NCBI RefSeq assembly: GCF_014397115.1 | Contig: NZ_CP060720.1 | Span: 450,001 to 514,000 of the forward strand | Direction of reading: 5' to 3' | From: Vagococcus carniphilus | GTDB taxonomy: Bacteria; Bacillota; Bacilli; Lactobacillales; Vagococcaceae | DNA: 64,000 bases | Shown: piece after piece, positions 1 through 64,000 of the stretch | Layout: every line of letters starts with the position of its first letter | Numbering within the stretch: position 1 is the stretch's first letter | Notes under the pieces: model-generated | What the model was told of the DNA's origin: nothing | Seen by the model: only the letters and a program-made list of their open reading frames with translations | Databases searched by the model: none | Program-made: the position numbers and the translations under genes

Positions 1-705
1 GTTGAAATGTCGCAACCAAGTGTATTAAAAGAGCAAGAGCACTTTCATGTAGAGGAAGTTGCTACTGAAATACCTGTGTTTGAAGAAGAAAAAGAAATCA
101 AAGAAGAAATCGAAAGTTTTCCGGACTTGGATTATTTTGGTCAGATGCATGGCACTTATTTGTTTGCTCAAAATAAAGATGGCCTCTTTATTATCGATCA
201 ACATGCAGCTCAAGAGCGAATCAAGTATGAATATTTCAGACAAAAAATTGGAGAAGTATCAAACGACTTACAAGAGCTACTTGTTCCAATTGTCTTAGAG
301 TACTCTGCTGATGATGTTTTGAGGATTAAAGAAAATCAATCTGTGTTAGAAGAAGTCGGTATTTATTTAGAAGATTTTGGCAATAACAGTTTAATTGTCA
401 GAAGTCATCCGACTTGGTATATTAAAGGGCAAGAAGAAAGTATCATCCGTGAAATGATCGATATATTTTTAGAAACAGGAAAAGCAAGTGTGGCAAAATT
501 TAGAGAAGATACAGCGATAATGATGAGTTGTAAGAGATCGATTAAAGCTAATCACTATCTAGATGAAAAACAAGCACGTGCTCTTCTAGAAGATTTAAAA
601 CACTGTGAAAATCCATTTAATTGCCCTCATGGTAGACCAGTATTAATCCGCTTCACCAATAAAGATATGGAGAAACTGTTCAAACGAATACAAGATCCGC
701 ATTAG
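1..705 (+). CDS. mutL: DNA mismatch repair protein MutL, C-terminal part (5' end outside window)
   Basis: This is the 3' end of mutL; the frame is open to the first base of the window, so the N-terminal GHKL ATPase half lies upstream. What remains is the acidic linker followed by the C-terminal dimerisation and endonuclease domain. The metal-binding motif [12 protein letters not shown] lies near residues 66-77 of the visible fragment, with an [10 protein letters not shown] motif and a CPHGRP motif near the C-terminus. These are the nuclease-site motifs of MutL proteins from bacteria that lack MutH, so the protein is expected to nick the nascent strand during mismatch repair. It ends 11 bases before maf and may be cotranscribed with it. 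Confidence 0.95.
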
Positions 706-716
706 GAGGATAAAAA

Positions 717-1271
717 ATGTCAGTGATATTAGCCTCAAGTTCACCTAGAAGAAAAGAATTACTTAGTAAATCAGTTAAAGAGTTTGACATCATGCCTGCT
801 GATATTGATGAAACTGTACAAGTAGGAGAAGAGCCTTTAGCTTATGTTGAGAGAATGGCTAAAGAAAAAGCAATGTGCTTAATTAAAGATAAGCCAAAAG
901 ATATTGTGATTGGATGTGATACAACAGTTGTTTTAGGAAATGAGATTATGGGAAAACCAAAAAATGATGAGGACGCTTATCGAATGTTGGAAAAATTAAG
1001 TGACACAACCCACCAAGTGTTAACCAGTGTTTATATAAACACTGAACAAGGGGTTTTTCAAAAAACAGAAACAGTAGATGTTGTTTTTTACCCATTAGAA
1101 GAAGAGGACATTAATTGCTATATCGAGACTAAAGAGCACCAAGATAAAGCTGGAGCTTACGGGATTCAAGGTCAAGGTGCGCTATTTGTTAAAGAAATTT
1201 CTGGGGATTATTATTCCATTGTCGGATTTCCAATCGGTTATGTTAATCAAGTTATGAAAAAAGTTCTTTAA
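717..1271 (+). CDS. maf: Maf-family nucleotide pyrophosphatase
   Basis: Maf proteins hydrolyse non-canonical or excess nucleoside triphosphates (dTTP/UTP type) to monophosphates and are linked to septum formation. The 184-residue product begins with the diagnostic [10 protein letters not shown] motif at about residues 7-16, followed by the conserved E of the DIDE motif and CDTTV. Length is normal for the family. The start has a good AGGAGG site a few bases upstream and follows mutL by 11 bases, so the two are probably one transcript. The assignment to the family is firm; the exact nucleotide preference is not visible from sequence alone. Confidence 0.93.
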
Positions 1272-1288
1272 AAAAAGGAGCCAGAATA

Positions 1289-1717
1289 ATGAAAAAAAAT
1301 GAAGCAGATTTAAGAGCAAAATTAACCCCACTACAATACCAAGTGACTCAAGAAAACGGAACAGAACACCCTTTTACGAGTGAATTTGATCAATTTTCTG
1401 AAGAAGGTATTTATGTAGATATAGTAAGCGGAGAACCGTTATTTTCTTCAAAGGATAAATATGATGCTGGATGTGGCTGGCCATCATTTACCAAACCGAT
1501 TGCTACGTTACAAGAATTAGAAGATACGACTCTTTCTCGTGTGCGGACAGAAGTTAGAAGTAAGGAAGCTGATTCTCACTTAGGCCATGTCTTTCCTGAC
1601 GGCCCCACATCTGAAGGTGGCTTGCGCTATTGTATTAACGGAGCAGCTTTACGTTTTGTTCCAGTTGGAAAAATGCGTGAAGAAGGTTACGGAAGCTATT
1701 TACAATTATTTAATTAA
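1289..1717 (+). CDS. msrB: Peptide-methionine (R)-S-oxide reductase MsrB
   Basis: MsrB repairs oxidised proteins by reducing methionine-R-sulfoxide with thioredoxin as electron donor, in the cytoplasm. The 142-residue protein has the GCGWPSF motif (Cys62, the likely resolving cysteine), the [10 protein letters not shown] segment and the RYCIN active site with catalytic Cys115. The two zinc-binding CxxC pairs of some MsrB proteins are absent, as in many Firmicutes. It is a stand-alone MsrB rather than an MsrA-MsrB fusion. The gene follows maf by 17 bases with an AAAGGAG site and ends at a strong terminator, so it is probably the last gene of the mutL-maf transcript. Confidence 0.95.
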
Positions 1718-1756
1718 AAAAAGGGATTGTGATTATTTAAGTCACAATCCTTTTTT
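1716..1756. terminator. Bidirectional intrinsic terminator between msrB and the 3-hydroxyacyl-CoA dehydrogenase gene
   Basis: A 9-bp perfect stem GGATTGTGA/TCACAATCC is flanked by an A-run on the left and a T-run on the right. It can therefore stop transcription from both of the convergent genes. Confidence 0.85.
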
Positions 1757-1758
1757 GT

Positions 1759-2646
1759 CTATTCTGTTAAGAAATCTTTTTCTAAGTATGAAGGATTTGG
1801 GTAAGTATAAAATCCTTGTCCGGATTGAATACCAAGGTGTCCTTTATCAAGGTAATTTTCTTTTAAGAATTGAGCGATTTTTTTAGAATCGTCTGTGTCT
1901 TTACTAAGAGCAATATTGTAAGCCGTATTTAAACCAACAATATCTAAAATACCAAATGGACCACGTGGTGATTTAGTTGCAATCATCCATGTTTTATCAA
2001 TCGTTTCAGGGTCGGCAACTTCATTCACCAATAAATCCTCAGCTGATTTGAGGAGTGGAACGAGTAAAGAATTAAGAATATATCCTCGTTGTTCTTTGTA
2101 AAGGGGTAAAGGAATCATACCGATATTTTTAGAAAATGCTACGATTGTCTCGAAAACATCTGGATCAGTCTCAGCTGTTCCCATTATTTCAGCTGTGTTA
2201 TTCAGCCAAATTTGATTAGCAAAATGAAGAGCTAAAAATTTATCAGGTCGTCCTGTTTCAGCTGCAAAGTCACTTGGTAAAAAAGTTGAAGTGTTCGTTG
2301 CAAAAATAGTTGACTCAGGAGCAATCGTTGCTAGTTGTTTGTACAAATTAATTTTAAGTTCTTTGATTTCAGGGATAGCTTCAATGATTAAATCGGCTTC
2401 TTTTGAAGCGGTTTCAAGATTAGTTGTGTAGATAAGATTTGAAAGAGTTTCTTTTAGTTCTAAATCGGTCACTTCCATGTCTCTTTCATAGCTTTTGGTT
2501 AACGTCACCATACTACGCTGTGCTTTGACTAAAGCTTCATCATTAATGTCAAAAACAGTCACTTTAAACCCAGAGTAGGCAATTTGAAAAGCAATTTGAC
2601 TACCCAAAACACCACTACCAATAACAGTTACATTTTTAATATCCAT
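1759..2646 (-). CDS. 3-hydroxyacyl-CoA dehydrogenase family protein
   Basis: An NAD-dependent dehydrogenase of the 3-hydroxyacyl-CoA / 3-hydroxybutyryl-CoA family, about 295 residues. The N-terminal Rossmann fold carries the dinucleotide-binding GSGVLGS loop near residue 11 and ends its second strand in VFDIN, which suits NAD rather than NADP. The LHFAN segment (His near residue 138) matches the catalytic histidine region, and the C-terminal helical 3HCDH domain is present. There is no thiolase or enoyl-CoA hydratase gene beside it, so the pathway is unclear; it could act on another beta-hydroxy acid. I chose the ATG at 2646; a TTG three bases upstream is equally close to the AAGG ribosome site. 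Confidence 0.85.
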   Translation of the reverse strand: MDIKNVTVIGSGVLGSQIAFQIAYSGFKVTVFDINDEALVKAQRSMVTLTKSYERDMEVTDLELKETLSNLIYTTNLETASKEADLIIEAIPEIKELKINLYKQLATIAPESTIFATNTSTFLPSDFAAETGRPDKFLALHFANQIWLNNTAEIMGTAETDPDVFETIVAFSKNIGMIPLPLYKEQRGYILNSLLVPLLKSAEDLLVNEVADPETIDKTWMIATKSPRGPFGILDIVGLNTAYNIALSKDTDDSKKIAQFLKENYLDKGHLGIQSGQGFYTYPNPSYLEKDFLTE

Positions 2647-2756
2647 CAAAAATCTACCTTCTTTCCAATTATGGGTACAACTAAAGTATAGTCCTAAATG
2701 ATAATAAGTTAAAATAAAACGTTTTGCCTGTTATTTTAAAGGAAACACAAAACTTT

Positions 2757-2785
2757 TTGGTAAAAAAACTAAGATATGATACAAT
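2757..2785 (+). promoter_or_regulatory. Probable sigma-A promoter for ruvAB
   Basis: TTGGTA at 2757-2762 and TACAAT at 2780-2785 are separated by 17 bases. The predicted start lies near 2792, about 44 bases before the ruvA ATG. The -10 is embedded in an inverted repeat (CTAAGAT at 2769, ATCTTAG at 2784). Confidence 0.6.
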
Positions 2786-2790
2786 CTTAG

Positions 2791-2804
2791 AGAACGTATG
2801 TGCG
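2791..2804. promoter_or_regulatory. Candidate LexA/SOS box in front of ruvA
   Basis: AGAAC-GTAT-GTGCG matches 8 of the 10 fixed positions of the Gram-positive SOS box CGAAC-N4-GTTCG. It overlaps the predicted transcription start of ruvAB, where a repressor would block initiation. ruvAB is an SOS operon in Bacillus. No lexA gene is in the window. Confidence 0.45.
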
Positions 2805-2835
2805 GAAATTAAAAGAATTAATAAAGGAGAAAAGC

Positions 2836-3453
2836 ATGTTTGAGTATATTAAAGGGAAGGTTACATTCATTAGTCCTTACTATATTGTGATTGAAACAAA
2901 CCAAATTGGTTATCAAATTGCGGTAGCGAATCCGTTTCGCTATTCTGCTTATTTAGAACAGGAAGTAACGGTGTACTTGCATCAAGTTATTAGAGATGAT
3001 GCCCATGTTTTATATGGTTTTTCTGATTTGGATGAAAAACAACTTTTCTTAAAATTAATCAGTGTTTCAGGTATTGGACCTAAAAGTGGCTTAGCTATTA
3101 TGGCATTAGATGATCATGCCGGACTTGTTAATGCCATTGAAACAGAAGATGCTAAATATTTAACAAAATTCCCAGGAGTAGGGAAGAAAACAGCTCAACA
3201 AATGGTTTTAGACTTACAAGGTAAACTAGGTGAACTAGAAATAACAGGTGAGCCAAAATCTGTTAGCATGAAACAAGATGATTTGTTTACAAGTGTTGAT
3301 GATAGTTCACTTCATGAAGCAATCGAAGCATTGAAGGCACTTGGTTACTCAGATAGAGAAATCAAGCGAATTAAAGTAGAACTTGAAGTGATGACAGGCC
3401 ACAAAACAGATGAAATCCTTCGTCATGGATTAAAATTATTAATGAAAAAGTAG
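2836..3453 (+). CDS. ruvA: Holliday junction branch migration protein RuvA
   Basis: RuvA binds four-way junctions as a tetramer and loads the RuvB motor during recombinational repair. The 205-residue protein has an N-terminal OB-fold, two helix-hairpin-helix motifs ([12 protein letters not shown] and [11 protein letters not shown]) and a C-terminal helical domain III that contacts RuvB. The start at ATG 2836 (MFEYIKGKV) follows an AAAGGAG site and gives the usual N-terminus. A longer reading from 2800 would add residues with no similarity to the family. ruvB begins 12 bases after the stop, so the two are an operon behind the 2757-2785 promoter. Confidence 0.97.
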
Positions 3454-3465
3454 GGAGAAGATTAA

Positions 3466-4476
3466 ATGAATGAGGAAGAAAGTCGGCTTTTATCAAGTGA
3501 AGCAGAACAATCCGAAGAGTTTTTAGAAAAGTCACTCCGACCTCAGTATTTATCTCAATACATTGGTCAGGATAAAGTGAAGCGAGAACTTGAAATTTAT
3601 ATTAAAGCAGCTAAACAAAGAGAAGAATCATTAGACCATGTCTTACTTTACGGCCCTCCTGGATTAGGAAAAACAACGATGGCGATGGTTATTGCTAACG
3701 AGATGATGGTTAATATCAAAACAACTAGTGGACCAGCAATTGAAAAACCAGGAGATTTAGTTGCCATTTTAAATGAGTTAGAGCCTGGAGATGTTTTATT
3801 TATTGATGAGATTCACCGATTACCTCGAGTAGCAGAAGAGCTTCTTTATTCGGCTATGGAGGATTTTTATGTAGATATTATGGTGGGACAAGGTCCAAAT
3901 GCTCACCCTGTTCATTTTCCTTTACCGCCTTTTACATTAGTTGGTGCAACAACAAGAGCAGGCATGTTATCAGCTCCTTTAAGAGATCGTTTTGGAATTA
4001 TTTGCCATATGGAATATTATGAAGATGATGATTTAAAAGAAATCGTTCTAAGGTCAGCTGATATATTTGCAACAGATATTGTTGAATCCGGTGCTTTTGA
4101 AATTGCGAGACGATCAAGAGGCACACCACGTATTGCCAATCGGTTATTAAAACGTGTCCGTGACTTTGCTCAAGTCGAGGGAAATGGTGAAATTGACATC
4201 CAATTAGCAGATGAAGCCTTAAAAATGCTTCAAGTTGACCATAAAGGATTAGACTATGTGGATCAAAAAATACTAAGAACAATGATTGAACTCTATAATG
4301 GAGGACCAGTTGGCTTAACCACGATTGCGGTTAATATTAGTGAAGAAACAGAAACGGTAGAAGATATGTATGAACCTTATTTGATACAAAAAGGATTCAT
4401 TAAAAGAACGCAAAGAGGTCGAGTGGTGACAGAATTTGCTTATGAGCATTTAGGTTATGACTTTTATAAAGAATGA
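3466..4476 (+). CDS. ruvB: Holliday junction branch migration ATPase RuvB
   Basis: RuvB is the AAA+ hexameric motor that drives branch migration with RuvA. The 336-residue protein has Walker [10 protein letters not shown] at about 63-71, Walker B FIDEIHR near 112-118, the sensor-1 [10 protein letters not shown] segment and a C-terminal winged helix ([15 protein letters not shown]). It is full length. It is the last gene of the ruvAB operon; its stop codon lies inside the left arm of the terminator hairpin. Confidence 0.98.
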
Positions 4477-4507
4477 GTTCTCCTTAAAAAGAGAACTCAT
4501 TCTTTTT
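4471..4507 (+). terminator. Intrinsic terminator of ruvAB
   Basis: The inverted repeat GAATGAGTTCTC/GAGAACTCATTC is followed by a T-run. The left arm includes the ruvB stop codon, and the right arm overlaps the 3' end of the convergent methyltransferase gene. Confidence 0.85.
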
Positions 4508-5081
4508 TACCAATTAATAGAATAGAGCTACCGTCATCAGAGATACTTCGCTCGCAAATAATCTCAAATTTATATTTAGTATAGAGTGTACGGTAATCTG
4601 AAATAGACCATAGCCGAAATTTCATTAGCTTCATGAGAAAACTTAATAAAAAGAACTTTAGTTTATTTTGTTTAAAAATAGGGACAACAGAGATGAAATA
4701 GCCCCCTGTTTTGAGCACTCGATGAACCTCTTTGAGTACTTGATCGATATCAGAAACGACATGAAGAATGTTGATTGCTAATACAACTTCAAAGCTTCTA
4801 TCAGAAAAGGTTAAATTAGCTACATCTTGAATAGAAAGATTAATGTTAGGTGCTAATTGTTTTTCTTTTCCACGAGCAATCATTTCAGGTGAAAAATCGC
4901 TGGCTTCAATAAAATAGCAACTTTCAGATAAAGCTTCTGCCATTTGTCCTGTTCCAGTCCCAATCTCTAATAAATTGTCTTGTGAGGATAGGTAATTTTT
5001 AATAGTTTCAAGTAATAATGGATTAATAGTGTTGTTTTTATCAAAGCTTGGAGCAAGTTTATCCCAAAATTTAGCCTTCAT
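4497..5081 (-). CDS. Class I SAM-dependent methyltransferase, function unknown
   Basis: A 194-residue methyltransferase of the UbiE/Methyltransf_11 type. SAM-binding motif I LLEIGTGTG lies at about residues 37-45, an acidic residue follows the second strand (FIEASDFS), and the post-motif LAINILHVV and LKEVHRVLKTGG are typical of small-molecule methyltransferases. The substrate cannot be read from sequence. It starts at ATG 5081 with an AAAGGAG site. It is followed on the same strand by no gene and converges on ruvB. The upstream small membrane protein gene, 35 bases away, may share its transcript. Confidence 0.8.
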   Translation of the reverse strand: MKAKFWDKLAPSFDKNNTINPLLLETIKNYLSSQDNLLEIGTGTGQMAEALSESCYFIEASDFSPEMIARGKEKQLAPNINLSIQDVANLTFSDRSFEVVLAINILHVVSDIDQVLKEVHRVLKTGGYFISVVPIFKQNKLKFFLLSFLMKLMKFRLWSISDYRTLYTKYKFEIICERSISDDGSSILLIGKKE

Positions 5082-5116
5082 GATTATTCTCCTTTACTAT
5101 TAGTTAAACTAATTAA

Positions 5117-5374
5117 CTAGGGGCGATCCAACCAGTAATCAAATAAAAAAATAAATGGAATGATAATAGGGAGTATTGTGCTGAATAAAATAAAACTAAA
5201 GGCAACTCTAGTAGCAGCATCATTTTCTTTATTAGCAATAATAATGATAATTAGAGCTAAGATGAAAATCAAAAAACTGATTGAATTTTCATAGTTGAGC
5301 CAATTGAAGGCAACAGAAATATAAACAACAAACAACAGGGCAGTTACAATGCTAAGTATTTTTCTCTTCTCCAT
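5117..5374 (-). CDS. Small membrane protein of unknown function
   Basis: An 85-residue hydrophobic protein that I do not recognise. It has a short basic N-terminus (MEKRK) and three probable membrane segments, at about residues 7-25, 30-47 and 58-78. The ATG at 5374 is preceded by an AAAGGAG site, which supports it being a real gene. It lies just upstream of the methyltransferase gene on the same strand. Confidence 0.65.
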   Translation of the reverse strand: MEKRKILSIVTALLFVVYISVAFNWLNYENSISFLIFILALIIIIIANKENDAATRVAFSFILFSTILPIIIPFIFLFDYWLDRP

Positions 5375-5553
5375 AAAAAACTCTCCTTTTATCTAGTATA
5401 CCCTTATTTCTTTAATGACAAAATTTAAATAAAGAATTGTAACTGATTTATTCTAAAAATAATCTATTTAATCTGTGATATTCCCTTCCTCTTTTTCTTT
5501 TTAAGGAAAGATGTTAAAATACAACAGAATGACTGAGAGAGGAATAGAAGATT

Positions 5554-6588
5554 ATGACATTACAAACGTCGGATTTTGATTTTGATTTACCGGAAGAATT
5601 GATTGCGCAAACACCGTTAAAAAATCGTGCAGCTTCCAAATTACTAATTTTAGATAAAGAAACTGGAAAAGTTGAAGATAAGCATTTCAATGATATATTA
5701 GATGAGTTAAATGAAGGGGATGCTCTTGTTATGAATGATACAAGAGTTTTACCTGCAAGACTTCACGGAGAAAAGCCAGAAACTGGTGGGCATTTAGAAG
5801 TTCTTTTATTGAATAATATTGAGGGCGATAGATGGGAAACTTTAATAAAACCAGCTAAGCGAGCAAAAGTTGGTACAGCTATTTCTTTTGGTGACGGTAG
5901 ATTAAAAGCTATCGTTAAAGAAGAGTTAGAGCATGGCGGAAGAATCATTGATTTTACTTATGAAGGAGTCTTTTTAGAAAACCTTGAATCTTTAGGAGAG
6001 ATGCCTCTACCACCATACATAAAAGAAACGTTAGATGATCAAGAACGTTATCAAACTGTTTATGCTAAAGAAAACGGCTCAGCAGCAGCCCCAACAGCAG
6101 GACTACATTTTACTCAAGAACTTTTAGAAAAAATTGAAGCTAAAGGTGTGAAGTTAGTTTATCTAACATTACATGTTGGGTTAGGAACCTTTAGACCTGT
6201 TAGTGTGGAAGATTTAGACAACCATCACATGCACAGTGAATTTTATCGTTTAACAGAAGAAGCAGCCGAAGTTCTTCGAGAGGTTAAAGCATCAGGTGGA
6301 CGAGTGGTAGCAGTAGGAACAACTTCTATTAGAACCCTAGAAACAATTGGTTCAAAATTTGAAGGTGACATACAAGCTGATAGTGGTTGGACAGAAATTT
6401 TTATTAAGCCGGGATATGAATTTAAAGTAGTAGATGCTTTTTCAACTAATTTCCATTTACCAATGTCTACGTTGATCATGTTAGTTAGTGCTTTTGCAGG
6501 AAGAGAACATGTACTTCATGCTTATGAGCATGCAGTAGAAGAAAAATATCGTTTCTTCAGTTTTGGCGATGCTATGTTTGTAAAATAA
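5554..6588 (+). CDS. queA: S-adenosylmethionine:tRNA ribosyltransferase-isomerase QueA
   Basis: QueA transfers the ribosyl part of SAM to preQ1 at position 34 of GUN-anticodon tRNAs, making epoxyqueuosine. The 344-residue product is full length and shows the conserved segments [14 protein letters not shown] at the N-terminus, [10 protein letters not shown], and the [13 protein letters not shown] active-site region. The gene is followed by tgt after 19 bases, the enzyme that acts just before it, so the two form a queuosine operon. I saw no preQ1 riboswitch aptamer in the 180 bases upstream. Confidence 0.97.
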
Positions 6589-6607
6589 AAGAAAGTAGGA
6601 AGATTAA

Positions 6608-7753
<1,146 letters not shown>

Positions 7754-7835
7754 ATTTTAATAAAATAAGCTAGTGTAAGCTATTAAAATTTGTTAAAGTG
7801 TATAGTGACTTATAAAAGAAGAAGAGGTGTATGGA

Positions 7836-8186
7836 ATGAACGGTTTAGGAACAATGATTTTTCCGTTAGTTATTATCGGTGGGATGATGTTTTTCATGAC
7901 TCGCTCACAAAAGAAACAACAAAATCAACGTCAAGAATTGCTTAATAATATGAAAGCTGGCGACGAGATTGTTACAATTGGTGGTTTATACGGTGTAGTT
8001 CATGAAGTAAATACTGATAAAGGTACAGTTGTTATTGACTGTGAAGGTATCTACTTAGAATTTGAACGTAACGCTATTAAAACAGTCAAAGAAGGTACAA
8101 CAGCAACTCCAGCTCGAGTTCAAGAAACTGAAGTGGTTGAAGAAGTTGAAACAACAATAGTTGAAGAAGAAAAAGAAAATCAATAA
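7836..8186 (+). CDS. yajC: Preprotein translocase accessory subunit YajC
   Basis: YajC is a small single-span membrane protein associated with SecDF and the SecYEG channel. The 116-residue product has a transmembrane segment at about residues 5-22 followed by the conserved TRSQKKQQNQRQELLNNMKA segment and the GDEIVTIGGLYG motif, then an acidic C-terminal tail. I set the start at ATG 7836, six bases after a GAAGAGGTG site; the GTG at 7827 overlaps that site and is unlikely. The queA-tgt-yajC order is conserved widely in bacteria. Confidence 0.93.
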   Translation: MNGLGTMIFPLVIIGGMMFFMTRSQKKQQNQRQELLNNMKAGDEIVTIGGLYGVVHEVNTDKGTVVIDCEGIYLEFERNAIKTVKEGTTATPARVQETEVVEEVETTIVEEEKENQ

Positions 8187-8202
8187 GATTTTCTTTTTTT
8201 TT
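8172..8202 (+). terminator. AT-rich intrinsic terminator after yajC
   Basis: AAGAAAATC/GATTTTCTT with a five-base loop is followed by a long T-run. It overlaps the end of yajC. The stem is AT-rich, so some read-through into the next gene is likely. Confidence 0.6.
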
Positions 8203-8223
8203 ATTTATGTTGAGGTATTAAAG

Positions 8224-8493
8224 ATGACAAAAATAAGTAGAACTAAAAGATGGTTATTAAAATCAGTTGTCAAAGATTGGTTGAATAATTTAGCGAGTAA
8301 CGGTTATCAAGGAGTGACAGAAAATGATGTCTGGGAATATCTGTGTGAGTATCGTTGGAAAAAAAGTTCTCCAGAAACGATAGCTTTGATAAAAGAAGAT
8401 ATTGAAAAGATGACACCGAATGAATTTTTTGATTACCAACAAATGAAAGCAATGATGACTAATGATTGTCAAAACATAGACGATTTAATGTAA
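8224..8493 (+). CDS. ComN-like post-transcriptional regulator
   Basis: An 89-residue protein resembling the post-transcriptional regulator family that includes Bacillus subtilis ComN, which acts on the comE late-competence mRNA. The KRWLLKSVVKDWLNNLASNGY segment and the following WEYLCEYRWKK are the family hallmarks as I remember them. Its place next to yajC matches the yajC/comN neighbourhood of Bacillus. The start is ATG 8224 with a GAGG site upstream; the low-complexity lysine and phenylalanine stretch of a longer reading is the yajC terminator translated. Its role in this organism is inferred. Confidence 0.7.
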   Translation: MTKISRTKRWLLKSVVKDWLNNLASNGYQGVTENDVWEYLCEYRWKKSSPETIALIKEDIEKMTPNEFFDYQQMKAMMTNDCQNIDDLM

Positions 8494-8498
8494 AGGTA

Positions 8499-8516
8499 TT
8501 GTGATTATTTTATCAA
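8499..8516. promoter_or_regulatory. Possible distal Rex-like box upstream of adhE
   Basis: TTGTGA-N6-TATCAA has one full Rex half-site and one with two mismatches to TCACAA. It is the weakest and most distal of three similar sites before adhE. Confidence 0.3.
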
Positions 8517-8595
8517 TAAAGGTGTAAACATATCTAATAAAAGTAATTATTCATTTTAAACCTATAAGAATAGTTACTTTTACTTTTTAGAATAA

Positions 8596-8613
8596 AAGTG
8601 AAATTAATCACAA
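8596..8613. promoter_or_regulatory. Rex-like operator upstream of the adhE -35
   Basis: AAGTGA-N6-TCACAA contains one perfect half-site and one 4/6 half-site of the Rex consensus TTGTGA-N6-TCACAA. It lies just upstream of the -35 element. Confidence 0.5.
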
Positions 8614-8619
8614 AAACAC

Positions 8620-8648
8620 TTTACAAGAATGAAAAAATATTGTATATT
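8620..8648 (+). promoter_or_regulatory. Sigma-A promoter of adhE
   Basis: TTTACA at 8620-8625 and TATATT at 8643-8648 with a 17-base spacer. The predicted start is near 8655. Confidence 0.7.
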
Positions 8649-8652
8649 ACAT

Positions 8653-8670
8653 TTGTGAAGTAAATAACAA
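8653..8670. promoter_or_regulatory. Rex operator overlapping the adhE transcription start
   Basis: TTGTGA-AGTAAA-TAACAA matches the Rex consensus TTGTGA-N6-TCACAA at 11 of 12 fixed positions. It covers the predicted start site, so NADH-free Rex would block initiation, which is the usual mode for adhE in Firmicutes. Confidence 0.65.
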
Positions 8671-8688
8671 ATTTTTCGGGAGGCTATT

Positions 8689-11292
8689 ATGGTTAAGACA
8701 AAAGATAAAAAAGTTGAAGTAAAAGAAAATAATGTAGCACAAATGATTGACGAGTTAGTTGTAAAAGGAAATGTGGCATTAAAAGAAATGAAAGCTTTTG
8801 ATCAAGAAAAAGTTGACCACATTGTTCATCAAATGGCAATGGCAGCATTAAACGAACACATGCCTTTAGCGAAAATGGCAGTTGAAGAAACTGGCCGTGG
8901 TATTTACGAAGATAAAGCAATTAAAAATATGTTTGCATCAGAAAGTATTTGGAATAATATCAAATATGATAAGACAGTTGGTGTAATCAATGAAGATAAA
9001 CAAAAACAAATTATTGAAATCGCAGACCCAGTTGGAGTGGTTTGTGGGGTAACACCGACAACAAACCCGACATCAACAACTATTTTTAAAGCAATGATTT
9101 CAATTAAAACACGTAACCCAATTATTTTTGCTTTCCATCCAAGCGCGCAAAAATGTTCAGCAGAAGCAGCTCGTATTGTAAGAGATGCAGCGATTCAAGC
9201 AGGAGCACCTGAAAATTGTGTTCAATGGATCGAACAACCATCAATTGAAGCAACAAATGGTTTAATGAACCATGAAGGAGTTGCTATTGTTTTAGCAACA
9301 GGTGGAGCAGGTATGGTAAAAGCAGCTTACTCTACAGGAAAACCAGCATTAGGTGTTGGACCTGGTAATACACCTTCTTATGTTGAAAAATCTGCTAAAA
9401 TCAAACGTGCAGTAAACGATTTAATTGCTTCTAAATCATTTGATAACGGAATGATTTGTGCGTCTGAACAAGGTGTTATTGTTGATAAAGAAATTTATGA
9501 TACAGTAAAAGCTGAATTTGAAGCACATCAAGTTTACATTGTGAAACCAAATGAATTAGCTAAATTAGAAAAAGCAGTTATGAATGAAGCTAAAACAGCT
9601 GTTAATCCTAATATTGTTGGTCATTCAGCAGTTTCAATCGCAAAAGATGCTGGAATCAAAGTACCAGAAGGAACAAAAATTCTAATCGCTGAATTAGAAG
9701 ATGCTGGTGAAGATTACCCATTATCAAGAGAAAAATTATCTCCAGTTTTAGCAATGTTTAAAGCTAACAGTCGTGAGCATGGTTTAGAATTATGTGAGAA
9801 AATGTTAAAACTTGGTGGAGAAGGACATACAGCTGTATTACATTCAGAAGATGAAGATTTACATATCGAGTTTGGCTTAAGAATGAATGCTTGTCGTATC
9901 TTAATCAATTCACCAGCAGCTCAAGGTGGTATTGGTGATATCTACAATGAAATGATTCCTTCATTAACACTGGGTTGTGGATCTTATGGTAAAAACTCAG
10001 TATCTAAAAACGTTACAGCTATTAACTTAATTAATACAAAAACAGTAACGAAACGGAGAAATAATATGCAATGGTTTAAACTTCCAGAAAAAATTTATTT
10101 TGAATTAAATTCATTACAATACTTACAAAAAATGGAAGGTCTAGAACGCGTATTTATCGTTTGTGACCCAGGTATGGTTCAATTTGGTTACGCACAAAAA
10201 GTTATTGATGAGTTAAACAAACGCAATAACAAAGTAACTTACGAAATTTTCTCAGACGTAGAACCTAACCCTTCAACTAACACTGTTTATGCTGGAACAG
10301 ATATGATTAATAATTTCAAACCTGATACAATCATTGCTATTGGTGGTGGTTCTGCTATCGATGCGGCTAAAGGTATGTGGTTATTCTACGAACATCCAGA
10401 AACAGAATTCTTTGGAGCTAAACAAAAATTCTTAGATATTAGAAAACGTACTTATAAAATGGAAGCTGCTAAAAAATCTAAAATGGTTTGTATTCCAACA
10501 ACATCTGGTACAGGTGCTGAAGTAACACCGTTTGCAGTTATTACAGATAGCGAAACACACGTTAAATATCCATTAGCAGATTATGCTTTAACACCAGACG
10601 TGGCAATTATTGACCCACAATTTGTTATGAGTGTTCCAGCAAGTGTTACAGCTGATACAGGAATGGACGTTTTAACTCATGCAATTGAGTCATATGTTTC
10701 AGTTATGGCTTCTGATTATACACGTGGTTTAAGTTTACAGGCTATCCGTTTAGTATTTGATTACTTAGAAGATTCAGTAAAAAATCCTAATTTAGAAAAC
10801 AGAGAGAAAATGCATAATGCATCAACTATGGCTGGTATGGCATTTGCCAATGCTTTCCTAGGAATTTGTCACTCAATCGCTCACAAAATCGGTGGAGAAT
10901 ATGGTATTCCTCATGGTCGTACAAATGCTATTCTTTTACCACATATTATCCGTTACAATGCAAAAGATCCTTCAAAACACGCATTGTTCCCTAAATATGA
11001 TTACTTTAGAGCAGATACTGATTATGCTGATATCGCACGTTTCTTAGGTCTTAAAGGAAACACAACAGCTGAATTAGTTGAAGCATTAGCGACTGAAGTT
11101 GATGCTTTAGGAAAACGAGTTGGTATTGATATGAACCTTAAAGCACAAGGCTTATCACAAGAAACATTGGATAGTACAGTAGACCGTATGGCTGAACTTG
11201 CATATGAAGATCAATGTACAACAGCAAACCCTAAAGAACCATTAATCAGTGAATTAAAACAAATCATTGTTGATTCTTACGAAGGTAATTAA
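8689..11292 (+). CDS. adhE: Bifunctional acetaldehyde-CoA / alcohol dehydrogenase AdhE
   Basis: AdhE reduces acetyl-CoA to acetaldehyde and then to ethanol, using two NADH, and forms spirosomes. The 867-residue product is a full fusion: an N-terminal aldehyde dehydrogenase domain with catalytic Cys257 in NGMICASEQ, a linker near residue 455, and a C-terminal iron-dependent alcohol dehydrogenase with GGGSAIDAAKG and TSGTGAE for cofactor binding and metal ligands in DVLTHAIESY, CHSIAHKIGG and PHGR. It stands alone behind a sigma-A promoter and Rex-like boxes, which fits control by the NADH/NAD ratio. With ackA in the same window it represents the ethanol and acetate ends of mixed-acid fermentation. 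Confidence 0.98.
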   Translation: MVKTKDKKVEVKENNVAQMIDELVVKGNVALKEMKAFDQEKVDHIVHQMAMAALNEHMPLAKMAVEETGRGIYEDKAIKNMFASESIWNNIKYDKTVGVINEDKQKQIIEIADPVGVVCGVTPTTNPTSTTIFKAMISIKTRNPIIFAFHPSAQKCSAEAARIVRDAAIQAGAPENCVQWIEQPSIEATNGLMNHEGVAIVLATGGAGMVKAAYSTGKPALGVGPGNTPSYVEKSAKIKRAVNDLIASKSFDNGMICASEQGVIVDKEIYDTVKAEFEAHQVYIVKPNELAKLEKAVMNEAKTAVNPNIVGHSAVSIAKDAGIKVPEGTKILIAELEDAGEDYPLSREKLSPVLAMFKANSREHGLELCEKMLKLGGEGHTAVLHSEDEDLHIEFGLRMNACRILINSPAAQGGIGDIYNEMIPSLTLGCGSYGKNSVSKNVTAINLINTKTVTKRRNNMQWFKLPEKIYFELNSLQYLQKMEGLERVFIVCDPGMVQFGYAQKVIDELNKRNNKVTYEIFSDVEPNPSTNTVYAGTDMINNFKPDTIIAIGGGSAIDAAKGMWLFYEHPETEFFGAKQKFLDIRKRTYKMEAAKKSKMVCIPTTSGTGAEVTPFAVITDSETHVKYPLADYALTPDVAIIDPQFVMSVPASVTADTGMDVLTHAIESYVSVMASDYTRGLSLQAIRLVFDYLEDSVKNPNLENREKMHNASTMAGMAFANAFLGICHSIAHKIGGEYGIPHGRTNAILLPHIIRYNAKDPSKHALFPKYDYFRADTDYADIARFLGLKGNTTAELVEALATEVDALGKRVGIDMNLKAQGLSQETLDSTVDRMAELAYEDQCTTANPKEPLISELKQIIVDSYEGN

Positions 11293-11309
11293 TTAAGAAG
11301 TTAAATAAA

Positions 11310-11340
11310 GGTTGAGACTCATTTGTCTCAGCCTTTTTTA
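11310..11340 (+). terminator. Intrinsic terminator of adhE
   Basis: GGTTGAGAC/GTCTCAGCC stem (one G-U pair) followed by a run of T. Confidence 0.85.
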
Positions 11341-11444
11341 TATTTTCTTAAATTTATAGTAGGTTTCTAGCGATTTTGTGTAAAGGATGTTAAAATGTAG
11401 GTTATGTGCATCTAAAAATTCGAGACTTTCGTTGAGGTGGAAAA

Positions 11445-12308
11445 GTGAAAAAATTTAATTCAAGTAGAAATATTATTATCGCATTAACTATTGTGATAAT
11501 TGTTGTCTTATTAATAAGTTTCAGTGCAATGCAAAGAGACAATAAAAAAGAAAGTTTGCCAGGACAATCAGAAGTAAATGGTGTTGTTGCAACTGTTGAT
11601 AAGGTAGTTAAAGCTCCTTTTAGAGGCATTGAAAATGCAGTTAAATCAGTTAATAATTTATTTAATACCTATTCTGAAAATGATGACTTAAAGAAAAAAA
11701 TCGATTACGTTGCTTCACTTGAAGCAGAAGTAAAAAATTTAAAAGCAGAGAATGAAAAATTAAAAACACAACTAGAATTAAGTGAAACGTTATCAGGTTA
11801 TGAAAAGATTAATGCAACAGTAATTAATCGTTCGCCAGACAGTTGGCAAGATGTTTTAATAATTGATAAAGGTAAAAAAGATGGTATTGATGTTAATATG
11901 GCAGTTATGGGAGATAAAGGCTTGATAGGTCGAGTTATTATTGCTGAAAACCATAGTGCAAAAGTGGAGCTACTAACAACTGTTAATCAAAATACCAATC
12001 ATTTTCCTGTTATGATTCAAAGTGAAAAAGATAAGAGTGTCTATGGTTTAATGGAAGCTTACAATAATAAAACTCATACATTGGTTGTATCTCAATTAAC
12101 TTCTTCTGAAGCTATTAAAGAAGGAACTCCCGTGACAACGTCAGGTTTAGGCAATAACTCCCCTAAAGGGTTATTAGTAGGAGAAGTTAAGGAAGTTAAG
12201 AAGAGTAAAACAGGTTTACATGATGAAATTTTAGTGACACCAATAGCTGACATGTATGACGCTAATGTTGTTACAGTTGTTAAACGATTGGCAGGTACAA
12301 ATGAATGA
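11445..12308 (+). CDS. mreC: Rod-shape-determining protein MreC
   Basis: MreC is a bitopic membrane protein of the peripheral peptidoglycan synthesis machinery. The 287-residue protein has one membrane segment at about residues 9-27, a coiled coil at about 72-115 (SLEAEVKNLKAENEKLKTQ) and the extracellular double beta-barrel domain. The start is GTG 11445 after GAGGTGG. It overlaps mreD by four bases (ATGA), so the two are translationally coupled. No mreB lies next to it, as in ovoid cocci, where MreCD work without MreB. Confidence 0.93.
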   Translation: MKKFNSSRNIIIALTIVIIVVLLISFSAMQRDNKKESLPGQSEVNGVVATVDKVVKAPFRGIENAVKSVNNLFNTYSENDDLKKKIDYVASLEAEVKNLKAENEKLKTQLELSETLSGYEKINATVINRSPDSWQDVLIIDKGKKDGIDVNMAVMGDKGLIGRVIIAENHSAKVELLTTVNQNTNHFPVMIQSEKDKSVYGLMEAYNNKTHTLVVSQLTSSEAIKEGTPVTTSGLGNNSPKGLLVGEVKEVKKSKTGLHDEILVTPIADMYDANVVTVVKRLAGTNE

Positions 12309-12820
12309 TGCAAAAAAGAAAATACTTTCCATATACGTTGCCGGTTATTTTCTTTTTAGTTATGCTTGTTGATGGACATATAAGTAGTTCTATATTAGGA
12401 TTATTTTCTGTGCCAATGGATTTTACCAGCAACTTATTATTAATGTTTTTAATGTTTGCTACTTTTCAAATGGGCAAACCGTACTTAGTTATTTGGTCTG
12501 GCCTGATTGGATTGCTGTACGATTCTTATTTCTACAATGTTATAGGAATCAACTTAGTTTTATTACCAATTATTGTTTTGTTGATGTATGGATTATTTGA
12601 ACATGTCATTCCATCAACTTTTACGATCATTTTGAGCTTTATCGTCTTTGTTACATTACTTTCAGTAGGTAGAGTTTTTCTACTAGTCTTGTTTAAATTA
12701 ACAGAGACAACTATTTTAGATTTTTTTGCAAGAACACTTGCACCAACACTTTTACTCAATATTCTATTGATAGCTATACTAGTTGTGCCTTTAAAAAAGA
12801 TGTTTAATGTAAAAAAATAA
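12305..12820 (+). CDS. mreD: Rod-shape-determining protein MreD
   Basis: MreD is the small integral membrane partner of MreC. The 171-residue protein is almost entirely hydrophobic, with about five membrane segments, and ends in a short basic tail (PLKKMFNVKK). It has the early GHISSS and PYLVIWSGLIGLLYDSYFY segments typical of the family. Its start lies inside the end of mreC. It is followed by the secreted hydrolase gene, giving the mreC-mreD-pcsB order known from streptococci. Confidence 0.9.
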   Translation: MMQKRKYFPYTLPVIFFLVMLVDGHISSSILGLFSVPMDFTSNLLLMFLMFATFQMGKPYLVIWSGLIGLLYDSYFYNVIGINLVLLPIIVLLMYGLFEHVIPSTFTIILSFIVFVTLLSVGRVFLLVLFKLTETTILDFFARTLAPTLLLNILLIAILVVPLKKMFNVKK

Positions 12821-12886
12821 ATGTTATTTGTAATGAAACATGTTTGTAACATTCTCATTATATTAATGACATGTCACTATGCTACA

Positions 12887-12895
12887 ATTCATTTA
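12887..12895 (+). promoter_or_regulatory. Likely extended -10 element upstream of the PcsB-like gene
   Basis: TGCTACAAT gives an extended -10 (TGn plus TACAAT) about 65 bases before the start codon. I found no good -35. The start after it has a GGGGG-type ribosome site. The 141 bases between mreD and the gene hold this element and nothing else I can name. Confidence 0.4.
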
Positions 12896-12961
12896 TCGTT
12901 GAATTTGAATATTAAAAGTTAGAAATTATATATTTTAAAAAATATCTGGGGGACTATTAAA

Positions 12962-14257
12962 TTGAAAAAGAAGATTTTATCTACATTGTTAATGAGCAGC
13001 CTTATGTTATCAGCTACAGCCCTTCCTTTAGTAGCGAATGCTGATTCAGTTGATCGAAAGATTGCATCTCAAGACAAAAAAATTAGTGAATTACAAAGTA
13101 AAGAGGCAGCTGCTTCAACACAGTTAGCTTCAATCCAAAGCAGTATTTCTTCTATTAAAGAAGAAGCAACAGCTTTACAAACAAAACAAGGTGAATTAAA
13201 CAAAGAAATCGGTACTTTAAATACTGAAGTAAAAGATTTAGAAAAACGTATTGAAAAACGTGATGCTTCTATTAAAGAACAAGCTCGTTCAGTACAAGTT
13301 GATTCAGGTAGCTCAAACGTTGTTGATTTAGTTTTAAACGCTGATTCAGTATCAGACGCTGTAACTAAAGTAATGGCAGCTTCTAAATTAGTAGGTGCTA
13401 ACAACGACATGATGCAACAACAAAAAGAAGACAAAGATGCTGTTGAAACTAAAAAAGTTGAAACAGAAGAAAAAGCTTCAGAATTACAAGCAACAGCTGT
13501 TGAATTAGAACAGAAAAAAGGCGAACTTGTTGATCAAGAATTAGCACAACAAGCAACTGTAAGTGGAATTTCTGCTGAAAAAGAAACTGAACAAGGTAAA
13601 AAAGAAGGATTCTTAAAAGAGCAAGCAGAAGCTGAAGCTCAAAGAGAAGCTCAGAAAAAAGCTGCAGAGGCTGCTGAAAAACAAGCAAAAGAACAACAAG
13701 CTGTAGCTGCTCAACAAGAAGCTGCTAAGGAAACTAAACCAGCAACTACTAATGTTGAACAACCAACTGAAAATACAACTACTAATAATGAAACACCAGC
13801 TCCAGTTGAAGAAACACCGGCTCCAACGCCAACAACTCCAACTCCAGCTGAACCAACACCAGCTCCAGAAAAACCAGCTCCAACACCTGCACCAACTCCA
13901 GCTCCAAGTAGCGGTGGTGTAGTAGCAGAAGCTTACAAACATATTGGTAAACCATATGTTTGGGGAGCAAAAGGACCAGATTCATTTGACTGTTCAGGAT
14001 TCACTTCTTATGTGTATCGTGTAGCAGCAGGTAGAGAAATTGGTGGATGGACAGTACCACAAGAAAGTGCTGGCGCTCGTATTTCTCTAAGTGAATTACA
14101 ACCAGGAGATTTAGTATTCTGGGGAGCAGCAGGATCAACTCACCACGTAGGTATCTATGTTGGTGGCGGACAATACATCCATGCTCCACAACCAGGTGAA
14201 AGTGTAACAGTTCAAAGTATTTCAGCATGGTCACCAGACTTTGGTGTACGTATGTAA
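12962..14257 (+). CDS. Secreted NlpC/P60 peptidoglycan hydrolase, PcsB/SagA type
   Basis: A 431-residue secreted cell-wall hydrolase. A signal peptide occupies about residues 1-27 (cleavage after VANA), then a long coiled coil at about 30-250 with heptads rich in K, E and Q, then a Thr/Pro/Ala linker at about 255-315, and a C-terminal NlpC/P60 domain with catalytic Cys in DSFDCSGF, His in HHVGIYVGG and a third polar residue in YIHAP. This architecture is that of enterococcal SagA and streptococcal PcsB, which split daughter-cell septa, PcsB under FtsEX control. The start is a TTG after CTGGGGG. The position right after mreCD supports a PcsB-like role. Confidence 0.88.
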   Translation: MKKKILSTLLMSSLMLSATALPLVANADSVDRKIASQDKKISELQSKEAAASTQLASIQSSISSIKEEATALQTKQGELNKEIGTLNTEVKDLEKRIEKRDASIKEQARSVQVDSGSSNVVDLVLNADSVSDAVTKVMAASKLVGANNDMMQQQKEDKDAVETKKVETEEKASELQATAVELEQKKGELVDQELAQQATVSGISAEKETEQGKKEGFLKEQAEAEAQREAQKKAAEAAEKQAKEQQAVAAQQEAAKETKPATTNVEQPTENTTTNNETPAPVEETPAPTPTTPTPAEPTPAPEKPAPTPAPTPAPSSGGVVAEAYKHIGKPYVWGAKGPDSFDCSGFTSYVYRVAAGREIGGWTVPQESAGARISLSELQPGDLVFWGAAGSTHHVGIYVGGGQYIHAPQPGESVTVQSISAWSPDFGVRM

Positions 14258-14268
14258 TTTGATTTTTA

Positions 14269-14302
14269 AGAGGCTGACCTAAAGAGGTCAACCTCTTTTT
14301 TT
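14269..14302 (+). terminator. Intrinsic terminator of the PcsB-like gene
   Basis: AGAGGCTGACCT/AGGTCAACCTCT with a four-base loop, followed by T7. Confidence 0.9.
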
Positions 14303-14405
14303 GTAAAGGATGATTAAATTGATCAGAAAGTTAAGAGAATTAAAAAATGTTTCAGTGGTAGTTAGCTTCTAGGTAAGAAAATTAAAATACTTAGGAGCGA
14401 TTATA

Positions 14406-15059
14406 ATGGAAAAAAATAATTATAAAAATTGGTCAGAGACAAAATATCTTGAGGATATCGTAACAAATCCTTTAATTACAGTAGGGAAAAAATCTTATTA
14501 TTCTGGATTTTATGAAAATAATAATTTTGAAAATGGATGTGTTAGATATCTTTGGGGGGATAGTAGTACAAGAGATTTATTTAACCCAGAGGAAGATTTT
14601 GGTTGGGAATTAGATCGACTAGAAATCGGTAATTATGTCTGTATTGCAAGTGGCGTGACAATTCTACTTGGTGGTAATCATAATCATCATCCAGATTGGA
14701 TAACCGTGTATCCATTTGCAGATCACGTGAAAGAATCATTTCTTCCTAAAGGAGATACTGTCATCAAAAGTGATGCATGGATTGGAATGGGTGCAACGAT
14801 TATGCCTGGCGTTACAATTGGAGAAGGGGCTATTATTGCAGCAGGATCAATGGTCTTAAAGGATGTTCCACCTTATACAGTTGTAGGAGGTAACCCTGCG
14901 AAAGAAATAAAGAAACGATTTTCCGAAGAAGAAATTGATTTATTACTAGAATTACGTTGGTTTGATTGGACTGAAGAAGAAATTAAAGAGTCTGAACCAA
15001 TTTTAATGAGCCAAGATATTCATAAATTGTATGAATACTATCAACAACATATAAAATAA
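14406..15059 (+). CDS. CatB/Vat-family O-acetyltransferase
   Basis: A 217-residue left-handed beta-helix acetyltransferase of the xenobiotic acetyltransferase group, whose members acetylate chloramphenicol (CatB) or streptogramin A (Vat). The hexapeptide repeats run from about residue 75 to 165, including DAWIGMGATIMPGVTIGEGA and VVGGNPAKEIKKRF near the end. The ITVGKKSYYSGFY segment and the HNHHPDW segment with the conserved catalytic-region histidine match the family. It is a single-gene unit with ordinary local base composition and no mobile element nearby. It may act on an endogenous acceptor; resistance is only a possibility. Confidence 0.8.
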   Translation: MEKNNYKNWSETKYLEDIVTNPLITVGKKSYYSGFYENNNFENGCVRYLWGDSSTRDLFNPEEDFGWELDRLEIGNYVCIASGVTILLGGNHNHHPDWITVYPFADHVKESFLPKGDTVIKSDAWIGMGATIMPGVTIGEGAIIAAGSMVLKDVPPYTVVGGNPAKEIKKRFSEEEIDLLLELRWFDWTEEEIKESEPILMSQDIHKLYEYYQQHIK

Positions 15060-15062
15060 ATA

Positions 15063-15109
15063 AAAACCAGAATAAAACGATTTGTTCGTTCTATTCTGGT
15101 TTTCTTTTG
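15063..15109. terminator. Bidirectional terminator between the acetyltransferase and pepF genes
   Basis: AAACCAGAATA/TATTCTGGTTT stem with flanking A- and T-rich runs, between convergent genes. Confidence 0.85.
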
Positions 15110-15112
15110 AAA

Positions 15113-16927
15113 TTAAATGTATTTTTCTGTAATAGTTAGGAACTCTTCGATATCTTTTTTGATGATATCAATACCGTCTTGCCAAAAATCAGGTTTTGTT
15201 AAATCAACATCTAAATGTTTTTTAGCAAGTTCTTCAGTAGTCATTGAAGCTGTATCACGTAAAAGAGCAATATAGTCATCTTCAAATGAGCTACCTTGTT
15301 TTTGTGCATGAGCATAAATTCCTAAACTAAATAAATAACCAAATGTATATGGGAAGTTATAAAATGGTACATCATCCATATAAAAGTGTAATTTACTTGC
15401 CCAGAAATGTGGATGATAAGAACCTAAAGAGTCACAGTAAGATTCTTTTTGTGCGTTAAGCATTAATTCTGTTATTTCTTCATCTGTTAAAACATTTTCT
15501 TTTCGTGCTTCATGTAAATTATTTTCAAAGATGAAACGAGTATGAATATTCATAAACATAGCAATCGCATTTTGCATTTTAACATCGATTAAGTTAATTT
15601 TCTCTTCGTCTGTTGTAGCTTGTTTTAAAGTTGCATCAGCCACGATTAATTCTGCAAAAGTACTTGCTGTTTCAGCAACGTTCATTGCATAATCTCGACT
15701 CATAACAGGTAAGTCCCACATAACGTGTGAGTGATAAGCATGGCCTAATTCATGAGCTAAAGTAGAAACTTCATTGATTGATTCTCCGTAAGTCATGAAA
15801 ATACGAGATTCTTTATTTTCAGGAAGACTTGTACAATAACCACCTGGACGTTTTCCAGGACGATCTTCAGCTTCAATCCATCTTTTTTCAAAAGCTTCTT
15901 TAGCAAATGTTGCCATTTTAGGGCTAAATTGGTTGAAGTTTTCGATGATAAAGTCTGCTGCTTCATCAAATGTGTAACGTTTTTCTTCGAATGAACCTAA
16001 AATAATAGGCGCATCTTGATCTTGCCAGTCCATTTTTTCTTTACCTAAAAGTTGAGCTTTACGAGTTAAAAAGTCAACGAAAGGTTGTTTGTTTTTAGAA
16101 ATAGTTCCCCACATAGCGTTAAGAGTATCTTCTTTCATTCGGTTATACTCTAAAGGTATTTGTAAATGGTTATTGATTCCGTGTAATTTGTTAGCTGTTA
16201 AACGGAAGCCGTCTAAGTGGTTTAAAGCATCAGCGAATAAAGGAGCTTTTTTAGACCATGCTTCTTCCCATTTTTCGAATAACTCGGCACGAACTTCGCT
16301 GTCAGCGTCCCCCATCATTTTATTAAAAGCTTGCCCAGCTGAAAGTTCAATAGTTTTTCCATCTTTTTCTGTGAATGGAATTGAAATTTGTGCCACTAAA
16401 GTATCGTAATGAGAACTCCAAGCCGTAAACCCATCTGTTGATAATTGATTGATAATGTTTTCCTCGTTTTCACTTAACAAGCGTTTACCTAGTTCACGTG
16501 TTTCATTTAAATTAAAAGAAACGCCAGGTTGATTTAAAGTTTCTGTTTTTTCTAAATCTTGCCATAAAGTATCAGCCATAGCTGTTAATTTCTTAGTTAA
16601 TAAAACATTAGCGTTTTCAAAATTAGTTGATTTACTATAAAGGCTAGCTAAAGTTGTTCCCGCTTTTTTATCATTAACATCTGCTGATTGAATAGCAGTG
16701 ACAAAACTGATGGCTTGATTAAAGCCATTTTTTACTAATTCCTGTATTTTTAAAATATTAGAAAAAGCTTCAAATGCTGGTGCGTCTGACTCCGGATTCC
16801 AAGCAGCAATTTCATCAGAATAGTCTGAAATTTGTTGGTCAAGTAAAGTTAGTCTTTGTTCTAATTCAGGTGAATCAATGCCACCATTAAAAAGTGAATC
16901 TAAATCCCATGTAATTGAATATTTCAT
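15113..16927 (-). CDS. pepF: M3-family oligoendopeptidase (PepF type)
   Basis: A cytoplasmic zinc metallopeptidase of family M3 that degrades medium-length peptides. The 604-residue protein is the expected length and has the HELGHAYHSH zinc-binding motif (HExxH) near residue 390 with a conserved glutamate about 25 residues later in the NVAETAS segment. It starts at ATG 16927 and forms a single-gene unit. Its own minus-strand -10 (TATAAT) lies about 35 bases upstream. Peptide salvage is the likely role; PepF subtype naming is by similarity. Confidence 0.92.
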   Translation of the reverse strand: MKYSITWDLDSLFNGGIDSPELEQRLTLLDQQISDYSDEIAAWNPESDAPAFEAFSNILKIQELVKNGFNQAISFVTAIQSADVNDKKAGTTLASLYSKSTNFENANVLLTKKLTAMADTLWQDLEKTETLNQPGVSFNLNETRELGKRLLSENEENIINQLSTDGFTAWSSHYDTLVAQISIPFTEKDGKTIELSAGQAFNKMMGDADSEVRAELFEKWEEAWSKKAPLFADALNHLDGFRLTANKLHGINNHLQIPLEYNRMKEDTLNAMWGTISKNKQPFVDFLTRKAQLLGKEKMDWQDQDAPIILGSFEEKRYTFDEAADFIIENFNQFSPKMATFAKEAFEKRWIEAEDRPGKRPGGYCTSLPENKESRIFMTYGESINEVSTLAHELGHAYHSHVMWDLPVMSRDYAMNVAETASTFAELIVADATLKQATTDEEKINLIDVKMQNAIAMFMNIHTRFIFENNLHEARKENVLTDEEITELMLNAQKESYCDSLGSYHPHFWASKLHFYMDDVPFYNFPYTFGYLFSLGIYAHAQKQGSSFEDDYIALLRDTASMTTEELAKKHLDVDLTKPDFWQDGIDIIKKDIEEFLTITEKYI

Positions 16928-17043
16928 CTATGATAACTCCCTTCAGTTAATAGTTACATTATACACGAAACTTATTTTAATCATAAATAATTTGATAATT
17001 TGTATCAGACAAGGTACGATAAATGAGATTAAGGAGTGTGTCT

Positions 17044-17562
17044 ATGCAGAAGCAATTTAAAAATGGCAATGCTTATTTAGTTATTGCATTTGTAATGATG
17101 GCTATACTTTTTTATAGTTCATCTCAAACCTATGAACAACAAAGTCAATTACAGTTACTTGAAAAAATATTAAAAAATGAACCTTTTAAAGAATCATTAT
17201 CTAATATCTCTTTTAATTATGGTGGGTCTGAAGTAAGCATTAAAGCAAGTGGCTACCATAAGTTCATTGAATTTTTTATTCGAAAAGGAGCCCACTTTAT
17301 AACGTACTTTATTTTAGGAGGAAGTTTCTTTCTAGGTATTAATCCTCGTATTAAACACTTAGGTTTAGCCTTTTTATTTTCATGGCTAGGTGCTACAGGG
17401 TACGCGGCACTTGATGAGTTTCATCAAATGCTAACAGGTGGCAGAACTCCAAGTTTTCAGGATGTTATGTTAGATAGCGTTGGAGCAATGACAGCTTGTC
17501 TGATTATCTCAGTTCTTTTCTTATTGAAAAACAAGAGTAAAATAGGTAAACGTCGGAAATAA
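17044..17562 (+). CDS. VanZ-like membrane protein
   Basis: A 172-residue membrane protein of the VanZ family, named after a teicoplanin resistance accessory protein; most chromosomal members have no known function. It has a first membrane segment at about residues 10-26, an extracytoplasmic stretch, then three more segments. The conserved VanZ signature FIRKGAHFITYFILG and the acidic ALDEFHQMLTGGRTPSFQDVMLDSVGA segment are both clear. The start is ATG 17044 after an AAGGAG site; a longer reading upstream lacks a ribosome site. It has no van genes beside it, so a glycopeptide role is not implied. Confidence 0.85.
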   Translation: MQKQFKNGNAYLVIAFVMMAILFYSSSQTYEQQSQLQLLEKILKNEPFKESLSNISFNYGGSEVSIKASGYHKFIEFFIRKGAHFITYFILGGSFFLGINPRIKHLGLAFLFSWLGATGYAALDEFHQMLTGGRTPSFQDVMLDSVGAMTACLIISVLFLLKNKSKIGKRRK

Positions 17563-17629
17563 ACATTCTTTACTAATTAACTATGATAGAATGATATAGA
17601 GTGAAATTTTTAGAAAGAAGGGATTTTAT

Positions 17630-18355
17630 ATGGCAGGACATTCAAAATGGAATAACATTAAAGGACGAAAAGGTGCTCAGGATGCCAAGCGTGGAAAAAT
17701 CTTCCAAAAGCTTTCCAGAGAAATTTACATGGCAGCTAAAAGTGGCGGTCCAGACCCTTCCTCTAATCCAAGTCTTCGATTAGTATTAGATAAAGCAAAA
17801 ACGGCTAATATGCCAAATGATAACGTTCAACGAGCTATTAAAAAAGCCACTACATCAGGTGAAGGTGAAAACTATGATGAAATTATCTATGAAGGCTACG
17901 GTCCCGCTGGTGTTGCGATTTTAGTCCATACATTAACAGATAATAGAAACAGAACTTCAACAAATGTTCGAGTTGCTTTTAATAAGAATGGTGGTTCATT
18001 AGGTGAGACAGGTTCTGTTGCTTACATGTTTGATCGAAAAGGTTATATTGCTATCGAACGAGAAGGTTTAGATGTGGACGAAGATACTATGCTAATGAGT
18101 GTGTTAGAAGCAGGTGGAGAAGAACTAGAAGCTAGTGAAGAAGTTTTTGAGATTTATACAGAAGCTAGTGATTTTCCTGATGTGCGAGATGCATTAGAGA
18201 AGGAAGGTTACGTGTTTGCTCAATCTGAATTAACAATGGTTCCTCAAGTCGTAACAGAATTATCAGAAAAAGATTTAGAAACACTGCAAACAATTGTTGA
18301 TGTGTTAGAAGAAGATGACGACGTATCTGAAGTATATACTTCGGCAAATATTTAA
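17630..18355 (+). CDS. yebC: YebC/TACO1-family translation factor
   Basis: YebC proteins were long annotated as transcriptional regulators; recent work on the family points to helping ribosomes through polyproline stretches. The 241-residue protein has the invariant start [20 protein letters not shown] and the [12 protein letters not shown] segment, followed by the two later YebC domains. It is full length and begins after a GAAAGAAGGG site. It is a single-gene unit ending at a strong bidirectional terminator. Confidence 0.95.
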
Positions 18356-18407
18356 AAAATGATGAAGAGATAGTCTATTAGAGGCTAAACTCTTCATCAT
18401 TTTTTTG
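18355..18407. terminator. Bidirectional terminator after yebC
   Basis: A long stem built on GATGAAGAG/CTCTTCATC, flanked by A6 on the left and T7 on the right, serves both convergent genes. Confidence 0.9.
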
Positions 18408-18408
18408 C

Positions 18409-18741
18409 TTAAAAGTCTAAATCATCAAAGTCATCAAAAGGGCTATCCTGTCTTGTTTCTACAATAAAGCCTTTTGATAGTAAGATTCTTTTGCTAGCTT
18501 CATCACTTGGTACAAACCCTGCAACAATTAAATCAGATAAATAGAGTTTGTTGTAAAGAAACATGAAGACTAGGTGTGCAAAACCTGCTGTAAGAGTATT
18601 AGCAAGTAGCATAATAAAAAACCATTTCCAATCACCTCTAAATAAAGCAGGAATTGAACCAAAGAAAAATACAGTCCATGAAAAACCAACTTTAGCTTGC
18701 TTTGCTTGATTCGTTCTTGGGTTATATAAGTTTACAAACAT
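18409..18741 (-). CDS. Small HrgC/DUF2628-like membrane protein
   Basis: A 110-residue protein of a small family with the N-terminal signature MFVNLYNPRTNQAKQAKVGFSW and two hydrophobic segments, at about residues 22-34 and 40-66. The C-terminus is acidic (DDFDDLDF). The family name is from memory of similar short proteins and no function is known. The ATG at 18741 follows a GGAGGAG site. An extended -10 (TGGTATAAT) lies at 18772-18780 on the minus strand. Confidence 0.6.
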   Translation of the reverse strand: MFVNLYNPRTNQAKQAKVGFSWTVFFFGSIPALFRGDWKWFFIMLLANTLTAGFAHLVFMFLYNKLYLSDLIVAGFVPSDEASKRILLSKGFIVETRQDSPFDDFDDLDF

Positions 18742-18832
18742 ATGCTCCTCCAGTCAAATAATTGTTGACTTATTATACCATATTGACAGCTGCTACAAAT
18801 GGCTAAAAAATTTAAATGAAGAAGAAAAAATT

Positions 18833-18840
18833 TTCGAATA
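18833..18840 (+). promoter_or_regulatory. Cin-box-like element upstream of comGA
   Basis: TTCGAATA differs at one base from TACGAATA, the -10-like box read by the competence sigma factor ComX/SigX of streptococci and lactococci. It lies 27 bases before the comGA ATG and about 15 before its ribosome site. This is the spacing expected of a late-competence promoter. Confidence 0.45.
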
Positions 18841-18866
18841 TTATGTTAAGAAGAAAGGAGGTAATA

Positions 18867-19832
18867 ATGGATGTCAAAAAACAAGCTAGACATTTACTAA
18901 GAAAAGGATTCAAGATGTCAGCTAGTGATTTATATGTGTTTCCAAATCAAAAAGGATATGAATTGTCCTTCCGTTATCATCATGATATTACTAAATATCA
19001 ACAATTAACTAGTGATGAGGGAGAAAAGTTAATTCTTTATTTGAAATATTCAGCAGGTATGGATATTTCTGAAAAAAGAAAGACGCAAGTCGGAAGTACG
19101 AGTATTAAAGTGGGAGAAAAACTGTTGAGGATACGATTATCGACAGTAGGAGACTACCTAAATCGCGAAACTTTAGTTATTCGTTTTTTACAGGATAACA
19201 ATGAAAAAAATCCAAAGTATCATTATGTTTTTGATAGTCAATTTAAACTATTGGAAAAAGGAATTACTAAATCTGGATTATACTTATTTTCTGGACCAAC
19301 AGGCGCAGGAAAATCAACTACTATGTATCGTTTAGCTACGAAAATTAATGAGCGGAAAAACAAACAAATTATTACGATTGAGGATCCAGTAGAAATTGAA
19401 AATAGTCGTTTTTTACAATTTCAAGTGAATGAGAAAATTGGCTTAACTTACCAATCTTTAGTTAAAGTCTGTTTAAGGCATCGCCCAGATATTTTAATTA
19501 TTGGAGAGATTAGGGATCAAGAAACGGCTAAGATGGTTATTCGAGCTGCGTTAACAGGGCATTTAGTTTTTTCAACAATTCACGCAACTGATAAGGAAAG
19601 TGTTATGACAAGATTAAGAGAATTTGGAATTCCTGAAGTTGAGCTAATGCAAAGCTTAAGGGGAATTGTGTATCAAGAATTACTTCCTGTAACAACCAGT
19701 AATAGATATTCAGTCTTGTACGATTTAACCATGAATGGGGTGAAAACAGATTGGGAAAAAAGCTTGCAAGAAGCGTATGAAAAAGAAATCATTACTCAAG
19801 AAACCTATCAACTTTACTCATCACACCTTTAA
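18867..19832 (+). CDS. comGA: Competence pilus assembly ATPase ComGA
   Basis: ComGA is the cytoplasmic secretion-type ATPase that powers assembly of the competence pilus for DNA uptake. The 321-residue product has Walker A GPTGAGKST at about 143-151, the Asp box IEDPVE at 171-176, Walker B DILIIGEIRD at 208-217 and the His box GHLVFSTIHA. It lacks the four-cysteine zinc motif of larger GspE proteins, as is usual for ComGA. The start at ATG 18867 follows a strong AAAGGAGG; a longer reading upstream lacks a site. It is the first gene of a seven-gene comG operon. Confidence 0.96.
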   Translation: MDVKKQARHLLRKGFKMSASDLYVFPNQKGYELSFRYHHDITKYQQLTSDEGEKLILYLKYSAGMDISEKRKTQVGSTSIKVGEKLLRIRLSTVGDYLNRETLVIRFLQDNNEKNPKYHYVFDSQFKLLEKGITKSGLYLFSGPTGAGKSTTMYRLATKINERKNKQIITIEDPVEIENSRFLQFQVNEKIGLTYQSLVKVCLRHRPDILIIGEIRDQETAKMVIRAALTGHLVFSTIHATDKESVMTRLREFGIPEVELMQSLRGIVYQELLPVTTSNRYSVLYDLTMNGVKTDWEKSLQEAYEKEIITQETYQLYSSHL

Positions 19833-20829
19833 ACGAAAAGAAAAACAAGAGTTTTTGGTTTTACTAGCAGAGTTGCTAGACAATGGATTTACTTTAGAGA
19901 AGAGTCTAACTTTTATGCAAACGGTTAATCCAAAAAGAAAAAAAGAAATAAAACAGATGAATCGACGACTATTGGAAGGAAAAAATTTGCCCACTTGTTT
20001 GAAAATTCTTCATTTAAAGGAATCAGAACAAGCTCAATTAAGTTTTGCTGAGGTACATGGGGATTTGACAGGAACTTTGTTGAGAATGTCACAGCATATG
20101 TCTGATAAAGAAAAGCAACGAGAACATTTGATTAAAGTTATTAGTTATCCGTTATTGTTATTACTTTTTTTATCAAGTATGGTGCTAGGCATGAAATGGT
20201 ACATTTTACCTCAACTAACAGAACTTTATGACAGTAACACTCAGCAAAATATTGGGTTAATGTTAGTTAATCATAGCCCGGTAATTGTTTTGAGTTTATT
20301 AGTGTTACTTTTAATTGGGTATACCTTAATTAAGTTGTACTTATCGAAGAAAACAGCTATTTACCGTGCTAATTGGCTGTGCCGAATTCCTCTTATCAAA
20401 ATGTTTGTCATTCATTATTATACTTCTCTATTTTCGTTAGAGTGGGGAAAGCTATTAACACAAGGGATGGAATTTAGAGACGTTGTGCTCATCATGAATC
20501 AACCAGGTTATACACCTTTGATGCAAGAGATGGCGCAAGAAATTGAGAGAAAAATTGAAGAAGGTATTTCAATAGAGGGACCTGTAAAAAATTGGCGCTT
20601 TTTAAAGCCAGAATTAAATTTAATTATTTTGCAAGGGGAAGTAAAAGGAGATTTAGGTAAAGAACTGTTGATATATGGAAAAAAAGAATGGAAAGCTTTT
20701 ATTAATTTAGCAGAAAAAAGAATGCGTTTTTTACAACCGATGATGTTTCTTTTAATTGCTATTTTAATTGTATCTGTGTACAGTGCGTTGTTATTACCAA
20801 TTTATAGTGGGATGGGGGATCTATATTAG
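19777..20829 (+). CDS. comGB: Competence pilus inner-membrane protein ComGB
   Basis: ComGB is the polytopic platform protein of the competence pilus, related to GspF/PilC. The 350-residue product has two T2SF domains, the first beginning at about residue 25 (EFLVLLAELLDNGFTLEKSL), with membrane segments near 120-145, 165-190 and 320-345. The start overlaps comGA by 56 bases and has only a weak ribosome site. No later ATG, GTG or TTG gives a complete N-terminus, so I kept it. The overlap suggests coupled translation. Confidence 0.93.
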   Translation: MKKKSLLKKPINFTHHTFKRKEKQEFLVLLAELLDNGFTLEKSLTFMQTVNPKRKKEIKQMNRRLLEGKNLPTCLKILHLKESEQAQLSFAEVHGDLTGTLLRMSQHMSDKEKQREHLIKVISYPLLLLLFLSSMVLGMKWYILPQLTELYDSNTQQNIGLMLVNHSPVIVLSLLVLLLIGYTLIKLYLSKKTAIYRANWLCRIPLIKMFVIHYYTSLFSLEWGKLLTQGMEFRDVVLIMNQPGYTPLMQEMAQEIERKIEEGISIEGPVKNWRFLKPELNLIILQGEVKGDLGKELLIYGKKEWKAFINLAEKRMRFLQPMMFLLIAILIVSVYSALLLPIYSGMGDLY

Positions 20830-20831
20830 TA

Positions 20832-21137
20832 ATGAAGTGGTTTAAAAAAAGGAAGAAAAATAAAAAGTATCAAGGATTTACATTGTTGGAAATGTTAATA
20901 GTCCTTTTTGTTATAGCAGTTTTGATTATTTTATTTGTACCAAACTTAATTAAACAGACAGATAGTATCAACAAGCAAGGAGATGCTGCTTTAGAAAAAG
21001 TAATCGAAACACAAAGTGAGATGTATTATTTAGATCATAATGAACGTCCTAAAACTACGCAAGATTTATTTGCTGGAGAGTATATTTCAAAAGATCAAAA
21101 AGATAAGGCTGATAAATTAGAGATTAAGGTGAAATAG
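20832..21137 (+). CDS. comGC: Competence major pseudopilin ComGC
   Basis: ComGC is the major subunit of the competence pilus. The 101-residue precursor has a basic leader followed by the prepilin peptidase site QG^FTLLEML with Glu5 of the mature form, and then a hydrophobic helix (VLFVIAVLIILFVPN). The start, two bases after comGB, gives a leader of 15 residues to the cleaved glycine. The next gene begins with a one-base overlap. Cleavage by ComC, not encoded here, is expected. Confidence 0.95.
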   Translation: MKWFKKRKKNKKYQGFTLLEMLIVLFVIAVLIILFVPNLIKQTDSINKQGDAALEKVIETQSEMYYLDHNERPKTTQDLFAGEYISKDQKDKADKLEIKVK

Positions 21138-21589
21138 TGAAACGAACTAATAACGCTGGTTTTACTTTAATAGAGAGCTTGCTTGTTCTTTTGACGATTA
21201 CTATTTTTTTAGCCGTTCCTTTAATTAGCTTGAAGCATTGGAAGGAAAAAATAAAAGTTGAGATGTTTCTTAATCAAGTGGAAAGAAGAATTCAGCAAAC
21301 ACATCAAAGTGCTATTATTGAGCAGCATGGAACGAAGATATCTCAAAGCGCAGATAGCAACTTTTTGAAGTTTGAATACTATCATCATGATGTGTTGTAT
21401 CGTGAGTTTTTATATGTAGAGGAACCTCTAAATCTAAGAACAATCAAAACAATTGAATTTCTACCAGGTTCAGGCAATATTAAAGAGATTGAAGGAATTA
21501 AAATTGAGGATAGTTTAAATAAACGGAATATTATTTATACTTTTCAATTAGGGAGTGGAAAGGTGATTCGCCGTGATGAAAAAAAATAG
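21137..21589 (+). CDS. comGD: Competence minor pseudopilin ComGD
   Basis: A 150-residue minor pilin of the competence apparatus. The leader MKRTNNAG is cleaved at G^FTLIESL and followed by a hydrophobic helix (VLLTITIFLAVPLISL). The start is GTG 21137, overlapping the comGC stop and preceded by AAGGTGA. The soluble part has no cysteines, and the C-terminus overlaps comGE. Confidence 0.9.
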   Translation: MKRTNNAGFTLIESLLVLLTITIFLAVPLISLKHWKEKIKVEMFLNQVERRIQQTHQSAIIEQHGTKISQSADSNFLKFEYYHHDVLYREFLYVEEPLNLRTIKTIEFLPGSGNIKEIEGIKIEDSLNKRNIIYTFQLGSGKVIRRDEKK

Positions 21590-21875
21590 TGGATACTTAT
21601 TACTAGAATGTATGGTTGCTATGGTTATCATTGTGACATCTTTACTATTCTTGATGGGAACTATCACTTTTTTCTTGGTAGATGAGAAGAAAGCTCAGGA
21701 GGAATTGGAACAAGCTATTTTATTATATGAAATGTCTTCTGTTTTAAATGACGAAAACGCTAAACAACAAGTGGGAGAAAAAGCAGTTGGTCAGAAAACA
21801 ACTATTGAAGTATGGAATGAAAATCATCTTAGAATTGAGTGTGATGACAAATACTTAGAAATAAAAAAATATTAG
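21576..21875 (+). CDS. comGE: Competence minor pseudopilin ComGE
   Basis: A 99-residue minor pilin. The N-terminus MKKNSGYLLLECMVAMVII has the prepilin site G^YLLLE with Tyr in place of the usual Phe, then a hydrophobic helix. The start is ATG 21576 (or GTG 21573), after AAAGGTGA, and overlaps comGD by 14 bases. Its last codons overlap the region that must encode the ComGF leader. Confidence 0.88.
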   Translation: MKKNSGYLLLECMVAMVIIVTSLLFLMGTITFFLVDEKKAQEELEQAILLYEMSSVLNDENAKQQVGEKAVGQKTTIEVWNENHLRIECDDKYLEIKKY

Positions 21876-22285
21876 TCACTTATCAAGGATTTACATTGGC
21901 GGAATGTTTGATCTCTCTAGTTGTTTTAATGGGATTACTTCTTTTTTTAAAACCTTTTTTATCGATGATTACTCAGGTAGATAAACACGTTACGAAGGAT
22001 AATTACTTAGAGCTTTTAATAGGTAAGATTCAAATAGAATCAGAAATAAAAGAGATGACATTTCAAAAAATAGAGAAAAATAAATTATATTATGTGAATG
22101 AAGATAAAGAGAGAATTGTATTTGAACAATATAAACAGATGATTCGAAAAACAAGTGATTCAAAAGGACATCAACCTATTGTAATGGGAGTAGACCATGT
22201 TGTCTTCTCTGAGAAAAAAGGGTTAGTCAAAATGGAGGTAACTACACTTGAAGGAGAAACTTATTCCTACTTTTTATTCAACTGA
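21869..22285 (+). CDS. comGF: Competence minor pseudopilin ComGF, non-canonical start
   Basis: ComGF is the largest minor pilin of the competence system. The reading frame encodes a normal prepilin site, YQG^FTLAECL, followed by a hydrophobic helix (ISLVVLMGLLLFLKPF). But the first ordinary start codon, TTG 21896, lies after the cleavage site and would remove the leader. Upstream in frame, back to the stop at 21845, there is no ATG, GTG or TTG; the best candidate is ATA 21869, which would give I-L-V-T-Y-Q-G-F and overlap comGE by 7 bases. I therefore infer a rare initiation codon. The 5' end given here is a hypothesis. Confidence 0.75.
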   Translation: MLVTYQGFTLAECLISLVVLMGLLLFLKPFLSMITQVDKHVTKDNYLELLIGKIQIESEIKEMTFQKIEKNKLYYVNEDKERIVFEQYKQMIRKTSDSKGHQPIVMGVDHVVFSEKKGLVKMEVTTLEGETYSYFLFN

Positions 22286-22607
22286 TGATTATGAAGGAGG
22301 GATTTTATTACCCATCTTAGTTGTTTTAATGATGTTTACTATCATCACTTTATATGTTTTGGAAGATTATCGAACTAGAAGAGAAGTACTTGTTAATACA
22401 AAAGATTTTTATTTAGCTAAATCTTTAGAGAACATAACGTGGGAAGAAATTAAGGAAGAAAAAATAGTGAAAAATAAGACAGTGACATATAATCTTGGTG
22501 AAGTTGATGTGATTTGGCATGAAAAAAATAAGGAAGTAGAGTTGAATACAAGTCTAAAAAATAACTACAAGCGAACAACTAAAAAGAGTTTTATCAAAAA
22601 AGGGTGA
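22248..22607 (+). CDS. comGG: Competence pilus protein ComGG
   Basis: The last comG gene, 119 residues. It has a TTG start at 22248 eight bases after a GGAGGT site, overlapping comGF by 38 bases. The N-terminus contains EGGILLPILVVLMMFTIITL, in which the G^GILLP junction replaces the usual prepilin site and a hydrophobic helix follows. The remainder is charged, as in ComGG of other Lactobacillales. Assignment rests on position and the single N-terminal helix more than on conserved residues. Confidence 0.8.
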   Translation: MKEKLIPTFYSTDDYEGGILLPILVVLMMFTIITLYVLEDYRTRREVLVNTKDFYLAKSLENITWEEIKEEKIVKNKTVTYNLGEVDVIWHEKNKEVELNTSLKNNYKRTTKKSFIKKG

Positions 22608-22634
22608 GAATCGGATGATTTCTCACTCTTTTAT
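22600..22634 (+). terminator. Intrinsic terminator of the comG operon
   Basis: AAGGGTGAGAA/TTCTCACTCTT with a nine-base loop followed by TTTTA. It overlaps the comGG stop. Confidence 0.75.
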
Positions 22635-22646
22635 TGTGACAAAACC

Positions 22647-22675
22647 TTGAATTATTCGGATTTATTCGCTAAAAT
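22647..22675 (+). promoter_or_regulatory. Sigma-A promoter of the ytxK-like gene and perhaps ackA
   Basis: TTGAAT at 22647-22652 and TAAAAT at 22670-22675 with a 17-base spacer, between the comG terminator and the ytxK-like start. Confidence 0.6.
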
Positions 22676-22722
22676 GAAACGGTGAGAGATAATTGTTATA
22701 GTTAATGAAAGAGGTGGAAGTA

Positions 22723-23733
22723 TTGGCTCATACTGATGTAGAAAAGGGCTTTCAACTAATGTTTGAAGCAGTCACTATTTTACAAGAAGCACTCGACACT
22801 TCTTTTTTTGATGCGTACATTGAGAACAGTGAAAATTTCATTGATTCACAAACTGTCCGTGTCATTGACGGAGTTCCAAAAAAAGAAGTTGTGGAAAAGG
22901 TAACGTCTTTATACCAGCAATTAGAGGTACTAAGTTTAACCGAAGAAGACAAACGTAAAATTAGTCAGTTAGTTTTGTTGAAAGGTTCAATGGAAGAGGG
23001 CATTCAAGCAAACCATCAATTAACACCAGATGGTATTGGCTTTTTATTTGTTTACCTATTAGAACAATTAACAAAAGACAGTAAGGAAGTTAGCATATTA
23101 GATGTTGCTGTTGGGACAGGTAATCTGCTTTACACAGTAATGACTAATTTGAACTTGGCTAAAAAAAGTGCTACTGGTTTTGGTGTAGATGTTGACGATA
23201 CGCTTTTAAATATTGCTGCGGTAAATCAAGAGTGGATGAAACTAGACGCTCATTTATTCCACCAAGATAGCATAGATCCGTTACTGATCGACCCAGTGGA
23301 TGTTGCTTTATCTGATTTACCCATTGGTTACTACCCATTAGATGAGAAGGTGGCGGACTTTAAAGTGGCTTCTTCTGACGAGCATAGTTTTGCTCATCAT
23401 CTATTAATGGAAAAGGCAATGAAGCATGTTAAAAAAGATGGTTTTGGTCTATTTTTAGTTCCAAGTAATCTATTGGAAACTAATCAAGCACCGCTTTTAA
23501 CAAATTGGTTAAAAGAAGACGTCTATTTACAAGCAGTATTGCAATTACCAAGCTCTCTTTTCAGTCAGAAAGGTTTAGGCAAATCAATTCTGATACTTCA
23601 AAACAAAGGTGATCACGCAAAACAAGCAGCAGAGGTATTACTTGCTGAATTACCATCCCTTAAGGACGAACAACCATTATTAAAATTTATTAGTGAGTTT
23701 CGAACTTGGTATCAATCAAATATTAATGAATAA
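22723..23733 (+). CDS. YtxK-like class I SAM-dependent methyltransferase
   Basis: A 336-residue protein related to N6-adenine methyltransferases of type I restriction systems, the YtxK family found between comG and ackA in many Firmicutes. SAM motif I is VAVGTGNLL. The catalytic motif expected as NPPY reads SDLPIGYYP, so it may not methylate adenine in the usual way. The start is TTG 22723, six bases after GAGGTG; the ATG at 22705 has no ribosome site. ackA follows after 17 bases and is probably cotranscribed. The substrate is unknown. Confidence 0.85.
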
Positions 23734-23750
23734 AAAGGAGAATTATTATT

Positions 23751-24935
23751 ATGTCAAAAACAATCGCAATTAATGCAGGTAGTTCAAGTTTAAAATGGCA
23801 ATTATATGTTATGCCAGAAGAAACAGTTATCGCTCAAGGAATCGTAGAAAGAATTGGATTAAATGATTCAATCTTTACAATCAAACATGGAGAAGGTCAA
23901 AAATACGAAGTTATTAAAGACATCGAAAACCATGAAATTGCTATTAACATGTTATTAGAACAATTAACAGCTTTAAACATTATTGATTCATTCGAAGAAA
24001 TTACAGGAGCTGGTCACCGTATTGTTGCTGGTGGAGAACATTTCAAAGAATCAGCAATTATTGATGACGAAGCTTTAAAATTAGTAGATGAATTAGCTGA
24101 ATTTGCACCACTTCATAACCCAGCAGAAGCACAAGTTATCCGTGTCTTCCAAAAAGTATTACCACATACATTAAACGTTGGTGTATTTGATACTTCTTTC
24201 CATACAACAATGCCAGCTGTTAACTACTTATACAGCATTAACACTGAATACTATGAAAAATTTGGTGCACGCAAATATGGAGCTCATGGAACAAGTCATC
24301 GTTATGTTTCTGAAAGAGCAGCAGAAATGTTAGGTCGTCCAATCGAAGAAACTAAAATTATTACATGTCATTTAGGTAATGGTGCTTCAATTACTGCTGT
24401 TGATGGTGGTAAATCAATCGATACATCTATGGGATTCACACCATTAGCAGGTTTAACAATGGGAACTAGATCAGGTGATATCGATCCTTCATTATTACAA
24501 TATTTAATGGGTAAATTAGGATTAACTGATATTAAAGATATGATCAATATCTTAAATAAAGAATCTGGACTTTTAGGTTTATCAGGTGTATCTAGTGATA
24601 TGCGTGACTTAGAAAGCTCTGACAAAGAATCAGCTAAATTAGCATTAGAAATTTTTGCTGACCGCGTTCGTAAATACATTGGTAGCTACGTAAGTGCTAT
24701 GAATGGTGTTGACGCAATTGTCTTTACTGCTGGTATTGGTGAAAATGATATTAATATGCGTAAAGAAATTATCAATGGTTTAACATGGTTTGGTTGTGAA
24801 ATCGACGAAGCTAGAAATGATGTTCGTGGTGATGAACGTGTTATTTCTACAGATGATTCAAAAGTTAAAGTATTATTAATTCCAACTGACGAAGAATTAA
24901 TGATTGCTCGCGACGTTGAAGCATTAAAAAAATAA
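23751..24935 (+). CDS. ackA: Acetate kinase AckA
   Basis: Acetate kinase makes ATP and acetate from acetyl phosphate in the fermentation pathway. The 394-residue protein has the N-terminal ASKHA phosphate motif [12 protein letters not shown], the FDTSFH segment, the HLGNGAS adenosine-binding motif, and the FTAGIGEN motif near the C-terminus. All are intact. It follows the ytxK-like gene with an AAAAGGAG site and ends at a strong terminator. No pta gene is adjacent. Confidence 0.98.
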
Positions 24936-24948
24936 TTCATATAAATAA

Positions 24949-24984
24949 TAGAGGGACTGATACTTGATTCAGTCTCTTTTTTTT
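24949..24984 (+). terminator. Intrinsic terminator of ackA
   Basis: AGAGACTGA-type stem (AGAGGGACTGA/TCAGTCTCT) followed by T8. Confidence 0.9.
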
Positions 24985-25020
24985 ATGGTACAATTGGATT
25001 ATTAGAAAGAGGTGAGAAAA

Positions 25021-25272
25021 GTGAGTCAAGAAAAGTTGAAATCTGAAAAGATAAGAGAAAAGAATGATAGCTTAAGAAAAAAAGGTAAAGATCCTTTAAA
25101 AGGATGGACGCCTTTAGTTCATCACGGATTTGGTGTTGGAGGAAGTGCTAGTGGTAGAGGAATTGATACAATGGGAGCAGCTATTGAAGATCAAAAAATT
25201 AGTCGTAGGAAGTATATTAATGATAGAAATAAGAAAAAAAGACTGATTCAATCCACGTGGTGTGGAAATTGA
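25021..25272 (+). CDS. Small basic protein of unknown function
   Basis: An 83-residue, lysine- and arginine-rich protein that I do not recognise. The N-terminus is a charged helix (SQEKLKSEKIREKNDSLRKKG), the middle is glycine-rich (HHGFGVGGSASGRG), and the C-terminus is again basic. It has no membrane segment. The GTG at 25021 follows GAGGTGAG by six bases; the GTG at 25012 overlaps that site. The last codons form the left arm and loop of the downstream terminator hairpin, which is why the protein ends in IQSTWCGN. Confidence 0.6.
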   Translation: MSQEKLKSEKIREKNDSLRKKGKDPLKGWTPLVHHGFGVGGSASGRGIDTMGAAIEDQKISRRKYINDRNKKKRLIQSTWCGN

Positions 25273-25284
25273 ATCAGTCTTTTG
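25232..25284. terminator. Bidirectional terminator overlapping the small basic protein gene
   Basis: GACTGATTCAA/TTGAATCAGTC forms the outer stem (25241-25279) and TCCAC/GTGGA the inner. TTTT follows on the plus strand and T7 on the minus strand, so it also ends the uspA transcript. Confidence 0.85.
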
Positions 25285-25287
25285 TAT

Positions 25288-25767
25288 TTATTTTTTCTTT
25301 TTTTCTTTTTCTAATAATTTATTGTTAATATCAGTTCTTACAATCAAAACATCACAATTAGCATGGCGAGAAACGTAGCTAGAAACAGAACCAATTAAGA
25401 TACGTTCCATAGCATTTAAGCCAGTTGCTCCAAGCATAATCAAGTCGATGCGATAATCTTTTTGAAGTTGTTTTGTAATGACAGTCTTAGGTGCCCCGTA
25501 TTCGATTAAACAATGAATATCCTCAATGCCATGTTCTCTTGCGTAATCGACATAAGAATCTAGCGTTTCTTTTGCCACTTTAGCAGCTTCTTCAGCTAAA
25601 GACTCATCAAAACTAGAAACAGATTCAAAAGCTCTGATATCAATAACGTGAGCAATGTATAAGACTGAGTCATTCCTTTTAGCAACTTGGACAGCCTTTT
25701 TAAAAGCTTGTTCTGATTCCTTCGAACCATCCACCGCCACTAAGATATTTTTGTATTCTTTTAACAT
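25288..25767 (-). CDS. Universal stress protein, UspA family
   Basis: A 159-residue single-domain universal stress protein. It has the N-terminal NILVAVDGSKESEQAF segment and the C-terminal ATP-binding loop motif LGATGLNAMERILIGSVSSYV (G-2x-G-9x-GS pattern), so it is of the ATP-binding type. The cytoplasmic role is stress survival, not defined further. I chose ATG 25767 after GAAAGGG; a GTG nine bases upstream is too close to the ribosome site. A small membrane protein gene lies 25 bases upstream on the same strand and may share its transcript. Confidence 0.9.
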   Translation of the reverse strand: MLKEYKNILVAVDGSKESEQAFKKAVQVAKRNDSVLYIAHVIDIRAFESVSSFDESLAEEAAKVAKETLDSYVDYAREHGIEDIHCLIEYGAPKTVITKQLQKDYRIDLIMLGATGLNAMERILIGSVSSYVSRHANCDVLIVRTDINNKLLEKEKKKK

Positions 25768-25791
25768 ATGAAACACCCTTTCTGCATACTT

Positions 25792-26046
25792 TTATTTCAT
25801 TTTTTTAGATAAGCGAATAGAAAACGTTGCAGAAACAACTAAAACAATTGCTACAAAAAATAAAGCAAATTCCTTGGTTGGAAAAATAAAACTAACAGGA
25901 ATGCCAATAATTCCTAGTCCTAAAAAACTAGAAGAAAAAGCAAGTAAATTTCGGTTATTTTCCTTTGTAAAAACGAGTTCTAATTTGTTAACGTTTTTTC
26001 TTAAGTACCAACCAATGATTAGTAAGACAAGAGAAAAAAGTAACAT
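25792..26046 (-). CDS. Small two-span membrane protein of unknown function
   Basis: An 84-residue hydrophobic protein with membrane segments at about residues 2-14, 35-53 and 58-76 and a basic C-terminus (IRLSKKMK). I do not recognise it. The start is uncertain: a minus-strand extended -10 (TGATATAAT, 26061-26069) would place the transcript start near 26054, leaving ATG 26046 with a very short leader. A TTG at 26061 lies inside the -10 and is therefore unlikely to be used. Confidence 0.55.
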   Translation of the reverse strand: MLLFSLVLLIIGWYLRKNVNKLELVFTKENNRNLLAFSSSFLGLGIIGIPVSFIFPTKEFALFFVAIVLVVSATFSIRLSKKMK

Positions 26047-26093
26047 AACTATCTTAATCAATTATATCACAATCCAATCTGAAAAAAATGTTT

Positions 26094-26129
26094 ATAAAAA
26101 AAGCAATCTGCAAAAATTGCAAATTGCTT
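26094..26129 (-). terminator. Terminator of the probable 6S RNA
   Basis: On the minus strand AAGCAATTTGC/GCAGATTGCTT is followed by T6. Confidence 0.8.
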
Positions 26130-26332
26130 CAATTTCTTAAGAAAATATCCGTCGATGCCGTTATGTACCCTGAATGGTTGAACCCGCTTTATATGCAGGT
26201 GGGAATTGTTAGTAACGCTTCAAACTACCAAGTGATAAGGCATGTTTTCCACGATATCTTGGTAACTCCCAAGGTAAAATTAATTGTTCGGTCAACACTT
26301 GTGAGGATACGACGCACATCACAGATATCTAT
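26096..26332 (-). ncRNA. ssrS: Probable 6S RNA (SsrS)
   Basis: The 344-base gap downstream of rarA holds a free-standing RNA unit on the minus strand. It has a sigma-A promoter and a 3' intrinsic terminator and no plausible coding frame. The RNA folds by hand into one long, interrupted hairpin. The ends pair (AUAUCUGU with ACGGAUAU at 26321-26328 and 26145-26152, then GAUG with CAUC), then GUAUCCU with AGGGUAC, GUUGACC with GGUUCAAC, a large central bubble, and an apical UACCAAG/CUUGGUA arm. A roughly 190-nucleotide rod with a central bubble is the 6S RNA design, mimicking an open promoter to hold sigma-A RNA polymerase. 6S genes lie near rarA in several Firmicutes, as I recall. Not confirmed by covariance search. 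Confidence 0.7.
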
Positions 26333-26338
26333 AGGTTT

Positions 26339-26367
26339 ATCTTAACACAAGATTTTTAAATCAGCAA
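26339..26367 (-). promoter_or_regulatory. Sigma-A promoter of the probable 6S RNA
   Basis: On the minus strand TTGCTG (26362-26367) and TAAGAT (26339-26344) are separated by exactly 17 bases. The predicted start near 26332 falls just before the closing stem. Confidence 0.7.
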
Positions 26368-26390
26368 TTAATAGTGTTGAAGAAGAAATG

Positions 26391-27662
26391 TTATTTTTTT
26401 AATTCATTTATTTTAAAATATCTTTGAGCAAGACCCGTTTCATATTTTCCAGATTCTTTTGGCTCATAATATGTTTTATGTTTTAGTTTGTTGGGTAAGT
26501 ACTGTTGTTTTACCCAACCACCTGGAAAATTGTGCGGATATTGATAATCAACGCCTCTATTTAATTCTTTTGCTCCAGAGTAATGAGAATCTTTTAGGTG
26601 ATCTGGAACTTCTCCAATATTACCTTGTCTAATATCTGCTAAGGCGTTATCAATAGCCATGATACTAGAGTTTGATTTTGGAGATAAGCAAAGGTCGATA
26701 ACTGTTTCAGCTAAAGGAATGCGAGCTTCAGGCAGACCTAATTTTTCAGCTGCTTGAACAGCGGATACCGTTCTAGAACAAGCACCTGGGTTAGCAAGGC
26801 CAATGTCTTCATAAGCAATCACAAGTAGCCTACGACACGCAATCAATAATTCTCCTGCTTCCATAAGACGACCTAAATAGTGAAGAGCAGCGTCTACATC
26901 ACTTCCTCTAATAGACTTTTGAAAAGCGGAGATAACATCATAATGAGCATCACCATCTTTGTCATGAGAAAAGGCTTTTTTCTGAATGCATTCTTCTAAA
27001 ATTTGAAGTGTCAAATGAACTTTACCATCTGCTTCTGGTGGTGTAGATTTACTAGCAAGTTCCAATCCGTTTAAGGCACTTCTTAAATCCCCGTTAGTGG
27101 CACGGCTGAGATGAATTAAAGCATCACTATCAAGTTGAATAGCTAACTCGCCTAATCCATTTTCTTTATCCTCCAGTGCACGAAAAACGGCAGCTTCAAT
27201 ATCTGATTCCGTTAGAGATTTCACTTCAAAAATTTGTGAACGACTTCTGATGGCAGGGTTGATAGCAATATAGGGATTCTCAGTTGTGGCGCCAATCATG
27301 ATAATACGACCATTTTCTAAATGAGGTAGTAAAAAATCTTGTTTTGGTTTATCTAATCGATGAACTTCATCTAATAAAAGGATAACTGTGCCGCTCATTT
27401 TAGCTTCCTCAACAACAACTTGTAAATCTTTTTTAGTATCTGTTGCTGCATTTAAAATGCGAAAAGCATAATGGGTAGAGCCTGCAATAGCACTAGCAAT
27501 ACTTGTTTTTCCTGTTCCAGGAGGTCCATATAAAATCATAGAAGATAACATTTTAGCTTCTACCATACGTCGGATAATCTTACCTTCTCCAACTAAATGT
27601 TGTTGACCGACAATGTCATCAATTGTATTTGGTCTCATTCGATAAGCAAGTGGTTTTTGCAT
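26391..27662 (-). CDS. rarA: Replication-associated recombination protein A (RarA/MgsA) AAA+ ATPase
   Basis: RarA acts at stalled replication forks and is related to clamp-loader ATPases and RuvB. The 423-residue protein has Walker A GPPGTGKTS near residues 45-53, Walker B ILLLDEVHRL near 94-103, sensor GATTENP, and the C-terminal MgsA tetramerisation region ending in the SGAKELNRGVDYQYPHNFPGG segment. It starts at ATG 27662, six bases after AAGGAGG; an ATG one codon upstream is too close. A minus-strand extended -10 (TGATATAAT) precedes it. The probable 6S RNA lies just downstream. Confidence 0.96.
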   Translation of the reverse strand: MQKPLAYRMRPNTIDDIVGQQHLVGEGKIIRRMVEAKMLSSMILYGPPGTGKTSIASAIAGSTHYAFRILNAATDTKKDLQVVVEEAKMSGTVILLLDEVHRLDKPKQDFLLPHLENGRIIMIGATTENPYIAINPAIRSRSQIFEVKSLTESDIEAAVFRALEDKENGLGELAIQLDSDALIHLSRATNGDLRSALNGLELASKSTPPEADGKVHLTLQILEECIQKKAFSHDKDGDAHYDVISAFQKSIRGSDVDAALHYLGRLMEAGELLIACRRLLVIAYEDIGLANPGACSRTVSAVQAAEKLGLPEARIPLAETVIDLCLSPKSNSSIMAIDNALADIRQGNIGEVPDHLKDSHYSGAKELNRGVDYQYPHNFPGGWVKQQYLPNKLKHKTYYEPKESGKYETGLAQRYFKINELKK

Positions 27663-27708
27663 CATAGTCCTCCTTAATCTTTTCCCTTTATTATATCATA
27701 TCTTATGA

Positions 27709-27737
27709 TTGGCAAATGGGAGGGATTTCGGTATGAT
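27709..27737 (+). promoter_or_regulatory. Sigma-A promoter of the DUF3013-prmA-rsmE operon
   Basis: TTGGCA at 27709-27714 and TATGAT at 27732-27737 with a 17-base spacer. Confidence 0.65.
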
Positions 27738-27771
27738 AGGGAAAGAAAACTATAGAAAATGAGTGAAGAAA

Positions 27772-28248
27772 ATGAAAAAAGAAAATATGCTAGAAGTCAT
27801 TGAAAAAGAATTAGAAAAACATTTAAATGAGGTTGATTTTGCCATCGATTGGAATACGAAAAAACATCAATTCGAAGTGATTGTTGTTTTGTTTGCAGAA
27901 AATAAAACCCAAGAAGCTATTGAAGACGAAGAAGGTGTTCTTAGCGAAGAAGAAGTGATTGAATTTGAAGATGCTATTTTGTTTTACACGAATGAAGCAG
28001 AGGTAATTGATAAAGATGAGTACCTAACAACGATTCCTTTTAATCGTAAAAAAGGACTTTCAAGAGAATGGATTCGTGCGTTTGCAATTTATTTAAATGA
28101 AGTAGTAACAGAAGGTCAAAGTGACTTATTAGACTTTTTAACAGACGAATCCATCGAAGCATTTGAATTAAACTGGAATGATGAAGACTTTAACCAACGT
28201 GTTGCATCTTTTGAAAAAGAAACATTTGTTCCATACCCTAAATATTAA
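27772..28248 (+). CDS. DUF3013-family protein
   Basis: A 158-residue, very acidic cytoplasmic protein of a family confined, as far as I know, to Lactobacillales. No function is known. It has a predicted alpha/beta fold with the VDFAIDWNTKKHQFEVIVVLFAEN region and the IPFNRKKGLSREWIRAFAIYLNE region. The start could be ATG 27772 or 27787; ribosome sites are weak. It is first in an operon with prmA (15 bases) and rsmE, both ribosome modification genes, so a link to translation is a reasonable guess. Confidence 0.75.
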   Translation: MKKENMLEVIEKELEKHLNEVDFAIDWNTKKHQFEVIVVLFAENKTQEAIEDEEGVLSEEEVIEFEDAILFYTNEAEVIDKDEYLTTIPFNRKKGLSREWIRAFAIYLNEVVTEGQSDLLDFLTDESIEAFELNWNDEDFNQRVASFEKETFVPYPKY

Positions 28249-28263
28249 GAAAGAGGTTTTTAC

Positions 28264-29211
28264 ATGAAGTGGAATCAAGTATCTGTTTTAACAACAAGTG
28301 AAGCAGTTGAAGCAGTATCAAATATATTAATGGAATTAGGTGCAAGTGGTGTTGCCATTGAAGATGCGATGGATGTGACTAATTTTGAGAGTGATGCCTT
28401 TGGTGAAATACTAGATGTGTCAACATTTGATCATATTAAAGAAGGTGCAAAAGTTAACGCGTATTATCCTGAAACGATTTTTTTACCAGAAATTTTACCT
28501 ACTCTTAACTCTCGCGTAACTGAGTTGGTTTCTTTTGGACTAGATATTGGTAAAAATGAAATTGAAACATCTGAAGTTGTCGAGAATGATTGGGCAACTG
28601 CTTGGAAAAAATATTATCACCCGGTGACTATCAGTCGTTATTTAACGATTGTTCCTGAGTGGCAAGATTATACGCCACATTCAGCGGATGAACATGTGAT
28701 GAAACTTGATCCTGGAATGGCATTTGGAACAGGAACACATCCGACAACTCGTTTGACACTTCAAGCTTTAGAAGTAGTGTTAAGAGGAAATGAAACAGTG
28801 ATGGATGTAGGGACTGGTTCAGGTATTTTAAGTATTGCGAGTAAATGTCTAGGCGCTGATAAAGTTTATGCTTATGATTTAGATGATGTGGCTGTAGCTT
28901 CTGCCAAAGATAATATGAACTTAAATCCAGTTGCCCATGATGTGGAAGTTTCAGCTAATAACTTATTAGTAGGTATTGATAAAAAGGCCGATGTGATTGT
29001 GGCTAATATCTTAGCTGATATTATTATCGAATTAATTCCTGATGCTTACCGTTGTTTAAATGATGAAGGAACTTTTATCATTTCTGGTATTATTGAAGAT
29101 AAAGAAGATATTGTGTTAGAAGCTTTATATGCGAATGGATTTGAAGTTGATCAACGTTTCCAACAAAAGGATTGGTTGGCCTTTATTGTAAAGAAATCTA
29201 TTGAGGAGTAA
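28264..29211 (+). CDS. prmA: Ribosomal protein L11 methyltransferase PrmA
   Basis: PrmA trimethylates ribosomal protein L11 using SAM. The 315-residue protein has the N-terminal L11-binding domain, then a class I methyltransferase domain with motif I VMDVGTGSGIL near residues 180-190 and the LDPGMAFGTGTHPTT segment just before it, which is diagnostic of PrmA. The catalytic-loop motif NILADII is present. It is followed after six bases by rsmE, a conserved pair in Firmicutes. Confidence 0.97.
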   Translation: MKWNQVSVLTTSEAVEAVSNILMELGASGVAIEDAMDVTNFESDAFGEILDVSTFDHIKEGAKVNAYYPETIFLPEILPTLNSRVTELVSFGLDIGKNEIETSEVVENDWATAWKKYYHPVTISRYLTIVPEWQDYTPHSADEHVMKLDPGMAFGTGTHPTTRLTLQALEVVLRGNETVMDVGTGSGILSIASKCLGADKVYAYDLDDVAVASAKDNMNLNPVAHDVEVSANNLLVGIDKKADVIVANILADIIIELIPDAYRCLNDEGTFIISGIIEDKEDIVLEALYANGFEVDQRFQQKDWLAFIVKKSIEE

Positions 29212-29217
29212 GTCATC

Positions 29218-29970
29218 ATGCAACGATATTTTTTAAAAGAAAATTACGAAGAAAAAACGGCTTATCATCTAACAGGAGATGATTTTCATCATGCTGCTCA
29301 CGTGATGCGTATGAAAACAGGGGATAAGTGTTTCTTAACTTTTCATGATGAAACGGTGTTAATTGCTGAGGTTATAGACATAACAGAAAATCAAATAGCT
29401 TTAAAAGAACTTCAAAAAGAAGAAAAAGAAAAAGAGATGCCTTATTCAGTAACGATTGCCTGTGGTTTTACTAAGGGAGATAAATTTGAATGGGTGGCTC
29501 AAAAAGCAACAGAACTAGGAATGGGCGAATTGATAGGATTTCCTAGCAAAACGTCAGTTGTTAAATGGGATGAAAAGAAATTAGTAAAAAAACAGCAACG
29601 ATTCGAAAAAATTGTTAAAGAAGCTGCTGAGCAATCTCATCGAAGTCAAATACCGACAGTGCAATTATTATCTAAGTTTCAAGCATTTGAAAACCAACTA
29701 AGTGACTACAAACATATCTTAGTTGCCTATGAAGAGTCTGCAAAAGAAAATGAAACAAAAAGTTTTGTTAGAGTGATTCAAGAGATCCAACCAGGTGAAA
29801 ATGTTTTAATTATTTTCGGCCCAGAAGGTGGGATTACTCCAGAAGAAATCGAATTATTCGAGTCTCATAAAGCTGTATTATGTGGTTTAGGTCCGAGGAT
29901 TTTACGAGCAGAAACAGCTCCTTTGTATGCTCTTTCTGCAATGAGTTATCAATGGGAGTTACTTAAATAA
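29218..29970 (+). CDS. rsmE: 16S rRNA (uracil1498-N3)-methyltransferase RsmE
   Basis: RsmE methylates U1498 of 16S rRNA in the decoding region. The 250-residue SPOUT protein has an N-terminal PUA-like domain with HHAAHVMRMKTGD and the C-terminal trefoil-knot motifs IFGPEGGITPEEIE and LGPRILRAETAPLYALSA. All are intact. It is the last gene of the operon and ends at an intrinsic terminator. Confidence 0.96.
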   Translation: MQRYFLKENYEEKTAYHLTGDDFHHAAHVMRMKTGDKCFLTFHDETVLIAEVIDITENQIALKELQKEEKEKEMPYSVTIACGFTKGDKFEWVAQKATELGMGELIGFPSKTSVVKWDEKKLVKKQQRFEKIVKEAAEQSHRSQIPTVQLLSKFQAFENQLSDYKHILVAYEESAKENETKSFVRVIQEIQPGENVLIIFGPEGGITPEEIELFESHKAVLCGLGPRILRAETAPLYALSAMSYQWELLK

Positions 29971-29977
29971 AGAAGTT

Positions 29978-30011
29978 AAAGATGATAAGTGAAAGTTTAT
30001 CATCTTTTTTT
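29978..30011 (+). terminator. Intrinsic terminator of the prmA-rsmE operon
   Basis: AAAGATGATAA/TTATCATCTTT followed by T-rich sequence. Confidence 0.85.
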
Positions 30012-30095
30012 GTGTTAATAAGTCTAATATATTCAATAAAAATTCATATCCTAAGGTTATAGTAAAAGAGAGATAAATGATATTGGAGTGATTAG

Positions 30096-30776
30096 ATGAC
30101 AGAATATGCAACAGGTGAACTAATTAAATTAGTAAGTGACTCAGATCCTAAATCAAATTTTTATATAGGAGCGTTGGAAACATACCGAGCATTAATTATT
30201 TATTATCAGTCTGCCATTGATGAAGTGGAAACGAAGCTAAAAATTATTGATAGGGAATTAAGTAGTCCAGCCAATATTGGTCGAAGCAATATGATTCATC
30301 AAATCCAAAGCAGAGTCAAAACATTAAAAAGTATTATATTAAAGTTAGATAGAAAAGGTCTTCCTTTTTCAAGAGGAATTGTTTCAAAAGAACTTTCTGA
30401 TGTAGCCGGTATACGAGTTATTTGTGCTTATGTGGATGATATTTACATGGTATTAGAATCTCTAAGCCATCAGACAGATATTAAAATACTAGAAGTCAAA
30501 GACTACATAAAGAATCCGAAACCAAGCGGCTATCGAAGTTTACATGTAATTGTTGAGATTCCAGTTTTCTTTTTTAAAGAAACTAAAAATATTAAAGTGG
30601 AAATCCAGTTTAGAACAATAGCTATGGATTACTGGGCGAGTTTAGAACATGGCTTAAGATATAAACAAGGCGTGACAGATGAAAGTTTATCAAAGCGCTT
30701 AGGAGAAACAGCAGAATTAATTTCTAACATGGAAGAAGAGATGTTAGAGATTAGAAATGGTATTGAAGGGATATAA
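30096..30776 (+). CDS. Small alarmone synthetase, RelP/YwaC-like
   Basis: A 226-residue single-domain (p)ppGpp synthetase that transfers pyrophosphate from ATP to GDP or GTP. It has the N-terminal helices with SRVKTLKSI, the DVAGIRVICAY segment carrying a Mg-binding aspartate, the G-loop-like YIKNPKPSGYRSLH and the EIQFRTIAMDYWASLEH motif. The sequence around these resembles Bacillus YwaC (RelP/SasA) more than YjbM (RelQ), as I remember them. There is no hydrolase domain. It is a single-gene unit about 2 kb from the divergent long-form relA gene region. Confidence 0.88.
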   Translation: MTEYATGELIKLVSDSDPKSNFYIGALETYRALIIYYQSAIDEVETKLKIIDRELSSPANIGRSNMIHQIQSRVKTLKSIILKLDRKGLPFSRGIVSKELSDVAGIRVICAYVDDIYMVLESLSHQTDIKILEVKDYIKNPKPSGYRSLHVIVEIPVFFFKETKNIKVEIQFRTIAMDYWASLEHGLRYKQGVTDESLSKRLGETAELISNMEEEMLEIRNGIEGI

Positions 30777-30781
30777 AAAAG

Positions 30782-30822
30782 TAGAGAAGACTCTTATGAA
30801 AGAGTATCTTCTCTATTTTTTT
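30782..30822. terminator. Bidirectional terminator between the alarmone synthetase and ion channel genes
   Basis: TAGAGAAGA with CTCTT and the matching AAGAG with TCTTCTCTA form a long stem followed by T7; an A-run precedes it. Confidence 0.85.
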
Positions 30823-31162
30823 GGTTATTTTCTTGATTTTCATTTCTAATTTGGACGAGTTCTCTTGCAATAACACCAACAGATAAACTAACCATACCCA
30901 AACCTAAAATACCGTAAAGAACAGTGAATAATTTACCGATTGTTGTGATAGGATGTAAATCACCGTAACCAATTGTTGCTAAAGTGACAAAACTAAAGTA
31001 AAAAGAATCGATAAAGGTCATTTTTTCAATATTATGATAAAAAATAGTTCCAATTAATAGAATAATTCCTGTAGCAACTAGTAATGCTTTAGTTTCTTCC
31101 TTGTTAAAACATCTAACAAGACATCTAATGAGTCGTTTGAATCCAATAAGTAAGCCGAACAT
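30794..31162 (-). CDS. Two-transmembrane potassium channel
   Basis: A 122-residue protein of the two-span (KcsA-like) channel type. Membrane segment 1 is at about residues 27-43, the pore helix and selectivity filter ATIGYGD at about 62-68, and segment 2 at about 75-98. TIGYGD is the potassium filter with Ile in place of Val. There is no RCK domain, only a short charged tail. It begins 5 bases after the ClC gene, so the two are cotranscribed. Potassium selectivity is inferred from the filter. Confidence 0.85.
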   Translation of the reverse strand: MFGLLIGFKRLIRCLVRCFNKEETKALLVATGIILLIGTIFYHNIEKMTFIDSFYFSFVTLATIGYGDLHPITTIGKLFTVLYGILGLGMVSLSVGVIARELVQIRNENQENNQKNREDTLS

Positions 31163-31167
31163 AATGA

Positions 31168-32394
31168 TTACTCCTTCGCAGTTTTCTTTTGGACGAGTTG
31201 TTTAGTAACTTTTAAAGTTATAGCTGTTATAAAAATTACAGGAATGATTTGTATTGGGAAAAATAGAGCGATAAAGATAGCGACTCCAATTGGAGAATCG
31301 AGAATAGTAACTGCCATAGCAGTAGCAACAGTAGCAACGATAAATATAACATCAAAAGCAGGTAAGATTTGAGAAATAGCGAATCCTTGGATGATAGAGG
31401 CAAATACAATTGGAAAAATATCTCCGCCAATCCATCCAGTATTTAAACAAATTTGTAAAAAGACCAACTTAATAACGACAACTAAGAGAAGTATTAAGAA
31501 AGAAAATTTCACGTATTCCTTTGGGACAGATCCAAGAGCGACTTGTCCTGAAAATAAAAGATTAGGGGAAAAAAATCCTATAATGAAAATAGAAAGAGAA
31601 CCTAGAAGAGCTTTTTTAACTGGTTCATCTTGCCAAAAATTAAACCACTGATTCATTTTTTTCTTAAAAATATTATAAATTTTTCCAGACAATAAACCAA
31701 CTATAAGTAGTGGAATGAAAACCCATAAATCTTTTAGGTGCCAAGAGGTGTCTCCCATTTTACTAATAAAAGAAGGTTGTTTTGTAAGTTTCATCAAAAT
31801 AGTAAAAGAGATTAGTCCGTTAACACTAAAGAAAATGTTTAAAGCTTTTTTGGTAGAAAGAAAATTTTCTCCTTTTGGAGCTGATTCAGCATTATAAGCA
31901 ACTAAATATTTTGTTGGGTGAAGCATGTGTCTGAATCTTTCAATTGGATTAAGGTTGAGAAAGGTTTCTTGGTTAAAGAAGAGATAACGCATTTTATCAG
32001 CTTGCCAAATAGAGAGCATGACAATAGCTCCTAAAAGAGCAGCTTCGGGCCCAACTCCAGCGCCAAAAATTAAAACGAGTAAGGCGACAAATAAGCTTCT
32101 AAAGGCTGGTCGATAATTAACGGTTTGTATTTTTTTTAATTGATCGATAGAATCATGAGCTGTTTGAGGATAATCACCCCATTTTTCTCTTAATTTACCA
32201 ATGCAGAAACCTCCAATTAAGCAAAATATAAGTATACTGATTCCTTTAAAAGGCATATCATTTAAAAGTTTATCCCATAAAAAATGAGAAATATTACTTT
32301 CCAGAAAGATAAATCCAAAAGAAATTAAACCGATTAAACTGCTTAAAAGAAGTCCGTAAAAAATAATTCTAATAATTAATGTTTGTTTTTTCAT
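31168..32394 (-). CDS. ClC-family chloride channel or transporter
   Basis: A 408-residue polytopic membrane protein of the ClC family with about 10-12 hydrophobic helices. The conserved anion-binding loops are recognisable but divergent: GAGVGPEAAL in place of GxEGP, and GWIGGDIFPI in place of GGIFxP. The usual gating glutamate position in GxEGP appears to be Val, and a Glu follows two residues later, so exchange versus channel activity is uncertain. It is the middle gene of an ArsR-ClC-K channel operon, and the pairing with a potassium channel suggests KCl flux. Confidence 0.8.
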   Translation of the reverse strand: MKKQTLIIRIIFYGLLLSSLIGLISFGFIFLESNISHFLWDKLLNDMPFKGISILIFCLIGGFCIGKLREKWGDYPQTAHDSIDQLKKIQTVNYRPAFRSLFVALLVLIFGAGVGPEAALLGAIVMLSIWQADKMRYLFFNQETFLNLNPIERFRHMLHPTKYLVAYNAESAPKGENFLSTKKALNIFFSVNGLISFTILMKLTKQPSFISKMGDTSWHLKDLWVFIPLLIVGLLSGKIYNIFKKKMNQWFNFWQDEPVKKALLGSLSIFIIGFFSPNLLFSGQVALGSVPKEYVKFSFLILLLVVVIKLVFLQICLNTGWIGGDIFPIVFASIIQGFAISQILPAFDVIFIVATVATAMAVTILDSPIGVAIFIALFFPIQIIPVIFITAITLKVTKQLVQKKTAKE

Positions 32395-32415
32395 CAGTAA
32401 CTCTCCTTTCTTTAA

Positions 32416-32679
32416 TTAAGGTAGTTGTCCAAAGTCTAGTCCAACATTAATGAAATGAATGACTTTGGGATTGTCTATAAAATAAAATATTTGTTTTCCT
32501 TCGCGACGGCTGTTGATAACCTTATTTTTTTTTAATATTTGCAAATGATGAGAAGTTGTTGTGACAGTTGAATCGACGTATTCTGCTAAATCACTTACAC
32601 ATGCTTCTCCGTAATGAGCTAAAATAAAGGTAAGTTTAAACCTGATTTCTTCAGACATGAGTTTAAAAAAAGCGCTCAT
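32416..32679 (-). CDS. ArsR-family winged-helix regulator, N-terminus apparently frameshifted
   Basis: An 87-residue intact frame encodes the DNA-binding core of an ArsR/SmtB repressor: CVSDLAEYVDSTVTTTSHHLQILKKNKVI is the helix-turn-helix and the wing contains RREGKQIFYF. The frame begins at ATG 32679, with no ribosome site. Codons just upstream in the same frame encode an ArsR-like first helix (IHSSLELLEDIDPSK) with no start codon. An ATG at 32741 would supply it if the A10 tract at 32727-32736 had one more A. See the finding. No metal-binding ELCVCDL-type motif is visible. It probably controls the ClC-channel operon. Confidence 0.75.
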   Translation of the reverse strand: MSAFFKLMSEEIRFKLTFILAHYGEACVSDLAEYVDSTVTTTSHHLQILKKNKVINSRREGKQIFYFIDNPKVIHFINVGLDFGQLP

Positions 32680-32860
32680 TTTGGAAGGGTCAATGTCTTC
32701 TAATAGTTCTAAGGAAGAATGAATAGTTTTTTTTTTGTCATTTGGTACTCACTTTCTAAAACGTATTTTTATTTTAGTGTATGATAACATAAAACGGAAA
32801 ACATTCCTAGATATATAAGAATGTTTTTTGAAAGTATCTTGAAAGTCTGTTTTTAAATGA

Positions 32861-32889
32861 TTGAAATCATAAATTAAAGTGAGTATAAT
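32861..32889 (+). promoter_or_regulatory. Near-consensus sigma-A promoter of relA
   Basis: TTGAAA at 32861-32866 and TATAAT at 32884-32889 with a 17-base spacer. The predicted start near 32896 leaves a leader of about 64 bases. Confidence 0.8.
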
Positions 32890-32908
32890 AAGTTTAATCT
32901 AAACAAGT

Positions 32909-32936
32909 GAAAAGTACTGATTAAGTACTTTTTTTT
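32909..32936 (+). terminator. Terminator-like hairpin in the relA leader
   Basis: AAAAGTACT/AGTACTTTT with a five-base loop runs into T8. It starts only about 13 bases after the predicted transcription start and lies before the relA ribosome site, so it could act as an attenuator or leave a short RNA. Confidence 0.6.
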
Positions 32937-32959
32937 AATAAAATAAAAGGAGGGGTCAT

Positions 32960-35176
32960 ATGTCAAAGGAAAAAGTACTAACAGATAAAGAAGTCATAGA
33001 GATGGTTGCCGAGTATATGAATCCAGCTCATGTTGAATTTGTACAAAAAGCATGTGATTATGCCACAAAAGCACATGCTGAACAATTTAGAAAGTCTGGA
33101 GAACCCTACATTATCCATCCAATTCAAGTAGCAGGCATTTTAGCCGAACTTCGCATGGACCCACATACAGTTGCAACAGGATTTTTACATGATGTTGTTG
33201 AAGATACTGAAGTAACTTTAAAAGATTTAGAAGAAGAATTTGGTGCCGATGTTGCTATGTTGGTTGATGGCGTTACAAAACTTGGAAAAATTAAATATAA
33301 ATCTCATGAGGAACAACTAGCAGAAAATCATCGGAAAATGTTACTTGCTATGTCTCAAGATTTAAGAGTCATTATGGTGAAATTAGCAGATAGAGTTCAT
33401 AATATGAGAACGCTAAACCATTTAAGAGAAGACAAACAACGAAGAATTGCTAAAGAAACATTAGAAATTTATGCGCCCTTAGCTCATCGATTAGGGATTA
33501 GTTTAATCAAATGGGAGCTTGAAGACCGCTCACTACGTTATTTAAATCCAAGACAGTACTACCGAATTGTTCATTTGATGAATTCAAAACGTGGTGAACG
33601 TGAAATGTATGTGATTCAAACAGTTGATGAAATCAAACAGGCGACAGAAGAGTTAGAAATTGAGGCAGAAATTTACGGACGACCAAAACATATTTATTCT
33701 ATCTATCGTAAAATGAAAGATAAGAAAAAAGAATTTGCTGAAATTTATGATTTATTAGCTATTCGTGTTTTGGTTGATTCTATCAAAGACTGTTACGCCG
33801 TTTTAGGAGCTATTCATACTAAATGGAAACCACTTCCAGGTAGATTTAAAGACTATATCGCTGTTCCTAAAACTAATATGTATCAATCTCTTCATACAAC
33901 AGTTATTGGTCCAAGTGGTAACCCAATTGAAATTCAAATAAGAACTCATGAAATGCATCAAATTGCTGAGTTTGGTGTGGCTGCTCACTGGGCTTATAAA
34001 GAAGGAAAAACTGAAAAACAAGAAGATAAAAATGCCAATCAAATTAGTTTGTTAAGAGAAATTATTGAACTTCAAGATGAAAGTTACAATGCATCTGAAT
34101 TTATGGCAAATGTTAAAGGTGAAATCTTTAGTGATAAAGTATACGTCTTTACACCAAAAGGCGATGTAACTGAGTTACCAAAAGGTTCAGGACCTTTGGA
34201 TTTTGCTTACAATATCCATACAGAAGTTGGAAATAAAACAACTGGTGTAAAAGTAAATGGTAAAATGGTACCTCTTGATTATAAATTGAAAAATGGTGAC
34301 ATCATTGAAATCTTAACGTCGGCTAATTCTTTTGGTCCAAGTCGAGATTGGGTTAATATAGTTGGAACAAGTCGAGCAAGAAATAAAATTAAACGTTTCT
34401 TTAAAGATAAAGACCGAGATGAAAATATTGAAAAAGGACGCACTTCATTAGAACGTTGTTTGTTGGACAATGATTTTGCGCCAAAAGACTTTTTAACAAA
34501 AGAAAAAATAGCTGATGCGCTAGATCGTTTTAATTACCAAACCTCAGATGATTTATATGCGGCTATTGGTTTTGGTGAAGTGACGACTCAAGTTGTTTAT
34601 AATCGTTTAACTGAAAAAGAACGTAAAGAGCGCGGTGTCAAAAAACAAAAAGAAGAAGCAGAAGAATTAATGAAGCAGCCTGTTCAAAAGAAAGATACAA
34701 CTAAGATGAAAATTCGTCATGAAGGTGGTATCGTTATTCAGGGAGCAGATAATTTATTAGTTCGTATCAGTCGATGTTGTAATCCAGTACCTGGAGATGA
34801 AATTGTCGGCTACATTACTAAAGGTCGCGGTGTTTCGATTCATAGAAAAGACTGTCCCAATATGAACAACTCACCAGAAGTTCAACAGAGACAAATTGAT
34901 GTTGAATGGGAAGATGCAGCTTCTGATGGTAAACAAGAGTACAATGCAGATTTAGAAATTTATGGTTATAACCGTTCAGGTTTATTAAATGATGTTTTAC
35001 TAGTGGTCAACGCTCAAACCAAACGTTTAATAGGTGTTGAGGCTAGACCTGCTAAAAATAAAATGGCAGTTATTCACTTGACAGTATCTATTCAAAATTT
35101 AAGCCATTTAGAGCAGATTGTTGAAAAGATTAAAGCTATTCCAGATGTTTACAGTGTTAGACGGACACATGGCTAG
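32960..35176 (+). CDS. relA: Bifunctional (p)ppGpp synthetase/hydrolase Rel
   Basis: The long RSH enzyme that makes and degrades the stringent-response alarmone on the ribosome. The 738-residue protein has the HD hydrolase domain with EPYIIHP and the intact FLHDVVEDT motif, the synthetase domain with YDLLAIRVLV and the G-loop region PGRFKDYIAVPKTNMYQSLH, then the TGS domain (VYVFTPKGDVTELPKGS), the conserved-cysteine zinc-finger region (RISRCCNPVPGDEIVGY) and a C-terminal ACT domain. Both activities look intact. dtd follows at 13 bases. Expression may be limited by the leader hairpin. Confidence 0.98.
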   Translation: MSKEKVLTDKEVIEMVAEYMNPAHVEFVQKACDYATKAHAEQFRKSGEPYIIHPIQVAGILAELRMDPHTVATGFLHDVVEDTEVTLKDLEEEFGADVAMLVDGVTKLGKIKYKSHEEQLAENHRKMLLAMSQDLRVIMVKLADRVHNMRTLNHLREDKQRRIAKETLEIYAPLAHRLGISLIKWELEDRSLRYLNPRQYYRIVHLMNSKRGEREMYVIQTVDEIKQATEELEIEAEIYGRPKHIYSIYRKMKDKKKEFAEIYDLLAIRVLVDSIKDCYAVLGAIHTKWKPLPGRFKDYIAVPKTNMYQSLHTTVIGPSGNPIEIQIRTHEMHQIAEFGVAAHWAYKEGKTEKQEDKNANQISLLREIIELQDESYNASEFMANVKGEIFSDKVYVFTPKGDVTELPKGSGPLDFAYNIHTEVGNKTTGVKVNGKMVPLDYKLKNGDIIEILTSANSFGPSRDWVNIVGTSRARNKIKRFFKDKDRDENIEKGRTSLERCLLDNDFAPKDFLTKEKIADALDRFNYQTSDDLYAAIGFGEVTTQVVYNRLTEKERKERGVKKQKEEAEELMKQPVQKKDTTKMKIRHEGGIVIQGADNLLVRISRCCNPVPGDEIVGYITKGRGVSIHRKDCPNMNNSPEVQQRQIDVEWEDAASDGKQEYNADLEIYGYNRSGLLNDVLLVVNAQTKRLIGVEARPAKNKMAVIHLTVSIQNLSHLEQIVEKIKAIPDVYSVRRTHG

Positions 35177-35189
35177 GAGGTATTCACAA

Positions 35190-35636
35190 ATGAGAGTTGT
35201 TTTACAAAGAGTTAACCATGGAAATGTTGTTGTTGAAGATAAAGAAATAGGTAAAATTGGTAAAGGTTATGTATTATTAGTAGGTGTTGCTGAGGGTGAT
35301 ACAGAAAAAGAAGCTGATTATTTAGCAAAGAAAATTAGCCAATTAAGAATTTTTGAAGATGAGAATGAGAAAATGAATTTAGATATTCATCAGGTAGGAG
35401 GAAGTATTCTTTCTATTTCTCAATTTACTCTATTAGCTGATACCAAGAAAGGGAATCGTCCAAGTTTTATCAAGTCAGCTCATCCTGATGAGGCGTTGAA
35501 ATTATATCATTACTTTAATCAACAATTAAGAAATTATGAATTAGAAGTTAGTGAAGGTGAGTTTGGTTCTCATATGCTAGTTTCCCTTGAAAATGATGGG
35601 CCTGTAACTATCTTTTTTGATACAGATCATAAATAA
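35190..35636 (+). CDS. dtd: D-aminoacyl-tRNA deacylase Dtd
   Basis: Dtd removes D-amino acids and glycine mischarged onto tRNA. The 148-residue protein begins MRVVLQRVNHG and has the two active-site motifs ILSISQFTLL (SQxTL) and the C-terminal NDGPVTIFFDTD with the Gly-cisPro pair. I chose ATG 35190 after AGGAGG; a longer reading would run back into relA. The relA-dtd pair is conserved in Firmicutes. Confidence 0.96.
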   Translation: MRVVLQRVNHGNVVVEDKEIGKIGKGYVLLVGVAEGDTEKEADYLAKKISQLRIFEDENEKMNLDIHQVGGSILSISQFTLLADTKKGNRPSFIKSAHPDEALKLYHYFNQQLRNYELEVSEGEFGSHMLVSLENDGPVTIFFDTDHK

Positions 35637-35676
35637 TCACAAAAAATTGAGAGACAAAAAAATAAAAATTTAAATA

Positions 35677-35714
35677 AAACTTTGGTATAAACTACTTTAT
35701 ATCAAAGTTTTTTT
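35677..35714 (+). terminator. Intrinsic terminator of relA-dtd
   Basis: AAAACTTTGGTAT/ATATCAAAGTTTT followed by T-rich sequence and GTC. Confidence 0.8.
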
Positions 35715-35768
35715 GTCTTTTTGTACATTTATCAAAAATTGTTTAAGGGATTAGGCTTTTTTATCTTT

Positions 35769-35797
35769 TTGAAATGGGGTATTATATGTTATATAAA
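35769..35797 (+). promoter_or_regulatory. Sigma-A promoter of glpKF
   Basis: TTGAAA at 35769-35774 and TATAAA at 35792-35797 with a 17-base spacer. The predicted start is near 35804. Confidence 0.65.
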
Positions 35798-35810
35798 GAA
35801 AGCGCTATCT
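35796..35810. promoter_or_regulatory. Candidate CcpA cre site at glpK
   Basis: AAGAAAGCGCTATCT matches the cre pattern WTGNAANCGNWNNCW at all fixed positions except the second. It overlaps the predicted start of glpKF, as expected for catabolite repression of glycerol use. Confidence 0.55.
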
Positions 35811-35817
35811 TTAATAA

Positions 35818-37341
<1,524 letters not shown>

Positions 37342-37390
37342 AGGTTAGTTATTTCAAGACATATTAATCACTTGAAAAGGGGAATAAAAA

Positions 37391-38110
37391 ATGAGCGGAG
37401 ATAGTTTACAGATTTTTAGTGAGTTTTTAGGAACACTGATTTTAGTACTACTTGGTAACGGGGTAGTAGCTGCGGTATCATTAAATAAAAGTAAAGCTCA
37501 AAATGGCGGTTGGGTTGTTATTACATTAGGTTGGGGAGCAGCAGTTACCATTGCTGTTTACGTGTCATCCTTCATGGGACCAGCTCACTTAAACCCAGCA
37601 GTAACATTTGGTATGGCTGTTGCAGGTAATTTTGCATGGAACTTAGTGGTTCCTTTCATTATTGCTCAAATTGTAGGTGGTATTGTCGGAGCAATGCTTG
37701 TTTGGATTACGTACTTACCACATTGGGAAGCAACAAAAGATGAAGCAACTATTCTTGGGACATTCTCCACAGGTCCAGCTATAAGAAGTCTTGTTTCAAA
37801 TACGGTCACAGAAATTATTGGAACGTTCGTTTTAGTATTTGCATTACTTGCATTCTCACAACATAAGTTTGCAGATGGTCTAAACCCTCTGGTTGTTGGT
37901 GTTTTAATCCTTTCTCTAGGACTTTCACTTGGAGGTCCAACAGGATATGCTATTAATCCAGCTAGGGACTTAGGTCCACGTATTGCCCATCAAATTTTAC
38001 CAATTAAAAACAAAGGTGGCTCTGATTGGGGCTATTCTTGGGTACCAGTTGTTGGTCCAATGATTGGTGGTTTACTTGCGGCTTTACTATGGGGACTTAT
38101 TCCAGTTTAA
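37391..38110 (+). CDS. glpF: Glycerol facilitator GlpF (aquaglyceroporin)
   Basis: A 239-residue MIP-family channel with six membrane segments. Both NPA boxes are present, HLNPAVTFG in the first half and AINPARDLGPR in the second; the Asp after the arginine in the second box is the mark of glycerol facilitators rather than water channels. It lets glycerol diffuse in for phosphorylation by GlpK, its upstream partner. It ends at a strong bidirectional terminator. Confidence 0.96.
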   Translation: MSGDSLQIFSEFLGTLILVLLGNGVVAAVSLNKSKAQNGGWVVITLGWGAAVTIAVYVSSFMGPAHLNPAVTFGMAVAGNFAWNLVVPFIIAQIVGGIVGAMLVWITYLPHWEATKDEATILGTFSTGPAIRSLVSNTVTEIIGTFVLVFALLAFSQHKFADGLNPLVVGVLILSLGLSLGGPTGYAINPARDLGPRIAHQILPIKNKGGSDWGYSWVPVVGPMIGGLLAALLWGLIPV

Positions 38111-38115
38111 AAAAT

Positions 38116-38165
38116 AAAAAAATAAAGGTAAAGCTCAAAAATGGCTTTACCTTTATTTTTTTTTG
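38116..38165. terminator. Bidirectional terminator between glpF and the amidase gene
   Basis: AAATAAAGGTAAAGC/GCTTTACCTTTATTT, flanked by A-rich and T8 sequence. Confidence 0.9.
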
Positions 38166-39457
38166 TTTAGTTCAAGGAAATAGTTAGTACTACCTTCATA
38201 GATAGCTTCTGCTACTTTTTTATGGTATTTCTTATTTTGAGCATAGGCTGCGTCAGTATCATTATTGATATAGCCTAATTCAAGTAAAATAGCAGGTTTT
38301 TCGTTTTCTCTTAGTACCTGATAGTCTTGTGTGCCGAATCCTCTATTTTCAAGAGGTAGAATAGCAGCTATTTGATCATTTACTGCCTGAGCTAACTGTC
38401 TACCATTTTTATTACGGTAGAATGTTGTTGTTCCTGATCCTTCATTTGGATTACCAGTTGAGTCATAGTGCATACTAATAAAAATATCGGCAGGACTTTC
38501 ATTACTAATTCGTGCAATTTTTGATAAAGATACAAAATCATCTTTAGAACGAGTCATTAAGACGCTATAACCTTGAGCCTCAAGTTTATCTTTAACGACT
38601 TTAGCTGTTTGAAGGGTTAAATTTTTCTCAAATACTTTCCCATCATTTGTTTGTGCCCCAGGGTCATTACCACCGTGGCCTGGATCTAACATAATCACAT
38701 GTTCTGGTAGAGGTTCCCTAGGTCGTTTTTCTTTTTGGCTAATTTTATTGTTAGTTATTTCCCAGCTTCTCATATAACCTGTTTTTCCTGAATCTGTACG
38801 AACTTGATACCAGTAATCACTGACTTCTTTCAAAACTATTTTTTCAGCATAATCTAAAGTATCAGTTATTTGACTTGACTCAGATTGCTTAGAATACAAA
38901 GGCGCATTATCTAGAGCAACTTGGAGTGTGTCATCAACTTCAAATTTAGGTTGTTGGTTTTTTCTGATATCAATAGTATCTGTTGGGACCCATCCATAAT
39001 TGCCATCGACAAAAATTCGACACCATCCGTTTAATTCTAGAGTGACAAAGACTTTTTGCTTCCTCTTTAATGTGTCTATGGTTTTACTGTTTTCACTGTT
39101 TGATTTTTTTAATTCTGTATTTCGCTGTGTGATAACAGCAGGTAAATAGGTATATGGACCTGAAGTGCCATCAAAAATAAGCCATTCTGGTACCCATCCT
39201 TCCGTTTTTTCAGAAGTTTGTATTTTATACCAGCCTTTTTTCTTTTCCTTAATAGTTACTCTGTCTTCCCTATGAACTTGGGTTAGAACAGGAGATGTTG
39301 CATTTGGCTTTTCTCTAACATTTAATGCAATTGTTTGAACATCTACAATTTGATTTGTTCCATGCATAAAATAGAAACCAGCGATGACTAAACCGACTAT
39401 TATAAGGTTAAACACTAAAAGCTTAATTGTATTTTTACTTGTGTCTGAATTTCTCAC
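38153..39457 (-). CDS. Membrane-anchored N-acetylmuramoyl-L-alanine amidase with SH3b repeats (YrvJ/LytH-like)
   Basis: A 434-residue cell-wall amidase. One membrane segment lies at about residues 13-31, then three SH3b-type repeats at about 38-95, 105-163 and 177-235, each with a GWxxI or YWYQVR core, and a C-terminal Amidase_3 domain from about 253. The zinc ligands His261 (DPGHGG), Glu277 (EKNL) and His330 (SMHYDS) and the catalytic Glu393 (LLELGY) are all in place. Its location near relA-dtd and aspS matches Bacillus yrvJ and staphylococcal lytH, but here it is on the opposite strand. Homologues trim uncrosslinked peptidoglycan. Confidence 0.92.
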   Translation of the reverse strand: MRNSDTSKNTIKLLVFNLIIVGLVIAGFYFMHGTNQIVDVQTIALNVREKPNATSPVLTQVHREDRVTIKEKKKGWYKIQTSEKTEGWVPEWLIFDGTSGPYTYLPAVITQRNTELKKSNSENSKTIDTLKRKQKVFVTLELNGWCRIFVDGNYGWVPTDTIDIRKNQQPKFEVDDTLQVALDNAPLYSKQSESSQITDTLDYAEKIVLKEVSDYWYQVRTDSGKTGYMRSWEITNNKISQKEKRPREPLPEHVIMLDPGHGGNDPGAQTNDGKVFEKNLTLQTAKVVKDKLEAQGYSVLMTRSKDDFVSLSKIARISNESPADIFISMHYDSTGNPNEGSGTTTFYRNKNGRQLAQAVNDQIAAILPLENRGFGTQDYQVLRENEKPAILLELGYINNDTDAAYAQNKKYHKKVAEAIYEGSTNYFLELNKKK

Positions 39458-39587
39458 TTCTCTATACTCCAGTACTGTATTTTATTGTAGTAAGGACAAT
39501 TATAACAAAAAATAGAAAATAAGAGTAGTGAGGATATTTTAATCTAAAATACCTTGACTTTTAAGGGTATTTCTAGTAATTTTTAGG

Positions 39588-39593
39588 TATAAT
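39588..39593 (+). promoter_or_regulatory. Candidate -10 of the aspS T-box leader
   Basis: A perfect TATAAT lies about 30 bases before the T-box Stem I. The best -35 upstream (TTGACT at 39554) is 28 bases away, too far to pair with it, so the -35 is unassigned. Confidence 0.4.
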
Positions 39594-39624
39594 ATCAATG
39601 AAAGAGAAAGTACTTTTTGCTTAA

Positions 39625-39812
39625 AGAGAAGACTAAAAAGGTGAGATTAGTCTAATAAAAAGGAAAGACACTCTGGAGATGAATGACTAAAATCATTCCG
39701 TTACGAGCGTTAATCGATAGTTAAGAGGAGAGACGGTATAGTTTCTCAAATCTAGGTGGTACCACGTGTGAGTCATCATTCGTCCTTGTTTATTTAAACA
39801 AGGGCTTTTTTT
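39625..39812 (+). promoter_or_regulatory. T-box leader (tRNA-Asp sensing) controlling aspS
   Basis: A T-box riboswitch that reads uncharged tRNA. The T-box sequence AGGTGGTACCACG is at 39754-39766 and the antiterminator/terminator switch ends with the hairpin at 39784-39803 and T7. Stem I can be drawn with base AGAG/CUCU, distal arm GACUAA/UUAGUC and a GGUGA loop like the GNUG motif. The specifier triplet in the 3' side of the loop reads GAC (39667-39669) followed by A, which is an aspartate codon and fits aspS. The middle stems were not fully resolved by hand. Confidence 0.9.
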
Positions 39813-39844
39813 GTCAGCTGAAAAAAATTAAAGGAGTAGAAGAG

Positions 39845-41611
39845 ATGGAAAAAAGAACAAGCTATTGCGGATTAATATCTAAAGAGCATTTGAACCAAGA
39901 AGTAACAGTAAAAGGATGGGTTCAAAAACGCCGAGATTTAGGTGGTTTAATCTTTATTGATTTACGTGATAGAGAAGGCATTGTCCAAGTTGTATTTAAT
40001 CCTGAAACCTCTAAAGAGGCTTTAGAGGTTGCGGATAAATGCCGTAGTGAATACGTTATTGGTGTAACAGGAACGGTTGTAAAACGAGAAAGTGCTATTA
40101 ACCCTAAAATGAAAACGGGTGAGTTTGAAATTATCGCTAGTGACATTGTTATCTACAATGAAGCCAAAACACCACCGTTTGTAATTGATGATAATCAAAC
40201 AGTGAATGAAGACACCCGAATGAAATATCGTTTTATGGATATTAGACGCCCTGAAATGTTTGCTAATTTAAAATTACGTCATGATACAAGCAAAGTCATT
40301 CGTAATTATTTGAATGATAATGGCTTTATGGATATCGAAACACCTTATTTAAATAAATCAACTCCAGAAGGGGCACGTGATTATTTAGTTCCGTCACGAG
40401 TTCATGAAGGGCATTTTTATGCATTACCTCAATCACCACAAACAACCAAACAATTGCTGATGGGGGCTGGAATTGACAAATATTACCAAGTCGTTCGTTG
40501 TTTTAGAGATGAAGATTTACGTGGAGATCGTCAACCAGAATTTACCCAAGTCGATATTGAGACAAGCTTTTTAACAGCTGAGGAAATTCAAACTTATACA
40601 GAAGAAATGTTAGCAAAAGTGATGAGAGAAGTCATGAATCAAGAGATTACATTACCATTTCCTCGTATGACTTATGATGACGCAATGGCACGCTACGGTG
40701 TAGATAAACCAGATACGCGTTTTGCAATGGAATTAATTGAAATGAAAGATGCTGTATCTGATATTGAATTTAAAGTTTTCCAATCAACACTTGAAAACGG
40801 TGGAGCAGTCAAAGCTTTAAATGCTAAAGGAGCTGCTAGCAAATATTCAAGAAAAGACATGGATAATTTAGGTCAATGGTTATCTCAATTTGGTGCAAAA
40901 GGATTAGCCTGGGTTAAGGTTGAAGAAGATGGACTGAAAGGACCGATTGCTAAATTCTTAGTGGAAAAACAAGAAGAAATCATTCAAGCAACTGCCGCTG
41001 AGGTGGGTGACTTACTAATGTTTGTTGCAGACAAAAAAGAAGTTGTTGCTGCCTCATTAGGTGCTTTAAGAAATCGATTAGGAAAAGAATTAGAGTTAAT
41101 AGATGAAGACACATTTAACTTCTTATGGGTTGTTGATTGGCCGTTATTAGAGTATGACGAAGAAGCAGGACGTTATGCAGCAGCTCATCATCCATTTACA
41201 ATGCCAAAAGCAAGTGATGTAGAGCTCTTAAAAACAGCTCCAGAAAAAGTTTACGCAGAAGCATATGACGTTGTTTTAAATGGTTATGAACTAGGAGGAG
41301 GTTCTTTAAGAATTTATCAACGTGACGTGCAAGAAGATATGTTTAAAGCGTTAGGTTTTACAAAAGAATCAGCTCAAGAGCAATTTGGCTTTTTATTAGA
41401 CGCATTAGAGTATGGTTTTCCACCACATGGCGGCATTGCTCTAGGATTAGATCGTTTGATTATGCTGTTAGCGAAAAAAGATAATATTCGTGAAGTGATT
41501 GCCTTCCCTAAAAATAATCGTGCAGTTGATTTAATGACTGATGCTCCAGGTCTTGTGTCAAAAGCTCAAATGGAAGAGTTACATTTGAATATTGTCACGG
41601 ATAAAAAATAA
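39845..41611 (+). CDS. aspS: Aspartyl-tRNA synthetase AspS
   Basis: A class II synthetase that charges tRNA-Asp. The 588-residue protein is the full bacterial type: an N-terminal OB anticodon-binding domain ([21 protein letters not shown]), the class II core with [18 protein letters not shown], the inserted GAD domain near 280-420, and motif 3 [11 protein letters not shown] near the C-terminus. It is controlled by the upstream T-box. hisS, usually the first gene of this unit, is absent. Confidence 0.98.
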
Positions 41612-41666
41612 ATTGGATGTTGTGTGATTACAGATTTTCTTTTACTTGAAGGAGTTTAAAGATGAC

Positions 41667-42551
41667 ATGTTAAAATTAAAAACAGTTAAAGAACAGTTTA
41701 TTGAGAATGGGTATATGGAAAGAATATCAATGGCTGTCATCAATGGGATGTTGCAAGCTATCGCCTTAAACTTATTTTGGCAACCAGGCCATATTTATGC
41801 AAGTGGTGTAACAGGTTTAGGACAAATTATTGTGACATTATCTGAGGATATTGGAAGTGTTCAGTTACCAATGTCTGTTGTGCTTTATGCATTAAATATT
41901 CCGTTATTTATTTTGGCTTGGTTCAAAATTAGTAAAAAATTTACCGTCTTTACAATGTTTTCAGTTTTTATGACGTCGTTTTTTATTCAAATAGTACCGG
42001 TGACAACTTTATCAAAAGATCCTATCATTTGTGCTATATTTGGTGGGGGAATTTGTGGGTTAGGTGTTGGTCTTGCTTTAAGGGCAGGGTTGTCTTCTGG
42101 TGGATTAGATATTGTTAGTGTAACAATTCGTAAAATGACTGGTCGTAATGTGGGGTCTTTAAATATTATTTTTAATGCATGCATTATTATGACATCAGGT
42201 TTTCTATTTGGTTGGCCGTACGCTTTTTATAGTGCTTTTTCAATTTTTGTAAATGGAAAAGTAGTAGATATGGTATTTACCAAGCAGAAAAAAATGCAAA
42301 TTATGATTATAACGACTAAACCAGAAGCTGTTATATGCGAAGTGCAAAAAAGAATTCGTCGAGGAATTACGATTGTTAATAATGCAGAAGGAGCTTTCAA
42401 TCACAATGAGTTAACTATTTTGATTACAATCATCACACGTGATCAAATTCCAATTTTACAAAATGCTATGCGTGATTCTGATCCTAAAGCATTTGTTAGT
42501 ATATCCGAGAATGTAACTATTATGGGGAATTTTTATGAACCGTTAGATTAA
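41667..42551 (+). CDS. YitT-family membrane protein (DUF2179)
   Basis: A 294-residue integral membrane protein. Five or so hydrophobic helices (about 25-180), with a conserved glycine-rich GGGICGLGVGLALRAGLSSGG segment of the family, are followed by a cytoplasmic DUF2179 domain (about 205-290, MIITTKPEAV and NNAEGAFNHNELTILITIITR). The function of the family is unknown. I chose ATG 41667; the GAAGGAG site is 12 bases upstream, a little far. It follows aspS by about 55 bases. Confidence 0.85.
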   Translation: MLKLKTVKEQFIENGYMERISMAVINGMLQAIALNLFWQPGHIYASGVTGLGQIIVTLSEDIGSVQLPMSVVLYALNIPLFILAWFKISKKFTVFTMFSVFMTSFFIQIVPVTTLSKDPIICAIFGGGICGLGVGLALRAGLSSGGLDIVSVTIRKMTGRNVGSLNIIFNACIIMTSGFLFGWPYAFYSAFSIFVNGKVVDMVFTKQKKMQIMIITTKPEAVICEVQKRIRRGITIVNNAEGAFNHNELTILITIITRDQIPILQNAMRDSDPKAFVSISENVTIMGNFYEPLD

Positions 42552-42553
42552 AA

Positions 42554-42588
42554 AAAAGTTGTGACTTAATTGTCGCAACTTTTTTTAT
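42554..42588 (+). terminator. Intrinsic terminator after the YitT gene
   Basis: AAAAGTTGTGAC/GTCGCAACTTTT with a six-base loop and T-run. Confidence 0.85.
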
Positions 42589-42618
42589 GTTAGAATGAAG
42601 ACAAAAGGAGTGGTAGTA

Positions 42619-43359
42619 ATGTTTGTTGAATATGGTAAATTAAGTACTAAACTTTATGAAATGACTAAACCAGTGGGATTTTCAATAGATGGGGATCTTG
42701 AATATTACTATGATAAATTGAAGAATTGCTCGGGGACGATTCTAGAAGCAGGAGTAGGAACTGGAAGAATGATGATTCCGTTTTTACAAAAGGGTTTAGC
42801 AATCGAGGGTGTTGATTTATCAAAAGAAATGTTAGAGCAGTGCGAGATTAATATGGCTAAAGCTGATGTGACAGGTATCCTTTATCAAGAAGATTTAACG
42901 AAATTAAATCTTAATAAGCAATACGAAGCGATTATGATGCCAACGGGTAGTTTTTGTTTGTTACCAAGAGAAATTATCCAAGACGTATTGGTATCATTTT
43001 TTAAGCATCTAAAAGAGTCAGGTCAATTATTAATTGATATTGAACTACCAATGTGGTTTAAATCAGATGAAATCAGTGTCGCAAATTATCCGCTATCTGA
43101 AGATGAGGGACTATTATTTACGAGTACGGCAAAAGAAATAGATTGGCAAGAACAAAAAGTTTCTTATATTCATCGTTACGAATTTGTTGAAAAAGGAATA
43201 GTTAAAGAGACAGAATTATCTCATTTTACGTTGTACTGGTACGGCATAAAAGAATTTGAAGAAATGTTACTAAAAACTGGTTTTTCTGAGATATCTTATG
43301 AGATAGGTTACGGAAAAAATCCTCAAGCTTCTTTAATTACGTTCTGTGCAAAAAAATAA
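42619..43359 (+). CDS. Class I SAM-dependent methyltransferase
   Basis: A 246-residue methyltransferase of the Methyltransf_25 type. Motif I ILEAGVGTGRMM is followed by GVDLSKEML, and the acidic and aromatic post-motifs match SAM-dependent small-molecule enzymes. The substrate is unknown. The start ATG 42619 follows AAAGGAG; a reading from 42595 runs through that site. It is a single-gene unit that ends at a bidirectional terminator. Confidence 0.8.
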   Translation: MFVEYGKLSTKLYEMTKPVGFSIDGDLEYYYDKLKNCSGTILEAGVGTGRMMIPFLQKGLAIEGVDLSKEMLEQCEINMAKADVTGILYQEDLTKLNLNKQYEAIMMPTGSFCLLPREIIQDVLVSFFKHLKESGQLLIDIELPMWFKSDEISVANYPLSEDEGLLFTSTAKEIDWQEQKVSYIHRYEFVEKGIVKETELSHFTLYWYGIKEFEEMLLKTGFSEISYEIGYGKNPQASLITFCAKK

Positions 43360-43392
43360 AAGTCTGCTTAAATGCAGGCTTTATTTTTTTGA
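43351..43392. terminator. Bidirectional terminator between the methyltransferase and GIY-YIG genes
   Basis: AATAAAAGTCTGC/GCAGGCTTTATT flanked by A6 and T7, between convergent genes. Confidence 0.8.
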
Positions 43393-43653
43393 AAAGTTTT
43401 CTAAGTAATATTCTTTTTGTTTTCTACTTAATTGTTTAAAAGCATATTCTGCTTTCATTGCCTCGCTCTTAGTTTCAAAGACTTCGTGATGAATTATTGT
43501 AGCAGGTCGACGTTTAGATAAGCGTGTATATTTAGCACCTTTTCCAGTGTTGTGCTCTGTTAATCGTCTGTTTAAATCAGTTGTGTAACCACCGTAGAAA
43601 GTATCATCTTTACAGCATAGTACATAAAAATAATGTTCCTCACTTTGTCCCAT
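43381..43653 (-). CDS. GIY-YIG nuclease-like protein (YazA/YhbQ type)
   Basis: A 90-residue single-domain GIY-YIG protein. [35 protein letters not shown] contains the YVL...YGG pattern corresponding to GIY...YIG and the catalytic arginine. UvrC-type nuclease folds of this size occur in most bacteria, and their role is undefined. ATG 43653 is preceded by an AAGGA site. It overlaps the end of the upstream TrmN6-like gene by 14 bases, the yabB-yazA arrangement known in Bacillus. Confidence 0.88.
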
Positions 43654-44386
43654 GGAGCATTTCCTTAATCTCTGGTAGGTATTCATTATCTTCTCCGTAA
43701 ACGTAAAGTGGTGGCAATATTTTTAGACCATCTGTTTTCCCATCTTTAATTCCTTCGATTAAAATAGTATTGGCTTCTTTTCCTACCTTAGGGTAGATAA
43801 ATTGAATTTTTTTAGGTGCAATTCGATGATTTCTCATACTATCTAAAATATCCATTAATCGATCAGGGCGATGAACCATTGCGATTTTTCCATTCATCTT
43901 TAACAATTTTGAGGCAGATTTAAAGACATCATCTAACTGTAAGTGAATTTCATGTCTTGCAATAGCATAATAAGGATTAGGATTTTTTTTACTGTTTGGT
44001 TGTTCTTTAAAGTAAGGTGGATTACACGTAATAAAATCGACAGAATCACTTTTTATTTTTGTACTAACTTCTTTTATATCAAGTTGTTCCATGGTTACTT
44101 GTTCTTCTAATTCATTGAGTAAAATACTTCTTTTTCCCATATCAGCTAAACGCTCTTGCAGCTCAATTCCAGTAATGGATGCCTTTGTTTTTGGTGCCAT
44201 AAATAAAGCAACCGCACCATTTCCAGAACAAAAATCAACAATAGTTCCTTTTTTGGGGATAGAGGCGAAGTAGGCTAGAAGAACTGCATCAAGAGAAAAT
44301 GAAAAGACATCCGGACTTTGAATGATTTTAACCCCTCTAGCAATGAGTTGATCAATTCGTTCGCCACTTTTTAATAAATTGTCCAT
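43640..44386 (-). CDS. tRNA1(Val) adenine-37 N6-methyltransferase-like protein (YabB/TrmN6 family)
   Basis: A 248-residue class I methyltransferase with motif [14 protein letters not shown] near residues 50-60 and the N6-adenine motif IV CNPPYF at about 121-126. This matches the YfiC/TrmN6 family that modifies A37 of tRNA1(Val), and the YabB branch in Firmicutes, where the exact target is less certain. The start is ATG 44386 after AAAGGAAG. It overlaps the GIY-YIG gene, so the two are an operon. Confidence 0.85.
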
Positions 44387-44452
44387 GAGAAACTTCCTTT
44401 CAAATCAATGTTTTTATTATAGCATGGTAAGATATGTTTAGATAAGAAAAGC

Positions 44453-44481
44453 TTGCAAGTTTTTGAATAATTAGGCATACT
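44453..44481 (+). promoter_or_regulatory. Possible sigma-A promoter of plsC
   Basis: TTGCAA at 44453-44458 and CATACT at 44476-44481 with a 17-base spacer, about 34 bases before the start codon. Confidence 0.45.
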
Positions 44482-44514
44482 GATAAGGAATTTAAATAAA
44501 AAGGATGAAATATT

Positions 44515-45147
44515 ATGTATCGATTTTTATTAGCAGTTGTTCGCTTTTTAACATTTTTTATTAATACAAACGCCCGTTACATAGGTCGAGACAATTTACC
44601 TAAAGAGGAAAATTATGTTTTAGTAGGCCCTCATAGAACTTGGTATGAGCCTCTATACTTTGCTATGGGAGCATGGCCAAAGAAATTTTCATTTATGGCT
44701 AAAAAAGAGCTGTTTGATAATCCTATTTTAGGTTTTATTTTGAAAAAATGTCATGTTTTCCCAGTAGATAGAGAAAATCCTGGCCCTAGTGCTATTAAAA
44801 CACCTGTCAAAGCATTAAAAAATACGGATTTAAGTGTCATGGTATTTCCAAGTGGCAGTCGTTATTCGGACGATTTAAAGGGTGGAGCAGCCGTTATAGC
44901 TAAGATGGCTAAAGTGAAGATTGTTCCAGCAGTTTATCAGGGGCCTGTTAAATTTAGCCGTTTATGGACTAAACGTCGTGTGACGCTAGCTTTTGGTGAA
45001 CCAATTGATATTTCAGATATCAAAAAATTAGACAAAGAAGGGATTGCTGAAGTTGAAAGACGGATGCAAAAAGCCTTTAAGGAATTAGATAATCAAATTA
45101 ATCCTGATTTTGTTTATGTTAAACCTGAGAAAAAAGAGAAGAAGTAA
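44515..45147 (+). CDS. plsC: 1-acyl-sn-glycerol-3-phosphate acyltransferase PlsC family
   Basis: PlsC makes phosphatidic acid from lysophosphatidate at the membrane. The 210-residue protein has a hydrophobic N-terminus and the acyltransferase motifs: motif I GPHRTWYEP at 39-47, motif II FPVDREN near 82-88 and motif III FPSGSR at 111-116. In motif I the catalytic pair reads H-x4-E where the family has H-x4-D (HRTWWD in related lactic acid bacteria). Motif III FPSGSR is the form used by streptococcal PlsC. A conservative D-to-E change may still work; activity is uncertain. Confidence 0.85.
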   Translation: MYRFLLAVVRFLTFFINTNARYIGRDNLPKEENYVLVGPHRTWYEPLYFAMGAWPKKFSFMAKKELFDNPILGFILKKCHVFPVDRENPGPSAIKTPVKALKNTDLSVMVFPSGSRYSDDLKGGAAVIAKMAKVKIVPAVYQGPVKFSRLWTKRRVTLAFGEPIDISDIKKLDKEGIAEVERRMQKAFKELDNQINPDFVYVKPEKKEKK

Positions 45148-45150
45148 AAA

Positions 45151-45199
45151 AGAAGTTATGATTAAAGTTTTAAAACTTTAGTCACAGCTTCTTTTTTTT
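45151..45199. terminator. Terminator between plsC and phzF-like genes
   Basis: AGAAG/CTTCT with an inner perfect palindrome TAAAGTTTTAAAACTTTA, followed by T8. Confidence 0.75.
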
Positions 45200-46043
45200 A
45201 TAAACTTAAAGATTTGGTTTCACAGTAAAAACCTCTACCACCAACGTAAACTTTTTTAATTTTTTTTTGCTCCGTTGTTTCTAGCTTAACTAGTATTTCA
45301 GAAGGTGAGTTTAGAGAGTAGCCTTGTTCAAATACATAAGTATCTCTAACAAGCTCATGTTTTTCATAAAGATAGCAAGCAAGTGCTCCATTTGAAGTGC
45401 CTGTTGCTGCTTCTTCATTGATATCATAAAGAGGTGCAAAATTACGGCAGATGATTCGTGTTTCATCAAACGTATAAAGATGAGCCCCGATAACATCATA
45501 TTGTTCGCTAATTTCTTTAATTTTTTCAAAGTTAGGTGTTAATTCACTTAATTGTTTTTCACTTTTGATGGGTACTAATATATCTTTTAAACCAGTCGAT
45601 ACAATTTGAATGGGATAATGAGTATCGATGTCATTGATATCAAAACAATCTCTCAATTCATTTGAATCAATTGTTTCGTAAAAAGTAGGTGTGTTTTGTT
45701 CCATGAAGATCACATCATCTTTAATCGTAATCGTAAGAACACCACTCTTTGTTTCGATGGTATAATTATTTTTAGTTAATTTATTTAAATGCATCAATAT
45801 AGTAAATGAGCCAATGGTTGCATGTCCACATAAATCAACTTCTTCTTTTGGTGTAAAGTATTCAATTTTAAAATCAGCTATTTCAGATTCTGTGACAAAC
45901 GCAGTTTCTGCATAGCCTAATTGTTTGGCAATCGACATTTTTTGATTAACAGTTAATGTCTCTTGATTGAGTACTACACCAGCCTTATTACCACCATTTT
46001 GATTTTTACTGAATGCACTTGCTACATAAACGGGTAGAGTCAT
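45198..46043 (-). CDS. PhzF-family isomerase
   Basis: A 281-residue protein of the PhzF family of isomerases and epimerases, most of unknown substrate. It has NKAGVVL and the catalytic glutamate in GYAETAF (Glu46), then DLCGHATIGS and GTSNGAL, which contain the GHAT and GT-S/N-G active-site loops. Two similar halves form the diaminopimelate-epimerase-like fold. ATG 46043 follows AAAGGAAGG; a longer reading from 46067 overlaps the site. No phenazine genes are near, so biosynthesis of phenazine is not implied. Confidence 0.9.
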   Translation of the reverse strand: MTLPVYVASAFSKNQNGGNKAGVVLNQETLTVNQKMSIAKQLGYAETAFVTESEIADFKIEYFTPKEEVDLCGHATIGSFTILMHLNKLTKNNYTIETKSGVLTITIKDDVIFMEQNTPTFYETIDSNELRDCFDINDIDTHYPIQIVSTGLKDILVPIKSEKQLSELTPNFEKIKEISEQYDVIGAHLYTFDETRIICRNFAPLYDINEEAATGTSNGALACYLYEKHELVRDTYVFEQGYSLNSPSEILVKLETTEQKKIKKVYVGGRGFYCETKSLSL

Positions 46044-46102
46044 GAGATACCTTCCTTTCTTGATCACGTTAAATTATAACATAACGAAATATTATCAATA
46101 AT

Positions 46103-46137
46103 AAAACCACCTAAACTTACTAATAATAGGTGGTTTT
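46103..46137 (-). terminator. Terminator of the kinase/TrpF-like/ADH operon
   Basis: AAAACCACCT/AGGTGGTTTT with a 15-base loop, just after the alcohol dehydrogenase stop codon on the minus strand. The U-tract is short. Confidence 0.6.
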
Positions 46138-46145
46138 GATTTTAT

Positions 46146-47303
46146 CTATAGTCCAAATTCAGCTAATAATTCTTCAACAATTTCACTCGACAATTCAAAT
46201 GGCGTGTTACCAGCAAAACGTTCATGTTGGACATCCGCTGTTAAAGCTAAAACGTCTTTTCTTTTTATGTTTAAAGTATCAAAAGCAGTTAATCCTAAAA
46301 CGTCATCTCTAAATTCACGGTATTTTTGTGAGGTGATTTTGCCAATCTCAGCTTCATCAGCTCCTTCTGGGAAGGTAGCTCCTAAGATGTAACCAATTTC
46401 TTTAATTTTTTTAGGTTTAACACTAGCTGTTGCTTTAAGTGTACCAGGTAAAGCGTAAGCACATGCTTGGCCGTGAGGAATATTTAGTTTTGCGCCAATG
46501 ATATGGGCTTGGGAGTGCCCAATATGAGTGCCGCCATTATTCAATACCCAGCCGCCAAGTGCTGCAGCAACCATCATTCTTTCGCGTGCTTCTTTATTTT
46601 GTCCATCAGTTGTTGCCAGTGGTAAATAGTTATAGATTAAAAACATTATTTTTTCGCAAATGGCATCCACAACAGGTGTGGATAAGTTAGATGTATAAGC
46701 TTCAGCAGCGTGGGAGAAAGCATCTAATCCTGTTGATATAGTTAATTGTTTTGGTAGAGAGACCAGTAGTTCTGGCGCTAAAATAGCTACCTCACTAACA
46801 ATTTCATTTGATAAAACAGCTAACTTTTCATTTTTTATGGTATCTGTCACAATCAAAGCATTCGATAATTCACTACCTGTTCCAGAAGTTGTCGGAATAG
46901 CAATTAAACCATGACAAAATTCAGTGATTTCTTTATCATATGCATAATCGGCAATACTTCCACCTAGAAGTCTAACAATGTTCATTCCTCTAGCAGCATC
47001 GATTACGCTACCGCCACCAATTGCTAAAATAGCATCACAATTATGTTCTTTGAAGAAAGAAGCACCGCTATCCACTAATTCAATAGGAGGATTGGGGATA
47101 ACTTTATCAAAAATAAGATAATCTTTTTGATTTTTTTCTAGAGTTATCAACAATTGTTTAATAGCATCTGTGGATAGTAAGAAATTATCAATCACAATAA
47201 GCGGTTTTTGATATCCTTTGTCATTTAAAACATCAAGAGTTGTTGTAGCTAGTTCATTAGTCACAAGGACTTTCACTTTTTGTTCTAATTTATAATCTAA
47301 CAT
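46146..47303 (-). CDS. Iron-containing alcohol dehydrogenase
   Basis: A 385-residue group III metal-dependent alcohol dehydrogenase. It has the NAD-binding GGGSVIDAARG and the TSGTGSE motif, and the metal ligands in GLDAFSHAAEAY (Asp and His), GHSQAHIIG (His) and PHGQA (His). The fold is the same as in AdhE and 1,3-propanediol or butanol dehydrogenases; the substrate is not identifiable. It begins 12 bases after the TrpF-like gene with AAAAGGAG and is the last gene of the three-gene operon, so it likely oxidises or reduces a pathway intermediate. Confidence 0.9.
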   Translation of the reverse strand: MLDYKLEQKVKVLVTNELATTTLDVLNDKGYQKPLIVIDNFLLSTDAIKQLLITLEKNQKDYLIFDKVIPNPPIELVDSGASFFKEHNCDAILAIGGGSVIDAARGMNIVRLLGGSIADYAYDKEITEFCHGLIAIPTTSGTGSELSNALIVTDTIKNEKLAVLSNEIVSEVAILAPELLVSLPKQLTISTGLDAFSHAAEAYTSNLSTPVVDAICEKIMFLIYNYLPLATTDGQNKEARERMMVAAALGGWVLNNGGTHIGHSQAHIIGAKLNIPHGQACAYALPGTLKATASVKPKKIKEIGYILGATFPEGADEAEIGKITSQKYREFRDDVLGLTAFDTLNIKRKDVLALTADVQHERFAGNTPFELSSEIVEELLAEFGL

Positions 47304-47314
47304 ATTGTCTCCTT

Positions 47315-48010
47315 TTATAAACCAATTTCTTTAGCTGCTTTATCAGCACGTTCACAGAACTCACGAACTTTAGGAATATTTTTTTCTGTCACGCCGTCTT
47401 CAAATTTATAGGACGTCTTTGTAAGAGAATCTACTCCGAATGGTTTGATTTGTTTGATACAATCTTCTACATTATCTGGTCCAAGACCTCCAGCGATGAT
47501 GACAGGAATGTTAACAGTTTCCACAATAGTACGATCAATATTCCAATCATGGGTTTGACCACTGGCACCGATTCCTGTGTCTTTAGCTAATCCAGAGTCT
47601 GTTAGTAAGTAGTCACAATATTCAGCGTAGCCTTTAGCTCGCTCAATAGCGGATTCATCATCTACTAATACGGCTTGCATTAATTCAACACCTGGACATT
47701 CTTTACGTAAACGATCAGCAAAAGATTTGTCAGCAGTATAGTCCATACCAGCAATATGAACAATGTCTGGATTAACGCGTTTGATAATAAAGAACATTTC
47801 TTCCACATCTTTATTTAACATGATAGCAATTGATTTAACACCGCGTCGTTTGCATTCAGCGTAGATTTTATCCACAACATCAAAAGGAACACGGTGAGCA
47901 GGAATACCGCCTGTTTGCATTGGCACAAGTCCAATATGGTCAGCCCCAGCATCCATTGTTTGAACTGCCTCATTGTAATTTACGATTGAATAAATTTGTT
48001 TTTTTACCAT
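47315..48010 (-). CDS. TrpF-like (phosphoribosylanthranilate isomerase fold) protein lacking the catalytic cysteine
   Basis: A 231-residue (beta/alpha)8 protein related to phosphoribosylanthranilate isomerase. The TrpF signatures that bind the phosphoribosyl part are kept: LLTDS with the general-acid aspartate, GASGQTHDW as the phosphate loop, and AGGLGPDNV. But the N-terminal strand, KxCG in TrpF, reads KQIYSIV, so the catalytic cysteine is missing, and the QLHG motif reads HIAG. No trp genes are near. It lies between a PsuK-like kinase and an alcohol dehydrogenase, so I infer that it acts on a different phosphorylated ribosyl compound. Confidence 0.75.
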   Translation of the reverse strand: MVKKQIYSIVNYNEAVQTMDAGADHIGLVPMQTGGIPAHRVPFDVVDKIYAECKRRGVKSIAIMLNKDVEEMFFIIKRVNPDIVHIAGMDYTADKSFADRLRKECPGVELMQAVLVDDESAIERAKGYAEYCDYLLTDSGLAKDTGIGASGQTHDWNIDRTIVETVNIPVIIAGGLGPDNVEDCIKQIKPFGVDSLTKTSYKFEDGVTEKNIPKVREFCERADKAAKEIGL

Positions 48011-48025
48011 AATTAATACGCTCCT

Positions 48026-48970
48026 TTAAATAATTTCCATATATTTCGTAGATCGATGGACGATATTTTTGATATTTAACTCTTCTGATACTGAAAGAGG
48101 TGACTCTACAGTAATACTTGCAGCAGCTTGAGACAATTGACCGATTTCTTTTAGAGGTAAAACATCGCCATAATAAAATCTAGCCCAGGCAATAGTTGCC
48201 ATAGTACAATCACCAGCACCATTTGTACTAATAATAGTCTCTGCCATTGGAGGAATTAAAGTTGGTTCCTCGTCATGCCGAGAACATAGTATGCCTTTTT
48301 TTCCTAAAGAAATAAAAACATTTTTAACACCTTTTAAATTTAATTGATGGGCAGCTTCTTTTCCAGTTTCACAATCGATTACTTTAACACCAGTTAAAAG
48401 TTCTGCTTCGAGGTCATTTGGTTTAATCGTATCAATTTTATCAAGGACATGCCTAAATTTTCCAACTTTAGCAATAGAGACAGGGTCAACAAAAATAGGA
48501 ACAGTGACATGCTGTGCTAAGTATTCAATGGATTCTTGAGAAATATTACCATCAAGTACAAGCATTTCAGCGTTGTTGATAAAATCTAATTTTTTTTCTA
48601 AAAAACGAGGAGTCATTTGTTTTACAATGCTCATATCGTTGATAGCAGTTACCATATCTCCTTGGTCATTTGCTACGTATAAATAAGTTGAGCTATTTTC
48701 ACCAGGAATTTTTTCAGCATGATCAAGATTGATTTGATTTTTTTGACATTCTTTTTCTAGAATCTCACCAAAACTATCATCACCATACACAGTAATTAAA
48801 TAAGTTGGTGCTTCTAAACGAGTTAGGTTTTGAGCAATATTTTGTCCAACACCACCGACACTCAAACTTATTTTTCCAATATTTGAATCTTTTTCATGGT
48901 AGTTTTTATCTGACAAACCTGCGATGTCTAAGTTTAAACCACCGACCACTACAATGTACTTATCTTCCAC
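48026..48970 (-). CDS. PsuK-like PfkB-family kinase
   Basis: A 314-residue ribokinase-superfamily kinase that phosphorylates a sugar or nucleoside at the 5' or terminal OH. The N-terminal motif GGLNLDIAG, the DSNIGKISLSVGGVGQNIAQNL segment, TAINDMSI and the catalytic TNGAGDCTMAT anion-hole motif (GAGD at about 251-254) are intact. These segments resemble E. coli pseudouridine kinase YeiC/PsuK as I remember it. The usual partner psuG is not next to it. I chose GTG 48970, five bases after GAGGTGG. It is first in the operon. Pseudouridine is a guess; another nucleoside or sugar is possible. Confidence 0.75.
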   Translation of the reverse strand: MEDKYIVVVGGLNLDIAGLSDKNYHEKDSNIGKISLSVGGVGQNIAQNLTRLEAPTYLITVYGDDSFGEILEKECQKNQINLDHAEKIPGENSSTYLYVANDQGDMVTAINDMSIVKQMTPRFLEKKLDFINNAEMLVLDGNISQESIEYLAQHVTVPIFVDPVSIAKVGKFRHVLDKIDTIKPNDLEAELLTGVKVIDCETGKEAAHQLNLKGVKNVFISLGKKGILCSRHDEEPTLIPPMAETIISTNGAGDCTMATIAWARFYYGDVLPLKEIGQLSQAAASITVESPLSVSEELNIKNIVHRSTKYMEII

Positions 48971-49002
48971 TGTAACCACCTCATCAATTTATTTACATAT
49001 TT

Positions 49003-49032
49003 ATTATAGGATGCGCTTCCAAAAATAGTCAA
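49003..49032 (-). promoter_or_regulatory. Promoter of the PsuK-like/TrpF-like/ADH operon
   Basis: On the minus strand TTGACT (49027-49032) and a perfect TATAAT (49003-49008) are separated by 18 bases. Confidence 0.75.
49008..49022. promoter_or_regulatory. CcpA cre box between -35 and -10 of the kinase operon
   Basis: On the minus strand TTGGAAGCGCATCCT fits every position of the cre pattern WTGNAANCGNWNNCW. Lying in the spacer of the promoter, it predicts direct carbon catabolite repression of the operon. Confidence 0.7.
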
Positions 49033-49045
49033 ACTATTATATAGT
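49017..49045 (+). promoter_or_regulatory. Possible promoter of the pseudokinase regulator
   Basis: TTCCAA at 49017-49022 and TATAGT at 49040-49045 with a 17-base spacer. The -35 is weak and overlaps the cre box. Confidence 0.4.
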
Positions 49046-49063
49046 GAATAAACAAATGTTTAT
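49024..49063. promoter_or_regulatory. Two palindromes in the divergent regulatory region
   Basis: AATAGT-CAA-ACTATT at 49024-49038 and ATAAAC-AAAT-GTTTAT at 49048-49063 are both perfect inverted repeats. The first overlaps the -35 of the kinase operon. They are the likely operators of the adjacent pseudokinase regulator. Which is bound is unknown. Confidence 0.45.
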
Positions 49064-49086
49064 AAAAATAGAGGTGGAGATTTTTT

Positions 49087-50175
49087 ATGACAGAAAGAGA
49101 AAAAGTAATATTAGCTATTATTCGAGATAATCCAACCATATCTCAAGAAGAATTAGCGTTTGAGTTAGGCATATCAAGATCAGGTGTGGCAGCACATATT
49201 CATAACTTAATGAAGAAAGGCTACATAAAGGGAAAAGGTTATATTGTTAATAATCCTAGTTTTGTCACTGTTATTGGTGGTATTAACATGGATATTGTAG
49301 CTGTTCCAAAAGAAAAAGTAATTGTTAATAATTCTAATCCAGGAAAAATTAATTATTACTTTGGTGGGGCAGGACGAAATATGGCGTTAGCCCTAACTAA
49401 ATTAGGTATTAGTACCAATCTAATTTCTGTTTATGGAGATGATGTTAACGGCGATCGTTTTGTATTAGATGCTAGAAGGCATGGTCTATCAATTGACTGT
49501 TGTGAAAAAATTAGTGGGTTTAATACATCGACGTTTGTTTATTTGGAAGATTATGCAAGTGATTTTAGAGTTGGACTAGATGATATGAGAATTTTAGAGA
49601 ATATATCACCAGAGTTAATTAATCGTTATTTACAACGGATTAATCAGTCGAAGTATTGTGTCATTGATGATAATTTACCAGAAGAAACGATTAAACATTT
49701 GAGTGAATATGTGGATGTGCCAATTATCGCCAAATCTGTTTCTATCAATAAGGTTTTAAGATTGATTCCAATTTTATCTAAACTAGAATTGTTAGTTCTT
49801 TCTGATTTAGAATTAAAAACATTAGCGTATTATTTTGATGAGAACTTAATTACAATGGAACAACGAACTAAAAAGATATTAGCTGAAGGCATTAAGTCTT
49901 TACTCATTGTGGAAAAGTCAGGTGATGTTTCTTATTGGGAAGTAGATAATGTTTATAAAATAAAGAAACGTTTAACGCCTGAGTTCAATAGTAATGGCTC
50001 CACAGCTGTTTTTACCAGTTCTTTAATTTGGGGAATCTTACAAGGTAAATATTTGACCAAAGACCTCGTTGAACTGGGTTATTCTGGTGCTACAACTAGT
50101 TTTTTAACCAACGATTCGGTTTTTGAAGGTCTATCACCAGAGTTAATTTTAGAAAGGTATCAAAAATACTTTTAA
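49087..50175 (+). CDS. Winged-helix regulator with a PfkB-like pseudokinase domain
   Basis: A 362-residue regulator. Residues 1-55 are a winged helix (ISQEELAFELGISRSGVAAHIHNL) and residues about 60-360 are a PfkB fold with GGINMDIVAV, NSNPGKINYYFGGAGRN and a ligand-type core similar to the divergently transcribed kinase. The catalytic motif, GAGD in active PfkB kinases, reads GSTA at 304-307, so the base aspartate is gone. I infer that the domain senses the kinase substrate or product and no longer phosphorylates it. It is divergent from the PsuK-like operon by about 115 bases, with palindromic operators between. Confidence 0.85.
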   Translation: MTEREKVILAIIRDNPTISQEELAFELGISRSGVAAHIHNLMKKGYIKGKGYIVNNPSFVTVIGGINMDIVAVPKEKVIVNNSNPGKINYYFGGAGRNMALALTKLGISTNLISVYGDDVNGDRFVLDARRHGLSIDCCEKISGFNTSTFVYLEDYASDFRVGLDDMRILENISPELINRYLQRINQSKYCVIDDNLPEETIKHLSEYVDVPIIAKSVSINKVLRLIPILSKLELLVLSDLELKTLAYYFDENLITMEQRTKKILAEGIKSLLIVEKSGDVSYWEVDNVYKIKKRLTPEFNSNGSTAVFTSSLIWGILQGKYLTKDLVELGYSGATTSFLTNDSVFEGLSPELILERYQKYF

Positions 50176-50288
50176 ATTAGATGAATGTTTAGAAAAACGA
50201 TATAGGCTATAGTATAATTGAAGTATAAATAGATGGTGATTTTTGATAAATGTAGTTGCTTCTTTAAAAGAGAAAGTGAGTGATTAAC

Positions 50289-50546
50289 ATGAAAAAAACT
50301 AATTTTATTGTTGTATTTTGGCTATTACTAGCCCTCATATCTTTTGTTGTTTTTGTGATTAATTTTTCTGGATTCTGGGATAGTATTTCTTATTTGATTT
50401 TTCCAAGTAAAGAATATGTATACGAAGGAAATAGTAAAGAAGACTTGTTAAGAAAATTAATTCAAGTTATACCGATGATTGTCTTTACAGTAGTAACATT
50501 TATTATTGGAATTAAACAAGGGTTGAAAAATTATAATCAAGTTTAA
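50289..50546 (+). CDS. Small membrane protein of unknown function
   Basis: An 85-residue protein that I do not recognise, with two hydrophobic segments at about residues 5-27 and 57-77 and a lysine-rich C-terminus. ATG 50289 follows a weak AAAGTGAG site. A TATAAT at 50213-50218 could be its -10. It is a single-gene unit between the regulator and the ABC operon, ending in a terminator. Confidence 0.55.
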   Translation: MKKTNFIVVFWLLLALISFVVFVINFSGFWDSISYLIFPSKEYVYEGNSKEDLLRKLIQVIPMIVFTVVTFIIGIKQGLKNYNQV

Positions 50547-50582
50547 AAACATTACACTGATTTTTAGTGTAATGTTTTTTTG
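50545..50582 (+). terminator. Intrinsic terminator after the small membrane protein
   Basis: AAAAACATTACACT/AGTGTAATGTTTTT, followed by T-rich sequence. Confidence 0.9.
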
Positions 50583-50652
50583 AGCGATATTGACTAAAAG
50601 GTCAATAGAGATTAGAATAAGGATATCCATTAGAAGAAAGTAGGTGTTTGAA

Positions 50653-51528
50653 TTGTCAAAAGTAATTGAAATCTGTCATTTAACAAAAAAGTATAAAAAT
50701 ATGAAAGCTGTTGATGATATTTCTTTAGAGATTGAAGAAGGTGAAATCTTTGGTTTTATTGGTCCAAATGGTGCTGGAAAATCTACTACAATAAAAATGC
50801 TTCTTAATTTTATATTTCCAACCAGTGGAGAAGCTAGAATTTTTGGAATGGATTGTATTAAGCAAAGTATTGATATCAAAAAGAAAGTTGGTTATGTCTC
50901 TAGTGATGTTCGCTACTATCATGAAATGACCTCCTTAGATATATTTAAATACACCGCTGAGTTTCATGGCATTAAGAATAGCCAGACTTTAATTGATGAG
51001 TATTTAGCTTATTTTGAAATTGAACCCAATAAAAAAATAGCTGATTTATCTTTAGGGAATAAGAAAAAAGTAGCGATTGTCTCAGCACTTCTTCAAAATC
51101 CTAAATTACTTATTTTAGATGAACCAACTAATGGGCTAGATCCGATGATTCAACACCGGTTGTTTGAAGTTTTAGAGAAGAAAAGTAAAGAAGGAATGAC
51201 AATTTTTTTATCTAGTCATGATTTACATGAAATTCAAACACACTGTGATCGAGCAGCCTTTATAAAAAATGGAAAAATTATTTCAATCGAAACAATCCAT
51301 AAAGGAAAAGAGATTGAGAAAAAAGTAAATGTGGTTTCTGAAACAATTCAAAAAGAAGACCTTGAAAAATTAGGAGCAACTCAAGTTCAAGTGAACGATA
51401 CCAACTGGCAATTTTTATACAAAGAAGAGATTGATCAACTTATTCACTATTTAAGTGATCACCAAATAACAGATTTAGAAATAAAACCTCTTGATTTAGA
51501 AGATAAATTCTTATCAATGTACGAGTAG
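50653..51528 (+). CDS. ABC transporter ATP-binding protein (ABC-2 type)
   Basis: A 291-residue ATPase of an ABC-2 exporter. It has Walker A GPNGAGKST, the signature LSLGNKKKVAI with LSLGN in place of LSGGQ, Walker B LLILDEPTNGLD and the H-loop SSHDLHE. The C-terminal third is the family's variable regulatory part. I chose TTG 50653, six bases after AGGTG, over GTG 50644. The permease gene follows after 12 bases. The substrate is unknown. Confidence 0.9.
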   Translation: MSKVIEICHLTKKYKNMKAVDDISLEIEEGEIFGFIGPNGAGKSTTIKMLLNFIFPTSGEARIFGMDCIKQSIDIKKKVGYVSSDVRYYHEMTSLDIFKYTAEFHGIKNSQTLIDEYLAYFEIEPNKKIADLSLGNKKKVAIVSALLQNPKLLILDEPTNGLDPMIQHRLFEVLEKKSKEGMTIFLSSHDLHEIQTHCDRAAFIKNGKIISIETIHKGKEIEKKVNVVSETIQKEDLEKLGATQVQVNDTNWQFLYKEEIDQLIHYLSDHQITDLEIKPLDLEDKFLSMYE

Positions 51529-51540
51529 GAGGTAAGAAAA

Positions 51541-52350
51541 ATGACAGTTTTTAAAATAGAATGGCAAAATAATCGAAAGAGTTTGCTGATTTGGACGATT
51601 GCTTTGGCTGTGATTATTGTTGTATTTATGAGTATTTTTCCTTCCATGTCATCTTCTGGAATGAAAGAAATGATGACAACCAAATTAGATACACTGCCAC
51701 AAAATATGCTAAAAGCTTTTCATCTAAATTCAGGACCGAGTTTAGTAGAACCAACGGGCTTTTTTGCCTATATCTTTCAATATATTTTTATAGCAGCAAG
51801 TATTTTTTCTATTATGTTAGGCAACAAAATGTTAGTTAAAGAAGAAACAGATGGGACAATTGAGTTTTTATATGCTCAACCAGTTAGTAGAAAGAAAATT
51901 ATTTTAGAAAAAATTGCAGCGACTTTGAGTATGCTTTTTGTCTTTTGGCTAGTTACCTATAGTGTAAGTATAGCAACTACATTATTTTTCAATGACGGTC
52001 TTTTAAAAAATAAAGAAATTATAACATCTTTATCGAAGATTTTTATAACTGAATTTGTTGTTTTAGTTTTCTTTTTAAGTTTAGGTTTTCTTTTGTCTAG
52101 TTTTTTAAAACAGGTTAATCAGGGGATTAGTATGGGACTTGTTTTCATCTTTTATTTATTTGGAATTGTTGGAGATTTAGAAGAAAAGTTTTCTTATCTA
52201 ACTGATATTTCACCAATTGCTAAAGCGAATCCAGCGGCTATTTTAGAAAAGAGAATGGATTATCCTTTAATTGGAATCCTTATAGGTATTAGTCTTTTGC
52301 TATTCATCTTCTCCATCATTATTTATCAACGAAAGGATTTGGAAATTTAA
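51541..52350 (+). CDS. ABC transporter permease (ABC-2 type)
   Basis: A 269-residue permease with six membrane segments and the long first extracytoplasmic loop of the ABC-2 membrane family. It pairs with the ATPase upstream. Its stop overlaps the start of the TetR gene by one base. The exporter may handle a drug, peptide or lipid, and the sequence does not say which. Confidence 0.88.
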   Translation: MTVFKIEWQNNRKSLLIWTIALAVIIVVFMSIFPSMSSSGMKEMMTTKLDTLPQNMLKAFHLNSGPSLVEPTGFFAYIFQYIFIAASIFSIMLGNKMLVKEETDGTIEFLYAQPVSRKKIILEKIAATLSMLFVFWLVTYSVSIATTLFFNDGLLKNKEIITSLSKIFITEFVVLVFFLSLGFLLSSFLKQVNQGISMGLVFIFYLFGIVGDLEEKFSYLTDISPIAKANPAAILEKRMDYPLIGILIGISLLLFIFSIIIYQRKDLEI

Positions 52351-52979
52351 TGGAAGAAAAACAAATCGAAATTTTAAAAATTGCAACAGAAGAATTTGCA
52401 ACTAATGGTTTTTATCAAACCAAGACAGATATTATTGCTGAGAAAGCGAATGTTTCAAAAGGCTTAGTGTTTCATTATTTTAAAACAAAGAAAAATCTTT
52501 ACAGTGAAACGATCAGAGAGGCGATTGTTCAACTAGAAAAAGCCATGAATGAAGGAGAATACCCTACGAATAGTCTAATTGACTTGTTTGATTACTCTTT
52601 AAAGAAAAAATTTGAATTAGCTAAAAGCCACCAGTTTGAGATGCAACTAATTTTAGATGTATACAGTCATTTGGAGCAGTTACCTGAAGAGATGAATCAA
52701 GAAATTGATGATTATCTTGAAAGAGTGAATAAGGCTAGCTATGAAATGGTGGCGACAATCGTTAGAAGGCTACCTTTAAAAAATGGTATCTTTGAAGAAG
52801 ATGTAGTCAAACTGGTATTGATGATTTTTAATCAAGTCGAGTTAGATGCTAAAAAAACAATGGAGCATGAAAAAGTAACTAATTTACGCTTTTTCGATCA
52901 AGTTATGTTTGATGCGAGGAAACAATTAAGTATATTAGAAACTGGATTTCTACGAGAAAACAGAAACTTTTCACGATGA
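52350..52979 (+). CDS. TetR-family transcriptional regulator
   Basis: A 209-residue TetR regulator. The N-terminal helix-turn-helix is clear in EFATNGFYQTKTDIIAEKANVSKGLVFHYFKTKKNLY. The ligand-binding C-terminal domain is the larger variable part. Its position in an operon with the ABC exporter, overlapping the permease, suggests autoregulated control of the exporter by an effector that it may export. Confidence 0.92.
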   Translation: MEEKQIEILKIATEEFATNGFYQTKTDIIAEKANVSKGLVFHYFKTKKNLYSETIREAIVQLEKAMNEGEYPTNSLIDLFDYSLKKKFELAKSHQFEMQLILDVYSHLEQLPEEMNQEIDDYLERVNKASYEMVATIVRRLPLKNGIFEEDVVKLVLMIFNQVELDAKKTMEHEKVTNLRFFDQVMFDARKQLSILETGFLRENRNFSR

Positions 52980-53008
52980 AAAACTTTTCATTTGTGGAAA
53001 GTTTTTTT
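52964..53008 (+). terminator. Terminator of the ABC-TetR operon
   Basis: AAACTTTTCAC/GTGGAAAGTTT around a smaller TGAAAA/TTTTCA hairpin, followed by T7. Confidence 0.8.
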
Positions 53009-53044
53009 ATTTGGTCTTTCTAAGCAATAATTTATTCCAAAATT

Positions 53045-53053
53045 TGATATAAT
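53045..53053 (+). promoter_or_regulatory. Extended -10 upstream of sbcD
   Basis: TGATATAAT is a perfect extended -10; no good -35 is seen. It lies about 30 bases before the sbcD start. Confidence 0.5.
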
Positions 53054-53083
53054 AGTAAGAAGACCTTTTTTAGGAGGAGCAAG

Positions 53084-54217
53084 ATGAAATTTTTACATAC
53101 AGCAGATTGGCATATTGGGCGAAAATTAAATGGTTTTTTACTACTTGAAGAACAAAAGGATGTATTTGAAAAATTAATGACAGTAGCTAAAGATGAAAAA
53201 GTAGAAGCGATTGTGATAGCTGGAGATTTATATGATCGCTCAGTTCCATCAGTTGAAGCTGTCTCGTTATTTAATGACATGATGATTGAGATGAACATCA
53301 AGGCTAATTTTCCAGTGTTAGCTATTTCAGGAAATCATGACAGCGCAACGCGTCTTGATACAGCCAGTCCTTGGCTAAAGGCACAAAATTTTCATCTTCA
53401 TACTAAATTAGAACAAGCGATGACACCAATCGTCATAAATAACACACAATTTTATCTATTACCTTATTTTGAACCTTTTCATGCTAGACAATACTTTGAA
53501 GATGATAATCTGCGAAATATTCAAACCTGTATCGCTCTAGTTTTAAAAGAGATGGCAAAGACATTTGATTCAGATAAGAAGCAAGTATTAGTGAGTCATT
53601 TTTTTGCGGCTGGGTCAACTAAAAGTGATTCAGAAACACCTTTAGAAGTGGGTGGCTTGGACAGTATCCCCCTTGATATGTTAGAGGTATTTGATTATGT
53701 GGCGCTAGGACACTTGCATTATAAAGATGCCATTAAAGAAAATGGAAATGTTCAATATAGTGGCTCTTTATTAAAATACTCGCTTTCTGAAGAACATCAA
53801 GAAAAGGGGATTAGAATAGTTGAATTACAAGATGAATCAGTAGAAAATCAATTTATCCCTTTGAAGCCACTACGAGATGTTAGACAAATCACTGGTTCGT
53901 TTAAAGAATTAACTTCACCTGAGTATTATGAAAAAATAAATAGAGAAGATTATGTCGCTATTTCTTTAACTGATACAGCCATTATTTTTAACGCTTTAAA
54001 TGAATTACGACAAATTTATCCCAACCTAATTAGTTTAGATAGAGTGGTAAAAGAAACGAAGCAAGAAAAGATAAATGAAAAAGAAGAAGAGTTAATTCAA
54101 TTAAAACCAGAAGTATTGTTAAAAAACTACTTTGAAGAAGTATCTTCTAGTCCATTAACAAAACGACAAGAGGCGTGGTTAGAAGAAGCCATTATCCAAA
54201 ATAGTTTAGAAAAATAG
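53084..54217 (+). CDS. sbcD: DNA double-strand-break repair exonuclease subunit SbcD
   Basis: The nuclease subunit of the SbcCD complex, homologous to Mre11. The 377-residue protein has the metallophosphatase motifs HTADWHIGR, AGDLYDR, SGNHDS and GHLHYKD. It cuts hairpins and blocked DNA ends with the SbcC ATPase, whose gene begins 10 bases later. Length and motifs are normal. Confidence 0.96.
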   Translation: MKFLHTADWHIGRKLNGFLLLEEQKDVFEKLMTVAKDEKVEAIVIAGDLYDRSVPSVEAVSLFNDMMIEMNIKANFPVLAISGNHDSATRLDTASPWLKAQNFHLHTKLEQAMTPIVINNTQFYLLPYFEPFHARQYFEDDNLRNIQTCIALVLKEMAKTFDSDKKQVLVSHFFAAGSTKSDSETPLEVGGLDSIPLDMLEVFDYVALGHLHYKDAIKENGNVQYSGSLLKYSLSEEHQEKGIRIVELQDESVENQFIPLKPLRDVRQITGSFKELTSPEYYEKINREDYVAISLTDTAIIFNALNELRQIYPNLISLDRVVKETKQEKINEKEEELIQLKPEVLLKNYFEEVSSSPLTKRQEAWLEEAIIQNSLEK

Positions 54218-54227
54218 GAGGAAAAAA

Positions 54228-57200
54228 ATGCAACCAATTCGATTAAAATTAGAAAATTTTGGTCCATATGAAGATAGTTTGATTGATTTCTCCGATTTTT
54301 ATGCCCAATCTTTGTTTTTGATTACAGGAAAAACAGGGGCAGGTAAAACAACTATTTTTGATGGTATGACTTATGCGTTATATGGAAATACGTCAGGTGG
54401 ATTAAGACAAGGAAAAGAGATGCGTTCTAACTTTGCTGAGGTTGGAAGTAAGACTTGTGTTACTTTTACCTTTAAACAAGAAAACAAAACCTATGAAGTG
54501 GTAAGAGAACCTGAACAATTAGTTAAAAAATTAAGAGGTGAAGGTTTTAGGGAACAGCCAGCAACGGTTAGGTTAACGGTTTTTGATGAAAATAATAATG
54601 AGATTGAGCAATTGACCAAACAAAAAGATGTAGGTCCATTCTTAAGTGAGTTGATTCAATTAAACGAATCTCAATTCTCTCAAATTGTTATGCTTCCTCA
54701 AGGAGAATTTCGTCGTTTTTTAAATGCTGATAGTGATAGTAAGGAAAAAGTTTTAAGAAAATTATTTAATACGTATTTTTATCAAGATATTGCGGATTCT
54801 TTAAGAGCGCAGAAAAAAGCACAAGAAAGTCTTTTGAAGGATGAGCATCAAGTATTAAATCTATTAGTAGGGCAAATAGAATGGCAAGATGACTTTAAAG
54901 AGAAACAAACAGATAATATGTATTATCAAGATTTGCTTACCCTCTATGGGGACCAAGAAAAAGCGTATCAAGAAGAGGAAAAAACACAGTTAGATGTAAT
55001 AAGTAAAGAAAAAAAAGAACTTTTAAAACAAGATGAGTTGATTCAAGCAGAGAAAAAGTGGTTGGAGTATTTTAAAGAATTAGAGTCAGCACGTAAAAAA
55101 CAAAATGATTTATCTAAAAAAGAAGTTAATATATTAGAAGATAAAAGACGAGTAGCTCTCTTAAAAGAAGTTGAAAAAATAAAACCAACTTATGAATATT
55201 TATTAACTCTTGAAAAAGAGTATGACTCTTTATTGATAAAAGAAAAAGAACTAAGACTTAAAGAAGAGACTATTTCAGTTAAATTAAAAAAAAATCAAGA
55301 AATACTTGCTGAACGTTTAGCTAACGAAGTTGAAATAGAAAAAGACAAGCAAGAACTAATAAATATTGAAACAAGCTTGCCTTTATTTAAAAGAAAAGAA
55401 ACCCTTGAGAAAGAACAAAAAAATTTAAAAGAAGAGCTAGATTCGTTACTAAAGTTACAAAAAAAATTAGCACTTGAACAAGACTCTATCAATCAACGAC
55501 TTGTAGCAGGAAAAAATATATTAGCTAAAAAACCTAAAGCAATTGAAACTAAATTTCAGCTAGTGAAAGAAGAAGAGGATAACCAAACAAGATTAGTTGA
55601 AATTAAGAAGTATCAAAAAAAAAAATTTGCTTTGGAGGAGCTAACCCTTCAGTTAGAAGATGTTCAAAAACAAGTTTTAAAAACAAGAGAACAGAAAGAA
55701 ATAAAATTAAATGAACAAAAACAAGTAAAAAGTGATTGGGCTAAAGCTCAAATTGCCAAACTAAGTTTAGAATTAGTAGAGGGCGAGATGTGTCCTGTTT
55801 GCGGTTCTTTAGAGCATCCTTCACCAACTCATGTTGAAGTGATGACAAAAGAAGAAATGATACTCTTGGAAGAAAAAGTTGAAACAATTGAAATAGAGTT
55901 AGCACAAATCAGTGAAACAATTGTTTCCTTAGATAAAACAAAAGAGTTTAAAGAATCAGAAAAAGAGACATTTGAAAAAGAACTGGAAGACTTACGAAAT
56001 CAGATTAATTTATTGTTTGAAAAAGAAGTATCAGAATCAGATTGGTTATTAAGAAACCAAGAAAAAACTGATGAACTAGTAATTAAGCGACAACATAATG
56101 AAGTAGAATTAAATCAGATAGAAGAACAAATAACCATACTAGAAGAAGCTGAAAGTCGTCAAAAAGAAGTGTCAGAGCAGTTAAATCAAATGCAAGAAAG
56201 AGTTCGAGAACTTGAAAATAAAAATTTACAAGTAACGGTTTCTTATGCAGAAATAAATGAGCGATTACCTAAAAAATGGTCAGCTTTAAAAGAGATGATG
56301 GAAGAAAGTGAAACACTGTCTAGTAAAGTTGAGAAATGGGAAAAAGAAGTTGCTACATTAAAAAATGATATTAATAAATCGGAGCAACAACAGTTAGTTA
56401 CTAAAACAACGCTTAAAAATGAATTAGAACAAAAGAATGTTTTAGAAAATAAATTAGCTCAGGAACAGAAAAAAGTAGACTTATTTAAGGAGACTCAGGA
56501 GTTTTCTATGTCTGATCTCAATGAGTTGATTACTCAAGTAGAACAAATAACCACGTTAGAAGAAGATATTCAAGCGTTTGAAAAAGAGTCATATGCATTA
56601 AAAGAAGAAATGACTAAACTGGATCATCTTCTTGATGGGCGTGAAAAACCTGAATTAGAACCATTGATGTTAGTAAGAGATACTTTAAACAATAGTTTAG
56701 AAAAAAATAAAGAACGGTTAAACACACTACAATATCGAATGAGTCAAAATAAAAAAATAATTCTTCAAGTAAGAGAAAAAGAGTTGAGTATTAAAGAGCA
56801 GCTAGAAGCATTAGAAGAATTAACGGAATTAGCGAACGTGATGACAGGTGATGGGCCAAATAAATTAAGTATGGAGAGATTTGTTCTTCAGACCTATTTA
56901 AAACGTATTTTAAAAAGAGGGAATGAGAAACTAACCTTACTAACTAATGGACGTTATCAATTTGAATTAAAAGAAGAACAAGGATCGTTTAAAAAGAAAA
57001 CAGGACTTGAAATTAATATATTTGATGATAATACGGGAACTTTAAGAGGTGTTAATACGTTATCTGGTGGAGAAAGTTTTATAGCAGCTTTATCATTAGC
57101 GCTGTCATTAGCTGAGGTCATTCAAGAAGAAGCTGGAGGCATTAAAATTGAGGCTATGTTTATTGATGAGGGATTTGGTTCATTAGATGAAGATGCTTTA

Positions 57201-57362
57201 GAGATGGCGATTCGAGCTCTTGAAAGTATCGAAGGAGAAGGTCGATTAATCGGTATTATTTCTCACGTTAGAGAACTAAAAGAAAGAATACCACAACAAT
57301 TACAAATTAAATCAACCTTAGATGGAAAAAGTTACGTAACTGAACGACTAGAATTTGAATAG
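54228..57362 (+). CDS. sbcC: DNA double-strand-break repair ATPase SbcC
   Basis: The SMC-like ATPase subunit of SbcCD, homologous to Rad50. The 1044-residue protein has Walker A TGKTGAGKTT near residue 34, long coiled coils, the zinc hook CPVCG at about 523-527, and at the C-terminus the signature LSGGESF and Walker B MFIDEGFGSLD. The next gene, a SNF2-type helicase, follows after 11 bases, so a single transcript sbcD-sbcC-snf2 is likely. Confidence 0.96.
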   Translation: MQPIRLKLENFGPYEDSLIDFSDFYAQSLFLITGKTGAGKTTIFDGMTYALYGNTSGGLRQGKEMRSNFAEVGSKTCVTFTFKQENKTYEVVREPEQLVKKLRGEGFREQPATVRLTVFDENNNEIEQLTKQKDVGPFLSELIQLNESQFSQIVMLPQGEFRRFLNADSDSKEKVLRKLFNTYFYQDIADSLRAQKKAQESLLKDEHQVLNLLVGQIEWQDDFKEKQTDNMYYQDLLTLYGDQEKAYQEEEKTQLDVISKEKKELLKQDELIQAEKKWLEYFKELESARKKQNDLSKKEVNILEDKRRVALLKEVEKIKPTYEYLLTLEKEYDSLLIKEKELRLKEETISVKLKKNQEILAERLANEVEIEKDKQELINIETSLPLFKRKETLEKEQKNLKEELDSLLKLQKKLALEQDSINQRLVAGKNILAKKPKAIETKFQLVKEEEDNQTRLVEIKKYQKKKFALEELTLQLEDVQKQVLKTREQKEIKLNEQKQVKSDWAKAQIAKLSLELVEGEMCPVCGSLEHPSPTHVEVMTKEEMILLEEKVETIEIELAQISETIVSLDKTKEFKESEKETFEKELEDLRNQINLLFEKEVSESDWLLRNQEKTDELVIKRQHNEVELNQIEEQITILEEAESRQKEVSEQLNQMQERVRELENKNLQVTVSYAEINERLPKKWSALKEMMEESETLSSKVEKWEKEVATLKNDINKSEQQQLVTKTTLKNELEQKNVLENKLAQEQKKVDLFKETQEFSMSDLNELITQVEQITTLEEDIQAFEKESYALKEEMTKLDHLLDGREKPELEPLMLVRDTLNNSLEKNKERLNTLQYRMSQNKKIILQVREKELSIKEQLEALEELTELANVMTGDGPNKLSMERFVLQTYLKRILKRGNEKLTLLTNGRYQFELKEEQGSFKKKTGLEINIFDDNTGTLRGVNTLSGGESFIAALSLALSLAEVIQEEAGGIKIEAMFIDEGFGSLDEDALEMAIRALESIEGEGRLIGIISHVRELKERIPQQLQIKSTLDGKSYVTERLEFE

Positions 57363-57373
57363 GAAGTGATACG

Positions 57374-60300
57374 ATGAAATGGTCCATCCCCGAAAAAGTA
57401 GTTGAAGAAGGTAGGGAATACGCTAAAGACGGTCGAGTTGTTTCGATTAGTAAAAATGAAGAACAGCAAGTGTGGTATGCCGATGTTGTTGGTTCAGAAG
57501 TTTTTCATATTGAATTAGACGGAACAGCTAAAGAGGAAGATGTCTGTCAGTGTCCTTATTGGCAACAACATGGCTTTTGTAAGCATACAGTAGCAACGGA
57601 ACTCGCCTTAAGAGAAAAAGGTTTAAATCGTTATATAAAAAAACAAATTAATACTCAAAAAGTCTACCAACCACCAACCCATGCGGATATTTTTTCAAAA
57701 AGCTTTGCTCGTCTTCAAGAAGCTGAAACAGAAAAAACGTTGATTAGTAGTGATCCATTAAAAGTTGAGTTTATTCTAGATGTGGTGGAGACACTCTCTT
57801 TTCATCCAGAACAATCAGTGATTGCAGTATCCTTAAAACTAGGTAGTCGTTTTCCAGGTAGTAAAACCTATGTGGTAAAAAATATCCAAGAGTTTTTAGA
57901 TTGTTATGAAAAGAAAATGACTTATAAGATTAATGATCGAACGTTTGAAATTGGGGATAATTCTTTTGCTCAAAGAGATATTGTTTTACTTGAAAAATTA
58001 CTTAAATTAAGAGAGTCGCAAGAATTATTAGATCAAACAGGCGTTCAACAAAAAGGAAAAATAAATCGTCGTTATTTGATTTTGGGTAGTGAATCGGTCT
58101 TATTCTTTGTGGAAGAACTAACGAAAACAGAACGATTAGTATTTAATACACCAGAAGATAAGAAACAAACGATTCTTTTTAAACAGGGAAAACTACCAAT
58201 TGAAGTTAAAGTGTTACCTGTTGGAACAAGTGATTATAAGATGTTAATCGATGATCCGTTAGAGATGTACTTAGAAAAATATCAATGGGCTATTGGCAAT
58301 CATTCAATTTATCAATTAACGAGTGAACAAAAAGAGCGATATGAGTTACTGCTTCAATTATTCAAACGTTTAGATAAACCAGAAATCTTGTTTACAAAAG
58401 ATAATGTAGGAGATTTGTTTTCTTATATTCTGCCTAACTTAGATTCCATCGCAACAATTTATGTGTCGGATGATTTACAAAGTGAAATGATTCGTGTTCC
58501 TCTTCGTTCTAAAATTAGGATTGAAGAAGCTAAAGGACAACTTGAAGCAAGGGTTGATTATCTTTATGGAGATGTTGTTTTTTCTAGTCATCCGGACCAC
58601 ACAACTAAAACAGGAAAAGAATCTCAAGTTATAAGGAATCAAGTTCAAGAAAAACGAATTGAAAAATTATTACAGCATTTTGGGTATGCTAGACGGAAAA
58701 ATGCGTTTACGAAACTTTTGCCAAGAGAACAAGAATTATATGCTTTTATTAGAGAAGAAGTACCAACTATTAGAAAATATGCAGAAGTAGAGATTGCACC
58801 GAACGTAGCGCAACTATTCTTAAAATCAACTGATTATCAACCAAAAGTAAGTGTGAAAGAAGATGGCTCTTGGTTGGATATTCAATTTGATATATCTAAC
58901 ATTGATGAAACTGAAATTAATGATGTCTTAGTTAGTTTAATGAAACAACAAGATTACCATCAACTTAAAAGTGGGCAACTACTCTTTTTAGATGAGCAAG
59001 GATTTAAAGAAACAAGTTCTGTCTTGCAGCAATTAAGAGGAGATATTAAGGTTCGAAAAGGAAAAATAGAGGTTCCTCGTTATCGTGGATTAATGGTGAA
59101 CCACGCTTTATCAGAAATGGAAGATGTTGAAACAACAGAATTATTCACTCATATGGTAAGTGATTTGACACAACCTGATCAGTTTGATGTGTCATTACCA
59201 AAAGGGTTGAATGTTACATTGAGAGATTATCAAGTAACAGGTTTTAAATGGTTGAAGATGCTTAGTCATTATCAATTTGGTGGTATTTTAGCTGATGATA
59301 TGGGACTTGGTAAAACAGTCCAAACAATTACCTACCTACTGTCTGAAAAAGAAGAAGGTAAGTTAACGAAACCTGCATTGATTGTGGCACCAGCTAGTTT
59401 ACTTTATAACTGGCAAGTTGAAATTGAAAAATTTGCACCTGATTTAAATGTTAGCGTGATTGTGGGGAGTAAACAAGAACGTTTAGAATTAATCAAGCAA
59501 ATTGAAAATGTAGATATTTTAGTGACCTCTTACACAACACTTCGTCAAGATTACGATATATATGAAAAAATGCCATTTCATAGTATGATTTTGGATGAAG
59601 CACAAATGATAAAAAATGCAGCAACAAAAACCTTTCAAACAATTGAAACATTAAAAGCGGACCATTATTTTGCTTTAAGTGGCACCCCAATTGAAAATAA
59701 ATTGGAGGAATTGTGGGCACTCTTTAGAATTTTAATGCCTGGATTTTTCCCGCCATTAAGACGTTTCAAACAATTAACTACAGAAACAATTGCCTTAATG
59801 ATTCAGCCATTTGTTTTACGTAGAGAGAAAAAACAAGTGCTGGATGATTTACCAGACAAAGTGGAAACAGACCTCTATAGTCAATTAACTGAAGAACAAA
59901 AAACAGTCTATGTGGCACATTTAAGACAAATGCAAAAAAGCATTTCTGGCATGTCAAAAGCAGAATTGAATCAAAATCGAATTTCAATTTTATCTGGATT
60001 AACAAGGCTACGTCAGATTTGTTGTCACCCTAAATTATTTATTGATGACTATGAGGGTGAATCAGGTAAATTAATACAAGCGTTAGATATGATTCAAACG
60101 GCTAAAACAAATGGTCGAAGAATATTACTGTTTTCTCAATTTACTGGTATGTTAAGTATTTTAGAAGAAGAGTTGGCCAAGTTAGATATTGAAACGTTTT
60201 ATTTAAGAGGAAGTACTCCATTAACTAAACGCCAAGAGATGGTTGATCGTTTTAATCGAGGAGATAAAGATGTTTTCTTAATATCTTTAAAAGCTGGAGG

Positions 60301-60586
60301 AACGGGACTTAATCTAACTGGTGCAGATACGGTTATTCTTTATGATTTGTGGTGGAATCCAGCGGTAGAAGACCAAGCAACAGGAAGAGCACATCGAATG
60401 GGGCAAAAGAAAAAAGTTGAAGTATGGCGTTTAATGTCTGAAGGAACAGTCGAAGAAAAGATGAATCGACTTCAAACAGAGAAAAAAGAACTCTTTCAAC
60501 AAGTTCTTAACTCTGAAGATGTGAAGGATTTAGCTAAAATGACGATGGAAGACATTAGAGATATTTTAGATGTTGGAGCCGATTGA
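57374..60586 (+). CDS. SNF2/RapA-type helicase with SWIM zinc finger
   Basis: A 1070-residue ATPase of the SNF2 family. An N-terminal SWIM finger CQCPYWQQHGFCKH at about 57-70 (CxCx(n)CxH) is followed by a domain of unknown function, and then the helicase core: Walker A DDMGLGKTVQT near 643, DEAQ near 741, SGTPIENK, and the C-terminal domain with GGTGLNLTGADTVILYD and GRAHRMGQ. Such proteins act on protein-DNA complexes rather than unwinding long duplexes. Its position after sbcCD suggests a repair or recombination role. It ends at a bidirectional terminator. Confidence 0.92.
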   Translation: MKWSIPEKVVEEGREYAKDGRVVSISKNEEQQVWYADVVGSEVFHIELDGTAKEEDVCQCPYWQQHGFCKHTVATELALREKGLNRYIKKQINTQKVYQPPTHADIFSKSFARLQEAETEKTLISSDPLKVEFILDVVETLSFHPEQSVIAVSLKLGSRFPGSKTYVVKNIQEFLDCYEKKMTYKINDRTFEIGDNSFAQRDIVLLEKLLKLRESQELLDQTGVQQKGKINRRYLILGSESVLFFVEELTKTERLVFNTPEDKKQTILFKQGKLPIEVKVLPVGTSDYKMLIDDPLEMYLEKYQWAIGNHSIYQLTSEQKERYELLLQLFKRLDKPEILFTKDNVGDLFSYILPNLDSIATIYVSDDLQSEMIRVPLRSKIRIEEAKGQLEARVDYLYGDVVFSSHPDHTTKTGKESQVIRNQVQEKRIEKLLQHFGYARRKNAFTKLLPREQELYAFIREEVPTIRKYAEVEIAPNVAQLFLKSTDYQPKVSVKEDGSWLDIQFDISNIDETEINDVLVSLMKQQDYHQLKSGQLLFLDEQGFKETSSVLQQLRGDIKVRKGKIEVPRYRGLMVNHALSEMEDVETTELFTHMVSDLTQPDQFDVSLPKGLNVTLRDYQVTGFKWLKMLSHYQFGGILADDMGLGKTVQTITYLLSEKEEGKLTKPALIVAPASLLYNWQVEIEKFAPDLNVSVIVGSKQERLELIKQIENVDILVTSYTTLRQDYDIYEKMPFHSMILDEAQMIKNAATKTFQTIETLKADHYFALSGTPIENKLEELWALFRILMPGFFPPLRRFKQLTTETIALMIQPFVLRREKKQVLDDLPDKVETDLYSQLTEEQKTVYVAHLRQMQKSISGMSKAELNQNRISILSGLTRLRQICCHPKLFIDDYEGESGKLIQALDMIQTAKTNGRRILLFSQFTGMLSILEEELAKLDIETFYLRGSTPLTKRQEMVDRFNRGDKDVFLISLKAGGTGLNLTGADTVILYDLWWNPAVEDQATGRAHRMGQKKKVEVWRLMSEGTVEEKMNRLQTEKKELFQQVLNSEDVKDLAKMTMEDIRDILDVGAD

Positions 60587-60602
60587 TAAATTGGGATAAA
60601 TA

Positions 60603-60640
60603 AAAAACTTCTGGAAAATTATTTCCAGAAGTTTTTTTAA
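60603..60640. terminator. Bidirectional terminator after the SNF2 helicase gene
   Basis: AACTTCTGGAAA/TTTCCAGAAGTT flanked by A6 and T7. Confidence 0.9.
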
Positions 60641-61393
60641 TTATAGACGAACGTCATAATTTCTTTTAGCTCCGTTTGTGAACTCTGCACGTAGAACGAT
60701 TCTTGTTGCTTCAGCTCCACCTGTAGATTCTTCTAAACCAGAAAGTAAGTAAGTATTAACTTCATAGTTAGCAGAATTTCTTAAATGGAAGCCTTTTAAT
60801 AAATCATTTACTTTGGCAGCAGATTGTAAACCTTTGTATCTTTCACCTGTAATTGTGTTTCTATAGCTTGAGCTGATAGATTTATTTAAAACAGTATATT
60901 TAAAGTCTACTTTTTCTTTACCGTAATAAACAGTAGCGTCAATTTTTCTTAAATCTTTATTGTTAGTAACTTCGCCTGATTGTAAGACTTCTTTATCACT
61001 GAAGTTAAAAGTTTTCTTGCCATCCCAGAAACGACTGTTGAATGTTCCTTTAGTAAATTCTGAACCTGAAGGAGCATCAATGTAATCTAAAATAGCCATA
61101 AAGATTTCATTATTAGAAGCTGTATTGAAATCAACGTCTTCAAACATTTCTCTAATTTTTTGTTCACCAAGTTCTTTTCTGAATTTTTCACCTTTAATAT
61201 CATTACGGATATCAGATCTAGTAATTTTACCTTTTTTATCTTGTTTAAAATCAATTCTTACTCGATCTTTTTGATAATAGAAGTCAATATCAATATTTTT
61301 TACTGTTTCATCAATAGCAGCTTCAGCTTGTAATCCATTAATACCTAAAAATCCAATAGCAGCGGCACCTAATAATAAACTCTTTTTGTTCAT
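60641..61393 (-). CDS. Secreted protein of unknown function
   Basis: A 250-residue protein with a Sec signal peptide at about residues 1-25 (basic start, hydrophobic core LLLGAAAIGFLGING, cleavage near QAEA). The mature part is polar and charged, with no cysteine, repeat or cell-wall anchor that I can see. It is predicted to be mixed alpha/beta. Two regions beginning DIDFYYQKDRVRIDFK and DATVYYGKEKVDFKYT look alike, so an internal duplication is possible. The start is ATG 61393 with AAAAGGAG 11 bases upstream. I do not recognise the family. Confidence 0.7.
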   Translation of the reverse strand: MNKKSLLLGAAAIGFLGINGLQAEAAIDETVKNIDIDFYYQKDRVRIDFKQDKKGKITRSDIRNDIKGEKFRKELGEQKIREMFEDVDFNTASNNEIFMAILDYIDAPSGSEFTKGTFNSRFWDGKKTFNFSDKEVLQSGEVTNNKDLRKIDATVYYGKEKVDFKYTVLNKSISSSYRNTITGERYKGLQSAAKVNDLLKGFHLRNSANYEVNTYLLSGLEESTGGAEATRIVLRAEFTNGAKRNYDVRL

Positions 61394-61646
61394 AGTTATA
61401 ACATCTCCTTTTCTTTATATACATACAATACTAATGCAATTAATAAGTTTAGTAAAGAGTTTTCGTTCCTTTTTTTATTTAAAGTTCAAAAAGGATTGTT
61501 ATTTGTTATTTTTATAACATTTAAAAGGTTAAATGGTTCGTAAAAGAATCTTTTTGTCATTAGTGAGAATTAATATCATTTACAGGAAAAAAATAATTAT
61601 TTCTGTTATAGTAGTAGTTTACAAAGGATTGTTTGGAGGGGAAGTT

Positions 61647-63362
61647 ATGTTAAAAAGATTTTTTTCTTATTATAAGCCATATCAGGCTTTATTTATATTA
61701 GATTTTGGGTGTGCAACCATCGCAGCTATTTTGGAACTTAGTTTTCCAGTAATTGTTAATCAAGTGATTGATAAAATAATGCCATTAAAGAACCTAAAAC
61801 TAATAATGATGGTAAGTGGTTTGCTATTTGCATTTTATATAATCAATACGTTGCTTCAATATATTGTTGTCTACTTTGGACACAAACTGGGAACGAATAT
61901 TGAAACTGATATGCGCGGTGAGTTGTTTAGTCATTTTCAAAAACAACCGTTTGAATTTTATGATAATCAAAAAACAGGGAAGTTAATGAGTCGCCTGACA
62001 ACTGATTTGTTTGAAATATCAGAAGTTGCCCATCATGGACCTGAGGATATTTTTATTACTGTTATGACATTAGTGGGGTCGTTTGCATTGATGTACAATA
62101 TCCATGGTAGATTAGCACTGGCAACTGCAATAATGGTACCATTTATTACAATTGCTTTAGCCTATTTCAATAAACGAATGACTAAAGTTAATACACAAAT
62201 TTATGAGAACTTAGGTGAGTTTAATGCAGGAATTGAGGCAAGTGTGAGTGGGATTCGGGTGACGCAAGCTTTTGCAAATGAAGGATTTGAAGAAAAAAGA
62301 TTTGATAAGCTTAATCAATTATATCGTCAATCAAAGCTTGCTTTCTATAAAACCATGGCACTTAGTTCGTCTTACAATTATTTGTTAATTCGTTTGATTA
62401 GCTTGTTTGCTCTTCTTTTTGGTTCTTACTATACCATTCAAGGCGAAATAACAAATGGGAACTTTGTTGGTTTTATTCTACTATCTAATGTGTTTGCTAG
62501 ACCAATAGAAAAAATAAATACAATGATAGAAAGTTATCCTAAGGGGATTGCTGGATTCAAACGATTTACAGAAGAATTAGATAAAGAACCAAGCATTCAA
62601 GATAAAGATGATGCGATAGATGTTGAAATGTTAAATGGAGATATTGCTTATAATAATGTCTCGTTTTCTTATAGTGATGGGACTAAAGTGTTAGATGATT
62701 TGTCACTTCATATTAAACACGGTGAAACAGTCGCATTTGTGGGTCCTAGTGGAGCAGGAAAAACAACTCTATGTCATTTATTACCTCGTTTTTATGAAAT
62801 TGATTCAGGGGATATTTCAATTGATGATTTAAATATTAAAGATATGACCATGGCTTCACTAAGGAAACAAATTGGAATTGTTCAACAAGATGTTTTCCTA
62901 TTTCCAGGAACGATTAAAGAAAATATAGCCTATGGAAAATTAGGCGCTAGTGAAGAGGAAATTGAAAAAGCTATCCAATTAGCTCATTTATCTAAAGTAA
63001 TTGATGGCATGCCTGAAGGAATTGAAACAGTGATTGGAGAAAGAGGCGTCAAGCTTTCAGGAGGACAAAAGCAACGTGTGGCTATTGCTCGTATGTTCTT
63101 AAAAAATCCACCTATCTTGATTTTAGATGAGGCTACTTCGGCCTTAGATACTGAGACTGAAAATGTCATTCAAGAATCATTAATGTCTTTATCGGAAGGC
63201 AGAACAACGCTAATGATTGCTCATAGATTGGCAACGATTAAACAAGCAACTCGTATTATTGTGGTGACAGAAGAAGGAATAGCAGAAGATGGAACACATG
63301 AAGAGTTGATGGCAAAAAATGGCGCATATAAACGTTTATATGATGCTCAATTTAGAGATTAG
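61647..63362 (+). CDS. ABC exporter with fused membrane and ATPase domains (MsbA-like)
   Basis: A 571-residue half-transporter that would work as a dimer. The N-terminal six-helix membrane domain (about 15-310) is followed by an ATPase domain with Walker A GPSGAGKTT, signature LSGGQKQR, Walker B ILILDEATSALD and H-loop AHRLAT. ATG 61647 follows TTTGGAGGGG; an in-frame reading upstream to 61533 lacks a site and looks non-coding. A second half-transporter is not next to it, so it may be a homodimer. The substrate is unknown (lipid or drug). Confidence 0.9.
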   Translation: MLKRFFSYYKPYQALFILDFGCATIAAILELSFPVIVNQVIDKIMPLKNLKLIMMVSGLLFAFYIINTLLQYIVVYFGHKLGTNIETDMRGELFSHFQKQPFEFYDNQKTGKLMSRLTTDLFEISEVAHHGPEDIFITVMTLVGSFALMYNIHGRLALATAIMVPFITIALAYFNKRMTKVNTQIYENLGEFNAGIEASVSGIRVTQAFANEGFEEKRFDKLNQLYRQSKLAFYKTMALSSSYNYLLIRLISLFALLFGSYYTIQGEITNGNFVGFILLSNVFARPIEKINTMIESYPKGIAGFKRFTEELDKEPSIQDKDDAIDVEMLNGDIAYNNVSFSYSDGTKVLDDLSLHIKHGETVAFVGPSGAGKTTLCHLLPRFYEIDSGDISIDDLNIKDMTMASLRKQIGIVQQDVFLFPGTIKENIAYGKLGASEEEIEKAIQLAHLSKVIDGMPEGIETVIGERGVKLSGGQKQRVAIARMFLKNPPILILDEATSALDTETENVIQESLMSLSEGRTTLMIAHRLATIKQATRIIVVTEEGIAEDGTHEELMAKNGAYKRLYDAQFRD

Positions 63363-63382
63363 TTTAAATTTTAGGAACCACG

Positions 63383-63427
63383 GCTAGTTATGACAACCAG
63401 TTTTTGGGTTGATTGTAACTAGCTTTA
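63383..63427 (+). terminator. Possible terminator after the ABC exporter gene
   Basis: GCTAGTTA/TAACTAGC with an inner CAACC/GGTTG helix and a weak T-rich tail. Confidence 0.45.
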
Positions 63428-63509
63428 TTTGTTGTAGGAGCAAGATTTTTTAGTTAGTTTTAAGCTATAATAAAAAGAGATAAGAAAAGAAGTTAGTGGA
63501 GGTATGTCA

Positions 63510-63998
63510 GTGAAAATTATCAAAGAAAGATTAGCGTTACTAGCTATGTTAACAGCTTTAACAGTTGTTCTAGCATTAACATTTATCTTCCCTGTTCCAA
63601 TGACAAAAGGTTATGTCAATCTATTAGAGGTTGGTATATATACGGCAGCCATGTTGTTAGGTGGGCCAGCCGGAGCAATTGTCGGAAGTGTAAGCGGAGG
63701 AATGCTGGATTTAATTTTAGGTTATCCACAGTGGATAATTTTCTCAGTGGTTATTCATGGTTTTCAAGGATATCTTGCTGGGAGATGGTCTGGTAGTAAA
63801 AAGATGACGACAAGAATCTTCTTTTTAGTAATTGCATCTATCGTGATGATTATTGGCTATTTTTTTGCGACATCATTTTTATATGGTCAAGTAGCAGGTC
63901 TAGCATCGATTATTGGAAATATCATTCAAAATGGCTTTGGAATTATAGTATCTATGATTGTCATTAATATTTTAGACCGCTTAAAACTAATTAAATAA
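63510..63998 (+). CDS. ECF transporter S-component
   Basis: A 162-residue integral membrane substrate-binding subunit of an energy-coupling-factor vitamin transporter. Six hydrophobic helices are seen, with the family's VNLLEVGIYTAAMLLGGPAG and GGMLDLILGYPQW segments. The substrate is not clear from sequence; related subunits bind vitamins or their precursors. It needs the shared EcfAA'T module, encoded elsewhere. I chose GTG 63510, six bases after GGAGGT; the ATG at 63504 directly abuts that site. No riboswitch was recognised in the 147-base gap upstream. Confidence 0.85.
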   Translation: MKIIKERLALLAMLTALTVVLALTFIFPVPMTKGYVNLLEVGIYTAAMLLGGPAGAIVGSVSGGMLDLILGYPQWIIFSVVIHGFQGYLAGRWSGSKKMTTRIFFLVIASIVMIIGYFFATSFLYGQVAGLASIIGNIIQNGFGIIVSMIVINILDRLKLIK

Positions 63999-64000
63999 GT

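Follow-up and report, generated by a model that had tools for sequence, protein, structure and literature searches.

A TrpF-fold protein paired with a PsuK-like kinase: a candidate replacement for PsuG in pseudouridine salvage

We analysed a stretch of 64,000 nt of Vagococcus carniphilus (NZ_CP060720.1), referred to below as the window, and all coordinates are counted from its first letter. The locus contains three tightly packed minus-strand genes and a divergent gene for a winged-helix regulator with a PfkB domain, the open reading frames (ORFs) lying where the sequence-only reading had placed them. Its features are as follows.

46103..46137, minus strand: possible terminator after the dehydrogenase gene (11-bp perfect stem, 13-base loop), found by eye
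46146-47303, minus strand: ORF for an iron-containing alcohol dehydrogenase (FeADH; Pfam Fe-ADH), putatively accessory
47315-48010, minus strand: ORF for a TrpF-fold protein, the predicted substitute for PsuG in acting on pseudouridine 5'-phosphate
48026-48979, minus strand: ORF for a PfkB kinase, predicted pseudouridine kinase (PRK09850 the best NCBIfam model, below cut-off)
49003..49032, minus strand: promoter-like TTGACT-18-TATAAT ahead of the kinase gene, 11/12 matches
49049..49062, no strand assigned: predicted operator TAAACAAATGTTTA, a palindrome between the regulator and kinase genes
49087-50175, plus strand: ORF for a winged-helix HTH + PfkB pseudokinase (HTH_24 and PfkB), predicted pseudouridine-sensing regulator

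Within the minus-strand trio (FeADH, TrpF-like, kinase) the genes are separated by 11 and 15 bases. For the kinase, a GTG at 48970 is the more likely start codon; read by eye, it follows a GAGGTGG ribosome-binding site. A terminator scan of the locus, made with a loop limit of 8 bases against the 13-base loop of the by-eye candidate, found none. No transporter or hydrolase gene is located at the window locus itself. The PhzF gene (45198-46067) was rejected as a member of the cluster because none of the other 13 orthologue clusters has it as a neighbour, as were the ABC/TetR genes (50644-52979), of which the ABC genes recur in close relatives only.

Occurrences of the cluster were found in Bacilli, Clostridia and Bifidobacterium. 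Kinase and TrpF-like genes lay side by side in 45 of the 47 named loci, one of the two exceptions being cut by a contig end, and all four genes were together in 14/14 orthologue loci of the order sample, sometimes with intervening genes. The grouping is therefore not due to chance, and the co-occurrence that the sequence-only reading proposed to look for was found, with partners that are conserved and not unrelated. The dehydrogenase was present in 40 of the 47 named loci and was rejected as part of the core because it is missing from the other seven; the constant pair is thus the kinase and the TrpF-like protein, and the dehydrogenase is dispensable. Extended clusters also carry a CNT-type nucleoside transporter and a pyrimidine nucleoside hydrolase, and the cluster hydrolase that was scanned matched the RihA equivalog (517.7 bits, cut-off 433).

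The window kinase has the PfkB fold and the catalytic Asp in GAGD. Its best NCBIfam model was 'pseudouridine kinase' (PRK09850), but the score of 212.9 bits is below the cut-off of 540 and the protein is therefore not filed as a member; its top PDB match was E. coli PsuK (EcPsuK; 7vkp, E 6e-54). Twelve residues of EcPsuK are named as pseudouridine-contacting or catalytic (PMC9247573, section 7). These read NDGVNYMNVSKD in EcPsuK, and all were kept in the window kinase (12/12), in agreement with the PsuK-like character first noticed from the sequence. The NDGVNYMNVSKD set was shared by all cluster kinases examined and by 54/58 kinase-like rows, the other four rows being unrelated PfkB paralogues (one gene was seen in two loci). 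Nine PfkB hits were obtained in the window genome and only the window kinase has the complete 12-residue set; its Asn143 is a Glu in the best PfkB hit among the paralogues. Conservation of this site makes a strong case for the cluster kinase as a predicted pseudouridine kinase.

The sole Pfam match of the TrpF-like protein was PRAI, the TrpF family (50.6 bits, cut-off 22.7), while its scores against the NCBIfam TrpF equivalogs reached at most 81.6 bits, below the cut-off of each. The predicted structure has the TrpF fold, and these matches are consistent with the earlier proposal that the protein may handle a phosphoribosyl compound. Comparison with TrpF showed replacement of Cys7 by Tyr, of Arg36 by His or Gln and of SSG by TKTS, together with extra loops in the TrpF-like protein. 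Cys7 is the catalytic residue of TrpF that acts as general base, and Asp126 is its general acid. The position of Cys7 was occupied by Tyr in 49/49 TrpF-like rows and by Cys in the 12/12 TrpF rows with a letter there (4/16 rows were gapped), while that of Asp126 (Asp138 in the TrpF-like protein) was Asp in 49/49 TrpF-like and 16/16 TrpF rows.

A profile search found no IGPS in the window genome (the control matched in 14/14 genomes) and RpiA is present there; the TrpF-like protein is therefore neither the only ribose-5-phosphate isomerase of this genome nor a tryptophan enzyme, the latter role being also opposed by the loss of Cys7. An aldolase was considered on account of the KTS motif, which resembles DeoC, and was rejected: the motif is located close to the last strand and K198 is Arg in 2/49 rows, which counts against its forming a Schiff base. 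No variation was seen at K202 and K210, which may be regarded as candidates.

The absence of psuG from the locus, noted from the sequence, extends to the whole window genome, in which a profile search found no PsuG (PF04227; the control matched in 3/14 known genomes). No psuG was found in any of the 47 named cluster loci, and PsuG elsewhere in the genome, raised earlier as a possible partner of the kinase, was present in 1/47 named cluster genomes. In the L. brevis family, PsuG was found in 0/397 genomes and the TrpF-like protein in 19/397. The kinase clade (at least 49% identity) is carried by 15/345 genomes, of which 12 have the TrpF-like protein and the other three all have psuG. This co-occurrence test is small and its genomes are not phylogenetically independent, two of the three that show the swap belonging to one genus. 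Four kinases without a TrpF-like neighbour, those of the three psuG genomes and a second kinase copy from a genome with both psuG and the TrpF-like protein, are nested within the TrpF-linked clade and have psuG elsewhere in their genomes; they adjoin a CNT-type transporter and, in one case, two nucleoside hydrolases as well. The TrpF-like protein and psuG are thus swapped as partners around one kinase clade. An anti-correlation of the two in the order sample was rejected, since the overlap was 1/14 when about 2 were expected and no avoidance is therefore shown there.

The regulator has NSNGSTA where the kinases have GAGD. The catalytic Asp is missing, and the label of pseudokinase given by the sequence-only reading is therefore right. 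In 46/46 regulator rows this Asp was replaced by A, S or G while most of the pseudouridine site was kept, and the regulator is therefore probably a pseudouridine-sensing pseudokinase. It shares the HTH and PfkB domains of the YeiI-like proteins, without their intact kinase Asp.

Comparison with the E. coli psu locus (yeiI-nupX-rihB-yeiL-psuT-psuG-psuK) showed that the extended cluster has much the same parts list: a PfkB kinase with 12 identical contacts, an HTH-PfkB protein, a CNT-type transporter and a pyrimidine nucleoside hydrolase. However, the cluster has a TrpF-fold protein instead of PsuG, its HTH-PfkB protein is catalytically dead, and a dehydrogenase and a YczE-like membrane protein are added. 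In Lactobacillales, psuG was adjacent to the kinase in 16 of the 20 psuG loci read, drawn from 56 psuG genomes, and these kinases have the same 12 contacts as those of the cluster (16/16); most also have an HTH at the N-terminus, GAGD is intact in all of them, and their clade is separate from that of the cluster kinases.

Pseudouridine is among the commonest modified building blocks of RNA. Its bacterial route, as described in papers, uses PsuG. We consider it probable that the module serves pseudouridine salvage, with the TrpF-fold family, in which Cys is changed to Tyr, doing the job of PsuG; the TrpF-like protein appears to stand in for it. The kinase would convert pseudouridine to pseudouridine 5'-phosphate (PsiMP), whose 5'-phosphate would be bound by the TrpF-fold protein at the ends of barrel strands 7-8. 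The retained Asp138 would protonate the ring oxygen so that the ribose opens, and cleavage of the C-C glycosidic bond, by a mechanism independent of the Cys of TrpF, would give uracil and ribose 5-phosphate. The dehydrogenase would be accessory, and the divergent HTH-pseudokinase would hold pseudouridine in its inactive catalytic site and regulate the operon via the TAAACAWWTGTTTA palindrome. The gene identities given by the sequence-only reading stood, whereas the complete PsuK site, the regulator's site and the replacement of PsuG had not been reached by it, and the dehydrogenase, which it suggested might act on the product, lies outside the constant core. Counting against the main reading are one MAG that has the TrpF-like protein and the dehydrogenase without the kinase, with psuG elsewhere in the genome, the dehydrogenase itself, which has no place in PsuG chemistry, the kinase score far below the PRK09850 cut-off, and a window locus devoid of transporter and hydrolase genes.

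A role for the dehydrogenase is gained if the TrpF-like protein catalyses the carbon counterpart of an Amadori rearrangement, converting PsiMP to 5-(1-deoxyribulosyl)uracil 5'-phosphate, the resulting carbonyl of which the dehydrogenase would reduce. This is closest to TrpF chemistry, the fold, the phosphate motif and the general-acid Asp being kept. The metal ligands of the dehydrogenase (Asp194, His198, His263 and His277) were kept in 41/41 aligned proteins, and a dead enzyme, hinted at by a strict regular expression, was rejected on this alignment. However, the general base of TrpF is lost in every TrpF-like row, the pathway would stop at its product whereas psuG genomes employ the same kinase clade, and the seven genomes with dehydrogenase-less clusters hold no close copy elsewhere (best at most 36% identity, in a search of nine genomes that included two holders, several MAGs and two loci on short contigs). 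We regard this rearrangement as unlikely.

Ordinary salvage of ribose or nucleoside ribose, with a second ribokinase, the TrpF-like protein as ribose-5-phosphate isomerase and the dehydrogenase reducing acetaldehyde, is very unlikely, RpiA being already present in the window genome and the kinase having the pseudouridine set, with Asn143 in place of the paralogue's Glu. The RihA and CNT-type neighbours would suit it, as would L. sakei lsa0254-lsa0259, annotated in the order kinase, phosphoribosyl isomerase, hypotheticals, iron ADH and pyrimidine nucleoside symporter, and proposed for ribose in the accessible text of PMC3146418; this likeness is one of annotation and order only, and the cluster loci include none from L. 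sakei. According to the same text, lsa0254 and lsa0255 are ribose-induced and were so proposed as ribose kinase and phosphoribosyl isomerase, and lsa0258 was proposed for acetaldehyde reduction, but lsa0254 is listed with a cre site and the induction may reflect relief of catabolite repression (PMC3146418). Least probable is salvage of another modified or C-linked nucleoside fitting the same pocket, to which the TrpF-like protein and the otherwise unexplained dehydrogenase would be specific: the pocket reads the uracil ring and the accessible text of PMC9247573 gives EcPsuK 6.79% activity on N1-methylpseudouridine, but the 12 contacts are identical to those of EcPsuK, reported there as inactive on seven other named compounds, and psuG genomes employ the same kinase clade.

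Pseudouridine salvage by the TrpF-like protein in place of PsuG would explain possible pseudouridine use by psuG-less Vagococcus species, lactobacilli, bifidobacteria and clostridia. We give an even chance to the wider claim that this protein is a second, unrelated solution to C-C glycosidic cleavage of PsiMP, achieved on a TrpF-related TIM barrel independently of PsuG and under the control of a pseudokinase that descends from a pseudouridine kinase and has become a pseudouridine sensor. If true, a TrpF barrel would have been repurposed, a new family of C-C bond-cleaving (or C-Amadori) enzymes would be useful for C-nucleotide synthesis, a pseudouridine-responsive regulator would be on offer, and the labels 'phosphoribosyl isomerase' and 'ribokinase' would be corrected for the cluster genes. 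No description of a kinase and TrpF-like cluster was found in the open-access literature, and the available portions of PMC4746261 and PMC5669474 do not name the cluster genes.

The promoter-like site ahead of the kinase gene was the best of 20 in the region, but 20.3 were expected by chance and it is therefore weak alone. The palindrome, a putative operator, was found upstream of the kinase gene with at most two mismatches in 36/50 loci when 1.7 were expected by shuffling, the motif having been derived from the same loci in which it was then counted. Two one-mismatch sites are located elsewhere in the window, at 47147 and 56686.

In the window, the kinase, the TrpF-like protein and the iron alcohol dehydrogenase formed a minus-strand trio spaced by 15 and 11 bases; the HTH+PfkB regulator gene was divergent from it. 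Family scans agreed with the assignments made for these four genes in the sequence-only reading. The absence of psuG, also claimed there, held for the entire 3.13-Mb genome, since a whole-genome search for PsuG found none; the TrpF-like protein was the single match of its kind in this genome, IGPS had no match and RpiA was found. The TrpF-like protein was matched in 44 of 395 genomes of the order Lactobacillales; 14 of the matches were orthologues (64-100% identity) and the remaining 30, at 37% identity or less, looked like true TrpF. Regulator, kinase, TrpF-like protein and dehydrogenase occurred together in all 14 orthologue loci of this sample, so that the co-occurrence envisaged from the sequence proved to be conserved. 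The case for the cluster being a conserved module is strong.

A scan across genome contigs yielded 47 named loci from Vagococcus, Alkalibacterium, lactobacilli, Streptococcus catagoni, clostridia, Lachnospiraceae, a Ureibacillus MAG and Bifidobacterium. Contig ends interrupt several of these loci, and the tblastn counts are therefore lower bounds.

Genes detected by tblastn in the 47 named loci (lower bounds)
Kinase: 45 of 47
Dehydrogenase: 40 of 47
Regulator: 36 of 47
Nucleoside hydrolase: 25 of 47
YczE-like: 22 of 47
CNT-type transporter: 19 of 47

No psuG was detected by tblastn in any of the 47 loci. One of the two loci without a kinase, L048, lies on a contig that breaks off 164 bases upstream, and the other, L065, is a real exception. 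The dehydrogenase was missing beside the kinase and the TrpF-like protein in seven clostridial loci. When these seven genomes and two dehydrogenase holders (L052 and L058) were searched, a close copy was found only in the holders (62% and 54%, respectively), the best match in the seven others being 36% or none; the kinase and the TrpF-like protein thus constitute the constant core. In extended clusters, scanned at one L. brevis-like locus (L043), the additions were a NupC-family transporter, a RihA-type hydrolase (517.7 bits, above the RihA cut-off of 433) and a YczE-like membrane protein, the transporter and YczE matches being below their model cut-offs. The YczE-like protein (L043:8122-8748) was a regular component of lactobacillar clusters. 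In a Lachnospiraceae MAG (L062:7985-15223), a uridine kinase and a BMP-type ABC transporter come after the kinase and the TrpF-like protein, and three clostridial loci (L057:3066-3665, L059 and L060) share a gene of one family, HD-domain-like by eye, near this pair.

The residues of the E. coli pseudouridine kinase (EcPsuK) around bound pseudouridine are given in PMC9247573 as Asn14, Asp16, Gly41, Val42, Asn45, Tyr97, Met114, Asn143, Val166, Ser167 and Lys170, with Asp256 as the catalytic residue; the paper reports inactivity on seven other named compounds and an activity of 6.79% on N1-methylpseudouridine. Alignment to EcPsuK from NC_000913 showed that this 12-residue set was NDGVNYMNVSKD in 54 of 58 kinase-like rows from 57 loci, the rows overlapping between collections. 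The four other rows were unrelated PfkB proteins, one gene among them being counted in two loci. The count included 44 of the 45 named kinases, as ORF calling did not pick up that of L082. The order has 56 genomes with psuG, and 20 of them were read; a recognisable kinase adjoined psuG in 16, and all 16 kinases carried the same set. Of nine PfkB hits in the window genome, only the window kinase had the full 12; besides the regulator, described below, the seven further hits did not fit the set. The alignment argues strongly that the window kinase carries a pseudouridine-kinase site.

The kinase was matched at E 1e-40 or better in 17 of 345 genomes of the order, 15 of which had kinases of the window clade (at least 49% identity). 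The TrpF-like protein was present in 12 of these 15, and the other three have psuG elsewhere in the genome, as does one genome with both the TrpF-like protein and a second kinase copy. The four clade kinases of psuG genomes all carried the 12-residue set and adjoined a CNT-type transporter, one of them also two nucleoside hydrolases. In the tree, in which the program flagged long branches, mainly outgroups and E. coli rows, these four nested within the TrpF-linked kinases, joining the V. fessus kinase (99/92) in a clade supported at 100/99. One kinase lineage therefore occurs either with the TrpF-like protein or with a genomic PsuG, in a small sample where two of the three swap genomes are congeneric. 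A psuG feeding the kinase from the same genome, the circumstance named as adverse in the sequence-only reading, was absent from the window genome, and psuG was found in a single genome among the 47 with a named cluster, namely the Ureibacillus MAG in which no kinase is linked. In the L. brevis family, psuG was present in 0 of 397 genomes and the TrpF-like protein in 19. Across the order, psuG occurred in 56 of 395 genomes, and its overlap with the TrpF-like protein (1 of 14 vs about 2 by chance) was not below the range that chance allows. It is probable that the TrpF-like protein replaces PsuG. In the Ureibacillus MAG (L065:4214-10871), the TrpF-like and dehydrogenase genes, without the kinase, neighbour carboxynorspermidine decarboxylase, HemQ and aminotransferase-like genes, and psuG is in another part of the genome.

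The dehydrogenase, where present, was closely linked to the cluster, and it is probably active because its metal ligands were intact in 41 of 41 sequences. As the main loose end of the PsuG-replacement reading, it is the reason for retaining the alternative in which the TrpF-like protein would rearrange pseudouridine 5'-phosphate to a ketose phosphate in a C-Amadori reaction and the dehydrogenase would reduce the resulting carbonyl.

The window regulator kept 9 of the 12 positions; it has Ala in place of both Val42 and Asp256, and Phe in place of Tyr97. In all 46 regulator rows, which include some loci twice, Asp256 was replaced by A, S or G and Asn14, Asp16, Gly41, Asn45, Met114 and Lys170 were retained; the remaining positions varied little. 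The regulators all fell to one side of a 100/99 branch, and the evidence that they are pseudokinases is strong. Since a dead kinase with its substrate pocket kept is joined to a DNA-binding domain, the regulator would most simply be a sensor of the substrate, pseudouridine. When the 420 bases preceding the kinase (counted from its first aligned codon) were scanned, the palindrome TAAACAWWTGTTTA was found with at most two mismatches in 36 of 50 loci (1.7 expected from single-base shuffling) and with at most one in 24, counts that are not an independent test as the motif was derived from the same loci. It was present in 33 of 37 loci with a regulator found vs 3 of 13 without, some of the 13 being short contigs. 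The window has an exact copy at 49049-49062 and two one-mismatch sites elsewhere. The sequence at 49008-49021, at a promoter-like site of the kinase, resembles by eye a catabolite-response element, with about two mismatches to the consensus. In a relative (L182:6186-8251), the nucleoside hydrolase and the pseudokinase regulator were retained, but neither the kinase nor the TrpF-like, YczE-like, dehydrogenase and CNT transporter genes were found in the 15 kb read, where other genes are in place; this is an apparent deletion that left an orphan regulator behind.

In the open-licence literature, no paper listed by full-text searches connected a TrpF-like protein with pseudouridine in its title and abstract, and none contained both 'pseudouridine kinase' and 'phosphoribosylanthranilate isomerase', publication elsewhere being possible. 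The E. coli yeiI-nupX-rihB-yeiL-psuT-psuG-psuK genes have largely the same parts list as the extended cluster, but with PsuG. L. sakei lsa0254-lsa0259 match the cluster in annotation and gene order; in PMC3146418, listed members of this group are ribose-induced, the kinase and isomerase are proposed to serve ribose and a cre site is listed for lsa0254. Most psuG-linked kinases of Lactobacillales (L096-L115) were long enough for an N-terminal HTH and, where this was seen, the HTH was present and GAGD intact; these proteins perhaps combine kinase and regulator. E. coli YeiI (L116:3701-4789), also an HTH kinase, agreed with PsuK at 11 of the 12 positions, Thr replacing Met114, and its Asp was intact, which suggests a pseudouridine-related ligand.
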